Source: Natrialba chahannaoensis JCM 10990 (lineage in GTDB: Archaea; Halobacteriota; Halobacteria; Halobacteriales; Natrialbaceae). Taken from it: a stretch of 48,313 nucleotides of DNA. The notes below the pieces were generated by a model. The model saw only the letters and a program-made list of their open reading frames with translations. It made no database searches and had not been told where the DNA came from. Positions 1 to 48,313 of this stretch are shown one piece after another; positions within the stretch are counted from its first letter, which is position 1, and the number at the start of each line of letters is the position of its first letter. A program made the translations under genes and the position numbers. The stretch is taken from contig NZ_AOIN01000077.1 in assembly GCF_000337135.1 (NCBI RefSeq), positions 1 to 48,313 of the forward strand, written 5' to 3'.

Positions 1-574
1 ATGGGTCCACGTTCGGTGACCATCCACGATCGTGAACCGATCGGGCGTCACCGAACTACCAAGGCTAACATCAGATCCCATCTGTACGGCGGACCGCAGG
101 GGTAGGATCCTCATTTCCTTCGGACGTATTCATAGGTCGTCTGGGGTACTTAACCCCTTCGGACCAGAACCGTCCGACGACAAAGTGAATGAACACTTCG
201 CCAATCACGCGTTCTTTGCAATCGTATCCGAATCCTCGTATGTACTTAAGGGCGTCGTCTCGTGATGCCGAGTGATCGGCAGCCGAAGAGACGGTACCCC
301 CAATCAACCACCAGAACGGTAGTCGGGACGAGAGATGGATACAGTGCCTGCCTCCGTGCCGGGAACCGGCCAGAGGGAACGTGGCGGCGTGCGCCACGTC
401 GTTCGCATTAGTGACGAGGAGAGGTGCATACATAAGGCCGTCGTCTCGGTCGGCGTCTGATCCACGTTGTTCATTCTCGCGATAGTGAGAGTCACGTTTG
501 CCGTAATAGTCGCCTAATCGGGATTTAGGGGCGATATTAGCCGTGTTTACGGAGTGGGGTGTCGACTATCACGT
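1..574. other. gene-free left edge with a pilin-like remnant
   Basis: No open frame here looks like a real gene: the frames have no family signature and the composition is mixed. The one thing worth noting lies on the plus strand at 335-517. If the TGA at 458-460 is ignored, this stretch reads as a charged leader containing ISDEER, then KAVVSVGV and a hydrophobic run ending FAVIVA. That arrangement resembles the N-terminus of haloarchaeal type IV pilins, so it may be a decayed gene start. Nothing else is recognised. Confidence 0.3.
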
Positions 575-865
575 ATGTCGGACGAAAAACGTGACCGACA
601 CGATTTAGCAACCAGGACCGTAGCTGTACGTATGGACCGATCAGGATTTGTCAAACTCTCGCTCATCGCGTTCGGTCTCGTCATCCTGAGCTTCTTCGTG
701 CGCGGGTTCAGTCAGCTTGCCCTGGGGCGGGACATTGCAGAAATGTTGCAAGCACCGTTCGCAATCATCGGGTTCGCACTACTCGTCTACCTGTTCGTAC
801 GCGCGACACTCGATGCGACCGGTCTCTGGGCAGTCAAGAATCCTGATTCGGAGAAAGACGCATAG
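575..865 (+). CDS. small two-helix membrane protein
   Basis: This is a 96-residue protein of unknown function. A charged N-terminus (MSDEKRDRHD, to about residue 28) is followed by two hydrophobic segments, at about residues 32-50 and 57-80, and a short charged tail. I chose the ATG at 575 because an in-frame upstream start would only add an unlikely MGCRLSR extension. It lies 63 bp upstream of hisD on the same strand, so the two could be cotranscribed, although nothing links it to histidine synthesis. The hydrophobic pattern supports a real gene, but I do not recognise the family. Confidence 0.72.
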   Translation: MSDEKRDRHDLATRTVAVRMDRSGFVKLSLIAFGLVILSFFVRGFSQLALGRDIAEMLQAPFAIIGFALLVYLFVRATLDATGLWAVKNPDSEKDA

Positions 866-928
866 AACGGGCAAAAAGCAAGGGGACGGAAGGAAACGGT
901 TTTTCGCTTCCCGAACGAATCTGGAGCC

Positions 929-2236
929 ATGACAATCGACGTTCGCGAAATTGCGGACCTCGGGCCGGACGACCGCGTCGCATTTTTCGACCGAGACGCT
1001 GGAATAGAGGGTGTTCGTGGAGATGTACGTGAGATCGTCAATCGCGTCCGCGAAGAGGGTGATGTCGCAGTGCGAGAGTTCACCAGTGAGTTCGACGGCG
1101 TCGAAGTCGGCAATCTCGAGATTACAGACGAGTGTGAGCGCGCGTACGACGAGCTCGAACAGGGACTTCGCGAAGCGATCGAATCTGCAGCGGCGAACGT
1201 CGAAGAGTTCCACGAGGCGCAAGTACCGGAAGATTGGCGACGCGAGTTCAGCGACGGCCGCGAACTGGGACGTAGATTTCGACCGATCGACCGCGTCGGC
1301 GTCTATGTCCCCGGTGGAGACGCAGCCTATCCCTCGAGTGCACTCATGGGAATCATCCCGGCAGTCGTCGCGGGCGTCGAACACGTCTCAGTAGTAACGC
1401 CACCTGCTGAGAAGCTGAACCCGGTAACGCTTGCGGCGATCCACGTCGCGGGTGCGGACGCGGTCTACAGTGTTGGCGGCGCACAGGCTGTCGCAGCGCT
1501 CGCCTACGGAACAGAGAGCATCACGCGTGTACAGAAGATCGTCGGGCCCGGGAACAAGTGGGTCACCGCTGCCAAAGCCGAGGTTCGCGGCGATGTCGAA
1601 ATTGACTTTCTGGCAGGTCCGAGCGAAGTCGTCGTGGTCGCAGACGACACTGCCGATCCGGAACTCGTTGCGTCCGAACTCGTCGCACAGGCAGAACACG
1701 ATCCGAACGCGTCGGTCCTGGCAGTGACCGATAACGAGGAGACGGCAACAGCCATCGCAGCTGCCACAGACGAGCAGGCTAGTTCGCGCGCGCGTGAAGA
1801 CGTGATTCGTTCGGTCCTCGAGTCCGATGCCAGTGGCGTCCTCTTGGCGCGGTCGATGAGCGAGGCGATCCTCTTTACCGAGGAGTATGCGCCGGAGCAC
1901 CTGTCGATTCTCGCAGCAGACGACGAGGCACTGCTGGATCGGATCGACAGTGCCGGGAGTGTTTTCCTCGGGCCTGAAACGCCGGTTGCAGCGGGAGATT
2001 ACGCTAGTGGAACGAACCACGTGTTGCCGACGAACGGTGGTGCGCAGGTTACAGGGGGCCTGTCGGTCGAAACGTTCGTCCGGTCGACGACGGTGCAGCG
2101 GCTCTCGTCCGACGGGTTAGCGGACCTCGGTGAGACGATTACGACGCTTGCCGAAGCCGAAGGTCTCGATGCGCACGCGGAGAGTGTTCGTATTCGGCTT
2201 GATCGGAGCCGAGGAGCCGAACAGGAGCAGGAGTAG
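929..2236 (+). CDS. hisD: histidinol dehydrogenase
   Basis: This 435-residue protein has the usual length for HisD, which oxidises L-histidinol to L-histidine in two NAD-dependent steps, the last reactions of histidine synthesis. Recognisable family blocks are GRRFRPIDRVGVYVPGG, the GPGNKWVTAAK nucleotide-side loop, DFLAGPSEVVVVAD, the metal-site region AQAEHDP, and EEYAPEHLS with its conserved Glu-His pair. The C-terminal part carries GDYASGTNHVLPT, also typical. The ATG follows GGAGCC. Other his genes are not in the window, as expected for haloarchaea, where the pathway is scattered. The C-terminus ends in a Glu/Gln-rich tail outside the conserved fold. Confidence 0.97.
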   Translation: MTIDVREIADLGPDDRVAFFDRDAGIEGVRGDVREIVNRVREEGDVAVREFTSEFDGVEVGNLEITDECERAYDELEQGLREAIESAAANVEEFHEAQVPEDWRREFSDGRELGRRFRPIDRVGVYVPGGDAAYPSSALMGIIPAVVAGVEHVSVVTPPAEKLNPVTLAAIHVAGADAVYSVGGAQAVAALAYGTESITRVQKIVGPGNKWVTAAKAEVRGDVEIDFLAGPSEVVVVADDTADPELVASELVAQAEHDPNASVLAVTDNEETATAIAAATDEQASSRAREDVIRSVLESDASGVLLARSMSEAILFTEEYAPEHLSILAADDEALLDRIDSAGSVFLGPETPVAAGDYASGTNHVLPTNGGAQVTGGLSVETFVRSTTVQRLSSDGLADLGETITTLAEAEGLDAHAESVRIRLDRSRGAEQEQE

Positions 2237-2456
2237 CAGCAGAGTGAGCGGAGAGCAAAGCTAAGAGGCAGAAGCCAGAGAGCAGTAACAGGAAGACAAC
2301 AGGTGGGTGCACGCGAACGATTTGCCAGACCGCAGAGGCTACCGCCTGCTGTCAGCGTCGACGACGACTCACAGACAAGGACGTATAACAACCCCGTACA
2401 GCCCGTCTTGGACCCGGATACTCCACAGCCTGGTTTTACGTCACTGCATCACGGAG

Positions 2457-2684
2457 ATGGTCGTGATGCAACCGCGTGAGGTCGATCCGACCGACGGGCG
2501 GGTTCTCGAGCGGAACTACGATTACGCACAGCGAAACGTTCGACTCCTCGCGATGTGGTACGAGTGTGATGTCGAACGGGTACTCGAGTTGCTGGCGGAA
2601 CACGAGGTTGAGCTGTCGCGAAATGATCGGTTGGAGTTTGGATCGTACTACCGGTCTGTGCGGAGAGAGTTGGGAGCGAGGTGA
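2457..2684 (+). CDS. small hypothetical protein
   Basis: This protein has 75 residues from the ATG at 2457, or 72 from the ATG at 2466. It is charged and predicted helical, with VLERNYDYAQRNVRLLAMWYECDVERVLELL followed by a second helix pattern, and it ends RRELGAR. It has no membrane segment, no cysteine pairs and no motif I can name. The frame stays open further upstream, but that part has a composition unlike the rest. It sits alone between hisD and the iscA-like gene. The regular helical periodicity and acidic composition support coding; its function is unknown. Confidence 0.6.
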   Translation: MVVMQPREVDPTDGRVLERNYDYAQRNVRLLAMWYECDVERVLELLAEHEVELSRNDRLEFGSYYRSVRRELGAR

Positions 2685-2846
2685 GCGTGTCGGAGAGTGA
2701 GTACTCGGACGTTCTGTGACCGGGAGGGCGAATACGTCAGGATTCGTGTCCACTCTCCGAGTCGGAAATAGAGCCGCAGGGACGATCTCCGATGATCGAC
2801 TTCCGAGGGCGTCAAGGTTAACATCGTTGGGCAGGAATGAAGTAGT

Positions 2847-3221
2847 ATGAGCACGGACAGCGTCGACGGCGGACAGGCAGAGACGCGCCCCGAGATTGAA
2901 GTGAGTGAGACTGCAGCAGAGCAGGCACTTTCGCTGCTCGACGGCGAAGGGATGGACCCCAGTGAGGCAGGACTGCGGCTGTTCGTCCAGCAGGGCGGCT
3001 GTGCGGGACTGTCCTACGGAATGCGCTTCGACGATGCGCCGGACGAGGACGACACGATTTACAATCACCACGATCTGCGCGTGTTTGTCGATCCGGCGAG
3101 TTTGAAGTATATCGAAGGGAGCGTGCTCGACTACGAGAACGGACTGCAGGCCGAAGGGTTCCACGTCGAAAACCCGAACGTTGTCAGCGAGTGCGGCTGT
3201 GGTGAGTCGTTCCGAACGTAG
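2847..3221 (+). CDS. IscA/ErpA/HesB-type iron-sulfur carrier
   Basis: This 124-residue protein belongs to the A-type carrier family, which accepts Fe-S clusters from the Suf scaffold and passes them to apo-enzymes in the cytoplasm. The three conserved cysteines are present: one in QQGGCAGLSYGM and two in the C-terminal SECGCGESF. Residues 1-15 are a poorly conserved acidic extension common in haloarchaea, and the core domain begins near residue 17 (IEVSETAAEQA). Phylogenetic placement among IscA, ErpA and HesB cannot be settled by eye, so no symbol is given. It converges with the dodecin gene downstream. Confidence 0.93.
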   Translation: MSTDSVDGGQAETRPEIEVSETAAEQALSLLDGEGMDPSEAGLRLFVQQGGCAGLSYGMRFDDAPDEDDTIYNHHDLRVFVDPASLKYIEGSVLDYENGLQAEGFHVENPNVVSECGCGESFRT

Positions 3222-3494
3222 ACCGGTGGGGACCGAGACAACGCTGTACCTGTTGTCTTGACTGTCCTGACTGTCCTGACTGTCCCGAGTCGATTGCGCG
3301 CGACGTCCGCACTAGCTGGATCCGTATTCGTTGTATTTGCTCTGTTCGTTGTATTCGCTACTTGCCACCGTTGCTCGCCAGTCGCCATTCGCGACTGTCG
3401 ACTTGCTATATACCGGTTATAACGTCTCAGTGGCGACTTCGCGAGGAGCGACTGGCTGCCGGTTGGTGGCCAGCGCTCGGTGATCGTTCTTGGA
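3222..3494. other. convergent intergenic region with short repeats
   Basis: This 273-bp stretch lies between the converging iscA-like and dodecin genes. It holds three tandem copies of TGACTGTCC (3259-3285), then a pyrimidine-rich tract with repeated TTCGTTGTATT words (about 3326-3360), and the near-palindrome TATATACCGGTTATA (about 3414-3428). No gene is apparent. Confidence 0.6.
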
Positions 3495-3695
3495 CTACTC
3501 CTCGAGTTGGAACGCAACGGTGACCTCTGCCTGGTACTCGCGGTCGTCTGCTGTCGCGACTTCGACGCCGAGTTCATCGACCTCCGCCCACTGGACGTTC
3601 TGGAGGGTCTCTTCTGCCCGGTCGATTGCGTTGTCCGCTGCGTCGTCGAAGCTTTCCGTGCTGGTGCCGATGAGGGTGATCTTCTTGAAAACCAT
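3495..3695 (-). CDS. dodecin, flavin-binding protein
   Basis: This 66-residue protein matches archaeal dodecins, which form hollow dodecamers that store and protect riboflavin or FMN in the cytoplasm. The sequence starts [12 protein letters not shown] and has the dodecin beta-alpha-beta-beta pattern, with [17 protein letters not shown] as the helix and QWAEV carrying the tryptophan that stacks on flavin. I chose the ATG at 3695 because a TATA-like element sits about 29 bases upstream, which implies a leaderless transcript. An upstream in-frame start adding MTAA is possible but would lie ahead of the expected RNA start. Confidence 0.93.
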
Positions 3696-3720
3696 CGCGG
3701 CAGTCACTACCTGACATGGC

Positions 3721-3728
3721 GGTATAAA
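3721..3728 (-). promoter_or_regulatory. TATA box of the dodecin gene
   Basis: On the minus strand this reads TTTATACC, centred about 29 bases upstream of the dodecin ATG. That is the normal archaeal TATA-to-start distance for a transcript with no leader. Confidence 0.6.
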
Positions 3729-3847
3729 GATACCCCGTCAGTGAACGGTTTTAACACTGTTTCAGCGTCAGGAGAGTAACGAGAGATCTCGAGAACGGAG
3801 GTCACGAGGCGTGAACGTTTTTGAGGACGCCGATACCACGTCTACCC

Positions 3848-5062
3848 ATGCCAATTGATGACGAAACGAAGGGGGCGATCGACGTGTCGAAGATTGACGA
3901 ACTGACGCCGCCGAATCGGACGCTGATGGGCCCCGGTCCGAGTGATGTGCATCCACGCGTGCTACAGTCGATGAGTACACCACTGGTCGGCCATCTCGAC
4001 CCGTCGTTCGTCGAGATCATGAACGAGGTGCAGGAACTGCTTCGCTACACCTTCCGGACGGACAATCAGTGGACGATTCCAGTCTCGGGGACTGGTTCGG
4101 CCGCGATGGAGGCCGCGATCGGCAACGTCGTCGAACCGGGAGATACCATGCTCGTCCCGACAAACGGCTACTTCGGCGGACGGATGGCGTCGATGGCTCG
4201 CCGCGCTGGCGGTGACGTTGTCGAAGTCGATGCACCATGGGGAGAACCGCTCGACCCTGCTGACGTGTCCGACGCGATGGCCGAACACGATCCCGACGTG
4301 TTCGGGTTCGTCCACGCGGAGACGAGCACTGGCGTCCGCCAGCCGAACGTTCCAGAACTCACTGCAACGGCGCACGACCACAATGCGCTCGTCGTCGCCG
4401 ACACCGTCACCTCGATCGGTGGTGTCGAACTCCGCGTCGACGAGTGGGATATCGACATCGCCTACGCGGGGCCCCAGAAGTGTCTCTCCTGTCCGCCGGG
4501 TGCGAGTCCGCTCACGCTCTCGGACAAGGCGATGGAGAAGGTTCTCTCGCGCGAGAAGGACCCGCGCTCGTGGTACCTCGACCTCTCCCTGCTCGAGGGG
4601 TACTGGGGCGACGAACGCGCCTATCACCACACCGCACCGATCACGAACGTCTACGCCATCCGGGAGGCGCTGCGACTCGTCGCCGAGGAAGGCATCGAAG
4701 AACGCTGGGCGCGCCACGAGCGACTCGCGGGCGCGTTGAAGGCTGGCGTTGAGGGGATGGGTCTCGAGATGAATGCACCGGATGAGTTCTGGCTACCGAG
4801 TCTCAACGCCGTCCGCGTTCCCGACGGGATCGACGACGGCGTGGTCTGTGCCGAACTTATCGAGCGCTACGATCTCGAAATCGCAAGCGGGCTCGGCGAC
4901 CTCGATGGGGAAATATTCCGGATCGGTTGTATGGGGTACTCTGCCCGACCCGAGAACGTGATCTACGTCGTAACAGCACTCGGCGACGTACTCGAGTCCC
5001 TCGGTGCGTCGGTGGACCCTGGTTCGGGTGTGTCGGCGGTGCGACGAGCACTGTCTGAGTAA
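3848..5062 (+). CDS. class V aminotransferase, alanine-glyoxylate / serine-pyruvate type
   Basis: This 404-residue PLP enzyme of the class V (AGXT/SPT-like) family transfers an amino group between small amino acids and 2-oxoacids such as glyoxylate or pyruvate. The start of the fold, NRTLMGPGPSDVHPRVL, is characteristic. The Schiff-base lysine is Lys211 in AYAGPQKCLSCPPG, and Asp185 in VVADTVTSIGG should contact the PLP nitrogen. GTGSAAMEAA (81-90) fits the phosphate-binding turn. I preferred the ATG at 3848 over an in-frame TTG 27 bases upstream. It stands alone, so the exact substrate pair is not shown by context. Confidence 0.93.
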   Translation: MPIDDETKGAIDVSKIDELTPPNRTLMGPGPSDVHPRVLQSMSTPLVGHLDPSFVEIMNEVQELLRYTFRTDNQWTIPVSGTGSAAMEAAIGNVVEPGDTMLVPTNGYFGGRMASMARRAGGDVVEVDAPWGEPLDPADVSDAMAEHDPDVFGFVHAETSTGVRQPNVPELTATAHDHNALVVADTVTSIGGVELRVDEWDIDIAYAGPQKCLSCPPGASPLTLSDKAMEKVLSREKDPRSWYLDLSLLEGYWGDERAYHHTAPITNVYAIREALRLVAEEGIEERWARHERLAGALKAGVEGMGLEMNAPDEFWLPSLNAVRVPDGIDDGVVCAELIERYDLEIASGLGDLDGEIFRIGCMGYSARPENVIYVVTALGDVLESLGASVDPGSGVSAVRRALSE

Positions 5063-5105
5063 GTAGGATGCGAAGTAGGTGCTGAGTGGATTGTGGGAGG
5101 GTGCT

Positions 5106-5230
5106 GCTGTGAGCGGAAGGGGTCCCGTAGGCGGAGAGGTGTTGTCAGCGGAAGTGCTGTCAGCGGGCGTGTTGTAAGCGAGAGTGCTGTCAGTGGGGGT
5201 GTTGTCAGCGCGCGGTGCTGCAAGCAGCGT
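5106..5230. repeat. degenerate 15-bp tandem repeat
   Basis: Seven imperfect units of about 15 bp fit the pattern GYTGTCAGCGGRAGT. One starts at 5106, then after a 20-bp gap units start at 5141, 5156, 5171, 5186, 5201 and 5217. First bases alternate between GTTG and GCTG. The array lies just after the aminotransferase stop. It stays open in some frames only because 15 is a multiple of 3, and I do not believe it codes for protein. Confidence 0.75.
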
Positions 5231-5375
5231 GTGGCAACACAGTCGGTGAACACCTCGGCCACTACTCTCTATCGTCACTGAACTGCGAGGGACCGACGGC
5301 TCGAGGCTGAAGAAATGGGAAAATAGGCCGGAGTGTGGTTGCAGCGCGGGCAGATTGTAGCTGAAGGACAACGAG

Positions 5376-5699
5376 TCAGGCGGAGGCTCGCGGTCCTGGT
5401 GGGGCGCGTTCGACCTGATAGTCCTCTCCGTCGACGACGATGATTGCCCACTCGTAGCTGGGGTTTGTGCTGCGAAGCTGGTTTTCGAGATCGGCTGCGT
5501 CCTCGGGCTGTGCGACGAAACAGTGGAACTGTTCTGTCGACGAGGACGGAAGTTCAGCGTTCTCGAAGACGGTGTTTACGTGGACGACTTTCCACGCGCG
5601 TTCGGCCCGAAACGCGGGGCCGGACCCTTCGACGGTGTATCCAAGCTCGGCGAAGATCGACCTGGCCTGCTCGACGAGTCGCATGTTAACAGGACCCAT
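5376..5699 (-). CDS. haloarchaeal conserved small protein (DUF7116-like)
   Basis: This 107-residue soluble protein begins MGPVNMRLVEQARSIFAELGYTVEG. It has an alpha/beta pattern, with strands around KVVHVNTVF, FHCFVAQ and WAIIVVDG, and ends in a Pro/Ala-rich tail. I recall this as a haloarchaea-restricted family annotated as DUF7116, but that is from memory. The start could be either the ATG at 5699 or the one at 5684 (MRLVEQ). The only cysteine is buried in FHCFVA, so a metal site is unlikely. Function is unknown and the neighbours give no clue. Confidence 0.8.
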   Translation of the reverse strand: MGPVNMRLVEQARSIFAELGYTVEGSGPAFRAERAWKVVHVNTVFENAELPSSSTEQFHCFVAQPEDAADLENQLRSTNPSYEWAIIVVDGEDYQVERAPPGPRASA

Positions 5700-5907
5700 T
5701 CGAATCGAGATACGTCACCCAGTAGCATAAATGTTGGTACGAACGCCAGACAAGGGATGCTCCCAGACAAATACCAGTACAAGACAGGGTTTTGTTGACA
5801 AACAGTCTCCGCCCACAGAATCACGAACCGGTAATAGTCAATTAGCGGTGGGCGGTCATCGGCCGATCACGGAGAATGGAAAAGAACGAGGTGAGTAGTG
5901 GGATCAA

Positions 5908-6147
5908 CTATTCGTGTGCCGCGTCCCACTCCGTCGGCTTTCGGAAGTTACCACACCGGTTGCACTTGATCCGGCCCATGGAGTCCATCGCGTTATCGAC
6001 ACCCTCACAGTTCGTACAGAACCACCCGTATCGGGTGTCGGCGTCGCTCGTTTCGTAGACGACGAGAAAGGGCCCCTTCGATCCCGTATCGCCGTCGGCT
6101 TGCGAGACGAAGACGGTATCGCCGTCTTCGGTAACGATCGATCGCAT
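5908..6147 (-). CDS. small zinc-ribbon protein (DUF5816-like)
   Basis: This 79-residue protein has an N-terminal beta-rich part (MRSIVTEDGDTVFVSQADGD, then GPFLVVYETSDADTRYGWFC) and a four-cysteine zinc ribbon formed by CTNC and CNRC about 16 residues apart. The C-terminus is KPTEWDAAHE. It resembles a widespread haloarchaeal family of small zinc-finger proteins, probably DUF5816. Such proteins are proposed to bind nucleic acid or protein partners, but no specific role is shown here. It is divergently oriented from the uspA-like gene. Confidence 0.83.
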   Translation of the reverse strand: MRSIVTEDGDTVFVSQADGDTGSKGPFLVVYETSDADTRYGWFCTNCEGVDNAMDSMGRIKCNRCGNFRKPTEWDAAHE

Positions 6148-6263
6148 GTCGAGGAATACTCACGCGCCCGGTAAATGACTGTCTGTCTCAGCAACACTGG
6201 ACGGGCGAGTGGTCGCGTGTGAGTATGATGGTCTTACCCATAGGAGAGTGGCACTAACTGAAA

Positions 6264-6271
6264 CCTTTACC
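6264..6271 (+). promoter_or_regulatory. TATA-like element of the UspA gene
   Basis: CCTTTACC, preceded by a BRE-like ACTGAAA, is centred about 29 bases before the ATG at 6297. This fits a leaderless transcript. Confidence 0.45.
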
Positions 6272-6296
6272 CGCGCGGAAATCGTTCGATGGTGTA

Positions 6297-6707
6297 ATGG
6301 CGCTTGTCGTGGTTCCCGTTCGATATCCGCTGACGAAACATTCGCGGCGGACGCTCGAGGAGGCGGTTGAGATCGCCCACGAGCGTGATGCGGCACTGAC
6401 GGTTCTCCATGTTGACCTCTATCAGAACGGGAAGAAAGTAACGAGAATTGATCTGAAAAGTGCAGTCGAACGCGCAGTCGGACCGGTCGAGAACGCCCGC
6501 TACGTCGTCCGAACCGGGTTCCTCGTCGAAGAGAGTATTCTTGACGAGGTTGCAGCCGAGAACGCCGACATCGTCGTTATCGGCAGTCAACAGGCGAGTC
6601 GACTGCGTCGTCTCTTCCGTCGACTGACGGACAATCCGGATATCGACCGCTATCTGCGGACGCACCTCGACTGCGAGGTTATTACGGTCGAGAGTGCTCG
6701 CGCGTAA
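6297..6707 (+). CDS. universal stress protein family (UspA)
   Basis: This 136-residue single-domain Usp fold protein opens with MALVVVPVRYPLTKHSRRTLEEAVEIAHERDAALTVLHV, the typical first strand and helix. ADIVVIGSQQASRLRRLFR corresponds to the region that carries the ATP-binding GxxGx9G(S/T) motif in ATP-binding members. Here the motif is not intact: glutamine, arginine and leucine replace the expected glycine spacing, so it may not bind ATP. A lysine/arginine-rich middle (NGKKVTRIDLK) is a little unusual for this acidic proteome. Usp proteins generally respond to starvation or stress; the specific role is unknown. Confidence 0.88.
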   Translation: MALVVVPVRYPLTKHSRRTLEEAVEIAHERDAALTVLHVDLYQNGKKVTRIDLKSAVERAVGPVENARYVVRTGFLVEESILDEVAAENADIVVIGSQQASRLRRLFRRLTDNPDIDRYLRTHLDCEVITVESARA

Positions 6708-6767
6708 CCGGCGATACGTCTGGCGGCAAACTGTTCACTGATTCGTTCGTCTTCTGGCCTGCTCCTG

Positions 6768-7784
6768 TCAGGAATCCCCTAACTCCGGATCGGAGTCTAT
6801 CTGCATCGCTTCCCCGTCACGGTCGGCATCGTGTGCGTTTCTGTGCTCGTAGCCGGGTGCGGGACTATCATCGTCTCCATCACCGACCGCGACACGGGCA
6901 ACACCTGTCGTTTCGTCAAAGACGTGGTGGCGGTGTGGGTACGCGAACTCGATATCGAGATCTGCAAAGCGCGACCGGACCGCCGACTGCACCTGGGAGC
7001 GAGCGATCCGTTGTTTGTAGGGGTGTTGAACCCAGAACGCCAGCGTGAGCAGGATTCCGTTGTCCGCGTAGGAGTCGATCGTACAGACCGGCGCAGCCGC
7101 GTACCGGGCGCTCCCGATCCGGATATCCGGACCGCCGCCGATAACCATGTCGACGCTTCGCGCCGCCCGCTCTGCGTGCCGCCGAGCGGCCTCGATATCG
7201 CTCTCGTAGGTCACCTCGAACTCGACCGAAATTCGTGTCCGCTCGTCCTCTGCGGAGTAGTTGATCACGTCGCGCGTGTAAATCTCCGAATTGGGAATGA
7301 CGATGAAGGTGTTCTCGAGTGTGAAAATTTTCGTGTAGCGGATCGTGATGTCTTCGACGAAGCCGGTGTGGCCCTCGTCGGTAATTTCGATCATGTCGCC
7401 GATCTCGTAGGGCCGGTCTGCGAGCACAAAGATCCCAGTAACGAAACTACTGACCAGCGGTGCGAGGACGACCGCGATGACGGCGGAAATGACGGTAACC
7501 GAGAGGAGCAGTTCCGTATCACCGACCCCGAGTACGCCGGCCGCGACCGCGAACGCCATGACGAGCACGGAGATGCGAACCCCACGGAGAACCGTCCGGG
7601 TGACGCTCGGCCGCTCGATTCGGCGAGCGACGGTCCGGCCGGTGAGGCGAACGACGACGTTCGAGAGGTACCAGCCGATCACCACGACGACGAGCGCAAC
7701 GATAATCTCGCTGACACCGAAGGGAACGTTGTCTTGTAGCACCTCCACGGGTGAGCGTGTTCCCCTCAGAGACTCCTCTAGCAT
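6768..7784 (-). CDS. MscS-family mechanosensitive channel
   Basis: This 338-residue small-conductance mechanosensitive channel subunit is expected to form homoheptamers in the cell membrane that open on osmotic downshock. Three hydrophobic segments lie at about residues 22-48, 68-90 and 93-120, the last being the pore-lining helix. The MscS beta domain follows, with RPYEIGDMIEI and the conserved IPNSEIYTRDVINYS. The C-terminal alpha/beta domain runs to about residue 295, followed by an acidic disordered tail (GDGDDDSPAPG onward). It stands alone and converges with the uspA-like gene. Confidence 0.94.
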   Translation of the reverse strand: MLEESLRGTRSPVEVLQDNVPFGVSEIIVALVVVVIGWYLSNVVVRLTGRTVARRIERPSVTRTVLRGVRISVLVMAFAVAAGVLGVGDTELLLSVTVISAVIAVVLAPLVSSFVTGIFVLADRPYEIGDMIEITDEGHTGFVEDITIRYTKIFTLENTFIVIPNSEIYTRDVINYSAEDERTRISVEFEVTYESDIEAARRHAERAARSVDMVIGGGPDIRIGSARYAAAPVCTIDSYADNGILLTLAFWVQHPYKQRIARSQVQSAVRSRFADLDIEFAYPHRHHVFDETTGVARVAVGDGDDDSPAPGYEHRNAHDADRDGEAMQIDSDPELGDS

Positions 7785-7999
7785 GGGAGCACACTCACGG
7801 CGGCAGTGGTTAAGGGTTCTGTCCGCAGGGTTGTGACACTCGAGTACGACGGCAGTCCAGACCTGACTGGGTGGTGATTCAAGGGTGGCCGAGGTGATCT
7901 GGGAAGGGTGGTTGAGTTCAGGAGTGAGTGTGGGCGGTGTCCGTTCCCTGCGGTGGCCTCAAAATAACCTGATTTCGAAAAGAGGTGCTACTCGATACA

Positions 8000-8017
8000 T
8001 AATAAATCATTTATCCA
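8000..8017 (+). promoter_or_regulatory. promoter of the TrmB-type regulator
   Basis: The AT-rich stretch ATAATAAATCATTTATCC is centred close to 27 bases upstream of the ATG at 8038 and is the only AT-rich patch nearby. It fits an archaeal TATA region for a leaderless transcript. AAATCATTT is nearly symmetric and could also be an operator. Confidence 0.45.
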
Positions 8018-8037
8018 TCGGGACCGTAGGGTGGGGT

Positions 8038-9102
8038 ATGGCATCAGACGAACTGCGCTCGACCGTCGAGCGCGTCGGGGATCGGTTCAACCTTGGCGAG
8101 TACGAGATCGACGCCTATCTCACCGTCCTAGAACACGGCCAACTCACAGCAAGTGAGATCGCTGATCGAACCGATATTCCCCAGCCCCGCGTCTACGACA
8201 CCGTCCGCAGCCTTAGCGACCGCGGATTGGTCGAACTGCGCGAATCGCGTCCGATGAAGGTCGTCGCGATCGACCCCGGTGAGGCCTTCGACGACGTCCA
8301 GAGTTCGCTCGAGCAGATGATCGACGAACTCGAGGCACGTTACACCGCGCCCGCCCGCGACACCGAAGCGGTTTCGCTGGTCAAGTCCCGATCGACGATC
8401 CTCCGGTACCTAGAGGAGGTCATCGACGCTGCGGAATACGAGCTCTCGCTGTCGCTGACACCCGGGCTGTTGACCCGGTTCGAGGACGAACTCCGCAACG
8501 CGGTCGACGACGGCGTCAGTGTGGATCTGATCGTCACGCCCGCATCCGACGCGCTGGACCCGGACGAGTTCGACTATCAAGACGTCGCGACGACAGTCCG
8601 CGCCCGCCGCGGTATCACGACGCCGGTCATCGCCGTCGCGGACGGGAATTACTCCGTCTACGCGACCCAGGACGCCTTGCGTGACGACCAGGATCGCTAC
8701 GGCGTCATCTTCAACCGCTCCTCGCTCGGCTTCCTCGTCTCCGGCTTCTTCGGAACGGTCCTCTGGACGACCGCCGAAGAGACGCTGAGCGAGGACGGCT
8801 CGAAGCGCTCCTACCCCCGCAAGTACGCCTCGATCCGGCGCTGCGTGAAAGACCTCATCGAGGAGGGTGGCGAGTTCTACGCCACCATCGAGGGCCGCGA
8901 TGTTGAGATCGGCGGCACTCGAATCGTTCGCGGGCGCGTCCTCGATATCTCCTTCGAGGTCAGCGAGGAAGTTGCGAGTCTCACCGTCGAGACCGAGGAG
9001 GGTGAGGAAGTCACCGTCGGCGGCCGCGTCGCCGCACTCGAGGACATCGAAGGCCACGAGATCCACATCGGGCGCAACAAGCCCCCGTCGATCGACGACT
9101 AG
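8038..9102 (+). CDS. TrmB-family sugar-responsive transcription regulator
   Basis: This 354-residue protein has an N-terminal winged helix-turn-helix (about residues 17-90, [30 protein letters not shown]) typical of TrmB, then a coiled linker. A large C-terminal effector domain follows, matching the sugar-binding part of TrmB regulators in length and in the block [27 protein letters not shown]. TrmB proteins repress or activate sugar transport and central metabolism genes according to bound sugar. The gene lies 333 bp upstream of a carbohydrate ABC operon on the same strand, so local control of that operon is the likely role. I preferred the ATG at 8038 because the TATA region directly precedes it. 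Confidence 0.9.
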
Positions 9103-9435
9103 ACGGGCTATCTCGGACGGTCCGCAGCGAACCGGACGAACGGGTCGATTCAGGCAGACGGCTGGTGCTACGGACGTTCTTTGCAGTTTGTGTACAACAA
9201 CCCCGATCACCATCTCGTGTGTCGTGTATTGTGCGCTGTTTCTCGTACTCGAGTCCACGCCGATCACGCCACGGTGATCGAGTGACGCCAACCGTGGGGC
9301 ACGGAGAATCGTTGTATCTCTGAATCGAGACGTCCGTAATCACCGATTATACTGGTTGTGGGTCGTGACTGTTCAAAGTAAGGTCTCGTATGCAAGCCAA
9401 CCACTAAAGCGGTATACGGTGTGACGTTATGTTCG
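9103..9435. promoter_or_regulatory. upstream region of the sugar ABC operon
   Basis: This 333-bp gene-free stretch lies between the regulator and the binding-protein gene. A TATA-like CACTAAAG at about 9401-9408 is close to 30 bases before the ATG at 9436. I looked for the TACT-N-GAGTA type TrmB site known in Halobacterium and found no convincing copy. Confidence 0.4.
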
Positions 9436-10965
9436 ATGGAGCCGAGGCCCACTGCTGGTTCCGCGAATGATGTCGACCGGCACCAGTCCCAACCCCAGTC
9501 TCGGTCGCGGGGGTCACAGGGGACGCGTGTCTCCCGTCGCTCGTTCGTGGCCGCAGCCTCGGCAACCACGGTAGTCGGTGCGACGGCTATCGCCGGCTGT
9601 CTCGGTCGCGGGCACGGCCCGAATACGGTGATCATGACCGGGGCGACGGACTTCGAGGGGATTCTACACACCGACGATGACGAACCCGACGTCCAGCAGG
9701 CGCTGTGGGACGCCGGGCTCGACGAGGATATCAGGGTCGAGGTCCAGACGGTCGTCAGCGACTCCGCACAACGGATGCAGGAAGCCCAGTCGACCCTGCA
9801 GGCTGGACGCGCGCCGCCGGACATCCATATGATGGACACCGGGTGGACGATCCCCTTTATCCTGCGCGAGCAGACGACGAACCTCACCGAAGAACTCCCC
9901 GACGACGTGGTCGACCGGATCGATGACGTCTATCTCGACGAGGTACTTGAGACGGCCCGCCATCCGGAGACGGGCGACATCCACGGTCTTCCGCTGTTTC
10001 CCGACTTCGGGATGATGCTGTACCGTCAGGACCTCGTCGAGGACGCCGGACACGACACGAGCAACTGGGCGACCGAACCGCCGAGTTGGGAGATGTTCTC
10101 GCAGGCAGTCGCCGACGCACAGGCCGAGGCCGGCGTCAGCTACGGGCTTACAACGCAGGCGGCCGCGTTCGAGGGGCTCTCCTGCTGTACGTTCAACGAG
10201 GTCATGTCGACCTGGGGTGGCGGCTACTTCGGCGGCACGGGGGACCTGTTCACCGCCGGCGACCGCCCGATCACCGTCACCGACGACGCCGTCCTCGATG
10301 CAATCCGCATGATGCGGGCGTTCATCCACGGTGACGACGACGAGCACGCACTCGAGGGCTACCCACAGATTTGTCCGTCGGCGATCGTCCAGTGGACCGA
10401 AGAGGAGTCACTCAACCCGTTCGAGGGCGGTGATGCGGTCGCGAATCGGAACTGGCCGTTCGCGATCGCCGCGACGGGAGCAGACGATGCCTTCGGCGAG
10501 GATCTTGGCGTCATCACACAGCCGTACGCGGTCCCCGAAGACGATACCGAGTTCGAGGGCGTCGGCGGCACGGCCGCCGCGCTCGGGGGCTGGAACCTCA
10601 CCGTCAGTCCGTACACCGACCGGATCGACGAGGTGTTGCAGGTACTCGAGGCGTTTACCCACGACGAGGTCATGCTCACCATCTTCGAGTTGCAGGGCTT
10701 TCTCCCGCCGAACATCGACCTGGTCGAGGAGGCCGATCCCGACGAGATTGGTCCGATCGCGCGCTACGTCGACCAGATCCAGTTAGCGGGAGAGAACGCG
10801 GTACCACGTCCTGTGACCGACGTCTGGCCAGAGCAGTCCGCACTCATCTTCCAGGAGGTGAACGCGGCCTACCGCGGCGCGAAGTCGCCGAGTGAGGCTA
10901 TGGAGGACCTGGCCGGGCGTCTCGAGCGCAGCGAAGCGGAGGTGGCAGCCCAACATGGGGAGTAA
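9436..10965 (+). CDS. carbohydrate ABC transporter substrate-binding lipoprotein
   Basis: This 509-residue family 1 (MalE-like) extracellular binding protein has a Tat signal with twin arginines (VSRRSFVAAASATT) and a lipobox (IAGC), so it should be exported folded and lipid-anchored on the cell surface. The mature part contains MDTGWTIPFILREQ, DIHGLPLFPDFGMMLYRQDL and GGWNLTVSPYTDR, all typical of sugar-binding members. I chose the ATG at 9436; an in-frame GTG at 9421 would add MTLCS. Its stop codon overlaps the next gene by 11 bases, showing tight operon structure. The sugar cannot be named; an oligosaccharide or polyol is plausible. Confidence 0.93.
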   Translation: MEPRPTAGSANDVDRHQSQPQSRSRGSQGTRVSRRSFVAAASATTVVGATAIAGCLGRGHGPNTVIMTGATDFEGILHTDDDEPDVQQALWDAGLDEDIRVEVQTVVSDSAQRMQEAQSTLQAGRAPPDIHMMDTGWTIPFILREQTTNLTEELPDDVVDRIDDVYLDEVLETARHPETGDIHGLPLFPDFGMMLYRQDLVEDAGHDTSNWATEPPSWEMFSQAVADAQAEAGVSYGLTTQAAAFEGLSCCTFNEVMSTWGGGYFGGTGDLFTAGDRPITVTDDAVLDAIRMMRAFIHGDDDEHALEGYPQICPSAIVQWTEEESLNPFEGGDAVANRNWPFAIAATGADDAFGEDLGVITQPYAVPEDDTEFEGVGGTAAALGGWNLTVSPYTDRIDEVLQVLEAFTHDEVMLTIFELQGFLPPNIDLVEEADPDEIGPIARYVDQIQLAGENAVPRPVTDVWPEQSALIFQEVNAAYRGAKSPSEAMEDLAGRLERSEAEVAAQHGE

Positions 10966-12019
10966 ACCAGACGGCGGCACCGAAACCGGGGATATCGAGG
11001 GTGGGATCGGCACGCAGACCGACCTCGACACCAAACAGGACCGGACCGGCAACCCCGTCGTCAACTGGATGGAAAATCTGAGCGAGGCGGCCTACGCCTA
11101 CCTCCTCCTGATTCCGGCCTTCGCCCTGCTCACCCTGATCGCGTTCTACCCGCTCATCATGACGTTCATCATGTCTCTGCGGGGGGACGAGACGCGCGGG
11201 GCGGAACCGCTCGGCGAGTTCGTCGGCATCGAGAACTACGTCGACATTCTGACGGGGAACGCGCGACTTGCCAGGCAGTTCCTCGACGTCGGCGTCACCT
11301 CCTCGTTCCCGTTCGTCGAACTCGGCGTCCCGTTCTTGCAGCAGGCGCTGTTCGTCACGCTCGCGTTTGCGGTGATCAGCGTCTTCTTCGAGACGGTTAT
11401 CGGGTTCGGGCAGGCATACGTGCTCGATCAGGACTTCCGCGGCCGACGCTGGGTCCGTGTCGCGATCATCCTCCCGTGGGCAGTCCCGATCGTGATTCAG
11501 GGGATGATCTTCTTCCTGCTGTTCCAGCCCGAGGTCGGCTTCGGCAGCGACCTCATGCAGTGGCTTGGCGTCTTCGGTGCCGATCCACTAGCAGATAGTC
11601 GCGACTCGTTCATCATCATCCTCATCGCGGACATCTGGAAATCGGCGGCGTTCATGGCGCTGTTGATCCTGGCAGGCCTCCAGAGTGTCGACCGGAGTCT
11701 GTACGATGTGGCGCGGGTCGCGGGTGCCTCGCCGTGGCAGCGGTTCAAGCTGATCACGCTGCCGCTCGTGCTGCCGGCCCTGCTCGTCGCAATGTTGTTC
11801 CGGACCATGGACGCGATGCGCGTCTACGGACTAATCGAGTCGACTGCGGGTTGTACGACCGTCCCGTCGCTCACGTGTCTCGTCGTCGAGGCCATGTTCG
11901 GCGGGACGCGTATCTTCGCGACCGCTGCTGCCGTGGCGTTCACGACCGCGCTCGTGATCGGACTGATCATCTCGGTGTACGTGTTCTTCTTCCGCGACAC
12001 CGAGGGAGGGCTCTACTGA
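10955..12019 (+). CDS. sugar ABC transporter permease, MalF type
   Basis: This 354-residue inner component of the importer begins at the ATG at 10955, inside the end of the binding-protein gene. An acidic cytoplasmic start (about 35 residues) precedes six predicted membrane helices. The cytoplasmic EAA loop, which docks on the ATPase, is DVARVAGASPWQRFKLITLPLVLP. The first helix is YLLLIPAFALLTLIAFYPLIMTF, typical of MalF/UgpA-like permeases. It should pair with the next permease as a heterodimer. Its TGA overlaps the following ATG by one base. Confidence 0.94.
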   Translation: MGSKPDGGTETGDIEGGIGTQTDLDTKQDRTGNPVVNWMENLSEAAYAYLLLIPAFALLTLIAFYPLIMTFIMSLRGDETRGAEPLGEFVGIENYVDILTGNARLARQFLDVGVTSSFPFVELGVPFLQQALFVTLAFAVISVFFETVIGFGQAYVLDQDFRGRRWVRVAIILPWAVPIVIQGMIFFLLFQPEVGFGSDLMQWLGVFGADPLADSRDSFIIILIADIWKSAAFMALLILAGLQSVDRSLYDVARVAGASPWQRFKLITLPLVLPALLVAMLFRTMDAMRVYGLIESTAGCTTVPSLTCLVVEAMFGGTRIFATAAAVAFTTALVIGLIISVYVFFFRDTEGGLY

Positions 12020-13206
12020 TGACAGACGAGAGGACGGATGAGACCGAAACTGACGAGACGACGACCGACACCAAAGCCGATGAGACGTCGACCGGCACAG
12101 AAACCGACGAAACGCCAAACGACACCGAAGCCGACGCCCCAGCAAGCACCGATGACGACGGTGTCCCCAAACACTGGGCGTACGCCCGCGAACAGGCTGC
12201 GACAGCGACGGACGGCGGTGTGACGGCAACGGACGGCGGCCAATCAGCCGAAGCGAGCCAACAGCAAAGCAACGTCCTCGTGGAGGGCGAAGACGCCGAA
12301 CTCGACCGCGGCCCGTTCCAGCGCTGGGTTGCGAGTTCGATCTCCAACCCGGACCGCGCTTACCGAGCAATGTTCTACACGGCGACGATCTTCTTCCTGT
12401 TTACGACGCTGTTCCCATTCTACTGGCTGCTCATGGTCGCGCTGACGCCGGAAGGACAGCAACAGGACATCATCCTCACGCCGAACGGCTTCAACCCCGC
12501 TGCGTTCGTCGAGGTCTTCCAGGTGCTGCCGTTCCACTGGTACGTCTTCAACAGCTTCGTAATCGCGACGGCCTCGACCATCGTCGTCCTGGTCATCGCT
12601 AGCCTCGCGGGATACGCCTTCGGCCGACTCCAGTTTCCCGGAAAGATCCCGCTGATGCTGCTCGTGCTGGTGATCTCCTTCTTCCCACCAGCGGCGTTCT
12701 TCATCCCGCTGAACGACCTGTTCAACACGCAGTTCGTCGCACTCGAGCCGATTACCGGCGACGGCAGTCTCTACAACACGCCCGGCGCGATGGTGTTGCC
12801 CCTGTCGGCAATCTTCATGCCCCTCGCCATCTTCATCCTCACGACGTTCTACTCGCAGATTCCTGACGGCCTGGAAGATGCAGCGCGCGTCGAGGGAACC
12901 ACACGACTCGGCGCGCTGTTTCGGGTCATCATCCCCCTGTCAGCCCCTGGTGTCGCGACCGCCGGCGTGTTGACGTTCATCGCCGTCTACAACGAGTTCT
13001 TCTTCTCGTTCCTGATGACCGACGGCCAGCCGGAGAACTGGGCCCCCATACTCGAGGGCATCCTCGGCTACCAGGGCCAGTACGAGGTGATGTACCACCT
13101 GATGGCGGCGTCGAGCATTATCGGGGTGATCCCCGTCGCGATTCTCGTCATCATCGCGCAGGAGAAGATCGTTAGCGGCCTGACCGCAGGCGCGCTCAAG
13201 GAGTGA
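12019..13206 (+). CDS. sugar ABC transporter permease, MalG type
   Basis: This 395-residue second permease has six predicted helices, from about residue 120 to the end. Its EAA loop is DAARVEGTTRLGALFRVIIPLSAPG. The unusual part is the first ~100 residues: a Thr/Glu/Asp-rich, disordered, repetitive extension (TDETTTDTKADETSTGTE and similar) that should face the cytoplasm. MalG-type proteins usually lack it, and function of the extension is unknown. The ATG at 12019 overlaps the previous stop, supporting translational coupling and making this start credible despite the odd N-terminus. Confidence 0.92.
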   Translation: MTDERTDETETDETTTDTKADETSTGTETDETPNDTEADAPASTDDDGVPKHWAYAREQAATATDGGVTATDGGQSAEASQQQSNVLVEGEDAELDRGPFQRWVASSISNPDRAYRAMFYTATIFFLFTTLFPFYWLLMVALTPEGQQQDIILTPNGFNPAAFVEVFQVLPFHWYVFNSFVIATASTIVVLVIASLAGYAFGRLQFPGKIPLMLLVLVISFFPPAAFFIPLNDLFNTQFVALEPITGDGSLYNTPGAMVLPLSAIFMPLAIFILTTFYSQIPDGLEDAARVEGTTRLGALFRVIIPLSAPGVATAGVLTFIAVYNEFFFSFLMTDGQPENWAPILEGILGYQGQYEVMYHLMAASSIIGVIPVAILVIIAQEKIVSGLTAGALKE

Positions 13207-13226
13207 GAAACGGAGGAAACCACACT

Positions 13227-14414
13227 ATGGCACGCGTTCAACTCGACCACATCACGAAGCGCTACGAAGACGTCACCGCCGTCGACGACGTCTCGATGGA
13301 GATCGAAGATGGCGAATTCGTCACGTTCGTCGGCCCCTCGGGCTGTGGCAAGTCCACGACCATGGAGACCGTCGCGGGACTCACGAAACCGACCGACGGA
13401 AAAGTCTACATCGGCGATCGCGAGGTGACGAGACTGGCCCCGAAAGACCGCGGCGTCGCGATGGTCTTCCAGAACATCGCGCTGTTCCCGCACATGGATG
13501 TCTTCGAAAACATCTCCTTCGGTCTCCGACTGCGAAAGTACGACGACGAAGAGGTCAGACACCGCGTTGAGCAGGCGGCTGACATCGTCCAACTCGAGGG
13601 CATGCTCGATCGGATGCCCGACGAGATGTCCGGCGGCCAGCGCCAGCGCGTCGCCATCGCCCGAGCCATCGTCCGCAACCCCGATGTCTTCCTCATGGAC
13701 GAGCCGCTTGCTAACTTAGACGCCAAGCTGCGCGTCCACATGCGAACCGAACTCCAGCGCCTCCACCGCGAACTGGAGACGACTATCATCTACGTCACCC
13801 ACGACCAGGCCGAGGCAATGACCATGTCGAACCGGATCGCCGTCCTCAACGAGGGCACACTCCAGCAACTCGCGCCGCCACTCGAGTGCTACAACGAACC
13901 GGCGAATCTGTTCGTCGCGGGGTTCATCGGGTCGCCGTCGATGAACTTCGTGGAGGGAGAGCTCACGGCGACGGGGTTCGAGTCGGACAACGTCGATGTG
14001 GCGTTCGAACCGGAACTGGTTCCGTCCGTCACGAGTGGCGACACACTCACGCTCGGTATTCGACCGGAGGACGTACACCTCGTGGCGACGGCCGACGGCG
14101 TAACCGAGCCGACGGCGGAACTACACGCGACGGCCGACGTGCTGGAACCGATGGGCGATGAGGTGTTCGTCTACCTGCTCCTCTCGGAAGAGGCGGACCG
14201 GTCAATGGAGCAAGAGCCTGCGACCGCGCCGAATCAGTTGCTGATGAGTGTGACACCGGATACGGACATTCACGAGGGGAAAGAGGTGGCCGTCGTCCTC
14301 GACCGGTCGAAGATCCACCTCTTCGAGACGGCGACGGGCGACGCACTCCGACATGACCTGACAGAGCACTCAGACGGCGGTGCCGGCCCAGCGGCAACGG
14401 AAGCCGATACCTAA
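13227..14414 (+). CDS. sugar ABC transporter ATP-binding protein (MalK/UgpC/MsmK type)
   Basis: This 395-residue importer ATPase powers the two preceding permeases. Its Walker A is GPSGCGKST (36-44), the Q-loop is in VFQNIALFPH, the ABC signature is MSGGQRQR (134-141), Walker B ends MDEP (157-160) and the H-loop is in YVTHDQAEAM. After about residue 235 the C-terminal TOBE/OB domain begins (FIGSPSMNF, LTLGIRPEDVHL), as in MalK-type subunits, which may take regulatory input. The ATG at 13227 lies 20 bp after the permease stop; an in-frame GTG at 13203 would overlap it and add MRNGGNHT. Confidence 0.95.
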   Translation: MARVQLDHITKRYEDVTAVDDVSMEIEDGEFVTFVGPSGCGKSTTMETVAGLTKPTDGKVYIGDREVTRLAPKDRGVAMVFQNIALFPHMDVFENISFGLRLRKYDDEEVRHRVEQAADIVQLEGMLDRMPDEMSGGQRQRVAIARAIVRNPDVFLMDEPLANLDAKLRVHMRTELQRLHRELETTIIYVTHDQAEAMTMSNRIAVLNEGTLQQLAPPLECYNEPANLFVAGFIGSPSMNFVEGELTATGFESDNVDVAFEPELVPSVTSGDTLTLGIRPEDVHLVATADGVTEPTAELHATADVLEPMGDEVFVYLLLSEEADRSMEQEPATAPNQLLMSVTPDTDIHEGKEVAVVLDRSKIHLFETATGDALRHDLTEHSDGGAGPAATEADT

Positions 14415-14450
14415 GTTCACGACCACCAACGGACAAAAGGTGATTCGGCC

Positions 14451-14495
14451 CCAATATTTAGTATAGCAATATACGATATATTTGCTCGAAATTGG
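14451..14495. promoter_or_regulatory. AT-rich palindromic promoter/operator
   Basis: Nested inverted repeats sit just upstream of the oxidoreductase gene: CCAAT (14451-14455) pairs with ATTGG (14491-14495), and AGCAA (14465-14469) pairs with TTGCT (14482-14486) around TATA-rich centres. The position, ending about 15 bases before the ATG at 14511, fits a TATA region combined with a dimeric regulator site. TrmB from 8038 is the obvious candidate binder; this is inference. Confidence 0.45.
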
Positions 14496-14510
14496 TCCCA
14501 GACTCCTGCT

Positions 14511-15601
14511 ATGACAGACAACCACTCCGACATCGACACCGGAATTGTGGTCTCGGTAACATCGGACAGTACCACGCCGAGCGTCTCCGCGAGCTAGAGG
14601 TCCCGCTCGTCGGCGGCATGGATGTCGCCGCAGAAGCAAGACGACGCTTCGGCAGGCGGTACAACGTCGACGTCTACGAGGATCACCAGGAGCTGTACGA
14701 AACGGTCGACGCCGTAATCATCACGACACCAAACAAATACCACGAAGAGTACGCCGTCGACGCCTTCGAGCAGGGAATCCACGTCCTCCTCGAGAAGCCT
14801 CTCGCCCACGATTACGAGAGTGCTTCACGAATCGCAACGGCCGCACAAGAGACCGACAGCCTCTGCATGGTTGGATTCAACAACCGCTTTGCGAACACCG
14901 TCCAGGTCCTCAAAGACCGCATCGATAGCGGTGAACTCGGTGACATCACCCACGTCGAAGCCAACTACGTCCGTCGACGCGGCATCCCCGGCCGTGGCTC
15001 GTGGTTCACCCGCCGGCAGATCGCCGGCGGCGGTGCACTCATCGACCTCGGCGTCCACGCTGTCGACCTCGCACTCTACCTACTCGAGTACCCACGTGTC
15101 ACAGAAGTCTCGGGTATCGCGCGAAGCGAGTTCGGCTCGCGTGAGGAGTACGCCTATCTGGAGATGTGGGGGGAAGACGCCGGTCCGCGGGGGTTCGACG
15201 TGGATGACTCGGCGAGTGCGTTCGTTCGCTGTGCCGAGGGGCGAACGATTAGTCTGGAGGTCGCCTGGGCGACGAACCGGCCGTCGAACCACGAGTTTGT
15301 CGTCCGCGGCTCCGAAGCTGCGGCGCAGTTTGACCTGCTCGAAGGAGGGTTGACGATTCACTCCGCAAGTACTGGTGGTTCACCGCACCTGGAAAATACG
15401 TCGATCGATGTTCGTCAGAACGATACACACACGGCCGAGCAGCGGGCGTTTTTCGATCGAATTCTCAGGGAAGCGAGCGGGACCGACGGGAGCGGCGACG
15501 ACAGAAGTGAAAGCGTCGAGCAGGCGCTGTTGGTACAGGATGTCATCGACGCCATCTACCGTTCAAGCGATGCAGAGGCGACGGTTTCGTTCGGCGAGTA
15601 G
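14511..15601 (+). pseudogene. Gfo/Idh/MocA-family oxidoreductase with N-terminal frameshift
   Basis: The body of this gene encodes a normal NAD(P)-dependent sugar or polyol dehydrogenase. The nucleotide motif GLGNIGQYHAE is followed by VDAVIITTPNKYHEEYAVDAF, HVLLEKPLAHD with the catalytic EKP, and GGALIDLGVHAVDLALYLL. The natural ATG at 14511 gives MTDNHSDIDTGIV and then runs out of frame at about 14547-14551. One extra base in the GTGGTC tract would restore DTGIVGLGNIGQYH. As written, translation from this ATG stops after about 28 codons. A TTG at 14492 stays in frame but gives a senseless leader. This may be a real one-base loss or a sequence error. It fits the sugar operon. Confidence 0.75.
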
Positions 15602-15725
15602 CTGGATAACTTGGACGAACCGCTGTACAATCGTGCTCAAGTAGCCGTACAACCGTTGACGAGTCGCCGCACAGCCGACAACCGTACCCCCGTTTTATCT
15701 CGGCGTCTCTCGTTCGTCGTTGCGT

Positions 15726-16694
15726 ATGCAACTCGGCGTTCACACTCCACCGCTGGCTGATGAGTCACTCGAGGGCGCGCTGTCGTATCTCGACGAGCAA
15801 GGCGTCGATGCACTCGAGCCCGGCGTCGGCGGTCATCCCGGACAGGACCACCTTCCCCGCGCGGAGTACCTGGATAACGAGGACACACAGGAGGAATTGC
15901 AGGGGCTGCTCGACGAGTACGGACTCGAAATCAGTGCGCTGGCGACGCACAACAATCCGCTCCATCCAGACGAAGCGCGGTCGGCTAAAGCCGATACTGA
16001 ACTCCGTGAAGCGATCGAGCTAGCCGATCAGCTCGGTGTCGGGGCCGTCACCTGCTTTTCGGGGCTGCCGGCCGGCGGACCGGACGACGAGGTGCCAAAC
16101 TGGATTACAGCGCCATGGCCGCCCGAACACGACGAGGCGCTGTCCTACCAGTGGGACGTGGCCGTCGACTACTGGGCGGATCTCGCCGACTACGCCGACG
16201 AACACGATGTCGACGTCGCCATCGAAATGCACCCCAACATGCTGGTCTACGAACCCCACGGAATGGCCCGCCTGCGCAAGGAAACCGGCGAGCGGATCGG
16301 GACGAACTTCGACCCCTCGCACCTCTACTGGCAGGGAATCACGATCACCGATGCAATCCGTTATCTTGGGAAGCGCGATGCGATCCACCACGTCCACGCG
16401 AAAGACACCAAAATATACGACGCACAGGCCCGCGAGAAGGGTGTCCTCGATACGACAACCTACGACGACGAACCGAACCGCTCGTGGCTATTCCGTTCGG
16501 TCGGCTACGGCCACGGCGAAGCTCACTGGAAAGATATTGTCTCGACCCTGCGGATGGTCGGCTACGACGGCACCCTCAGCATCGAACACGAAGACTCGCT
16601 CACGAGTTCTCGTGAGGGACTCGAGAAGGCGATCGATCTCCTCCAGCGGACGCTCTTCGAGACCGAACCCGGAGAAGCGTACTGGGCCGAATAG
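15726..16694 (+). CDS. sugar phosphate isomerase/epimerase (xylose isomerase-like TIM barrel)
   Basis: This 322-residue AP endonuclease 2/IolE-type TIM barrel starts MQLGVHTPPLADESLEGALSYLDEQGVDALEPGVGG. Metal ligands are expected in strand ends: Glu in VAIEMHPNM, His in DPSHLYWQG, His in HHVHAKDTK, and Glu near the end in TLSIEHED. Family members isomerise, epimerise or dehydrate sugars and inositols using a divalent metal. The neighbouring Gfo/Idh/MocA gene and ABC importer suggest joint breakdown of an imported sugar or inositol-like compound. I preferred the ATG at 15726 over a TTG two codons upstream. Substrate is unknown. Confidence 0.9.
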   Translation: MQLGVHTPPLADESLEGALSYLDEQGVDALEPGVGGHPGQDHLPRAEYLDNEDTQEELQGLLDEYGLEISALATHNNPLHPDEARSAKADTELREAIELADQLGVGAVTCFSGLPAGGPDDEVPNWITAPWPPEHDEALSYQWDVAVDYWADLADYADEHDVDVAIEMHPNMLVYEPHGMARLRKETGERIGTNFDPSHLYWQGITITDAIRYLGKRDAIHHVHAKDTKIYDAQAREKGVLDTTTYDDEPNRSWLFRSVGYGHGEAHWKDIVSTLRMVGYDGTLSIEHEDSLTSSREGLEKAIDLLQRTLFETEPGEAYWAE

Positions 16695-16768
16695 TTCCAA
16701 CGAGCGACGGACACATACCCAGCGACGAAAACGAGAGCAGTCCACTACCAACAGCCATAGTTAGAACC

Positions 16769-17221
16769 TCACTCGTCGACGGTGTCGACCGACCCGTCTG
16801 GTGTCGCCGAGTCCTCGAGTTCGATCTGACCGTCACTGTAGACGGTGATCAGATAGCCCTCGTACTCGAGTTCGACGTGGCCGAGTGTTCCAGTGCCAGT
16901 GCCAGTGCCAGTTCGAGTTCGAGTTCCAGTTTCGGATTCCGACGGTGACTCAGCGGGGGCATCGGCCTGTGTCTCCTGAGAGTGGGAGTGAGACTGGGGG
17001 TTGGAGTTAGGGTTTGAGTTGGAACCTTCAACGGCGTCTCTGAAGAGCGAGTCGAGCGCTTCTGGGTTGACAACAGAGTACAGCGGCTCGTATGCGGGCG
17101 GCTCGATATCGGTTGGGTCAACCCCCTCGCGAGCGGCAACAGCTTCGATAATTGCCTGGCTCGGTGATACCGCTCTCTCGATTCCGGTTCCGGGCGGCGA
17201 CGTATCGTCGGGAGAGGACAT
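16769..17221 (-). CDS. HalOD1 output domain protein
   Basis: This 150-residue haloarchaeal protein has a HalOD1-like domain split by a long linker. The N-terminal half runs through PSQAIIEAVAAREGVDPTDIEPPAYEPLYSVVNPEALDSLF, and the C-terminal half is HVELEYEGYLITVYSDGQIELED. The linker (about residues 66-117) is low complexity: Ser/Asn/Pro and then alternating Thr-Gly and Thr-Arg, coded by hexanucleotide repeats at 16885-16928. HalOD1 domains often end sensory proteins, but here the domain is alone. I chose the ATG at 17221 (MSSPDD). Its partner is unknown. Confidence 0.82.
   Translation of the reverse strand: MSSPDDTSPPGTGIERAVSPSQAIIEAVAAREGVDPTDIEPPAYEPLYSVVNPEALDSLFRDAVEGSNSNPNSNPQSHSHSQETQADAPAESPSESETGTRTRTGTGTGTGTLGHVELEYEGYLITVYSDGQIELEDSATPDGSVDTVDE
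16885..16928. repeat. hexanucleotide repeat within the HalOD1 gene
   Basis: Three copies of CAGTGC (16891-16908) are followed by TTCGAG-like hexamers. On the minus strand they encode alternating Thr-Gly and Thr-Arg in the linker. A related 6-bp G/T-rich repeat lies at about 16994-17026. Confidence 0.75.
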
Positions 17222-17362
17222 ATCGGAGGCTAGGTGGCTCCAAGGGATAAGGATACTGGCAGTCACCAGTCCGAGACAGTACTAAGCGTGTCTCTCCCGC
17301 CCGGCTTGCAGGTAATCGGGTTGATTATCGAAGGGGGCGAAACGCTTCCAGTCACCAGTGCA

Positions 17363-18238
17363 TTATTGCTGTTCTACCGACCTGCGGTCGCCAAATCGTG
17401 AATCGAGATAGCTGCGAATCGATCGGTGGATGCCCCGGATCGTGTAGTTTCGACCGATGTAGACGCTGATCAAGGCGAGTATCGTGCCGGCGACGACATC
17501 CGAGAACCAGTGGATACCGAGATACATCGTCGAGATGACGACACTGATAGCCAGCACGCCCGAGATCGGAACCCACAGCGGGTACTTCTCCCGCGTTAGC
17601 CACGCCAAAAAGAACACTGTCATCGACAGTGACGTATGCAGTGACGGGAAGACGTTGGTGTTCTGGTTGACCTGATTCGTCAGAGACTGAGACTGCGGGA
17701 AGACATCGTAGAGCAGCGGTTCGAACAGGAGTGGGTCGAAGTTTCGAGGGCCGTAGGCGATGAACAGAACGTAGCAGACGAGTCCAATCGCGTAGTTCGC
17801 GGTGAACGCAAGGATCAGCGTCGAGAGGTCGTCCATCTTCGAGAGTGCGAAATACGCGACGAACGGGAACAGGAGCAAGAACGCGTAGCCGTAAATGTAG
17901 ATGAAGACGAAGAACTCGGTGAGCGCTGGCGATGCGAACGTCTGCAGGACGGTCACAGGATTCTGTGGGAAAACTAGCTGTTCGAGTTCGAACAGCTGGG
18001 GCGTGATGTTGTTGCCGACTACTCGCCGTTCGAGCCTGATGACGACGTCGACCGTCGACCAGCGTACGAGCAACACGAACGCCAGCACTGCAAGCGGGAG
18101 CAGACAAACCTCGAGTCGCCAGCGAGCGTCGCGAACTGCGGCCGCAATCCGCCGTGGACCGACAATGACAAGCGTCGCCGTCACGAGCATCGTCGCGACC
18201 ACGAGGGCAAGGTCAAATACGACGCTGACGAGAGTCAT
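17363..18238 (-). CDS. PAP2-superfamily membrane phosphatase
   Basis: This 291-residue integral membrane protein has six or more hydrophobic segments. PAP2 motifs are visible: NVFPSLHTSLSM (catalytic His of the PSxH motif) and YLGIHWFSDVVAG (the GxxxxxSDVxxG motif with the second His). The usual first KxxxxxxRP motif is not clear, as in inositol phosphorylceramide synthase-like relatives. Such enzymes remove or transfer phosphate on lipid or isoprenoid phosphates at the outer membrane face. The ATG at 18238 (MTLVSVVFDLAL) starts directly into a helix. The exact lipid substrate is unknown. Confidence 0.88.
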   Translation of the reverse strand: MTLVSVVFDLALVVATMLVTATLVIVGPRRIAAAVRDARWRLEVCLLPLAVLAFVLLVRWSTVDVVIRLERRVVGNNITPQLFELEQLVFPQNPVTVLQTFASPALTEFFVFIYIYGYAFLLLFPFVAYFALSKMDDLSTLILAFTANYAIGLVCYVLFIAYGPRNFDPLLFEPLLYDVFPQSQSLTNQVNQNTNVFPSLHTSLSMTVFFLAWLTREKYPLWVPISGVLAISVVISTMYLGIHWFSDVVAGTILALISVYIGRNYTIRGIHRSIRSYLDSRFGDRRSVEQQ

Positions 18239-18352
18239 CTGGGAACATAAACTACGGCTGCCGAGCATTAATACCGTCCGGTCCTGAGCGACTCCTCGAC
18301 TAGCCGGAGGTAAAACTGTCGTAGGCGAAACGGGAAGGAGTAGCGTCGCCAG

Positions 18353-20140
18353 TCACTTGAGAAGCGCTCCGTCGTCGTACTGGTAGCCCACCTCGACGAA
18401 CAACTGTCGGACGCGTTCGGGGTCAATTTCACCGTCCGATCCCGGGAACACCGAGAGTGGTGTCGTCGACTCCGTGCCGTCGAGGCGAGCCTGCCCCTGC
18501 GAACCAAACAATGCGTTGCTCTGCGTCGGCTCCTCGGCGAACCCGTTGAAGAACTCGGAGACGACGTACTCGCGGTCGATCAGTTGTGAGAGAATCTGTC
18601 GAACGTTCGGATTGCCCAGTTCCGGGTGGTGGATGTTGTAGCCGACCATGTAGAACGATGTCGTCGAAGTGGTCGTCATCGAGACACCGCTCGCGTCGGT
18701 GATCGTTGTGACTTCGTCGGGTGGGACTGCATTGGCTGTCACGTCGATGGTACCATCGGCGAGCGCGTCAAGCATAGCACCCACGTTCGGCGCGATCTGG
18801 TATCTGATACCCTCGAACTGAGAGAAGTTCTGGAGTGCGTTCGGTCTGTTCGGTACGTCAGTCGAACGGAGCACGTGGTCCTCGAACGGCTCGAGGACGA
18901 GTTCGTCCATCGATGTCTCACCGAACTCGAACAGGCCGGAGCCAGTCGGTTCGTCGTTGTCTGCAACGAGCGCACGGGTCTGGCGTTCGGCGATGACTTC
19001 GGATCGTGGCTCCCAGATATGCTCGGGTAAAATCGGCACCGAAAGCGCACGCACGGCCGCAGGGCGTGCGGTCGACCCGAACGGCAACTCGAGCGTCCGG
19101 TCGTCGATGACCTCGATTCGGTTGGTGTTCTCGATAAGTGTCTGTCTGTCTCGGTATCGTGGAGCGGGGACCGTTCCTTCGACATCACCGAGCGAAGTGT
19201 CCTCGAGGAACCGGAACGTGAAGTCAACATCGTCGGCGTCGAGGCGTTCGCCGTCGTGCCAGCGCAACCCGGATCGAAGCGTCACCGTCGCAGTGAGGCC
19301 ACTGTCATCGTCCCATTCGATTTGCTCCGCTAGCCACGGTTCGTACGTCGCTGTCTCCCCCGATCCGTGGATATCGACAGTGGGACGGCGTGCGAGTGGA
19401 TCGTACAGCAGTCCAAGCAACCCCTGAACGCGATTGCGATCGACGACGATTGGGTTCAGTCGGTCAGCCAGTGTCTCGCCGTAGACGCCGATTTCGAGTG
19501 GGCGGTCGAACGGCCCGTTGTCGAACTCCTGGGACAGGATATCGACGAACTCGATTGCCTGACGAGGCGGACGCGAGAGCGAGAGATTCTCCCGAGCGCC
19601 GCCGATACGATCGGGGTAGGCGACAGTCGTAAACGGTGCCGTTTCGAGCAGATAATCGAACAGTTCCGTCAGGGTCTCCTCACGTTCTTCCCCGTCGGCC
19701 GTTCGTTGCCGTTCGAGCAACTCGTCAGCGCCGACATCGGAGAAGTGAAATGGATTCTGCCAGCCGCGTTCTGCGACGAACTGCGAGTGAAGCAACCCGT
19801 GGAGCGCGTCGTACTCGTCGATACCAGGGTGTTTGACGACGAATACGTCGTAGTCGCCGTCGATGAGCACGTCACGGTACAGTTCCGCCTCGGTGATCGG
19901 CTCGTGCGTCGCGGCGATACCGGCAGCCTGCAGGTTCTCGCGGAGTTGACTCATGATCATCGCCGCAATCGCATCGTCGTCGGCCGGGACCGTTTTGATC
20001 GTGAGTTCGACCTGCTCAGGGCTAGCGTTCTCCGCTCGCGACCAGAATCGCTCCGAACAACCGGCGAGTGCGCTCAACCCAACACCGCTTGCGCCGGCGA
20101 GGAGGGACCGTCGTGTCACCGACGGAGCGACCCGTTTCAT
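18353..20140 (-). CDS. orphan family 5 ABC substrate-binding lipoprotein (peptide/nickel type)
   Basis: This 595-residue extracellular binding protein is of the DppA/OppA class. A Tat signal (TRRSLLAGASGVG) leads to the lipobox LAGC, so it should be anchored on the cell surface. The SBP_bac_5 core is recognisable in WHDGERLDADDVDFTFRFLED and SFYMVGYNIHHPELGNPNVRQILSQLIDREYVV. No permease or ATPase for a peptide transporter lies nearby, so it either uses distant partners or acts alone. I chose the ATG at 20140 because the twin-arginine signal follows within ten residues. Confidence 0.9.
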   Translation of the reverse strand: MKRVAPSVTRRSLLAGASGVGLSALAGCSERFWSRAENASPEQVELTIKTVPADDDAIAAMIMSQLRENLQAAGIAATHEPITEAELYRDVLIDGDYDVFVVKHPGIDEYDALHGLLHSQFVAERGWQNPFHFSDVGADELLERQRTADGEEREETLTELFDYLLETAPFTTVAYPDRIGGARENLSLSRPPRQAIEFVDILSQEFDNGPFDRPLEIGVYGETLADRLNPIVVDRNRVQGLLGLLYDPLARRPTVDIHGSGETATYEPWLAEQIEWDDDSGLTATVTLRSGLRWHDGERLDADDVDFTFRFLEDTSLGDVEGTVPAPRYRDRQTLIENTNRIEVIDDRTLELPFGSTARPAAVRALSVPILPEHIWEPRSEVIAERQTRALVADNDEPTGSGLFEFGETSMDELVLEPFEDHVLRSTDVPNRPNALQNFSQFEGIRYQIAPNVGAMLDALADGTIDVTANAVPPDEVTTITDASGVSMTTTSTTSFYMVGYNIHHPELGNPNVRQILSQLIDREYVVSEFFNGFAEEPTQSNALFGSQGQARLDGTESTTPLSVFPGSDGEIDPERVRQLFVEVGYQYDDGALLK

Positions 20141-20474
20141 ATCAAGACAGATACGCAACCACGATGTATAGGACTTACCTTCACAACGACAGTTCAGTGT
20201 CACGTGAGCGCCCGGCCACCCATCAAATCGGGGACCGCAGCGGACACCCGACCCGAGTCACCGTGAGTTTCGCCGGATCAGATGGACGTTAATCGACGAC
20301 TATCACGGACTCATGAGTATATCCAGTCAATGAATCTCTTTCCTCCATTCGTATGGCAGCCATAACAATAGCCGAATCTGGTCACTGTCGTTCTGTGGCA
20401 CCCGCTCTCACTCGCGGGGGAGCCAAACCGCAACTGCAGCCTCCGTGAGCGGAGAACGGCCACGAGAGACAACC
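20141..20474. other. divergent intergenic region upstream of cetZ
   Basis: This 334-bp region lies between divergently transcribed genes. The stretch 20300-20380 is AT-richer, with GAGTATATCC and CATAACAATAG words that could hold promoters for one or both genes. No small gene or strong repeat is seen. Confidence 0.4.
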
Positions 20475-21659
20475 ATGAAGCTCGCACTCATCGGCTTTGG
20501 GCAAGCAGGCGGAAAGATCGTCGACGAGTTCCTGGCGTACGACAGCGCCATCGATACCAGCTTCGTCGAGGCGGCAATCGCGGTTAACTCCGCGACGACG
20601 GACCTGCAGGGACTCGATCACGTTCCACAGAAGAATCGCGTTCTCATCGGCCAGGCGCGCGTGAAAGGTCACGGCGTTGGGGCGGACAACGAACTCGGTG
20701 CGGAAGTCACCGAAGCGGACATCGACGAAATTCAGGGTGCAATCGATCGCATTCCGGTCCACGAGATCGACGCGTTCCTGATCGTCGCCGGCATGGGCGG
20801 TGGCACCGGTTCGGGCGGTGCACCCGTGCTTGCGCGACACCTGAATCGGATCTACACCGAACCCGTCTACGGGCTCGGCGTTCTTCCGGGGACGGACGAG
20901 GGTGGTATCTACACCCTCAACGCCGCGCGGTCGTTCAAAACCTTCGTCCACGAAGTCGATAATCTACTCGTCTTCGACAACGACGCCTGGCGTAGCGCCG
21001 GCGAATCGGTCGGCAGCGGCTACGACCGGATCAACCGCGAAATCGTCGAACGGTTCGGCTTACTGTTTGCTGCCGGCGAGGTCGGCCACGGCGACCACGT
21101 TGCCGAGAGCGTCGTCGACTCCTCAGAGATCATCAACACGCTCGGAAACGGGAACGGGAACGGGAACGGAAACGGCGTCTCGACGATCGGCTACGCCAGC
21201 GAAACCGTCGAGTCCGAATCGGACGGCCTCCTCTCGTCGTTCCGATCCGAGACCGAGTTCGACGAAGGGACCGCGACGAATCGCATGACGAGCCTCGTCC
21301 GTAAGTCCACTCTTGGGCGACTCACCCTGCCAGCAGACGCCGCGAGCGCCGACCGCGGACTCGTCGTCGCAACTGGCCCGCCGGAGCACCTGAACCGAAA
21401 GGGCGTCGAACGCGGCCGGCAGTGGCTCGAAGATGAAACCGGGAGCATGGAGATCCGCGGCGGTGACTACCCACTCCCCGGTGAGGACGAGGTCGGTGCG
21501 ATCGTCCTCCTCTCGGGCGTCACCGACGTGCCGCGAATCGACCAGCTCCAGCAGGTTGCCATCGAGGCACAGGAAACCACGGAGAACGTCCGCGCACGGG
21601 CACAGGACGACTTCGCCTCGCTAGTCGACACCGGCGGCGAACTCGATGCGCTCTTCTGA
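20475..21659 (+). CDS. cetZ: CetZ, tubulin/FtsZ-superfamily cytoskeletal protein
   Basis: This 394-residue GTPase belongs to the archaeal CetZ family, which shapes cells and supports motility rather than division. The start MKLALIGFGQAGGKIVDEF and the tubulin signature GMGGGTGSGG (106-115) are diagnostic. VLIGQARVKGHGVGADNELGAE and EPVYGLGVLPGTDEGGIYTLNAARS match CetZ1 of Haloferax volcanii closely from memory, and the C-terminus ends ELDALF like the CetZ1 tail. Residues about 225-235 are a Gly-Asn run coded by hexamer repeats (21147-21178) in a surface loop. The ATG at 20475 is strongly supported. Assignment to CetZ1 needs a tree. Confidence 0.95.
   Translation: MKLALIGFGQAGGKIVDEFLAYDSAIDTSFVEAAIAVNSATTDLQGLDHVPQKNRVLIGQARVKGHGVGADNELGAEVTEADIDEIQGAIDRIPVHEIDAFLIVAGMGGGTGSGGAPVLARHLNRIYTEPVYGLGVLPGTDEGGIYTLNAARSFKTFVHEVDNLLVFDNDAWRSAGESVGSGYDRINREIVERFGLLFAAGEVGHGDHVAESVVDSSEIINTLGNGNGNGNGNGVSTIGYASETVESESDGLLSSFRSETEFDEGTATNRMTSLVRKSTLGRLTLPADAASADRGLVVATGPPEHLNRKGVERGRQWLEDETGSMEIRGGDYPLPGEDEVGAIVLLSGVTDVPRIDQLQQVAIEAQETTENVRARAQDDFASLVDTGGELDALF
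21147..21178. repeat. GGGAAC hexamer repeat in cetZ
   Basis: Five consecutive GGRAAC units encode a Gly-Asn run in a loop of CetZ. The pattern suits replication slippage, so the run length may vary between strains. Confidence 0.8.
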
Positions 21660-21981
21660 ACCAACTACGACCAGACGGTGACGATTCCTCGTTGCTTCGC
21701 GACTGATTTCGATTCGCGCTCTCGATTTCTGCCACCCGATCACAGTTTGTACGGTGAGCCTGACAGACGTACCGCGCAACCGTGAAACGACTGTTTGACC
21801 CCCGTTCGGCGGTATGCGCTCCATACGCGACAGCTACCTGCAGAGATTTCGTGTTATATGGTGCCATTCAATACATCCGAATTCGTCGCCGTATCGATTT
21901 CCGGCGTTGACGACTGGTTTCTATCCGTGTCAGTCAGTCTAGTTAGACAATAACGAACTATGATATAACTGATCTACGAGT
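21660..21981. other. intergenic region downstream of cetZ
   Basis: In this 322-bp stretch the right part (21930-21975) is AT-rich, with TTAGACAATAACG and TGATATAACT, and probably holds the promoter of the zinc-ribbon gene at 21982. The rest shows no gene or repeat. Confidence 0.4.
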
Positions 21982-22185
21982 ATGCCGAGACAGCACCAGC
22001 GGGGATCGAACGCGGGGTCAAGTGCAGGCAGATCAGTGCGAGCAGCGGTCAAATCCGTCCTCCTCGGATCTGATGGACCCACGACGATTGAAGAGTGTCG
22101 TCGGTGCGGCCACACGACTGAGTCGCCGGACGCCGAGTGCCCAACCTGTGGCTGTATGGACGTCGTGACGTATCGTATCGAGTGA
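21982..22185 (+). CDS. small zinc-ribbon protein
   Basis: This 67-residue protein has a basic, Ser/Arg-rich N-terminal half (MPRQHQRGSNAGSSAGRSVRAAVKS) and a C-terminal rubredoxin-type zinc ribbon made of CRRCGHTT and CPTCGCMD. It ends VVTYRIE. Such one-domain ribbons are abundant in haloarchaea and mostly uncharacterised. The ATG at 21982 follows an AT-rich promoter-like stretch. It converges on the mptE-like gene. Confidence 0.78.
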   Translation: MPRQHQRGSNAGSSAGRSVRAAVKSVLLGSDGPTTIEECRRCGHTTESPDAECPTCGCMDVVTYRIE

Positions 22186-22322
22186 GGAGTGGCTCGAACG
22201 GGCTCTCTGTCGAATGTGGTGTACAAACCACCAGTAGATTCACTTCCCGGGAGCCAAGGTCGCGAGAGGGGTTTATCGTCCGTGGGGCAAACGGAAGCCC
22301 AGTGGAGGCTGTCCAGGGACAA

Positions 22323-23033
22323 TCACTCGAACTCGAGTTCCGCTCCCAACATACCCGTATCAATCTCTGACCGTCGACCATCGAGCACTGCAAACCGCTC
22401 CCCCCGGCACTGTTCGAGCCAGTACAGCAGTCGCTCGGCCCACGCGAGTTTGTCCGCCTTCACCGCAGCCACAGATTCGTCGTCGAAGTCCCACCCAACG
22501 AAGACGAGGTGGGCTGCGCCGATGTGATCCGCGAGAAACGCGGCTCGGTCGCCGTCCGTAAAGCCGCCAAAATTTCGTACCGGTCCGCTCGGCGCAGCCT
22601 GCGTCGTCGGGAGAACGAACTCGTCCTCACAATCAGGGACGACGCGCCGAATGTCGGAAATATTGTCGCCGTGGGCGTGAACTGCCACCGGAACACCGGT
22701 TGCCGTGAGTCGCTGTACCGTCTCCGGATTCTTATCCAGATCAGTCACCATACAGTCGACCGGAATATCGTGTGCAGCGAGCACGTCGGCCGCCGTCGAC
22801 GCCGCGATAACGAAATCCGCATCGCGAGCGGACTCGAGTGCACCGTCCGTTTCGAGTGAGGGGCCGGCACCGGCGATGGCGACAGTTGCACCGTCGATCG
22901 CGGCGAGATGTGCGAGGTCGAACGGTGTGGTCAGCGAGGCGAGCACGTCGCGAGCTTTCTCGTCGCCGGCACGGGGATAGCCGAAGTCTCGACAGATGGT
23001 CTCGTAGACCGGCTCCCAGGTCTCGAACTCCAT
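22323..23033 (-). CDS. mptE: 6-hydroxymethyl-7,8-dihydropterin diphosphokinase, MptE-like
   Basis: This 236-residue protein of the DUF115/MptE family pyrophosphorylates 6-hydroxymethyl-dihydropterin, the step before dihydropteroate synthase; archaea use MptE in place of bacterial FolK. Typical blocks are TVAIAGAGPSLE, DADFVIAASTAADVLAAHDIPVDCMVTDLDKNPE, AVHAHGDNIS and HLVFVGWDFDDE. The ATG at 23033 (MEFETWEPVY) is chosen because upstream sequence is low-complexity. The next gene upstream on the same strand is folP-like, separated by about 390 bp, so function is shared even if they are not tightly coupled. Confidence 0.9.
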   Translation of the reverse strand: MEFETWEPVYETICRDFGYPRAGDEKARDVLASLTTPFDLAHLAAIDGATVAIAGAGPSLETDGALESARDADFVIAASTAADVLAAHDIPVDCMVTDLDKNPETVQRLTATGVPVAVHAHGDNISDIRRVVPDCEDEFVLPTTQAAPSGPVRNFGGFTDGDRAAFLADHIGAAHLVFVGWDFDDESVAAVKADKLAWAERLLYWLEQCRGERFAVLDGRRSEIDTGMLGAELEFE

Positions 23034-23424
23034 GTGTCGGTGAGTGGTGGGCCGGTGGTTTGTGCTGTTCGGTTGCGGTGGTGTGGGATGGAGAGGAGTA
23101 ATCGACCTGTCGTAGCGGGTCAGTAGTAGCGGTCTGTAGTGACACCACTCGATGCCACCCAACATCACTCGGCACCGCTCAACAATCCCAGCACTACTCG
23201 GCACCGCTCGACACAACCCACTCGCGTCTCAAGTCGGCAACTGCCGTTTCGATACTGCGTTTCAGACACCACAGAGAACAGCACACCACAGTGTCACCAC
23301 TATACAACATAGTGTCCCAATAATTCCGAGTTGTGGGCCGGGGAGTCGCCTCCAAAGTACCCCTACCCGGGAGGCCGCCCGGCGTCCACTCTTCCATTTC
23401 GAAGCCTTCGGTATAAGCTTTCTC
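23034..23424. other. gap between folP and mptE with degenerate repeats
   Basis: This 391-bp stretch is without a gene. ACTCGGCACCGCTC occurs exactly twice (23167-23180 and 23196-23209), with a weaker copy at 23147. A perfect 6-bp stem (CACTAT, 23298-23303, with ATAGTG, 23309-23314) may be a terminator-like hairpin or operator. Confidence 0.5.
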
Positions 23425-24708
23425 TTACTGCAGTACGTTGTCGAGTTCTGACCCAATCGTCGATATTTCGCCATCTAATGCCTCTAGAAGCACTGAAACG
23501 GAAGTAATCGCGTGATGAGATCCGACTAGCAAGGTCCCTTCGTTAACTGTTCGCTGAATCGAAATGTCCGCTCCAACACCGCTCGCGATACCGACGCCGT
23601 CCGTGCTATTATCACTACCACTGTCATCACGCCGACCAGTGACTGTGGTCCCCTCACGAACCTCCTCGACTGTCGACACAAGCTCGTCAAACTGAGTCCG
23701 TGAGAGCCCAGTAAACTCGAGTACCTGTGGCTGTGTCGAGTCGACAATTTCGGGGTCGACGCCGCGTTCTCGGAGCTGGCGTTCGAACGTTCGCGACGTG
23801 TGGGTGTCGAGGCGAGAGACAGTGATTGTTCCAGCAGAGACGCTCGCACGTTCCGAAAACGCCGAGCCGATAAGCGCTGCGTCACACGTCTCGGCCACGT
23901 CGTGGGTTCGGATAACGTGTGCGCCGCGTTCGACTGCCATTGATGTCGCCGCGAGGCTGACGGGGAGTCGGTCCTCGGTCTCGCGGTCCGCAATCGTACC
24001 GAGGAAGTTCTTCCGGTTAATCGAGACCAGTATCGGCTGACCGAGTGCGCGGAACTCTCGAAGCCGGCGGAACGTCTCTTGGTCGTCCTCGAGTGTCTGG
24101 ACCTCGCTCCAGCCACCAAAAGCGGGGTCGATGATCGTCTTCTCGGTGAGACCGTTCTGTTTGAGCGCTTCGTAGACCTGATCGACGTAGTCAGCCTCCG
24201 CGGCCCACTCGGGTGATTTTCGGGCAGCCCAGTCAGTTTCCTCGACCGCACCAGGGCGCTCGAGATCCGGCGGGCTCGCCATCTTCGCGACGGCGGCGTC
24301 GTACTCCGCACAGACGGCAGGCATCTCGGGGTCAGCAAAGCCCGCGATGTCGTTGACCATGTCGAAGCCCTTGGAGAGCGCCTCCTCGGCGACCTCGTGG
24401 TAGCGCGTTTCGATCGAAAAAACGGCGTCGCCGGAGACGCTCTCGATGGTCTCGAGTGCAACGTGGAGACGCTTGAGCTCTTCTTCGGCCGAAAGCACGT
24501 CGAAACGTTTGTTCGCGGACTCGAGCCCGATGTCGACGATGTCCGCCCCCTCGTCGATCAGTTCGTCGTCGACGTACTGGGCGGCCTCACCGGGATCGTC
24601 GTAGACGCTCGGATCGTAGGGGGATTCCTCGCTGACGTTCAACACGCCCATGATCCGCGGCGGGTGCTCGTCGCCGATTCCGAGCCCGGCCGCGTCGACA
24701 CTGTTCAT
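23425..24708 (-). CDS. folP: dihydropteroate synthase
   Basis: This 427-residue protein joins the pterin diphosphate from MptE to p-aminobenzoate in folate synthesis. The TIM-barrel signatures are present but diverged: RIMGVLNVSEESPYD, ADIVDIGLESANKRF in place of the bacterial DIGGESTRPG, and ILVSINRKNFLG containing the catalytic-site lysine. The barrel ends near residue 290. A ~135-residue C-terminal extension follows, with LEFTGLSRTQFDELV, a Ser/Asp/Gly linker and SIQRTVNEGTLLVGSHHAITSVSVLLEAL, which I do not recognise. The ATG at 24708 (MNSVDAAGLG) is chosen over a long cysteine-rich upstream frame that looks non-coding. Confidence 0.9.
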   Translation of the reverse strand: MNSVDAAGLGIGDEHPPRIMGVLNVSEESPYDPSVYDDPGEAAQYVDDELIDEGADIVDIGLESANKRFDVLSAEEELKRLHVALETIESVSGDAVFSIETRYHEVAEEALSKGFDMVNDIAGFADPEMPAVCAEYDAAVAKMASPPDLERPGAVEETDWAARKSPEWAAEADYVDQVYEALKQNGLTEKTIIDPAFGGWSEVQTLEDDQETFRRLREFRALGQPILVSINRKNFLGTIADRETEDRLPVSLAATSMAVERGAHVIRTHDVAETCDAALIGSAFSERASVSAGTITVSRLDTHTSRTFERQLRERGVDPEIVDSTQPQVLEFTGLSRTQFDELVSTVEEVREGTTVTGRRDDSGSDNSTDGVGIASGVGADISIQRTVNEGTLLVGSHHAITSVSVLLEALDGEISTIGSELDNVLQ

Positions 24709-24892
24709 ACCCGGAATGAGGAACGGAGACTGAAAATCGACGCGGTTGCGGTGAGTGACGCAGTGACTTGACGCAGCCACACCCGCTACGACGACTGCTC
24801 CCGACCAGACAGTGAGGCGGTATGCAGGTCCCTGCTGCCAGCGACAACGAGGGAACAAGACAGCACCGCGATAGTGGAATACAGGATGGATT

Positions 24893-25063
24893 GGACACAG
24901 TGTCACAGGCGAGTGAACATCGTGTTGCAGACGGGTTGAACACAGTGACAGCGTCACACCTGAGTTGAACACGACATCACAGCCAAGTGAGAACAGACAG
25001 CACAGTCGAGTGGGACACGACATCACAGCCATTGAACACACCATCACGCCTGAACAGCGAGAC
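24893..25063. repeat. array of eight degenerate ~22-bp units beside orc1
   Basis: Units begin at 24893, 24915, 24938, 24967, 24991, 25013, 25034 and 25052, giving spacings of 18 to 29 bp, mostly 21-24. The shared pattern is roughly GRACACGACATCACAGCC followed by RAGT. The array fills the gap between orc1 (ending at 25096) and folP. It may be iteron-like or only decayed tandem DNA. Confidence 0.65.
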
Positions 25064-25095
25064 GCCAGACGCCAATTTGCGTCGAGAAACTGTCG

Positions 25096-26574
25096 TCAGG
25101 ACCAGTGACCGACACTCGACTGTTCGTCACTTGCTGCTTGTTCGCCGTCAGCCAAGGGGCCCCTGTTCTTGTCTTCGTCGACTGACGCGTCATCGCGGTC
25201 AGAGCCGTCTGAATTTGAATCCGGATTTGGACTCGAACCCGCGCCCGAACCCGAATCCGAACCCGAATCTCCGCGCTCGCTGCGACCATCGGCCGTATCT
25301 CCCCGTTTGGATCGACTACCGGTCGACGCCGTGTTATCCGTATCACCGGCACCTTCCTCGAGTGGCGCGAGTCGTGAATCGCGCAGCAGCACCTTCTTGA
25401 CTATCGAGGGGTTCTCGAGAAGACGGTGTTTTGCGTGTGCGCCGCGCCCGCGTCCGCGGCCCTCGCGTTCGGACTGGATGACGTTGAGGAAGTTCTGTTC
25501 CTGGAGGATCTCCTGCACTCGGCGCTCGGAGAGCACGTCGAAGTCGAGTCGGTTCGCGACCTCCTTGTACTGGTTGTAGATAATCTTCGTCGGGAACTCC
25601 TTCTCCGAACTGTTCTCGGTGAGCAGCGTCAGCGAGTACAGAATCGCCTTCGCCTGCTGTGGCGACCCCTCGATGAGTTCGTTGAACCGGTCTGCCTCAG
25701 TCTTCTCCTTGGCGTCGCGGACGTGATCTGCCGTCACGCGTGTTGCGTTCTGCTTCTTCGCAATCCGGCCCGCGTTCCGGAGGATGTCGATTGCCTTGCG
25801 GGCATCCCCGTGTTCTTGTGCGGCGAGTGCGGCTGTGAGCGGGATCACGTCACCCGAGAGCACGCCGTCGTGGAACGCGTCGCGGCGTTTCTCGAGGATT
25901 TCTACGAGCTGGTTGGCGTCGTACGGCGAAAAGACGAGTTCGTCCCGCGAGAGACTCGACTTGACGCGCTCGGAGAGATGGTCCGGGAAGTCGATCTTGT
26001 TCGAGATGCCGATAATCCCGATACTCGAGTCCGAAATGCGACGGTTCTCGCCCGCGCGTGAGAGCTTCCGGAGGACTTCGTCGTCCTCGAGCATGTCGAT
26101 CTCGTCCAGGATGACGATTGTCACGTCGGTACAGCGGTCGACGGCCTGCCAGAGACGCTTATAATAGTCGCCGGTGCCGAGGCCGCGATCGGGAATCGTG
26201 ATCCCGCTCTCACTCGAGTCGTTGACGAGTTGGGCGATCGTCTTGATGATCGAGGCTTCGGTGTTCTGTTCGCCGCAGTCGATGAAGGCGTACTTTACCG
26301 TCACGTCGTCCCGGCGCGCTTCACTAATCACGCGCTTGGTCACAGAGCGTGAGATCAGCGACTTGCCGGTCCCGGTCTTGCCGAAGATGAACAGGTGGTT
26401 GGGTTCGCTCCCGAAGATGGCTGGATTCAGGGCGTCCGCTACCCGTTGCATCTGTTCGTCCCGGCCGACGATGCGGTCCGGGCCGGGCAGATGCGTAATT
26501 TCGAGCAATCGCTCGTCGGCAAAGACCGGATCGTCGTACCGAAAGAGTGGGTCGCGATCGTCGTTGGCGGACAT
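25096..26574 (-). CDS. orc1: Orc1/Cdc6 replication initiator
   Basis: This 492-residue archaeal AAA+ initiator should bind origin recognition boxes and load MCM. Walker A is GKTGTGKS (65-72), Walker B is ILDEID (155-160), and sensor and arginine-finger regions follow (GISNKIDFPDHLSERVKSSL, then ARKAIDILRNAGRIA). The winged-helix domain runs to about residue 400 (RRVQEILQEQNFLNVI). The remaining ~90 residues are an acidic, Ser/Gly/Asp/Asn-rich disordered tail, longer than usual. The ATG at 26574 (MSANDDRDPL) lies about 34 bases after a TATA-like element. Upstream is a repeat-rich non-coding region read as an origin. Confidence 0.95.
   Translation of the reverse strand: MSANDDRDPLFRYDDPVFADERLLEITHLPGPDRIVGRDEQMQRVADALNPAIFGSEPNHLFIFGKTGTGKSLISRSVTKRVISEARRDDVTVKYAFIDCGEQNTEASIIKTIAQLVNDSSESGITIPDRGLGTGDYYKRLWQAVDRCTDVTIVILDEIDMLEDDEVLRKLSRAGENRRISDSSIGIIGISNKIDFPDHLSERVKSSLSRDELVFSPYDANQLVEILEKRRDAFHDGVLSGDVIPLTAALAAQEHGDARKAIDILRNAGRIAKKQNATRVTADHVRDAKEKTEADRFNELIEGSPQQAKAILYSLTLLTENSSEKEFPTKIIYNQYKEVANRLDFDVLSERRVQEILQEQNFLNVIQSEREGRGRGRGAHAKHRLLENPSIVKKVLLRDSRLAPLEEGAGDTDNTASTGSRSKRGDTADGRSERGDSGSDSGSGAGSSPNPDSNSDGSDRDDASVDEDKNRGPLADGEQAASDEQSSVGHWS
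25209..25269. repeat. hexamer repeat in the orc1 tail
   Basis: Degenerate CGAACC/CGAATC hexamers encode Ser, Asp, Gly and Asn-Pro-Asp runs in the disordered C-terminal tail of Orc1. Confidence 0.6.
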
Positions 26575-26602
26575 TGCAGTACCGGGTGTCTTCCAACTGG
26601 AC

Positions 26603-26613
26603 TGAAATAAAGG
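26603..26613 (-). promoter_or_regulatory. TATA box of orc1
   Basis: On the minus strand this reads CCTTTATTTCA, centred about 34 bases before the ATG at 26574. The ORB-like core at 26626-26637 sits directly upstream of it. Confidence 0.5.
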
Positions 26614-26766
26614 TATGGAGATCGATCGCGGATGTAAATAAGGGTCGTTCGCGTCTGAGATTCGCATACAGTGGCAATTCGGTTCCAATCCGGGAAAACG
26701 CCGCCCTCGCGCTTCTAACTGTTGTGGAGAACACACCGGTGAGCGGCGGATGTGGCGTCGGCACTG

Positions 26767-26787
26767 ACACCCCCGTCGCGTATGTAA
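26767..26787 (-). repeat. ORB-like repeat, copy A
   Basis: On the minus strand it begins TTACATACGCGACGGGGGTG. It is identical to copy B except for one base in 21. Confidence 0.7.
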
Positions 26788-26950
26788 AACCGCAAGACAG
26801 GAGTTTGATCGAGGGCCGAGAACGGCCGTTTCGAATCCGGTTCTGGTACCAGTCCGTGAGCGGAAAGCGATGCAGAATCCACGGCGAATGAGCGACAAAA
26901 CTAGCACCGATGTCTGACGCGCCAGACGAGCGACGAGCCGTTTGGGACAC

Positions 26951-26971
26951 ACACCCCCGTCGCGGATGTAA
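26951..26971 (-). repeat. ORB-like repeat, copy B
   Basis: On the minus strand it begins TTACATCCGCGACGGGGGTG, and it is followed by GTGTCCC, a flank that resembles copy D. Confidence 0.7.
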
Positions 26972-27096
26972 CGGCGAGAGGGAGGGGGTGGGTCTGACTG
27001 ATCCCCATATTTCGGCGAATGTGACCGGTAACCCGGCGGATTTTTCACCCGCGACACAGGTGTGTTGTAGAACAGAACCCCCCTAGCAAAACAGCG

Positions 27097-27117
27097 TTAC
27101 AAACGCGATGGTGGTGT
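27097..27117 (+). repeat. ORB-like repeat, inverted copy D
   Basis: On the plus strand it begins TTACAAACGCGATGGTGGTG, with three mismatches in 21 to copy A and opposite orientation. It lies on the side of the AT-rich tract. Confidence 0.6.
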
Positions 27118-27188
27118 GTCCCCCCTCAACAAGAGGACGACACGTTCTCTCCGCAGCGAAACATCCGCCTCAAGTGGTCTACCATCCA

Positions 27189-27290
27189 AACACACATTGT
27201 ATTCGTTGTATTCAACATGTGTGTTCTAGAACTAGAGAAGAATAAGTGACTAGTAATACTAGAAGTTGTACTAGATAGAGTACTACAGTC
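27189..27290. other. AT-rich tract with hairpin and CTAG cluster
   Basis: A 9-bp perfect stem, AACACACAT (27189-27197) with ATGTGTGTT (27217-27225), encloses two copies of TTGTATTC. It is followed by five CTAG tetramers at 27226, 27232, 27250, 27259 and 27271. This is the most AT-rich part of the presumed origin and the best candidate for DNA unwinding. Confidence 0.65.
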
Positions 27291-27384
27291 AACTCACCCC
27301 ACACACCCCCACCAACTCACACACACAGCGAACAGGTCACTTTTGCCCTCCCGTTCGATACTCAGTATGTGACTCCCGAGTTCC

Positions 27385-28176
27385 ATGACTGACGCGAACG
27401 ACCATCCACAACAGGACTCAACAGTTGACGACCTCCCGTCCCAACGGACGCCACCAGCAGTCGCCGTCGTCGACGCACAGTTCCCCGGCAACGTCGGTAC
27501 GATCGCCAGAGCGATGAAGAACTTCGGCTTCAGTGACCTCCTTCTCGTCGACCCGCCGGAACTCGATCCCGACGGCGAGGCCTACGGCTTCGCCGGCCAC
27601 GCACGCGACGATATCCTTCCGAACGCGACCGAAATTTCTTTCGATGAACTCGTCTCAGGCTATCACACGATCGGCTGTACCGCCGTCACCAACGAGGACG
27701 ACCGTAGCCACATGCGCTTTCCCTTCTCTACGCCTGCCGATCTCGCCGAACGGTTGCCGACCGTCGAGGCCCCGACTGCACTCATCTTCGGGCGCGAACG
27801 CGTCGGCCTGACGAACGAGGAACTCGCCCGTATCGACGAGATCTGTGCGATTCCCGCGAGCAAGGAGTATCCCGTTCTCAACCTGGGCCAGGCCGCGACG
27901 ATCACGCTCTACGAACTTCGCTCACTCGCGCTCGACGAGGACGAAACACAGCTTCCAGATATCGAGCGCGTCCGCGCGGACGAAGCAACCGTCGATCGAC
28001 TTTACGACCAGTGGGCCGACCTCTTAGAAGAACTCAACCACCCGACGGAAAAGCGCGAAAAGACGATGCGAATGCTCCGGCGCGTCTACGGCCGCGCCGA
28101 CCTCACTGAAGGCGAGGCGAACACGTTCCTCGGACTCCTTCGGCGGGCGACGGAGCGGCCGGCGGAACGCGACTGA
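27385..28176 (+). CDS. trmJ: TrmJ-like tRNA/rRNA 2'-O-methyltransferase (SPOUT)
   Basis: This 263-residue SpoU/TrmJ family enzyme should methylate a ribose 2'-OH, probably at tRNA position 32, using S-adenosylmethionine. The SPOUT motifs are PGNVGTIARAMKNFGFSDLLLV (motif 1 with the catalytic Asn/Arg pair), ALIFGRERVGLTNEEL (motif 2) and YPVLNLGQAATITLYEL (motif 3, trefoil knot). A 25-residue acidic N-terminus precedes the fold. The ATG at 27385 is used. It is transcribed away from the candidate origin and ends in a helical C-terminal region typical of TrmJ. Confidence 0.92.
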   Translation: MTDANDHPQQDSTVDDLPSQRTPPAVAVVDAQFPGNVGTIARAMKNFGFSDLLLVDPPELDPDGEAYGFAGHARDDILPNATEISFDELVSGYHTIGCTAVTNEDDRSHMRFPFSTPADLAERLPTVEAPTALIFGRERVGLTNEELARIDEICAIPASKEYPVLNLGQAATITLYELRSLALDEDETQLPDIERVRADEATVDRLYDQWADLLEELNHPTEKREKTMRMLRRVYGRADLTEGEANTFLGLLRRATERPAERD

Positions 28177-28234
28177 AAACCTGGCAAAACGGGACTGAAC
28201 ACCCGACGGAACACCGCTCACTCCCCACCCGTGC

Positions 28235-30139
28235 TTAGGCCCGCTTCTGAATCTCCTCGCGCAGCAACTGACTCACCAGGTCGCCGTCCGCCTTCCCGCG
28301 AAGCGCACCCATACACTCGCCCATGAGTCCGGAGAACGCCTGCATCCCTTCCTCTGTGACCTGCTCCTCGTTTCGCTCGACGACACCGACGACAGCCTCT
28401 CGGACCTCTTCCTCGTCGGCACCGCCAAGTCCCGCATCTTCGGCCGCCTCCTCGGCAGTCTGATCTGGCTCTTCGGCCAGCACAGTGAGCAGATCCGGGA
28501 CGCCTTCGTTCGGCAACTCACCAGCTTCGACCAACTCGAGTACCGACGCGATATGCGTCTCGGTCAGCGCCTCGATTGGAACGTCGTCCCGCCGAAGTTC
28601 GGTCAGGGTGGACTCGAGTGTCGTCGCGGCGAGCGTCGGATCGATGCCGTCCGCCACTACATCCTCAAACAGCGGCATGTGCTTGCCGTAGGCGACCTGT
28701 TCTGCGAGGCCCTCCCCGAGGTCGAACTCGTCCTGGTAGCGCTCGACCTTCTCGGTGAGCAGTTCGGGTTCTGGGACCTCACTCGGGTCGGGTTCGACGG
28801 GTGGCACGTCGGTCTCGGGGTACATCCGCGCCGCACCGGGGAGTGGGCGCAGGTAGCGGGTCGTGCCGTCGTCGTTCGCGCCGCGCGTCTCTTCGGGGAC
28901 GCCCTCTAGCGCGGTTTCGGCGCGCTCGGCGGCGGCTTCGATCGCGGCCTCGGCGACGTCGGTGTCGGCGGCGACGATGGCGACGGCGTCGTCCGGACCG
29001 GCACCGACCGCCTCGCGCAGTGCCGCGACTTCGTCCTCGGTCACGCCGTAGGCGGGGAGTTCGTCGGTGTGGAAGATGCCGCCCGCACCGTGGCGCTTCG
29101 CATGATCGGAGAGTTCGGTTCCGAGTCGTCGGTCAGGCGCGATCTCGCGGCCGACGATGCCGTCGAAGCCGGAGAGTAGGACGCCCATCACGGAGCCGCC
29201 GGAGTTGAGTGCGCCACCAATAACACCACTCTCGGTGTCCTCGAAGACGTTCGTCACGTCCTGTACGTCACCCACGGACGCGTCGCGTTCGATGAGTTCC
29301 TCTCGAATCTCGACGAGTTCACGCTGCCGGGCGGCCTCGGTGCGGACGATGTCGTCGATATCATCCAGGCTCTGGACACCCTTGATCTCGACGCGTGCAC
29401 CGTCCGCGATGGAGACGTTGACATCCTGGCGAATCGTTCCGAGTCCACGCTTGACCTTCCCCGTCGAGCGCAGGAGCATCCCGATCCGCTCGGCGGCTTC
29501 GAGTGCCTGCTCCGGCGTCGAGATGTCTGGCTTCGTGCCGATCTCGACCAGCGGAATGCCGAGTCGATCGAGGCTGTAGCGGACGCCGCCGTCGGTTTCC
29601 TCGACGCGCTGGGCGCTCTCCTCTTCGAGCATGAGGTCCTCGATACCGACCGCGCCCTCGCTGGTCTCGATGTCGCCGTCAGTCGCAATCAGCGTCGAGC
29701 GCTGAAAGCCCGAGGTGTTCGAGCCGTCGACGACGATCTTGCGCATGACGTGGGCCTGATCGACCGGCGACATACCCATCAGCTGAGCAATCTCGAGGAC
29801 CGTCTCGAGTGCCTCCGCGTCGAGTTCGTGTGGCGGTTCGTCGTCTTCCTCGACGAGACAGGTCGAGTCGTAGGCGAGGTACTCGAACTCGCGCTCGACG
29901 CGACTCTCTTCCAGGGCGGCCTCGTCGATCTCGCCGAGTTCGCTCCGCGTGGGGTGGAGGTAGCGCGCGAACGTGCGCGTTGCCTCTTCGGGTTCACGAA
30001 TCTCAGTCGGACACTGGCAGAACAGTTTCGTCGCCGTATCGAGTTGCTGGTGGATCTCCAGCCCGGCGACGAGTCCGAGGTCGTCGTAGTCGAGGTCGGA
30101 CTCGGCCTCGGAGCCGGATGTGGTCTCGCGTGTACTCAT
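28235..30139 (-). CDS. gatE: Glu-tRNA(Gln) amidotransferase subunit E
   Basis: This 634-residue archaea-specific GatE, with GatD, converts Glu-tRNA(Gln) into Gln-tRNA(Gln). The GatB/GatE start DLGLVAGLEIHQQLDTATKLFCQCPTE is diagnostic. The kinase-like core includes RLGIPLVEIGTKPDIS and the archaeal insert that distinguishes GatE from GatB (about residues 290-420, AspRS-like, LPAYGVTEDEVAALREA). A helical/YqeY tail domain ends ALRGKADGDLVSQLLREEIQKRA. GatD is not in the window. The ATG at 30139 gives the normal acidic haloarchaeal leader. Confidence 0.96.
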   Translation of the reverse strand: MSTRETTSGSEAESDLDYDDLGLVAGLEIHQQLDTATKLFCQCPTEIREPEEATRTFARYLHPTRSELGEIDEAALEESRVEREFEYLAYDSTCLVEEDDEPPHELDAEALETVLEIAQLMGMSPVDQAHVMRKIVVDGSNTSGFQRSTLIATDGDIETSEGAVGIEDLMLEEESAQRVEETDGGVRYSLDRLGIPLVEIGTKPDISTPEQALEAAERIGMLLRSTGKVKRGLGTIRQDVNVSIADGARVEIKGVQSLDDIDDIVRTEAARQRELVEIREELIERDASVGDVQDVTNVFEDTESGVIGGALNSGGSVMGVLLSGFDGIVGREIAPDRRLGTELSDHAKRHGAGGIFHTDELPAYGVTEDEVAALREAVGAGPDDAVAIVAADTDVAEAAIEAAAERAETALEGVPEETRGANDDGTTRYLRPLPGAARMYPETDVPPVEPDPSEVPEPELLTEKVERYQDEFDLGEGLAEQVAYGKHMPLFEDVVADGIDPTLAATTLESTLTELRRDDVPIEALTETHIASVLELVEAGELPNEGVPDLLTVLAEEPDQTAEEAAEDAGLGGADEEEVREAVVGVVERNEEQVTEEGMQAFSGLMGECMGALRGKADGDLVSQLLREEIQKRA

Positions 30140-30292
30140 TGCGCGGTAGTCGGTGACGGAGGGGTAAAAAACCGTCCAGTTGCGCTGCTGTATGGTACCT
30201 GGGTCTCAGTCCACCAGTATCCACTACTTCACCCTACTACTTCACTCACGTCACAACAAGCGAAGCGAGCTCCCAGACTCCGCAGTAACCGC

Positions 30293-31879
30293 TCAGTCGT
30301 CGGACGCTTCCCGCGACACCGCGGACTCTTGTACTGCATCATCTCGGTCGTCCGCTTCGTTCGCCTCGACCGCCCCGTCGGCCTCGTCAGCCTTGCCCGC
30401 ACCGTCCGCCTCAACCGCAGGGCTACTCGAGTCCACCTCCACTGTCCCCTCCCCAGAACCCGACAGTACCCCCTCAACACCATCAAGCAGGTCGGGTAGA
30501 CCGGCTTCGACACCACGCTCGCGACACGCCTCGTAGCGCTCCCGCGCCGCCGCACCCACACCGTTGCGTTCTGCGAGTGGCGTCGTTTCGATGAGGATCG
30601 GTTTCTCGACGGACTCGAGTGGGTCGAGCACGAGCTGGTTGCCGGCAGTGAGCGTCAGGTCCGCGAGGACGGTCGCATCTGCCTGTCTGATGTGCGTCTC
30701 AAGCTCGGCGCGATCGTTGGCCGAGAGTGGGGCGAAAGGTTCGACTGTAACGGTTTCGACGGCTCGGCTGTTGTCATCACCGGCGGAGACGGAGGCCGCA
30801 CCCTCTGCAAGTCGGGCTGCTGTCTCCGCAGCCGCGTCGCCGGAGGTGACTGGACCGACCGAAACCTCGTAGCCGGCGGTGGCGAGCCGTACGAGCGCGC
30901 TCGCGGCCGTCGTGCCAGTGCCGAGAACGTGGACGCGGGCGGCGCTGTCTCCTGACTGCTCGCCCCCAGTATCCGATACTGCTGCGGCGTCCGGGAGCGC
31001 CGTCACCGTCTCTGTCCCGGTCACTGGGTTCGTAGTCACCGTCGCGTTCGCGTCGAACGCTTCGGCGAGCGCGTCGGCCGTGAGCACTTCGTTTGGTGTG
31101 CCGACATCGTGGACTGCGCCGTCGGCGAGCACCACGAGCCGGTCGCAGTAGCGCGCCGCCAGATCCAGGTCGTGGATCGCTGCCACCGCCGTCCGGCCCG
31201 AATCGACCAGTTCGCGCACGAGTTCGAGCGTTTCGATCTGGTGGTTCACGTCGAGACTGGCCGTTGGCTCGTCGAGCAACAGCGCGGGCGTCTCCTGGGC
31301 GACTGCGCGCGCGAGCACGACCCGCTGGCGTTGGCCGCCGCTGACCTCGTCGATCGGCCGCTCTGCAAGATCTGTTGTCCGGGTCCGCTCGAGTGCCCGC
31401 TCGACGGCGTCGCGGTCCTCGTGTGTCGGCGCGGCAAACCGCGAGCGGTGGGGGTGGCGGCCCATCTCGACGACGTCGCGGACGGGGAACGAGAACGACA
31501 GCGAGGTGTCCTGCGGGACGACGGCGACGAGACGGCTCGACGCGCGCGAGGAAACGGCGTGAACGTCGGTGTCGTCGATCGTTACGGTTCCCGAATCCGG
31601 TGTGATCGCGCCGCTAATGGCGCGCAGCAGGGTGGTCTTCCCGGCACCGTTTGGGCCGACGAAGCCGACGAATTCGCCGGGTTCGATCGAGAGCGAAGCG
31701 TCTTCGAGCACGCACAGGTCGCCGAAGGACAGCGAGAGGTCGGTGACGGTGATCGGTGCCGGCTCGAGGTGGCGCGTGGTCTCCTCATGCGTTTCGCTGT
31801 CCCCGGTGTCGTGCCGTTCCGTCTGGCTGCCGTCGGTTTGATCGGAGTCTGTGCAGTCGTGATCTGTCTGGTCGCTCAC
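30293..31879 (-). CDS. btuD: cobalamin-type ABC transporter ATP-binding protein with C-terminal extension
   Basis: This 528-residue ATPase belongs to an importer of the B12/haem/siderophore class. Walker A is GPNGAGKTT (75-83), the signature SGGQRQR (180-186), Walker B ALLLDEP (199-205) and the H-loop His236. The ATPase ends near residue 275. A ~250-residue C-terminal extension follows, with a Rossmann-like VHVLGTGTTAASALVRLATAGYEVSVGPV, then a Glu/Ala/Asp-rich disordered end. The start is GTG at 31879, and its GTGA overlaps the btuC stop by three bases, showing coupling. B12 as substrate is inferred from gene order with btuC and btuF. Confidence 0.88.
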   Translation of the reverse strand: MSDQTDHDCTDSDQTDGSQTERHDTGDSETHEETTRHLEPAPITVTDLSLSFGDLCVLEDASLSIEPGEFVGFVGPNGAGKTTLLRAISGAITPDSGTVTIDDTDVHAVSSRASSRLVAVVPQDTSLSFSFPVRDVVEMGRHPHRSRFAAPTHEDRDAVERALERTRTTDLAERPIDEVSGGQRQRVVLARAVAQETPALLLDEPTASLDVNHQIETLELVRELVDSGRTAVAAIHDLDLAARYCDRLVVLADGAVHDVGTPNEVLTADALAEAFDANATVTTNPVTGTETVTALPDAAAVSDTGGEQSGDSAARVHVLGTGTTAASALVRLATAGYEVSVGPVTSGDAAAETAARLAEGAASVSAGDDNSRAVETVTVEPFAPLSANDRAELETHIRQADATVLADLTLTAGNQLVLDPLESVEKPILIETTPLAERNGVGAAARERYEACRERGVEAGLPDLLDGVEGVLSGSGEGTVEVDSSSPAVEADGAGKADEADGAVEANEADDRDDAVQESAVSREASDD

Positions 31880-32979
31880 AACGAATGCACCTCCCGACGA
31901 ACGAGCAAGAACAGGAAGAAGGGCACACCGACGAAGGCGGTGACGATGCCGACCGGCACTTCGGCCGGCCCGGCGCGGGCGATGGTGTCCGTCGCGACGA
32001 GGAAGGACGCGCCGGCCAGCGCGCTCGTCGGGAGCAAAATTCGGTGGTCCGGGCCGACGATCAGTCGCATGATGTGCGGGACGACGAGGCCGACGAATCC
32101 GATGACGCCGGCGACCGCGACACCCGCTGCCGTGACGATGCTCGCGAGTGCGAGCAGGAGGAGCTTGGTCCGTTCTACATCGACACCGAGGTGGTGGGCA
32201 TCCTCCTCGCCGAGCAGGAGGACGTTCAGTTCGCGCACGTACGCGCCGAGGACGCCGACGCCGAGCAGCGCGACCGGCAGGGCGAAGCCCACGTCGCTCC
32301 AGGTCGTGTTGTTGAGGTGGCCCATCATCCAGACGACGGCCTGTCTGAGGTCGTCGCCGCTGTGGACCAACATGTACGAGATCAGCGCACCCAAGAAGGC
32401 CTGGATCGCGACGCCGGCGAGCAGCAGGGTCGCGACTGGCGTGCGTCCACCCTCGGTCGCAATGGCGTAGACGAGAAACGCCGTGACAAGCGCGCCGACG
32501 AACGCTGAGAGGTGGATACTCCCGAACGGCACGATCGCAGGAAAGGCGATAGCAGCCACCGCACCCGCTGCAGCACCCGAGGAGACGCCGATGATCGACG
32601 GGTCAGCGAGTGGGTTCCGGAAGAACCCCTGCATGACGGTTCCTGCGGCAGCAAGCGAGAAGCCGACCGTCGCGGCGAGCGCGATCCGCGGCATTCGGAT
32701 CGTTTCGACGATCAACTGGTGTGAGCCGGCGACATCGAACGAAAAGACGGCCGTGTACTCGAACGCCGGAACCAGCAGCGGAATCGCGAACCCGAGAACA
32801 GTGATGGTTGTGGTGTTCATCGAGACACTAGTCGGAACAACGACGGCGTTTAACGCGGCCATCGCGACCGTCACCGGATCGATTCGCACCGGGCCGAGGG
32901 CGGCGCTGACGAGGACGACAACGACGAGCAGGAGGAGAAGTCCCGCCGACCATGAGATGGTTCGGCCCGGCCGGTACAT
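31876..32979 (-). CDS. btuC: FecCD-family ABC transporter permease (cobalamin type)
   Basis: This 367-residue permease has about ten hydrophobic segments, the BtuC/FecCD architecture. Family blocks include RMPRIALAATVGFSLAAAGTVMQGFFRNPLADPSIIGVSSGAAAG, GVIGFVGLVVPHIMRLIVGPDHR and a final hydrophobic helix. It forms a homodimer with two BtuD subunits, receiving substrate from BtuF. The ATG at 32979 (MYRPGRTISW) follows a divergent 60-bp promoter region shared with btuF. Haem or iron-chelate transport is the main alternative role. Confidence 0.92.
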   Translation of the reverse strand: MYRPGRTISWSAGLLLLLVVVVLVSAALGPVRIDPVTVAMAALNAVVVPTSVSMNTTTITVLGFAIPLLVPAFEYTAVFSFDVAGSHQLIVETIRMPRIALAATVGFSLAAAGTVMQGFFRNPLADPSIIGVSSGAAAGAVAAIAFPAIVPFGSIHLSAFVGALVTAFLVYAIATEGGRTPVATLLLAGVAIQAFLGALISYMLVHSGDDLRQAVVWMMGHLNNTTWSDVGFALPVALLGVGVLGAYVRELNVLLLGEEDAHHLGVDVERTKLLLLALASIVTAAGVAVAGVIGFVGLVVPHIMRLIVGPDHRILLPTSALAGASFLVATDTIARAGPAEVPVGIVTAFVGVPFFLFLLVRREVHSL

Positions 32980-33039
32980 ACTCTGAAACCACGATTGCTT
33001 TAGCCAAATATTTGTTGGAGTGCGTCCCATATACGGTCG
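32980..33039. promoter_or_regulatory. divergent btuCD / btuF promoter region
   Basis: Only 60 bp separate the two start codons. It is locally AT-rich (GATTGCTTTAGCC, AAATATTTGTTGG), enough for back-to-back TATA boxes with leaderless transcripts. It is too short for a cobalamin riboswitch. Confidence 0.55.
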
Positions 33040-34236
33040 ATGCGACCCAAACGTCCGATCGCGCTACTCGTGGTTCTCACGGCCGTCGTCGCCGCGTCAG
33101 CAACGGCACCGATCGCGGCCGCCGGCGGCATCGCGGCCGGCAGTCCCGCCGACGCCGCACAGTCGGTCGGCCCAGACGAGACACAGGCAGCACAGCACCC
33201 AGCTATCCATTCCATACTCACACAGGAGGCCGTCTCCTGTGAATACCCACTCGAGTTGACCGACGCGACGGGCGAGACGATCACGCTCGAGGAGGCACCT
33301 GACTCTGTCGTCGCGCTGCAGGCGAGTGACGCCCAGACGATGTACGAGATCGGTGCTGAGGACCGCCTCGACGGCATGCCCTACACCGATGCGACGAGCG
33401 GACTCGACCGCGGTGACCGCGCGGATATCAGTGATGGTTGGGAGGTCAACCACGAACAGGTCATCGCGACCGATCCCGACCTCGTGCTGGCGGCAAACAT
33501 AACAGATGCCGCGGACATCGAGACGCTGCGCGACGAGGCTGGCTTCACCGTCTACCACTTCTCGGAGGCCGAGTCGATCGATGACGTGCGCGAGAACGTC
33601 CAAACGACCGGTGCGCTCGTCGACGAGTGCGCCGGCGCTGAGGAGACGATCGACTGGATGGACGACCAACTCGAGATCGTCGAGACTACACTCGAGGACG
33701 CCGACCGCCCGCTCGTCTACTACACGATGGGTGAGGACGGCATGACCGCGGGCACGGAGACGTTCATCGACGAGATTCTGTCCACGGCCGGACTCGAGAA
33801 CGTCGCCGGGGAAGCGGGCATTACGGGGTATGAGCCGATCAACGCCGAGACGGTCGTCGACGCGGACCCGGAGTGGGTCGTCTACTCGGATGACAGAGAG
33901 CAACCACCGATTCCCGACGCAGCGACCGAGATCACGGCCGTCGAGGAGGATAACGTGATTGCCGTCGACGCGAACCAACTGAACCAGCCGGCACCGCAGG
34001 TCGTGCTGGCGGTCACGTCGATCGTCGAGGAGATCCACCCTGAAGCCTACGACGAGGCGAGCGCCGAACTCGAAGGATCGACGGCGAGCGATGACGATGG
34101 TGCGGGCGACGATGAGGACGGCGAGCCGACAACTGATGACGGAGATGCCGGCGACGACTCGATCCCTGGCTTCGGCGTTGCTGGGGCCCTTGCTGCTGTA
34201 CTCGCGACACTCGGTATTGGCGCGCGACTGCGCTGA
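33040..34236 (+). CDS. btuF: cobalamin-type substrate-binding protein with PGF-CTERM anchor
   Basis: This 398-residue secreted binding protein has an N-terminal Sec-type signal (ALLVVLTAVVAASATAPIAAAGG), then a BtuF/FhuD-type helical-backbone fold (PDSVVALQASDAQTMYEIGAEDRLDG, DPDLVLAANITDAADIETLRDEAGFTVYHF). The C-terminus is a classic haloarchaeal PGF-CTERM: an acidic Asp/Glu/Gly-rich spacer, then PGFGVAGALAAVLATLGIGARLR, which archaeosortase would replace with a lipid anchor. It starts divergently from btuCD and completes the transporter. B12 as ligand is inferred from gene order. Confidence 0.91.
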   Translation: MRPKRPIALLVVLTAVVAASATAPIAAAGGIAAGSPADAAQSVGPDETQAAQHPAIHSILTQEAVSCEYPLELTDATGETITLEEAPDSVVALQASDAQTMYEIGAEDRLDGMPYTDATSGLDRGDRADISDGWEVNHEQVIATDPDLVLAANITDAADIETLRDEAGFTVYHFSEAESIDDVRENVQTTGALVDECAGAEETIDWMDDQLEIVETTLEDADRPLVYYTMGEDGMTAGTETFIDEILSTAGLENVAGEAGITGYEPINAETVVDADPEWVVYSDDREQPPIPDAATEITAVEEDNVIAVDANQLNQPAPQVVLAVTSIVEEIHPEAYDEASAELEGSTASDDDGAGDDEDGEPTTDDGDAGDDSIPGFGVAGALAAVLATLGIGARLR

Positions 34237-34374
34237 CGATCTCAGTGACTGTCTCAGTAGTAGTATCTACGGTTCTGCCGACTACTGTTTTCCCAGCTGG
34301 TTCCGTTTGATTCTGTGAGCCGACGACGAACGAAGTTGAAAAAGGTTTACTCACCTCCCCGCTCAGGAATGAGC

Positions 34375-34656
34375 ATGGTCGAGAACGTTATCTGGCCCGC
34401 CTATCTCGATGCCTCGCTCTCGCGGGCCGACGGACGGCGTGTGTCGGAGGAGTTGGCAGTCGATGAGCCATCAGTCGACGAAATCGCGAAGGCCGTCCAG
34501 CAGATCGGCTACGACGCGACGATCGAGCGCGATAAGGCCTACTCGCGAGAGCCCTGGGCCCAGCGCGGCCGAGTCGTCGTCCGCGGTGCGGAGGACTCGA
34601 CGAAGAACGATCTCGTACAAGCCGTCGCGGCGTATGTCGTGGCGATACGCGAGTGA
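34375..34656 (+). CDS. srp19: signal recognition particle subunit SRP19
   Basis: This 93-residue archaeal SRP19 helps fold 7S RNA so that SRP54 can bind it. The start [23 protein letters not shown] is the conserved strand with the Trp-Pro-Ala-Tyr block, and [13 protein letters not shown] is the RNA-binding region. The ATG at 34375 is preferred; one at 34369 adds MS. It is followed by gar1 after 37 bp, a conserved haloarchaeal pairing of RNA-binding proteins. Confidence 0.95.
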
Positions 34657-34693
34657 TGGGGCGCTGCGCTGCTGACAACCAACCACACTGCCA

Positions 34694-34942
34694 ATGAAAC
34701 GAATTGGAACAGTCGTCCGAACGGCACAGGGACTCGCGGTGTTGCGAGCGGACGCTACCGACGAGGATGCAACCGACGCACATAGCAACGAAATCGGGAC
34801 GATCGTGCTGGACGACTCGCTCGACGAAGTGGGACGCGTCGTCGATGTCTTTGGACCGGTCGATCAGCCCTATCTGGCGGTGACGCCGGACGCTGGTGTC
34901 CACCTGCCGGCGCTCGTGGGATCGACGCTGTACGCGCGCTGA
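34694..34942 (+). CDS. gar1: H/ACA ribonucleoprotein subunit Gar1
   Basis: This 82-residue Gar1-like protein of the pseudouridylation complex works with Cbf5, Nop10 and L7Ae. The six-stranded barrel pattern is visible: MKRIGTVVRTAQGLAVLRA, IGTIVLDDSLDEVGRVVDVFGPVDQPYLAV, ending GSTLYAR. The Gly-Pro-Val block is typical. It is 37 bp after srp19 and probably cotranscribed. Confidence 0.93.
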   Translation: MKRIGTVVRTAQGLAVLRADATDEDATDAHSNEIGTIVLDDSLDEVGRVVDVFGPVDQPYLAVTPDAGVHLPALVGSTLYAR

Positions 34943-35049
34943 CGAGCGGCGGAGATACCACTCGACTCGAGAGGCCCGAAAGGTAGCAGGTAGGGAACCA
35001 AGAAACAGAGAAGAAAACACCCATACGAGCGCGCGCCAAACCCCGCGCC

Positions 35050-36087
35050 ATGAACGACCGGATTCGGGTCTTCGCCGCCGTCGGAGTGACGGTCTTGCTG
35101 TTTCTCGGCGTCCAGCTCGGCGCGCTGGCGCTCACCGAGCCGTTCTACGAGTCCGGCCACCAGGCCGTCGAGAACCCGGAAGACCCCACTAACAGCGTCG
35201 TCTACGTTGCCATCATCCTCGTCGCAACTGCCCTCATGCTCGCCGCCTTCAAGTACGACCTGCAGGGACTCATCCGCGCGCTGATCATCGGCGTGAGCGT
35301 GATGATTGCCTGGTTCGTCTTCGCTGAACTCGTCCCACCAGTCGTCACAGTCGGCGATGCAGGTGTCAACGTCCTCGCGGTGCTCGCCGCCTTCGGTGTT
35401 GGTGCTGCGCTCCTATTTCATCCGGAGTGGTACGTCATCGACACTGCCGGCGTCCTGATGGGCGCTGGCGCGGCCGCGCTCTTCGGGATTAGCTTCGGGC
35501 TCCTCCCTGCCCTGCTCTTGCTCGCGGTGCTTGCCATCTACGACGCCATCAGTGTCTACGGCACCGAACACATGCTCGATCTCGCGGAGGGCGTCATGGA
35601 TCTCAAAATCCCAGTCGTACTCGTGATTCCCCTGACGCTGTCGTACTCCTACCTGTCCTCGCCTGACGAGTCTGGACAGCCTGCTACATCCAACGACTCT
35701 GCCGACTCCGTCGACGCCGTCGAGTCGTCCGAGTCTGCTGCAACCGAGGTAACTGAGAATACGGACCCAACCGACGAACCCACGCCAGAACCACAGCGCG
35801 ACGCGCTGTTCATCGGCCTCGGCGACGCCGTGATCCCAACCATCCTCGTCGTCAGCGCGGCCTACTTCCTCGACGCGGGCACGCTCGACGTCCCTGGACT
35901 CGCGCTCAACCTCCCCGCACTGGGTGCGATCGTCGGCACGATCGTCGGCCTCGTCGTGCTCATGGCGATGGTCGTTCGCGGACGCGCACACGCCGGGCTC
36001 CCGCTGCTCAACGGCGGTGCAATCGGTGGTTACCTCCTCGGCGCACTCGCAAGCGGGCTCTCGATTGCGACAGCACTCGGGCTGTAG
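35050..36087 (+). CDS. presenilin-like intramembrane aspartyl protease (PSH type)
   Basis: This 345-residue archaeal presenilin/signal peptide peptidase homologue (family A22) should cut proteins within the membrane. The two catalytic aspartates are Asp165 in AIYDAISVYGTEH (the YD motif) and Asp259 in FIGLGDAVIP (the GxGD motif). GLPLLNGG near residue 322 matches the third, PAL-like motif. About nine hydrophobic segments are present. A hydrophilic Ser/Asp/Glu loop (about 204-250) separates the two halves, as in presenilins. Substrates are unknown. It converges with the downstream lipoprotein. Confidence 0.93.
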   Translation: MNDRIRVFAAVGVTVLLFLGVQLGALALTEPFYESGHQAVENPEDPTNSVVYVAIILVATALMLAAFKYDLQGLIRALIIGVSVMIAWFVFAELVPPVVTVGDAGVNVLAVLAAFGVGAALLFHPEWYVIDTAGVLMGAGAAALFGISFGLLPALLLLAVLAIYDAISVYGTEHMLDLAEGVMDLKIPVVLVIPLTLSYSYLSSPDESGQPATSNDSADSVDAVESSESAATEVTENTDPTDEPTPEPQRDALFIGLGDAVIPTILVVSAAYFLDAGTLDVPGLALNLPALGAIVGTIVGLVVLMAMVVRGRAHAGLPLLNGGAIGGYLLGALASGLSIATALGL

Positions 36088-36143
36088 CCGGACTCTAGCT
36101 GCCCCTTGTACTCCCTCAGACACCCTGTTCTCACTCACCCTCC

Positions 36144-36845
36144 TCACTCAACCATCTCCACAGTCGCATCCGAGCCGTACTCGAGTCCACCCACGAGCGC
36201 GTCGACCCGTTCCGTCTCCGGTTCGTCTTGAAACTGCTCCACCTCCGCTGCGTCCGGATACGCACCGACGACGATGAAGAGATCGCTGTCGTGGGTAAAC
36301 GTCGAGATATCGGCACGAACCGGAATCCCGTCCGCACCGTACATCGACGCCTCGCCCTCAAACGTCTCAAGTACGACTGTCTCGCCGAGCGATTCGACAC
36401 TTCGTTCGTCGACGACCATCTCGTTGTCGAGCGAAATCTCGTCGAACTGTTCTTGCACCCGCTGTGCGATTTCGGCGGTCGACATGTCGGCGACCGGGTT
36501 GCACTCCTCGCCGAGCATCTCCACCTGTGGCGTCGTCGCGACGCCGAACAGCCCCGCGTCCGCCTCCGCTGGCCCGTCGCCCAGCACGGCCGACAGCATC
36601 CCCATCGTCCGTGTGTACTCACTCGCGTAGTTCGTCGCCTCGACGGTCTGGCGGGCAACCGTCCGCGTCTCCACGACCTTCTCGGTCCCCTGATAGGCGT
36701 AGCCGGTCTCCTCGAGTGCAGCCGCTGAGACGACCACGGGTGTGGCGGAAAACGAGGTGATGTCTGCGAGCGCGTCGTCGAGACAGCCAGCCATAAGGCC
36801 GAGCCCGCAGACTGCCCCTGCGGCGACGAACTCGCGTCTGTTCAT
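36144..36845 (-). CDS. Tat lipoprotein of DUF6517 type
   Basis: This 233-residue surface lipoprotein has the Tat signal NRREFVAAGAVCGLGLMAGC, with a lipobox ending in Cys, so it should be exported and lipid-anchored. The mature domain includes VETRTVARQTVEATNYASEY, LFGVATTPQVEML and DSDLFIVVGAYP. I associate it with the haloarchaeal DUF6517 family from memory. It lies between the presenilin-like gene and cysS with no clear functional link. The ATG at 36845 is fixed by the signal. Confidence 0.85.
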   Translation of the reverse strand: MNRREFVAAGAVCGLGLMAGCLDDALADITSFSATPVVVSAAALEETGYAYQGTEKVVETRTVARQTVEATNYASEYTRTMGMLSAVLGDGPAEADAGLFGVATTPQVEMLGEECNPVADMSTAEIAQRVQEQFDEISLDNEMVVDERSVESLGETVVLETFEGEASMYGADGIPVRADISTFTHDSDLFIVVGAYPDAAEVEQFQDEPETERVDALVGGLEYGSDATVEMVE

Positions 36846-36948
36846 ACGAACTCGACCACGACCAGTCGCAAAAGAGCAGACCTTGCCATCCCGTGGCCGG
36901 CCCGCGAAATCGCCGTCCGCCGGTTTGGTGTCGCTGTCCGAAGGCCAA

Positions 36949-38445
36949 CTACTCGCCCGACGGTAATCGGTACGTCGGCCCCTCGTCCGTATCCTGCACT
37001 TCGACGCCGAGCGACTCGAGTTCGTCGCGCAGATCGTCGGCGCGTTCGTAGTTACCGTCCGTTCGTTCCTGCTCGCGTACGTCGAGAACGAGATCGACGA
37101 CATCGCCCGCGAGAGCGGCGCTGCCGGTGGTGTCGCCGGTAAAGGAGAGGCCCAGCACGTCCCCGAGCTCCTCGAGTGTGTCGACGGTGCGGCGGAGGCC
37201 GCGGTAGTCGTACTCCGTTCGTCCCTCGAGATGGGCGTTGATCGCCGAGGCGACTGACAGCAGCGCGGACTGTGCTTCACGCGTGTTGAAGTCGTCGTCC
37301 ATCGCCGCGGCAAACTCTTCGTGGGCGTCGTCGACGGCCGTTCGAAGGTCTTCGTCCTCGACTTTCGTTCGTGCCGCCGGCGAGTCGACAGCCTCGACGG
37401 CTCTCTCGTGGGCCCGCTCGAGTTGCTCCCAGCGCTCCTCGGCCTCGGCGATGGTGTCGTCCGAGTAGAGCTGCTGGCTGTTGTACGAACCGGCCGTCAG
37501 GAACGTTCGCATGACGTTCGTTCCCCACTGGTCGACCGCCTCGTCGACGGTGACGAAGTTGCCCAGACTTGAGGACATCTTCTCGTCGGCCATCTGGAAC
37601 AGTTCGCAGTGGAGCCAGTAGTTCGCGAACTGCTGGTCAGTCGCGGCTTCGGACTGTGCGACTTCGTTTTCGTGGTGTGGGAAGACGAGGTCGCGGCCGC
37701 CGACGTGGATGTCGAGCGTCTCGCCCAGGTGGGTCGTGCTCATCGCGGAGCACTCGATGTGCCAGCCGGGGCGACCCTCGCCCCACGGTGAATCCCACGT
37801 GAGAGCGGTCTCGCAGGCGTGTTCGGCGGGTGCAGCGCCCTCGTGGCGGTGTTCCTCTATATCTCCGGGTTCGACGCCGTCGGCCTTCCAAAGCGCGAAG
37901 TCAGCAGAGTTGCGCTTCTCCGAGCGTTCGTCGGGGTCGCCCTGGGATTCGATCTCGTCGAGCTCCTGGTTCGAGAGTTTGCCGTACTCTTCGAAGCTGG
38001 TTACGTCGAAGTAGACCGAGCCGTTAGATTCGTAGGCGTAGCCCTTCTCGACGAGCGTCTCGACGAGGTCGATGATTTCGGGAATGTGCTCGGAAACGCG
38101 CGGGTAGACCTCCGCCCGGAGGAGGTTCAGCGAGCGCATGTCCGCGAGGGTGCGCTCGATGTACGTTTCCGCGACAGCGGCTTCGCCCTCTCCGAGGTTG
38201 TCCTCGCCGACGCGGGCGACGATTTTCTCGTTGATATCGGTGAAGTTCTCGACGTGGCGCACGTCGTAGCCGCGGTACTCGAGCCAGCGGTGCATGACGT
38301 CGACGTGGACCCACGACCGCGCGTGGCCCAGGTGGGGCGGGTCGGAGACCGTCAGGCCACAGTAGTAGAGCAAGACGTTCTCGGGGTCCTGTGGCTCGAA
38401 CGGCTCCTTTTCGCCCGTCAACGTGTTCGTCACGTGCAGGGTCAT
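36949..38445 (-). CDS. cysS: cysteinyl-tRNA synthetase
   Basis: This 498-residue class I synthetase charges tRNA(Cys). The HIGH-type motif is PPHLGHAR (36-43), Cys29 and the GWHIECSAM block supply zinc ligands, and the KMSKS-type motif is EKMSSSLGN. The C-terminal DALR-type helical domain (EEFAAAMDDDFNTREAQSALL) contains the typical DDFN. The ATG at 38445 lies close to 27 bases below a TTAACT element on the minus strand, fitting leaderless transcription. Confidence 0.97.
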   Translation of the reverse strand: MTLHVTNTLTGEKEPFEPQDPENVLLYYCGLTVSDPPHLGHARSWVHVDVMHRWLEYRGYDVRHVENFTDINEKIVARVGEDNLGEGEAAVAETYIERTLADMRSLNLLRAEVYPRVSEHIPEIIDLVETLVEKGYAYESNGSVYFDVTSFEEYGKLSNQELDEIESQGDPDERSEKRNSADFALWKADGVEPGDIEEHRHEGAAPAEHACETALTWDSPWGEGRPGWHIECSAMSTTHLGETLDIHVGGRDLVFPHHENEVAQSEAATDQQFANYWLHCELFQMADEKMSSSLGNFVTVDEAVDQWGTNVMRTFLTAGSYNSQQLYSDDTIAEAEERWEQLERAHERAVEAVDSPAARTKVEDEDLRTAVDDAHEEFAAAMDDDFNTREAQSALLSVASAINAHLEGRTEYDYRGLRRTVDTLEELGDVLGLSFTGDTTGSAALAGDVVDLVLDVREQERTDGNYERADDLRDELESLGVEVQDTDEGPTYRLPSGE

Positions 38446-38638
38446 TGCGAAGGTATACCCGTGGGCCGTAGTTAAGCGCTTATCAATAGCTACGCAATAG
38501 CGGTTTTTGTTGCTTCGTGAGGCCCATTGTGATTACTATAGCGGTTTCACTCCTTTGAACCCACCAATGGCGTTGCTCGAGCACACGGAATGAGCACAGT
38601 ACTCAGCACATCACAAATCACCGATCATACACTTGCTG

Positions 38639-39187
38639 TCACTGATCCGAATCGCTGGGAACCCGCTCCAGCGCCCCCTCCACCGTTCGCACCGCGTTCG
38701 CCCCCTCCCGGCGCTCGACGATCACAATCAGCGTCTCGTTTCCAACGGCGGCCGCAACCGGTTCGATCTCCCTAACGGCGAGGGACTCGAGTGTGGTCGC
38801 CAGCGCGGCAGCGTCGACCGCGCCGGTGGCGTAGATTGCAGTCAGGTCGCCGCCGTTGGAGCCGAAGGCGGTGCCGCCGACGGTGACGAGCGCTGAGCCG
38901 GGGTCGTCGACGGTGCCGATGCTGCTCTCCATGCGAACGCTGACGTCGCGAGCGTCGTGGGTTGCGGCGGGGAGTTCCTCGGCGTAGCGTCGGAGCGCGG
39001 TGGCGATGGCGTCGATGTCGCCGTTGATTTCACCGATTTCGTCGCTGCTCTCGCCAGTCGCTGTCTCCCGCTCGTCGCCCGAGAGAAACCGAGCGGCGGC
39101 AGTGTAGTTCACGATGCCCGCGCGAAGCGCCGTCACGAGGAACGGGTGGGCCTCGACCGCGCGGCGCGTCTCGGCTGCCAGTGACAT
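38639..39187 (-). CDS. haloarchaeal conserved protein with ACT-like C-terminal half
   Basis: This 182-residue protein is of unknown function. The N-terminal part (MSLAAETRRAVEAHPFLVTALRAGIVNYTAAARFLSG) is helical and resembles a small DNA-binding or regulatory domain. The C-terminal half is alpha/beta with strands ALVTVGG, LTAIYATG and ETLIVIVERREG, an ACT-like arrangement. It resembles proteins annotated as DUF7523 in haloarchaea, from memory. It is divergent from the BolA-like gene. The ATG at 39187 is used, since sequence further upstream is low-complexity. Confidence 0.82.
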   Translation of the reverse strand: MSLAAETRRAVEAHPFLVTALRAGIVNYTAAARFLSGDERETATGESSDEIGEINGDIDAIATALRRYAEELPAATHDARDVSVRMESSIGTVDDPGSALVTVGGTAFGSNGGDLTAIYATGAVDAAALATTLESLAVREIEPVAAAVGNETLIVIVERREGANAVRTVEGALERVPSDSDQ

Positions 39188-39323
39188 GTTCGTCACAGTG
39201 CTGGCACGCGGACAGCATAAAGTCGCCGACTGGTGCCCGCGAGTCAATAGTGGTGGCCGCGAGTCGCTTCCAGACGCAGTGCCGACCGGGGCGCTTTTGC
39301 CGCGAGCGCCCAATCTGTCACCT

Positions 39324-39590
39324 ATGAACCCAGCAGACGTCGCGGACCTGATCGAATCGGAACTCGAGGACGCCGACGCAACGGTGCGACCTGCCCGGGA
39401 CAAACACGACGAGGACCATCTCGCGGCGACGGTCATCTCGCCGGCCTTCGAGGGCCAATCGCTGGTCCAGCAACACCAGCAGGTCTACGACGCCCTCGAT
39501 GGCCACATGACGACGGACATTCACGCGCTCGAGCTCTCGACGTACACGCCGGAGGAGTACGAGGAACACGGTGGAGAGGAGGACGAGTAA
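39324..39590 (+). CDS. BolA-like protein
   Basis: This 88-residue BolA/YrbA family protein starts MNPADVADLIESELEDADATVRPARDKHDEDHLAATVISPAFEGQSLVQQHQQVYDAL. The conserved HxxxxVxxxL-type helix is QHQQVYDALDGHM, and the following HALELSTYTPEEY matches the KAL(S/T)xxTPEE end of the family. BolA proteins partner with monothiol glutaredoxins in Fe-S handling. The C-terminus is acidic. The ATG at 39324 matches family length. Confidence 0.9.
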   Translation: MNPADVADLIESELEDADATVRPARDKHDEDHLAATVISPAFEGQSLVQQHQQVYDALDGHMTTDIHALELSTYTPEEYEEHGGEEDE

Positions 39591-39666
39591 AATTTCCTCC
39601 CGAGTGAACACTCACCGATCGAAACAGAACCGTAGGATTCTCCTGCTCGCCTGATAGGATACTGCT

Positions 39667-40128
39667 ATGGAATCACTACACCCCCGGATCAGACTGCTCT
39701 GGATCGCCCAAGCTGCGATTCTGGCAATCATCCTCGGGATCGTTCTCGCCGCCATCGACCCGTGGCTCCTCGAGATTCCGACCGTCGCCCAGGTTGGCGT
39801 CGTCATTGTCGGAATCGCCCTCGGGCTCGCCTACGCCGTTCGGCTCTACCAGGTCTGGCAGTTTGAACTCCAGCCCGACGCGCTCTACTTAGAACGTGGC
39901 GTCATCACGTTCGTCGAAACCGCCGTCCCGTTCGTGCGCGTCCAGCACGTCGACACCCAGTTTGGCCCGATCGAGCGCGCACTCGGCCTCTCGAGTGTCG
40001 TCGTCTACACGGCAGGGTCGCGCAACGCCGACGTTCGGATTCCGGGGTTGACGCCGGATCGAGCGCGTGAGCTACAGGATACCCTCCGCGACCTCGCCGT
40101 CGAGAGCGAGGCCGACGACGCGGTCTGA
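39667..40128 (+). CDS. bacterial-PH-domain membrane protein (YdbS-like)
   Basis: This 153-residue protein has two hydrophobic segments (about residues 9-29 and 39-58), followed by one bPH2 domain: WQFELQPDALYLERGVITFVETAVPFVRVQHVDTQFGPIERALGLSSVVVYTAG. This is the small YdbS-type partner usually found next to a larger multi-PH YdbT-type protein, as here, where only five bases separate the genes. Their biochemical role is unclear; effects on membrane proteins or envelope stress are proposed in bacteria. Confidence 0.9.
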   Translation: MESLHPRIRLLWIAQAAILAIILGIVLAAIDPWLLEIPTVAQVGVVIVGIALGLAYAVRLYQVWQFELQPDALYLERGVITFVETAVPFVRVQHVDTQFGPIERALGLSSVVVYTAGSRNADVRIPGLTPDRARELQDTLRDLAVESEADDAV

Positions 40129-40133
40129 TCGCT

Positions 40134-42053
40134 ATGGCTCCGACTATGAATCGACTCCATCCGCTTAGTGCGGTCACATATGCCCTCCAGTATGGCTTTC
40201 TCTGGCTCTGGATTCCGGTCGTCCTCCTGCTCGTGCTCGCAGGGGCGTTCGACCCGATCAGCGGTGCCTGGGTGCCGTTCGCCGCGCCGTTTGGTTTTCT
40301 TGCGGGCGTCGCCTACGGGATCGCCTACTACTACCGCTTTGGCTACGAGATCACATCTGACACCGTCGACGTCTCGTCGGGCGTGTTTGCCCGCCGCTCC
40401 CGTGAGATTCCCTACGGCCGCATCCAGAACGTCGACATCAGACAGGGCGTCCTCCAGCGGCTGCTCAATCTCGCAATCGTCTCGATCGAGACCGCCGGCG
40501 GTGGCGCTAGCGAAGCGACACTGAACTTCGTCAGCGAAGCCGAAGCAACCCGCCTCCAGCGCGAGATCCGTCGGCGAACGGCTGCTGCGCGCGAGCGCCG
40601 TAGAGCGGAGAAAAAGGGTACGACGGGTGGGGTCGACACTGACACTGAGGCTGAGACCGAGACCGAGACCGAGACCGAGAACGAGGTCGATGACGCTGCG
40701 AGCGATGCCGACGCAGACACCTCTTCAGCACCAACCGACGCCTCTCGACAGCCAGACTCGCGTGAGCGCCGTGACCAACACGACCTCTGGGATCATCCAC
40801 TCGAGTCCGGTCCGGATCCAGCTGATGAGCCGGATGCAGAGCCAGCGGCCGAAGCTGGACTAGAGACCGATCACGACCGGCTCGGGCCGCAACCAGTCGA
40901 TGCAGTCGATGACGATGAGTACGATACGTTCGATGAATTCGACGACGGTGACGGATTTGACGAGCATGCTGACCGCGACGACCGCAACGAGTTCGATGAA
41001 TTCGGCCACCCGCAGAAACAGCCGCTGTTCGACCTGCAGGCCCGCGAGTTGCTGCTCTACTCGTTCACGTCGATCCGAGCAGCGGCGGTTGCGGGTGTGC
41101 TTTTCGTCTTCTTCCTGGGAACCGATCTGGTCTTCGACTACCTGCTGACGGTCGCACAACCGGTCGGTGGGCCGGAGGACCTCGGAACCGGGACACCGAC
41201 GAATTACGGCATCCTGACGATTGTCTCGTTGCTCAACGGTATTGTCATCACCTACGTCTTGAGCGTGGCCTACACGTTCGCGACGTACTACGACTTCCGC
41301 CTCGGTCGCGTCGACGAGGACTTCGTCTACGAGCGCGGGCTGCTCCAGCGCTACAGCGGCTCGATCCCGGCAGAGAAGGTCCAGTCCGTGACGGTCACGG
41401 ACAACCCACTCCAGCGCTTGATCGGCTACGCCGGTCTCTGGGTCGAGACCGCCGGCTACGGCCCCGAGAGCAACGGCGGCAGTCAGTCTGCCGTCCCGCT
41501 GGCCGAGAAAGCGCGCGTCTACACGTTCACCGAGAACCTGACCGGCGTCGAGACGCCGAAGTTCGAACAACTCCCCAAGCTCGCACGCCGGCGCTATCTC
41601 GCGCGATACTCCATCATCGCTGGCGTCATCGTCGCCATCGCGTTCGGGATCACGCAGGTGACCGTCCTCGAGCGCTGGTATCTCGCGGCCATCGTCTTCG
41701 CCGCGGTGCCGCCGGCGGCACACCTGCGGTACGTCAACCTCGGCTACTACGTCGGTGAGGACCATCTCGTGGTTCGGCGCGGCTTCTGGAAGCGACAGAC
41801 AACCGTGATCCCGTACTACCGAATTCAGACGGTGTCGACGCGCCGGTCGATCTTCCAGCGTCGACTCGGTCTCGCTTCGCTCGTGATCGACACGGCGAGT
41901 TCGCGGACGATGGTTCGCGGCACGCCGACGATTTACGACGAGGAACTCGGGGATGCCCGAGATGTCCACGGCGAGTGTCGTGAGCGGCTCCAGACGGCAC
42001 TCCGTAAGCGGGCGGAGTCCGACGACCTCGGCGTTTCGGTGGATTTTACCTGA
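40134..42053 (+). CDS. large membrane protein with three bacterial PH domains (YdbT-like)
   Basis: This 639-residue protein has pairs of membrane helices, each followed by a bPH2 domain. The PH blocks begin near residue 61 (EITSDTVDVSSGVFARRSREIPYGRIQNVDI), residue 390 (VDEDFVYERGLLQRYSGSIPAEKVQSVTV) and residue 540 (VGEDHLVVRRGFWKRQTTVIPYYRIQTVS). Between the first domain and the second helix pair is a ~130-residue acidic insert (Thr-Glu and Asp-rich), coded in part by GAGACC repeats. The gene follows its small partner by five bases. The role is unknown, but the pair is a conserved unit. Confidence 0.9.
   Translation: MAPTMNRLHPLSAVTYALQYGFLWLWIPVVLLLVLAGAFDPISGAWVPFAAPFGFLAGVAYGIAYYYRFGYEITSDTVDVSSGVFARRSREIPYGRIQNVDIRQGVLQRLLNLAIVSIETAGGGASEATLNFVSEAEATRLQREIRRRTAAARERRRAEKKGTTGGVDTDTEAETETETETENEVDDAASDADADTSSAPTDASRQPDSRERRDQHDLWDHPLESGPDPADEPDAEPAAEAGLETDHDRLGPQPVDAVDDDEYDTFDEFDDGDGFDEHADRDDRNEFDEFGHPQKQPLFDLQARELLLYSFTSIRAAAVAGVLFVFFLGTDLVFDYLLTVAQPVGGPEDLGTGTPTNYGILTIVSLLNGIVITYVLSVAYTFATYYDFRLGRVDEDFVYERGLLQRYSGSIPAEKVQSVTVTDNPLQRLIGYAGLWVETAGYGPESNGGSQSAVPLAEKARVYTFTENLTGVETPKFEQLPKLARRRYLARYSIIAGVIVAIAFGITQVTVLERWYLAAIVFAAVPPAAHLRYVNLGYYVGEDHLVVRRGFWKRQTTVIPYYRIQTVSTRRSIFQRRLGLASLVIDTASSRTMVRGTPTIYDEELGDARDVHGECRERLQTALRKRAESDDLGVSVDFT
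40641..40689. repeat. GAGACC hexamer repeat in the PH-domain gene
   Basis: Tandem GAGACC-like hexamers encode a Thr-Glu run in the acidic insert of the large PH-domain protein. Confidence 0.75.
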
Positions 42054-42073
42054 CCGGACGCAAGGCTCAGCGT

Positions 42074-43516
42074 ATGGGATTACCTGACGGTACCGACGAC
42101 AGCAGTGACGGCGGCGAGTTCCGAATCGAGGAGGACAGCCTCGGCGAGATGGAGGTTCCGGCCGACGCCTACTGGGGCGCACAGACCCAGCGCGCGATCC
42201 AGAACTTCCCAATCTCGGGAATTTCCTTCAGTCGCCGATTCATCCGCGGACTCGGCGTCGTCAAGAAGGCCGCCGCGCAGGCAAACCGTGACCTCGGACT
42301 GGTCGAAGACGACGTTGCAGAAGCGATCATTGAGGCCGCAGACGAGGTCACCGCCGGCGAACACGACGACCAATTCCCGGTCGATGTCTTCCAGACCGGC
42401 TCCGGCACGTCCTCGAACATGAACGTAAATGAGGTCATTGCCAACCGCGCCGCCGAGATTATGGGTGCGGAGATCGGCGACCGGGTCGTCCATCCGAACG
42501 ACCACGTCAACTACGGTCAGTCGAGTAACGATGTCATCCCGACCGCGATGCACGTCGCAAGCCTCGAAGCCGTCGAGAAGGACATCATCCCCGCGCTCGA
42601 TACACTCCGTGAGTCGCTCGAAGCGAAGGAAGAAGAGTTCGACGACGTCATCAAAACGGGCCGAACCCACCTGCAGGACGCGACACCCGTCACGCTCGGC
42701 CAGGAGTTTGGCGGTTACCGCACGCAGGTCGAGAAGGGACTCTCCCGCGTCGACAAGGCCCGTGAGCACCTCGCAGAACTCGCACTCGGCGGCACCGCGA
42801 CCGGCACTGGGCTCAACACACACGAGGAGTTCCCCGGCCGCGCCGCCGAGTACATCACGAAGGAGACCGGGGTTCAGTTCCGCGAAGCGGACAACCACTT
42901 CGAGGCACAGGCGGCCCACGACGCAATGTCTGAAGCTCACGGCGCACTCCGCGTCGTCGCCGGCTCGCTGAACAAGATCGCAAACGACCTTCGCCTGCTC
43001 GCTTCCGGCCCACGTAACAGCCTCGGCGAACTCGAGCAGCCCAAGAACCAGCCCGGCTCCTCGATCATGCCCGGTAAGATCAACCCGGTTGTCGCCGAGG
43101 CAGTCAACCAGGTCCACAAGCAGGTTGTCGGCAACGACGCCGCCGTTTCCGCCGGCGCTGCCGAGGGCCAGATCGACCTCAACCTCTACAAGCCCGTCCT
43201 CGCGCACAACTTCCTCGAGTCCGCCGAACTCATCTCGAACGCGAGTCAGGTCTTCGCCACCCGGTTTATCGACCCACTTGAGGCCAACGAGGAATTCTGT
43301 GAAAACCAGGTCGAACAGTCGATGGCGATGGCAACGTCGCTCAACGTCCACATCGGCTACGACAAGGCCAGCGAGGTCGCAAAGACTGCGCTCAAAGAGG
43401 GGAAGACCGTTCGCGAGGTCGTACTCGAGAAGGGCTACCTCTCAGAGGAAGAAGCCGACGAAGTGCTCGACCCTGCTGCGATGACTCAGCGCGGCATCCT
43501 CGGTCAGGACGACTAA
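42074..43516 (+). CDS. fumC: class II fumarate hydratase
   Basis: This 480-residue fumarase of the fumarase/aspartase superfamily converts fumarate and malate in the TCA cycle. It carries [71 protein letters not shown] and the signature [11 protein letters not shown]. The serine in that signature and His in HPNDHVN fit the class II active site. The class II form needs no Fe-S cluster. The ATG at 42074 follows the PH gene after 20 bp. Confidence 0.97.
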
Positions 43517-43714
43517 ACTACTCCGTTCCGAGTTTCTGTTTACCACTCCGTTGACTGCTTTCCCCGTCGGCTGTTTTCGGTTGCTGTCAGCACACATCTT
43601 GACAGCGAACAATGCCATCGAAATCAGGAGTTCTCCGTTCTGCGTCTGTTTTTCTTCCGCAGTGTTCACGACCAAATCGACGCCATGGTGCCGTATCACG
43701 TCCGATATGGGCGG

Positions 43715-43724
43715 AATAAAAATA
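43715..43724 (+). promoter_or_regulatory. TATA region of the small zinc-finger gene
   Basis: AATAAAAATA lies about 43 bases upstream of the ATG at 43763, suggesting a short leader of about 15 bases. Confidence 0.4.
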
Positions 43725-43762
43725 CCCAAGCAGTTTTGGGGAATGCTCGCGTCAGACATAAT

Positions 43763-43996
43763 ATGCACACCTGTCGAGACTGCAACCAGTCGTTCCAGAC
43801 CGAACTCGCGCTCGAACTTCACCGAGACACTTGTCAGAAGGGACAACTGTTCTGTCAAGTCTGTGGCGACCGCTTCCGTGAAGCGGCTGCGACACAGGAT
43901 GGATGGCACTACGAATGTCCGAGCGAGGAGTGCGACGGTGAAGGGATTCAACAGGATCTCTATCACGTCGACGACGTTCGAACGGCGACACACTGA
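43763..43996 (+). CDS. small C2H2/CXXC zinc-finger protein (HVO_2901-like)
   Basis: This 77-residue protein starts [24 protein letters not shown], a C2H2-like finger, then has a second set, CQVCGDRF and [10 protein letters not shown]. It ends VDDVRTATH. It resembles a small haloarchaeal family typified, from memory, by HVO_2901. The upstream in-frame sequence (MVPYHVRYG onward) is a different composition, so I start at the internal ATG. A nucleic acid or protein interaction role is likely but untested. Confidence 0.8.
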
Positions 43997-44929
43997 CTGG
44001 GTTTGCAGGCGATTTTCGATTTGGTTGACGCCTAACTACTAGCCGCATTCAACTGGTTTCGGGGCCTGTCACGACTAAGGGCCTGTTTTTCGAGTTCTCG
44101 TCACCGCAGCCAGTGCACTCGGAATTAGGTATAGCACTATGAGATTTATTTGACTGGAATATGTCGCCATATGATGTTGCATGTTGTCTAATAACATTAT
44201 ATTCAACCCCTGTATCGCCGCCACTCCCGATTTATCTACTCCGCCACAATCAGTCCTGCAGCCCTGCCGTTCGGGGTCGGAACCAGAACTATCGCGGTCG
44301 CTCCATCGTAGCCGCTGACGGTCAGTACGTACCAGATCGCACGTGGGAAGCGCGGTTCGGAGCGAGAACGGCGAGTGAGAACCGTGGACGCTTCGATCAG
44401 TATGTTCCGTTTCAGTTGGTACTATCACTCCGAGACTGAGAGTGGAGCCCCTTGAGTGCCACCACTCAGCCTCTTCGCACTCTGTACCGTCGACGAATCG
44501 CTTCCACAGCCCCCCCTCGGTAACACAGACACACCGAGTCTGCACTGGCCCTCTCGCTTCAGCAGCTGACCCTCTCCCTGGCAGTGTACTCGAGTACACC
44601 ACGACCAAACAGTCTCGCGAGACACAGTTGCCGAATCCACGAACGGCTGCTTGCGACATCACCGCCAATAACCGCACATCGTTCCCCAATTCCACTCGAG
44701 AAATGGTTTCAGAGCGGTTGAATGAATCACCTGGCCCGGGAAACGCCACACCATCGAAACCCGCTCTGCGCCACTCTCAGAGCGTTCTGACACGCCCCTA
44801 CTGACTACCGAAGGAAGAGCTCCATTCTACGCAACGTACCGTCTGAGACTGGTCCGAAGATCCTCTTGAGGCGCGAGTGTGGCGGCCCCTCCCTCACGAT
44901 CTCTCCGATGGCGGTCCGTCTGTTAAGGC

Positions 44930-45165
44930 CACCCCGCTACTGCTGTCATCTGTCAACACCGTTTTGCTGTGCCAGCGGTCGATAAACTCACGGTGTCCGC
45001 TGTCTCCGCACATTTCTTCGCCGTCCTGGGCTACTGGGTGCTGATTTGTCTGTGTCTCTCGGTACTGGACCCGCTATAGGAACAACTGAAACGATTCACA
45101 CACTGATCACGTAGCTGTCTTGCGACCAGGTGTGTCCTGGCTTTCAGTGGCTACTCTAGTCGCCG
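44930..45165. other. possible dispersed non-coding repeat or IS end
   Basis: This stretch includes TATAGGAACAACTGAAACG, and downstream a perfect 5-bp stem (CCAGG-TGTGT-CCTGG, 45126-45140). It strikes me as resembling non-coding sequence dispersed in other haloarchaeal genomes, perhaps an IS200/IS605-type end, where such hairpins are typical. That is memory only and unverified. Confidence 0.25.
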
Positions 45166-45478
45166 CCGGGAGCTGCTCACTGGTGTTTCACACCGTTGCT
45201 GTGTGACTTTCGTCCCACCCGCCACCCGTTCGACGGACGGGTCTGGCGTTCAGACTCCCTTCTGTCCTGTTTGATCGATTGCTGGTGCTCGCTCAGACAA
45301 TGGGCTGTCCGTCCCATTCCCCACCACCCACCCCACCCCCAACGCCAGCCGTGACGATCACTCGACTGCTTACTTGGGGACGTACTCGAGTTCACCCTTC
45401 GATACCCAGCCTCCACTACCCGCAATCCACTCAGTCAGCGCGATCGAGGTCGCCTCCGTCGTGATCACTTCGCATCTG

Positions 45479-45588
45479 ATACTGTCGGACAGAAGTCAGT
45501 GAGAAGTCGGTCGAAAAGTCGCGGCCGTTCCCGAAGGTGACGGCCGCAGTAGCGCGCCCAATCTTCGAATAGTTCTGTCCGGCAGTAT
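45479..45588. mobile_element. 110-bp MITE-like element with inverted ends
   Basis: ATACTGTCGGACAGAA (45479-45494) is matched at the other end by TTCTGTCCGGCAGTAT (45573-45588), 15 of 16 positions being complementary. Inside, GCGGCCG (45521-45527) pairs with CGGCCGC (45541-45547). Each end is itself palindromic around CTGTC/GACAG. No transposase is inside and no clear target-site duplication is visible. It may be a MITE or a large regulatory palindrome. Confidence 0.5.
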
Positions 45589-45821
45589 GAATGCACGAGG
45601 AATGGGTGCCAGATTGAACTCGAGTACAGCCGCGAATTCGTGCCGACTCTCGCTGCGTTTGGCTCCCGTACTCGGGTGAGTTTTCCGCATATCTATCAGA
45701 AAGCGCGTATTCTTCAGGCCCCGGTAACCTGCTATACTCCGCTTTATTTCTGAACAGATATGTGAACTGACGGACCCACATTGGGACATACTGTATCTCA
45801 ATTTGTAGGTGTTTGGGGACG

Positions 45822-45900
45822 CTTATCTCAACTAATGTCTCTGTAACCGCCGCATTATGGGTGACAGAGATGGAGATAAACTCACTTAGCTCTACTAATG
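45822..45900. promoter_or_regulatory. nested inverted and direct repeats upstream of the recombinase pair
   Basis: Two near-identical words, CTTATCTCAACTAATG (45822-45837) and CTTAGCTCTACTAATG (45885-45900), lie 63 bp apart. Between and overlapping them are two perfect inverted pairs: TTATCTC/GAGATAA (45823-45829 and 45873-45879) and TCTCTGT/ACAGAGA (45838-45844 and 45864-45870). The position before the DUF5805-like gene suggests an operator or recombination site. Confidence 0.5.
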
Positions 45901-45936
45901 GGAACCTTGAATATCACGGCGATTGAGGGGTGCTGT

Positions 45937-46329
45937 ATGAGCGACTCTGCGGACACCTCTCGGAAGTCTGTCAAAGCGTACGTCCCGGCGTATCAGAAAG
46001 CAGAATGGCAATCACACGCCGACGAACTCGACATGAGCCAGAGCGAGTTTGTTCGGACGATGGTACAAGCCGGCCGAAAGGGGTTCGAACCCATCTCAGA
46101 GGAACCCACTTCTCAGGGGTCAGACCCTGGGGGTAACGCCCTCGAAACACAGGTCCTTAATTTACTCTCGTCTGACACGTATTCGTGGGACGAGCTCCTG
46201 GACGCGGTCAGCGAAGATATAGAATCGCGACTTGATGACACACTCGAGCAGCTTCAGTCTGACAACCGAATTCGATACAGTGGTCGCCATGGCGGATACA
46301 CGACGACTGGTGATAGCGATGGCAACTGA
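45937..46329 (+). CDS. DUF5805-like small protein upstream of recombinase
   Basis: This 130-residue protein begins MSDSADTSRKSVKAYVPAYQKAEWQSHADELDMSQSEFVRTMVQAG, which resembles a ribbon-helix-helix DNA-binding start. A Gly/Ser/Pro linker follows, and then a winged-helix-like C-terminal part ending DTLEQLQSDNRIRYSGRHGGYTTTG. From memory this is DUF5805, commonly encoded just before tyrosine recombinases in haloarchaea. It overlaps the recombinase start by 11 bases. A role as regulator or accessory factor for the recombinase is likely. Confidence 0.85.
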   Translation: MSDSADTSRKSVKAYVPAYQKAEWQSHADELDMSQSEFVRTMVQAGRKGFEPISEEPTSQGSDPGGNALETQVLNLLSSDTYSWDELLDAVSEDIESRLDDTLEQLQSDNRIRYSGRHGGYTTTGDSDGN

Positions 46330-47371
46330 CGCGACCGGACAGGTCGAGGACATCGACGACCCGATCGCCTACTTTCTCGACGACCAGCGCTATCACGGCA
46401 AGAGCGAACGGACGCTCGAAGCCTACGAGCGAGTTCTTCGACAGTTTGAGGCCTTCCTCGGCCAGGAGTTTGGCTCCGTGGAGGCGATTTCCGACGCGGA
46501 TCGACGGGCCTGCATGGCCTGGATTCACTCCCTGCGCGGCGAGTTCGAATCGAGCACGATTGCTACCTACGCCTCCTATCTCAACCGATTCTACGACTAT
46601 ATGAACCGCGTCGGCGCGTTCGAGGAGAACCCGATGGCGCTCGTCATGGAGGAACTGTCCGAATCCATCGACACAAACCCGACCAGACGAGAGCTCTCTA
46701 TCGACGAAATGCGGTCGTTCGTCGCCTCGATCTCCCACCCGCTAGAGCGCGCTGTCGTCGTCACACTGCTAAAGACCGGGATGCGTGTCGGTGAGCTCTG
46801 TAATCTCGACTTGCGGGATCTCAACGCTGACGTTGAGGCCGTTGCACTCGAGTGGACGCCGCGCGTCGAACTCGACCGCCGACCCTCGTCGGTGTACGTC
46901 TCCGATGAACCCTCCCGCGGCGCGGTCACGAACGGGGAGGTGCGGACGGCGTCGAACAAGCGAAAGCGTGAGACGGTGATTCCCGTTGACGACGAGTTGC
47001 GAACGGAACTCGAGTCCTGGCTCGCGATTCGGCCGGATGCAGTTTCGCCCGCAGAGCCGTTGTTTCTCGACACCAGAGACTCGTGGGGTGAACGCCTTAC
47101 GCCCTCAGACGTTCGTTATATCGTCGAAAAACACGCCCGTGAGCACGGCTGGTACCGGACTGGTGGGGGGACGACCGAGAACGTCACACCACACTACTTC
47201 CGGCACTTCTTCACCACTCATCTCCGGGACCGAACGGGTGATCGGGGGACTGTACAGTACCTCCGGGGTGACGTCGCAGGTGACGTGATCGATACGTACA
47301 CTCACAACTGGGGAGATCGGGTTCGAGAGACGTATCTGGACCATATTTACTCAATATCACTGCTAGAATAG
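46319..47371 (+). CDS. tyrosine recombinase/integrase (XerA-like)
   Basis: This 350-residue site-specific recombinase has an N-terminal SAM-like core-binding domain (about 13-105: YHGKSERTLEAYERVLRQFEAFL). The catalytic domain includes Arg156 in TGMRVGEL, the basic KRKRETVIPV, His292-x-x-Arg295 in PHYFRHFF, and the nucleophile Tyr327 in DTYTHNW. The ATG at 46319 overlaps the preceding stop; an in-frame ATG at 46289 would add ten residues. It resembles archaeal Xer-type integrases, but no tRNA attachment site is seen nearby, so mobility is unproven. Confidence 0.93.
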   Translation: MATDATGQVEDIDDPIAYFLDDQRYHGKSERTLEAYERVLRQFEAFLGQEFGSVEAISDADRRACMAWIHSLRGEFESSTIATYASYLNRFYDYMNRVGAFEENPMALVMEELSESIDTNPTRRELSIDEMRSFVASISHPLERAVVVTLLKTGMRVGELCNLDLRDLNADVEAVALEWTPRVELDRRPSSVYVSDEPSRGAVTNGEVRTASNKRKRETVIPVDDELRTELESWLAIRPDAVSPAEPLFLDTRDSWGERLTPSDVRYIVEKHAREHGWYRTGGGTTENVTPHYFRHFFTTHLRDRTGDRGTVQYLRGDVAGDVIDTYTHNWGDRVRETYLDHIYSISLLE

Positions 47372-47610
47372 ATACCTCTCCCACTTCTTGGAAATTATAT
47401 AACTATGGCTATTTTGTATGTCTTAGATTCGTCTGATGAACTGAATATGGCTATATCGAATACGGGTGTGCAAATTCTCTCTCAGTGAGTCTGGTTACAC
47501 CACAAAAAAGAAGTACGCTCTTTTTTACGAGAATTCACTACCCTACCGGCCCTTCGAATTTCTCATCCACCATCTTTACGGACATAAATGCAAGTATATA
47601 TTAGGACCTC
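47372..47610. other. AT-rich convergent intergenic region
   Basis: This 239-bp low-G+C stretch lies between the recombinase and the secreted protein. It has a direct repeat of TATGGCTAT (about 47404 and 47446) and a strong A/T hairpin (see terminator). A small frame at 47466-47696 runs into the opposite gene and is not believed. Confidence 0.5.
47504..47526. terminator. two-way terminator
   Basis: A perfect 8-bp stem, AAAAAAGA (47504-47511) with TCTTTTTT (47519-47526), lies between converging genes. It gives a T-run on both strands, suited to ending both transcripts. Confidence 0.5.
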
Positions 47611-48222
47611 TCAATTGTCTGTGGCAACAATTTGCTTTTGATCATCCTCCTGAAGTGCTATCTCTGGGGTGTCCACAGTCTCTGTTTCTATTTTGATAGC
47701 AGTCGTGTTGTGATCTGTTGATTCAGACAACGTTCCTTGCTGACTTTCAATTTGTTCGTGTTGGGGTCCGCCGTCCGTGGTGTGATCGTCGTCCGTTTGT
47801 TCGATTGACTGCATAGTTGATTCGTTCAGTGTGTGTGGTTCTTTGATATCAATGATATGCTCTGACTCAAAATGGACGTTTGCGAGGACCTGAGTTTGGT
47901 CAGATTCCTCGGCCGGTGCAAGCGAGACAATAGCCCGCTGTTCATCTGACTGTGGTGCCCACACTTCGAAGTGAATTGCCTCATCGTCATCGAAGTAGTT
48001 CATCATTTCATCACTGCTCCAAGCCGTTTCAACGGCTGCGTTAACGTCCGCTGCAGTTAGTGCCTCATGCGGGTCAACGACCGAAACGTCATGATTTTCC
48101 GGTATCACTTCGTTTTGAAGCGACTCATCTGCTGAAGTCGTCGTTGTTGCCGCTGCCAGGGCGGTTCCTACACTGATTATAAGCAATGCAGCAATCGCGA
48201 TTGTCGTTAGTTTGTATCTCAT
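47611..48222 (-). CDS. secreted acidic protein of unknown function
   Basis: This 203-residue protein starts MRYKLTTIAIAALLIISVGTALAAA, a Sec-type signal likely cut near residue 25. The mature part is Glu/Asp/Thr-rich, with one possibly folded part (NAAVETAWSSDEMMNYFDDDEAIHFEVWAPQSDEQRAIVSLAPAEE) and a long disordered Thr/Glu/Gln tail. No lipobox, PGF-CTERM or Tat motif is seen, so it may be released. A+T content is higher than in the core genes, suggesting a different origin. An in-frame ATG at 48252 would add ten residues. I do not recognise the family. Confidence 0.75.
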   Translation of the reverse strand: MRYKLTTIAIAALLIISVGTALAAATTTTSADESLQNEVIPENHDVSVVDPHEALTAADVNAAVETAWSSDEMMNYFDDDEAIHFEVWAPQSDEQRAIVSLAPAEESDQTQVLANVHFESEHIIDIKEPHTLNESTMQSIEQTDDDHTTDGGPQHEQIESQQGTLSESTDHNTTAIKIETETVDTPEIALQEDDQKQIVATDN

Positions 48223-48313
48223 CGCTCTTGTGTAGCACTTTGTTGATTTCACAGTGTGGCTTTGATAGCGTGTTTGAGCGCTTCTCTCCCTGGTTTCCGC
48301 AGTAGCTTGCGTC
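48223..48313. other. right edge
   Basis: The last 91 bases upstream of the secreted protein gene hold no recognisable feature apart from its expected promoter. The window ends before any further gene. Confidence 0.4.

Follow-up and report, generated by a model that had tools for sequence, protein, structure and literature searches.

A short inverted-repeat element with a 3-bp TNA target duplication in Natrialba chahannaoensis, probably a MITE of a multi-copy haloarchaeal family

The window analyzed here, i.e. the whole 48,313-nucleotide stretch of contig NZ_AOIN01000077.1 from Natrialba chahannaoensis JCM 10990, contains a 108-bp element at positions 45480-45587. Its G+C content is 57%, against 61% for the window. 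Just downstream lie a DUF5805 frame (45898-46329) and a tyrosine recombinase frame (46232-47371), the former overlapping the beginning of the latter. The recombinase frame matched Phage_integrase in a profile search (E 4.7e-17), in agreement with the adjoining recombinase proposed in the initial annotation of this DNA. This recombinase is not needed to explain the element.

The inverted arms at 45479-45494 and 45573-45588 pair at 15/16 positions, exactly as first annotated. Such a pair (at least 15/16 matches, spacer of 0 to 78) occurs once in the window and was found in none of 20 mononucleotide shuffles. With at most 3 mismatches allowed, the window contains the end sequence twice, compared with an expectation of 0.21. 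The initial annotation gave a size of 110 bp. Comparison of copies retained the inverted element and moved its borders one base inward on each side, the outermost A and T of the earlier count being target bases. The element is thus bounded by two TGA copies of the target (45477-45479 and 45588-45590), as indicated by identical TNA flanks over the copies and by the single triplet in empty sites of two congeners. The left terminal inverted repeat, TACTGTCGGACAGAA, covers 15 bp on the plus strand (45480-45494), with one mismatch to the right end, and includes the 11-bp near-palindrome CTGTCGGACAG (45482-45492, plus strand). It is followed by the subterminal motif GTCAGTGA (45495-45502, plus strand). 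The right terminal inverted repeat (45573-45587) reads TACTGCCGGACAGAA on the minus strand and is preceded by the B-end subterminal motif. These terminal features are conserved in an alignment of 84 copies. Inside the element, the perfect inverted pair reported as 7 bp is present and is in fact 8 bp long (45521-45528 with 45540-45547). Taken alone, the window could be thought to hold a chance inverted repeat in gene-poor DNA, but in addition to the shuffles the existence of homologous copies refutes this reading, to which we give a negligible weight.

Copies of the element were searched in the own genome. BLAST gave 38 places at E <=10, many of which were fragments or matches of the palindrome to itself. 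When BLAST was combined with an end-pattern search and with reading of the flanks, 13 family loci were obtained (on contigs C77, which is the window, C8, C60, C46, C59, C14, C61, C44, C98, C34, C41, C78 and C96); this count excludes a match of 33 bases on C80. Both ends are present at 12 of the 13 loci, C34 displaying a single end, and 10 of the 12 two-ended copies have identical TNA flanks, the exceptions being C44 and C61. The genome search for the ends that had been suggested at the outset therefore revealed a multi-copy family. Apparent tandem copies were also observed at G000:C14:4539-4724 and G000:C61:19093-19278. Because an N stands at each joint, these are probably scaffold-gap artefacts at repeats, and the differing flanks of the C61 copy perhaps have the same assembly-gap cause. 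The repeat thus appears to break draft assemblies.

The element enters TNA, mostly TCA or TGA, which is duplicated as 3 bp. Identical TNA triplets were found on both sides of 53 of the 85 distinct copies of 104-110 bp, and were absent from the other 32. Both flanks were TNA in 61 copies, and the middle base was shared in 53 of these against 20.3 expected (P 6e-18). Reconstruction of the target over 68 copies gave BTNAV; its middle base is C or G in 78%, and position -2 hardly ever holds A. Similar behavior was observed in 0.80 Mb of the copy-rich genome G098, where identical TNA flanks were present in 13/13 elements of 108 bp, 9/15 of 107 bp, 2/2 of 106 bp, 5/7 of 78 bp, 2/2 of 75 bp and 0/1 of 76 bp. 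Elements of other lengths had such flanks in 6/27 cases, and many of them resemble chance or broken pairs. Ten scrambled-end controls on the same 0.80 Mb gave 0 pairs each. Judged from these sequences, the flanking triplet is a true target duplication, since the middle base of the TNA varies and yet matches from left to right, and since empty sites hold a single triplet. A target duplication of fixed length, as is usual for MITEs, is therefore seen here as a 3-bp TNA (missing in the 32/85 copies mentioned above). At L014:1501-1503 and at L018:1520-1522, a neighboring open frame uses the duplicated TGA as its stop codon.

Empty sites were assayed by searching the joined flanks of the 12 own copies against seven genomes of the genus, the own genome included. 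At the window site, Natrialba magadii (G045) has the element in place, with flank matches 106 bp apart. Two other congeners, G046 and G044, gave an unbroken match through the junction (81% identity) with no element, and the letters show a single triplet, TGA in G046 and TGG in G044. These three genomes were among the matches listed for the window site; G042, G043 and G047 were not among them. The C60 site has a single TCA and no element in G046 and G044, and is occupied in G045. The C96 site is occupied in G044 and has TTA, with no element, in G046. For the C78 copy, the comparison with relatives gave no readable empty site, other genes being found there. Comparison with relatives, as the initial annotation had recommended, thus yielded a clean empty window site in two congeners, and insertion polymorphism of the kind expected for MITEs is seen at the window, C60 and C96 sites. 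Read most simply, the element entered the window site before the own species and G045 diverged, and no such insertion took place in G046 and G044. The empty site could in principle result instead from precise loss. A single copy, conserved in place in relatives and without a transposase partner, had been named as the finding that would speak against mobility. The first part fails, the position is shared with one congener and empty in two, and a partner was not found.

Among 125 genomes of the own family, 54 gave a match (E <=0.001, own genome included). In a class-wide search with another copy, L057, as query, 53 of 391 genomes matched at E <=1e-4; 48 belong to the own family and 5 to other families. 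For the latter, G197 and G329 contain elements of 78-79 bp whose ends are the same and whose TNA flanks are identical at 3 of 4 loci, and G164 displays related ends. No element was seen at the matching loci inspected in G126 and G234. A Halobellus ramosii plasmid carries a version of 79 bp that is flanked by TCA on each side. In Natrialba magadii (G045), a further copy lies in plasmid NC_013923.1, where the gene table, which is incomplete, has nothing annotated at that copy. In G098 the exact end was found 302 times, and its reversed control never. Thus, the family is dispersed in many copies in the own genome, in family genomes and in G098, like a MITE. In a viral collection, the end 15-mer gave 43 matches, which are probably due to chance; a 23-mer gave 0 matches.

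Alignment of 84 of the 85 copies (L183 opened gaps and was left out) indicated that the whole element forms one covarying stem of 36 pairs. In this stem, 92.3% of cells are paired, against at most 54.2% with slid partners. Double changes were found in 19 of the 36 pairs (116 cells), a level reached by 0 of 500 shuffles, these statistics being uncorrected for relatedness among copies. In the middle stem, helix 2, the left arm (45503-45514) pairs with 45554-45566 and 8/12 pairs show double changes. The inner stem, helix 3, pairs 45521-45529 with 45539-45547, shows double changes in 7/9 pairs, and has the perfect 8-bp pair as its core. RNAalifold, unaided, recovered 22 pairs, 11 of them with double changes. 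Folding of 12 elements as DNA, chosen from three size classes, gave z values between -3.6 and -10.8.

Strong covariation and a stable fold could also be expected from a functional RNA or terminator gene that is conserved and whose mobility is only apparent, and folding as RNA indeed gave a z of -7.2. This explanation would also fit the position of the copies: among the 68 copies with identical TNA flanks, the duplication coincides with the stop codon of a frame of at least 200 codons in 14, versus 52 of 1372 control sites, which include coding sites. However, a gene is not damaged when its TGA is duplicated, so that survival in neutral sites could give the same excess, which is perhaps what happened. 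When RNA from one strand is under selection, G.U pairs are expected to exceed A.C pairs. Here G.U was found in 91 cells and A.C in 101 (P 0.52), which favors a cause at the DNA level or one that is neutral to strand. Moreover, no Rfam family came near its cut-off (best 16.8 bits versus a cut-off of 55), and the target duplications and empty sites also argue against an RNA gene. We consider such a gene very improbable. Such covariation is no proof of selection in itself, as it can also arise from relatedness and from arm-to-arm correction. Maintenance of the hairpin at the DNA level rather than as the RNA of one strand is the weakest part of the MITE interpretation preferred here.

The family includes shorter forms. 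By eye, the 75-bp form corresponds to the 108-bp form without the inner stem. Of 13 interiors from 77-80-bp elements, 10 resembled the 108-bp interiors no more than the best of 20 shuffles did; the resemblance was clearly greater in L062 and L128, and slightly greater in one L203 copy. Since these interiors are mostly unrelated, the fold apparently outlasts the sequence, and it is the fold that persists where sequence mostly does not.

Solitary ends were also analyzed. The motif CTGTCSGACAG is its own inverse except for the middle base, and this 11-bp near-palindrome in each end makes the ends direct repeats as well as inverted ones. The exact sequence TACTGTCSGACAGTA was detected 17 times in 10 of 125 genomes, versus about 1 expected by arithmetic and 0 for the reversed control. 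When 15 solo palindromes were inspected, 3 lay between identical TCA flanks and 12 had no matching duplication. The former may be deletion scars, deletion between the two ends being plausible from this layout. Some solo palindromes may result from chance or other events.

Short palindromes in inverted orientation around a spacer recall the REPINs, which are described in PMC3116915 as two inverted palindromic units in one hairpin, with preferred sizes and with singlets as remnants, and are linked there to tyrosine (Y1) RAYT transposases; their helper is not recognizable by matching ends. The present element would then be a REPIN-like unit whose single-stranded DNA is mobilized by a Y1 transposase (IS200/IS605, RAYT-like) that is present as a single copy and lacks matching ends of its own. 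This would account for a spacer enclosed by a short palindrome and its inverted copy, for the whole-length hairpin, for the preferred sizes, for hundreds of ends in one genome, for the singlets, and for an autonomous copy and a helper with matching ends not having been found. The duplication stands against it, with the middle base matched in 53/61 and one triplet in empty sites. REPINs are not known to make a target duplication, nor is the IS200/IS605 pathway. The 3-bp duplication of the present element points to a DDE enzyme, whereas REPINs point to Y1. A REPIN-like unit is thus an improbable explanation, and the element is better described as a non-autonomous DNA transposon.

A partner transposase with matching ends was not found in the listed matches or in the stretches examined, many of the genomes being drafts. 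End pairs at about 0.3-6 kb included no autonomous element among the matches listed for G045, G056, G038, G058 and G072, for most of G071 and G089, and for part of G103 and G106, nor among about 100 of the 302 end places listed for G098. Several candidates were rejected. The long pairs G038 C5 and G098 C2 are two MITEs with genes between them, and L163 is a lone end beside unrelated genes. The 8 long pairs in the 0.80 Mb of G098 each hold one or two short elements with their own ends plus long frames, which were read by eye as housekeeping genes. A scan of fetched sequence totalling 2.16 Mb, in which overlapping parts count double, revealed two long pairs, each consisting of two MITEs.

Transposases were searched with the DDE_Tnp_1 profile alone. 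Comparison by eye of its 121 places in G045, G056 and G071 with the ends listed gave none with these ends, as did a check of the borders of 17 places in G071; none of the 25 places in G098, G106 and G118 lies inside these ends. DDE_Tnp_1 elements with readable borders have other ends and mostly 5-10-bp duplications. The claim of a MITE moved by a transposase elsewhere is thus sustained for the MITE, through the copies, the 3-bp duplication and the empty sites; for the partner, none was found, and we infer the existence, the class and the trans action of the enzyme. A frame in G106 (L225:1120-2256) encodes a DDE_Tnp_1 protein of 378 aa for which no clear element ends were seen; it is possibly a solo transposase.

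Duplication of a 3-bp TNA target is known for the IS1031 group of the IS5 family and for PIF/Harbinger. The same duplication in the present element therefore suggests an IS5/IS1031- or PIF/Harbinger-like enzyme; the element differs from these systems in that no transposase was found here. Its TACTG ends are not known to be typical of either group. ERIC and Correia elements have a target different from TNA. In the description given in PMC10969869, such prokaryotic MITEs are short, multi-copy elements with inverted ends, a target duplication and a stem-loop, and MITEs are typically AT-rich. The present element is likewise short and multi-copy, with inverted ends, a target duplication and a stem-loop, and at 108 bp it is too short to encode a transposase. 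It differs in its 57% G+C, its near-palindromic ends and the partner IS that was not found.

The small mobile repeats of Haloquadratum walsbyi are also comparable, by their description only. As reported in the relevant parts of PMC3119063, SMR-A is about 110 bp and SMR-B (HqIRS41) 80 bp, both have ends unlike any known transposon, copies are many, and their mobilization is termed "enigmatic". The same parts report no target duplications for these repeats, SMR-A aiming at palindromes near the termini of PATEs and IS605-type elements, and list IS605-type elements as causing no target duplication. With SMR-A and SMR-B, the present element shares a haloarchaeal host, a similar size (108 bp), prominent inverted ends, unrelated to those of the transposons examined here, and many copies. 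In contrast to SMR-A as published, it displays a clear 3-bp TNA duplication. The resemblance is thus strong in form, and membership fails on the target duplication as published. The end sequence, in four spellings, was absent from open-licence literature except for single occurrences in two human cancer papers. As far as these searches show, the MITE family is unreported in the searched literature on haloarchaeal MITEs and small mobile repeats.

Altogether, dispersal in many copies, the 3-bp duplication, the empty sites of congeners, near-constant lengths and hairpin covariation support the MITE reading at the sequence level. As a whole explanation, a non-autonomous DNA transposon (MITE) with a DDE-type transposase in trans, a TNA target and a hairpin kept at the DNA level has, in our estimate, a probability of about 0.88. 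In this mechanism, the transposase would bind both 15-bp ends, and the 108-bp unit would enter TNA (consensus BTSAV) through a 3-bp staggered cut, which would duplicate the TNA. The hairpin would be kept as DNA, either as a cruciform or hairpin during replication or through arm-to-arm template correction. Deletion between the direct-repeat ends would leave a solo 15-bp palindrome between two target copies. Such a copy-rich family makes it testable how haloarchaeal small mobile repeats move, with exact borders, a target rule and empty sites now available, as well as a host, G098, whose scanned part holds about 50 copies per Mb. Hairpin covariation, together with unrelated interiors, suggests that the fold and not the sequence is maintained, which in our judgement is unusually clear for a MITE. 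If a helper is never found, this would be a MITE family with a missing parent.

A second family, with ends TACGGWYTRCTGTA, was uncovered as nested elements in two 191-bp copies. The fetched sequence contains 89 of its elements of 76-82 bp, 57 of them with identical TNA flanks. Examples are L178:6993-7072, L179:1207-1286 and L059:2337-2416, and another one lies in Natrialba hulunbeirensis (L254:872-951). In 35 copies of modal length, 15 of 26 hairpin pairs display double changes, this count having no shuffle control. Subterminal motifs of the GTCA and ACKATT type appear, by eye, to be common to both families. The two families differ in their ends but have TNA targets and a hairpin form in common. 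Tentatively, they could be read as parts of a haloarchaeal superfamily of obligate-hairpin MITEs, although we regard this as rather doubtful. In that reading, two or more types of ends (TACTGYCGGACAG and TACGGWYTRCTGTA) and several interiors unrelated to one another would go with TA..TA termini, TNA targets, a whole-length covarying hairpin and preferred sizes near 75-80 and 107-108 bp, and all of them would depend on a single transposase, perhaps a solo one lacking matching ends, with a DNA hairpin as its required substrate. If true, this would also solve the mobilization of the Haloquadratum small mobile repeats.

Elements of the second family are sometimes nested with those of the first. 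Two longer copies, L129:2308-2469 (162 bp) and L141:2525-2673 (149 bp), contain an extra insert with GATGCCCAGC near the central hairpin. Finally, a 192-bp copy (L181:818-1009) carries another short insert, with TTCTATAG-like ends.
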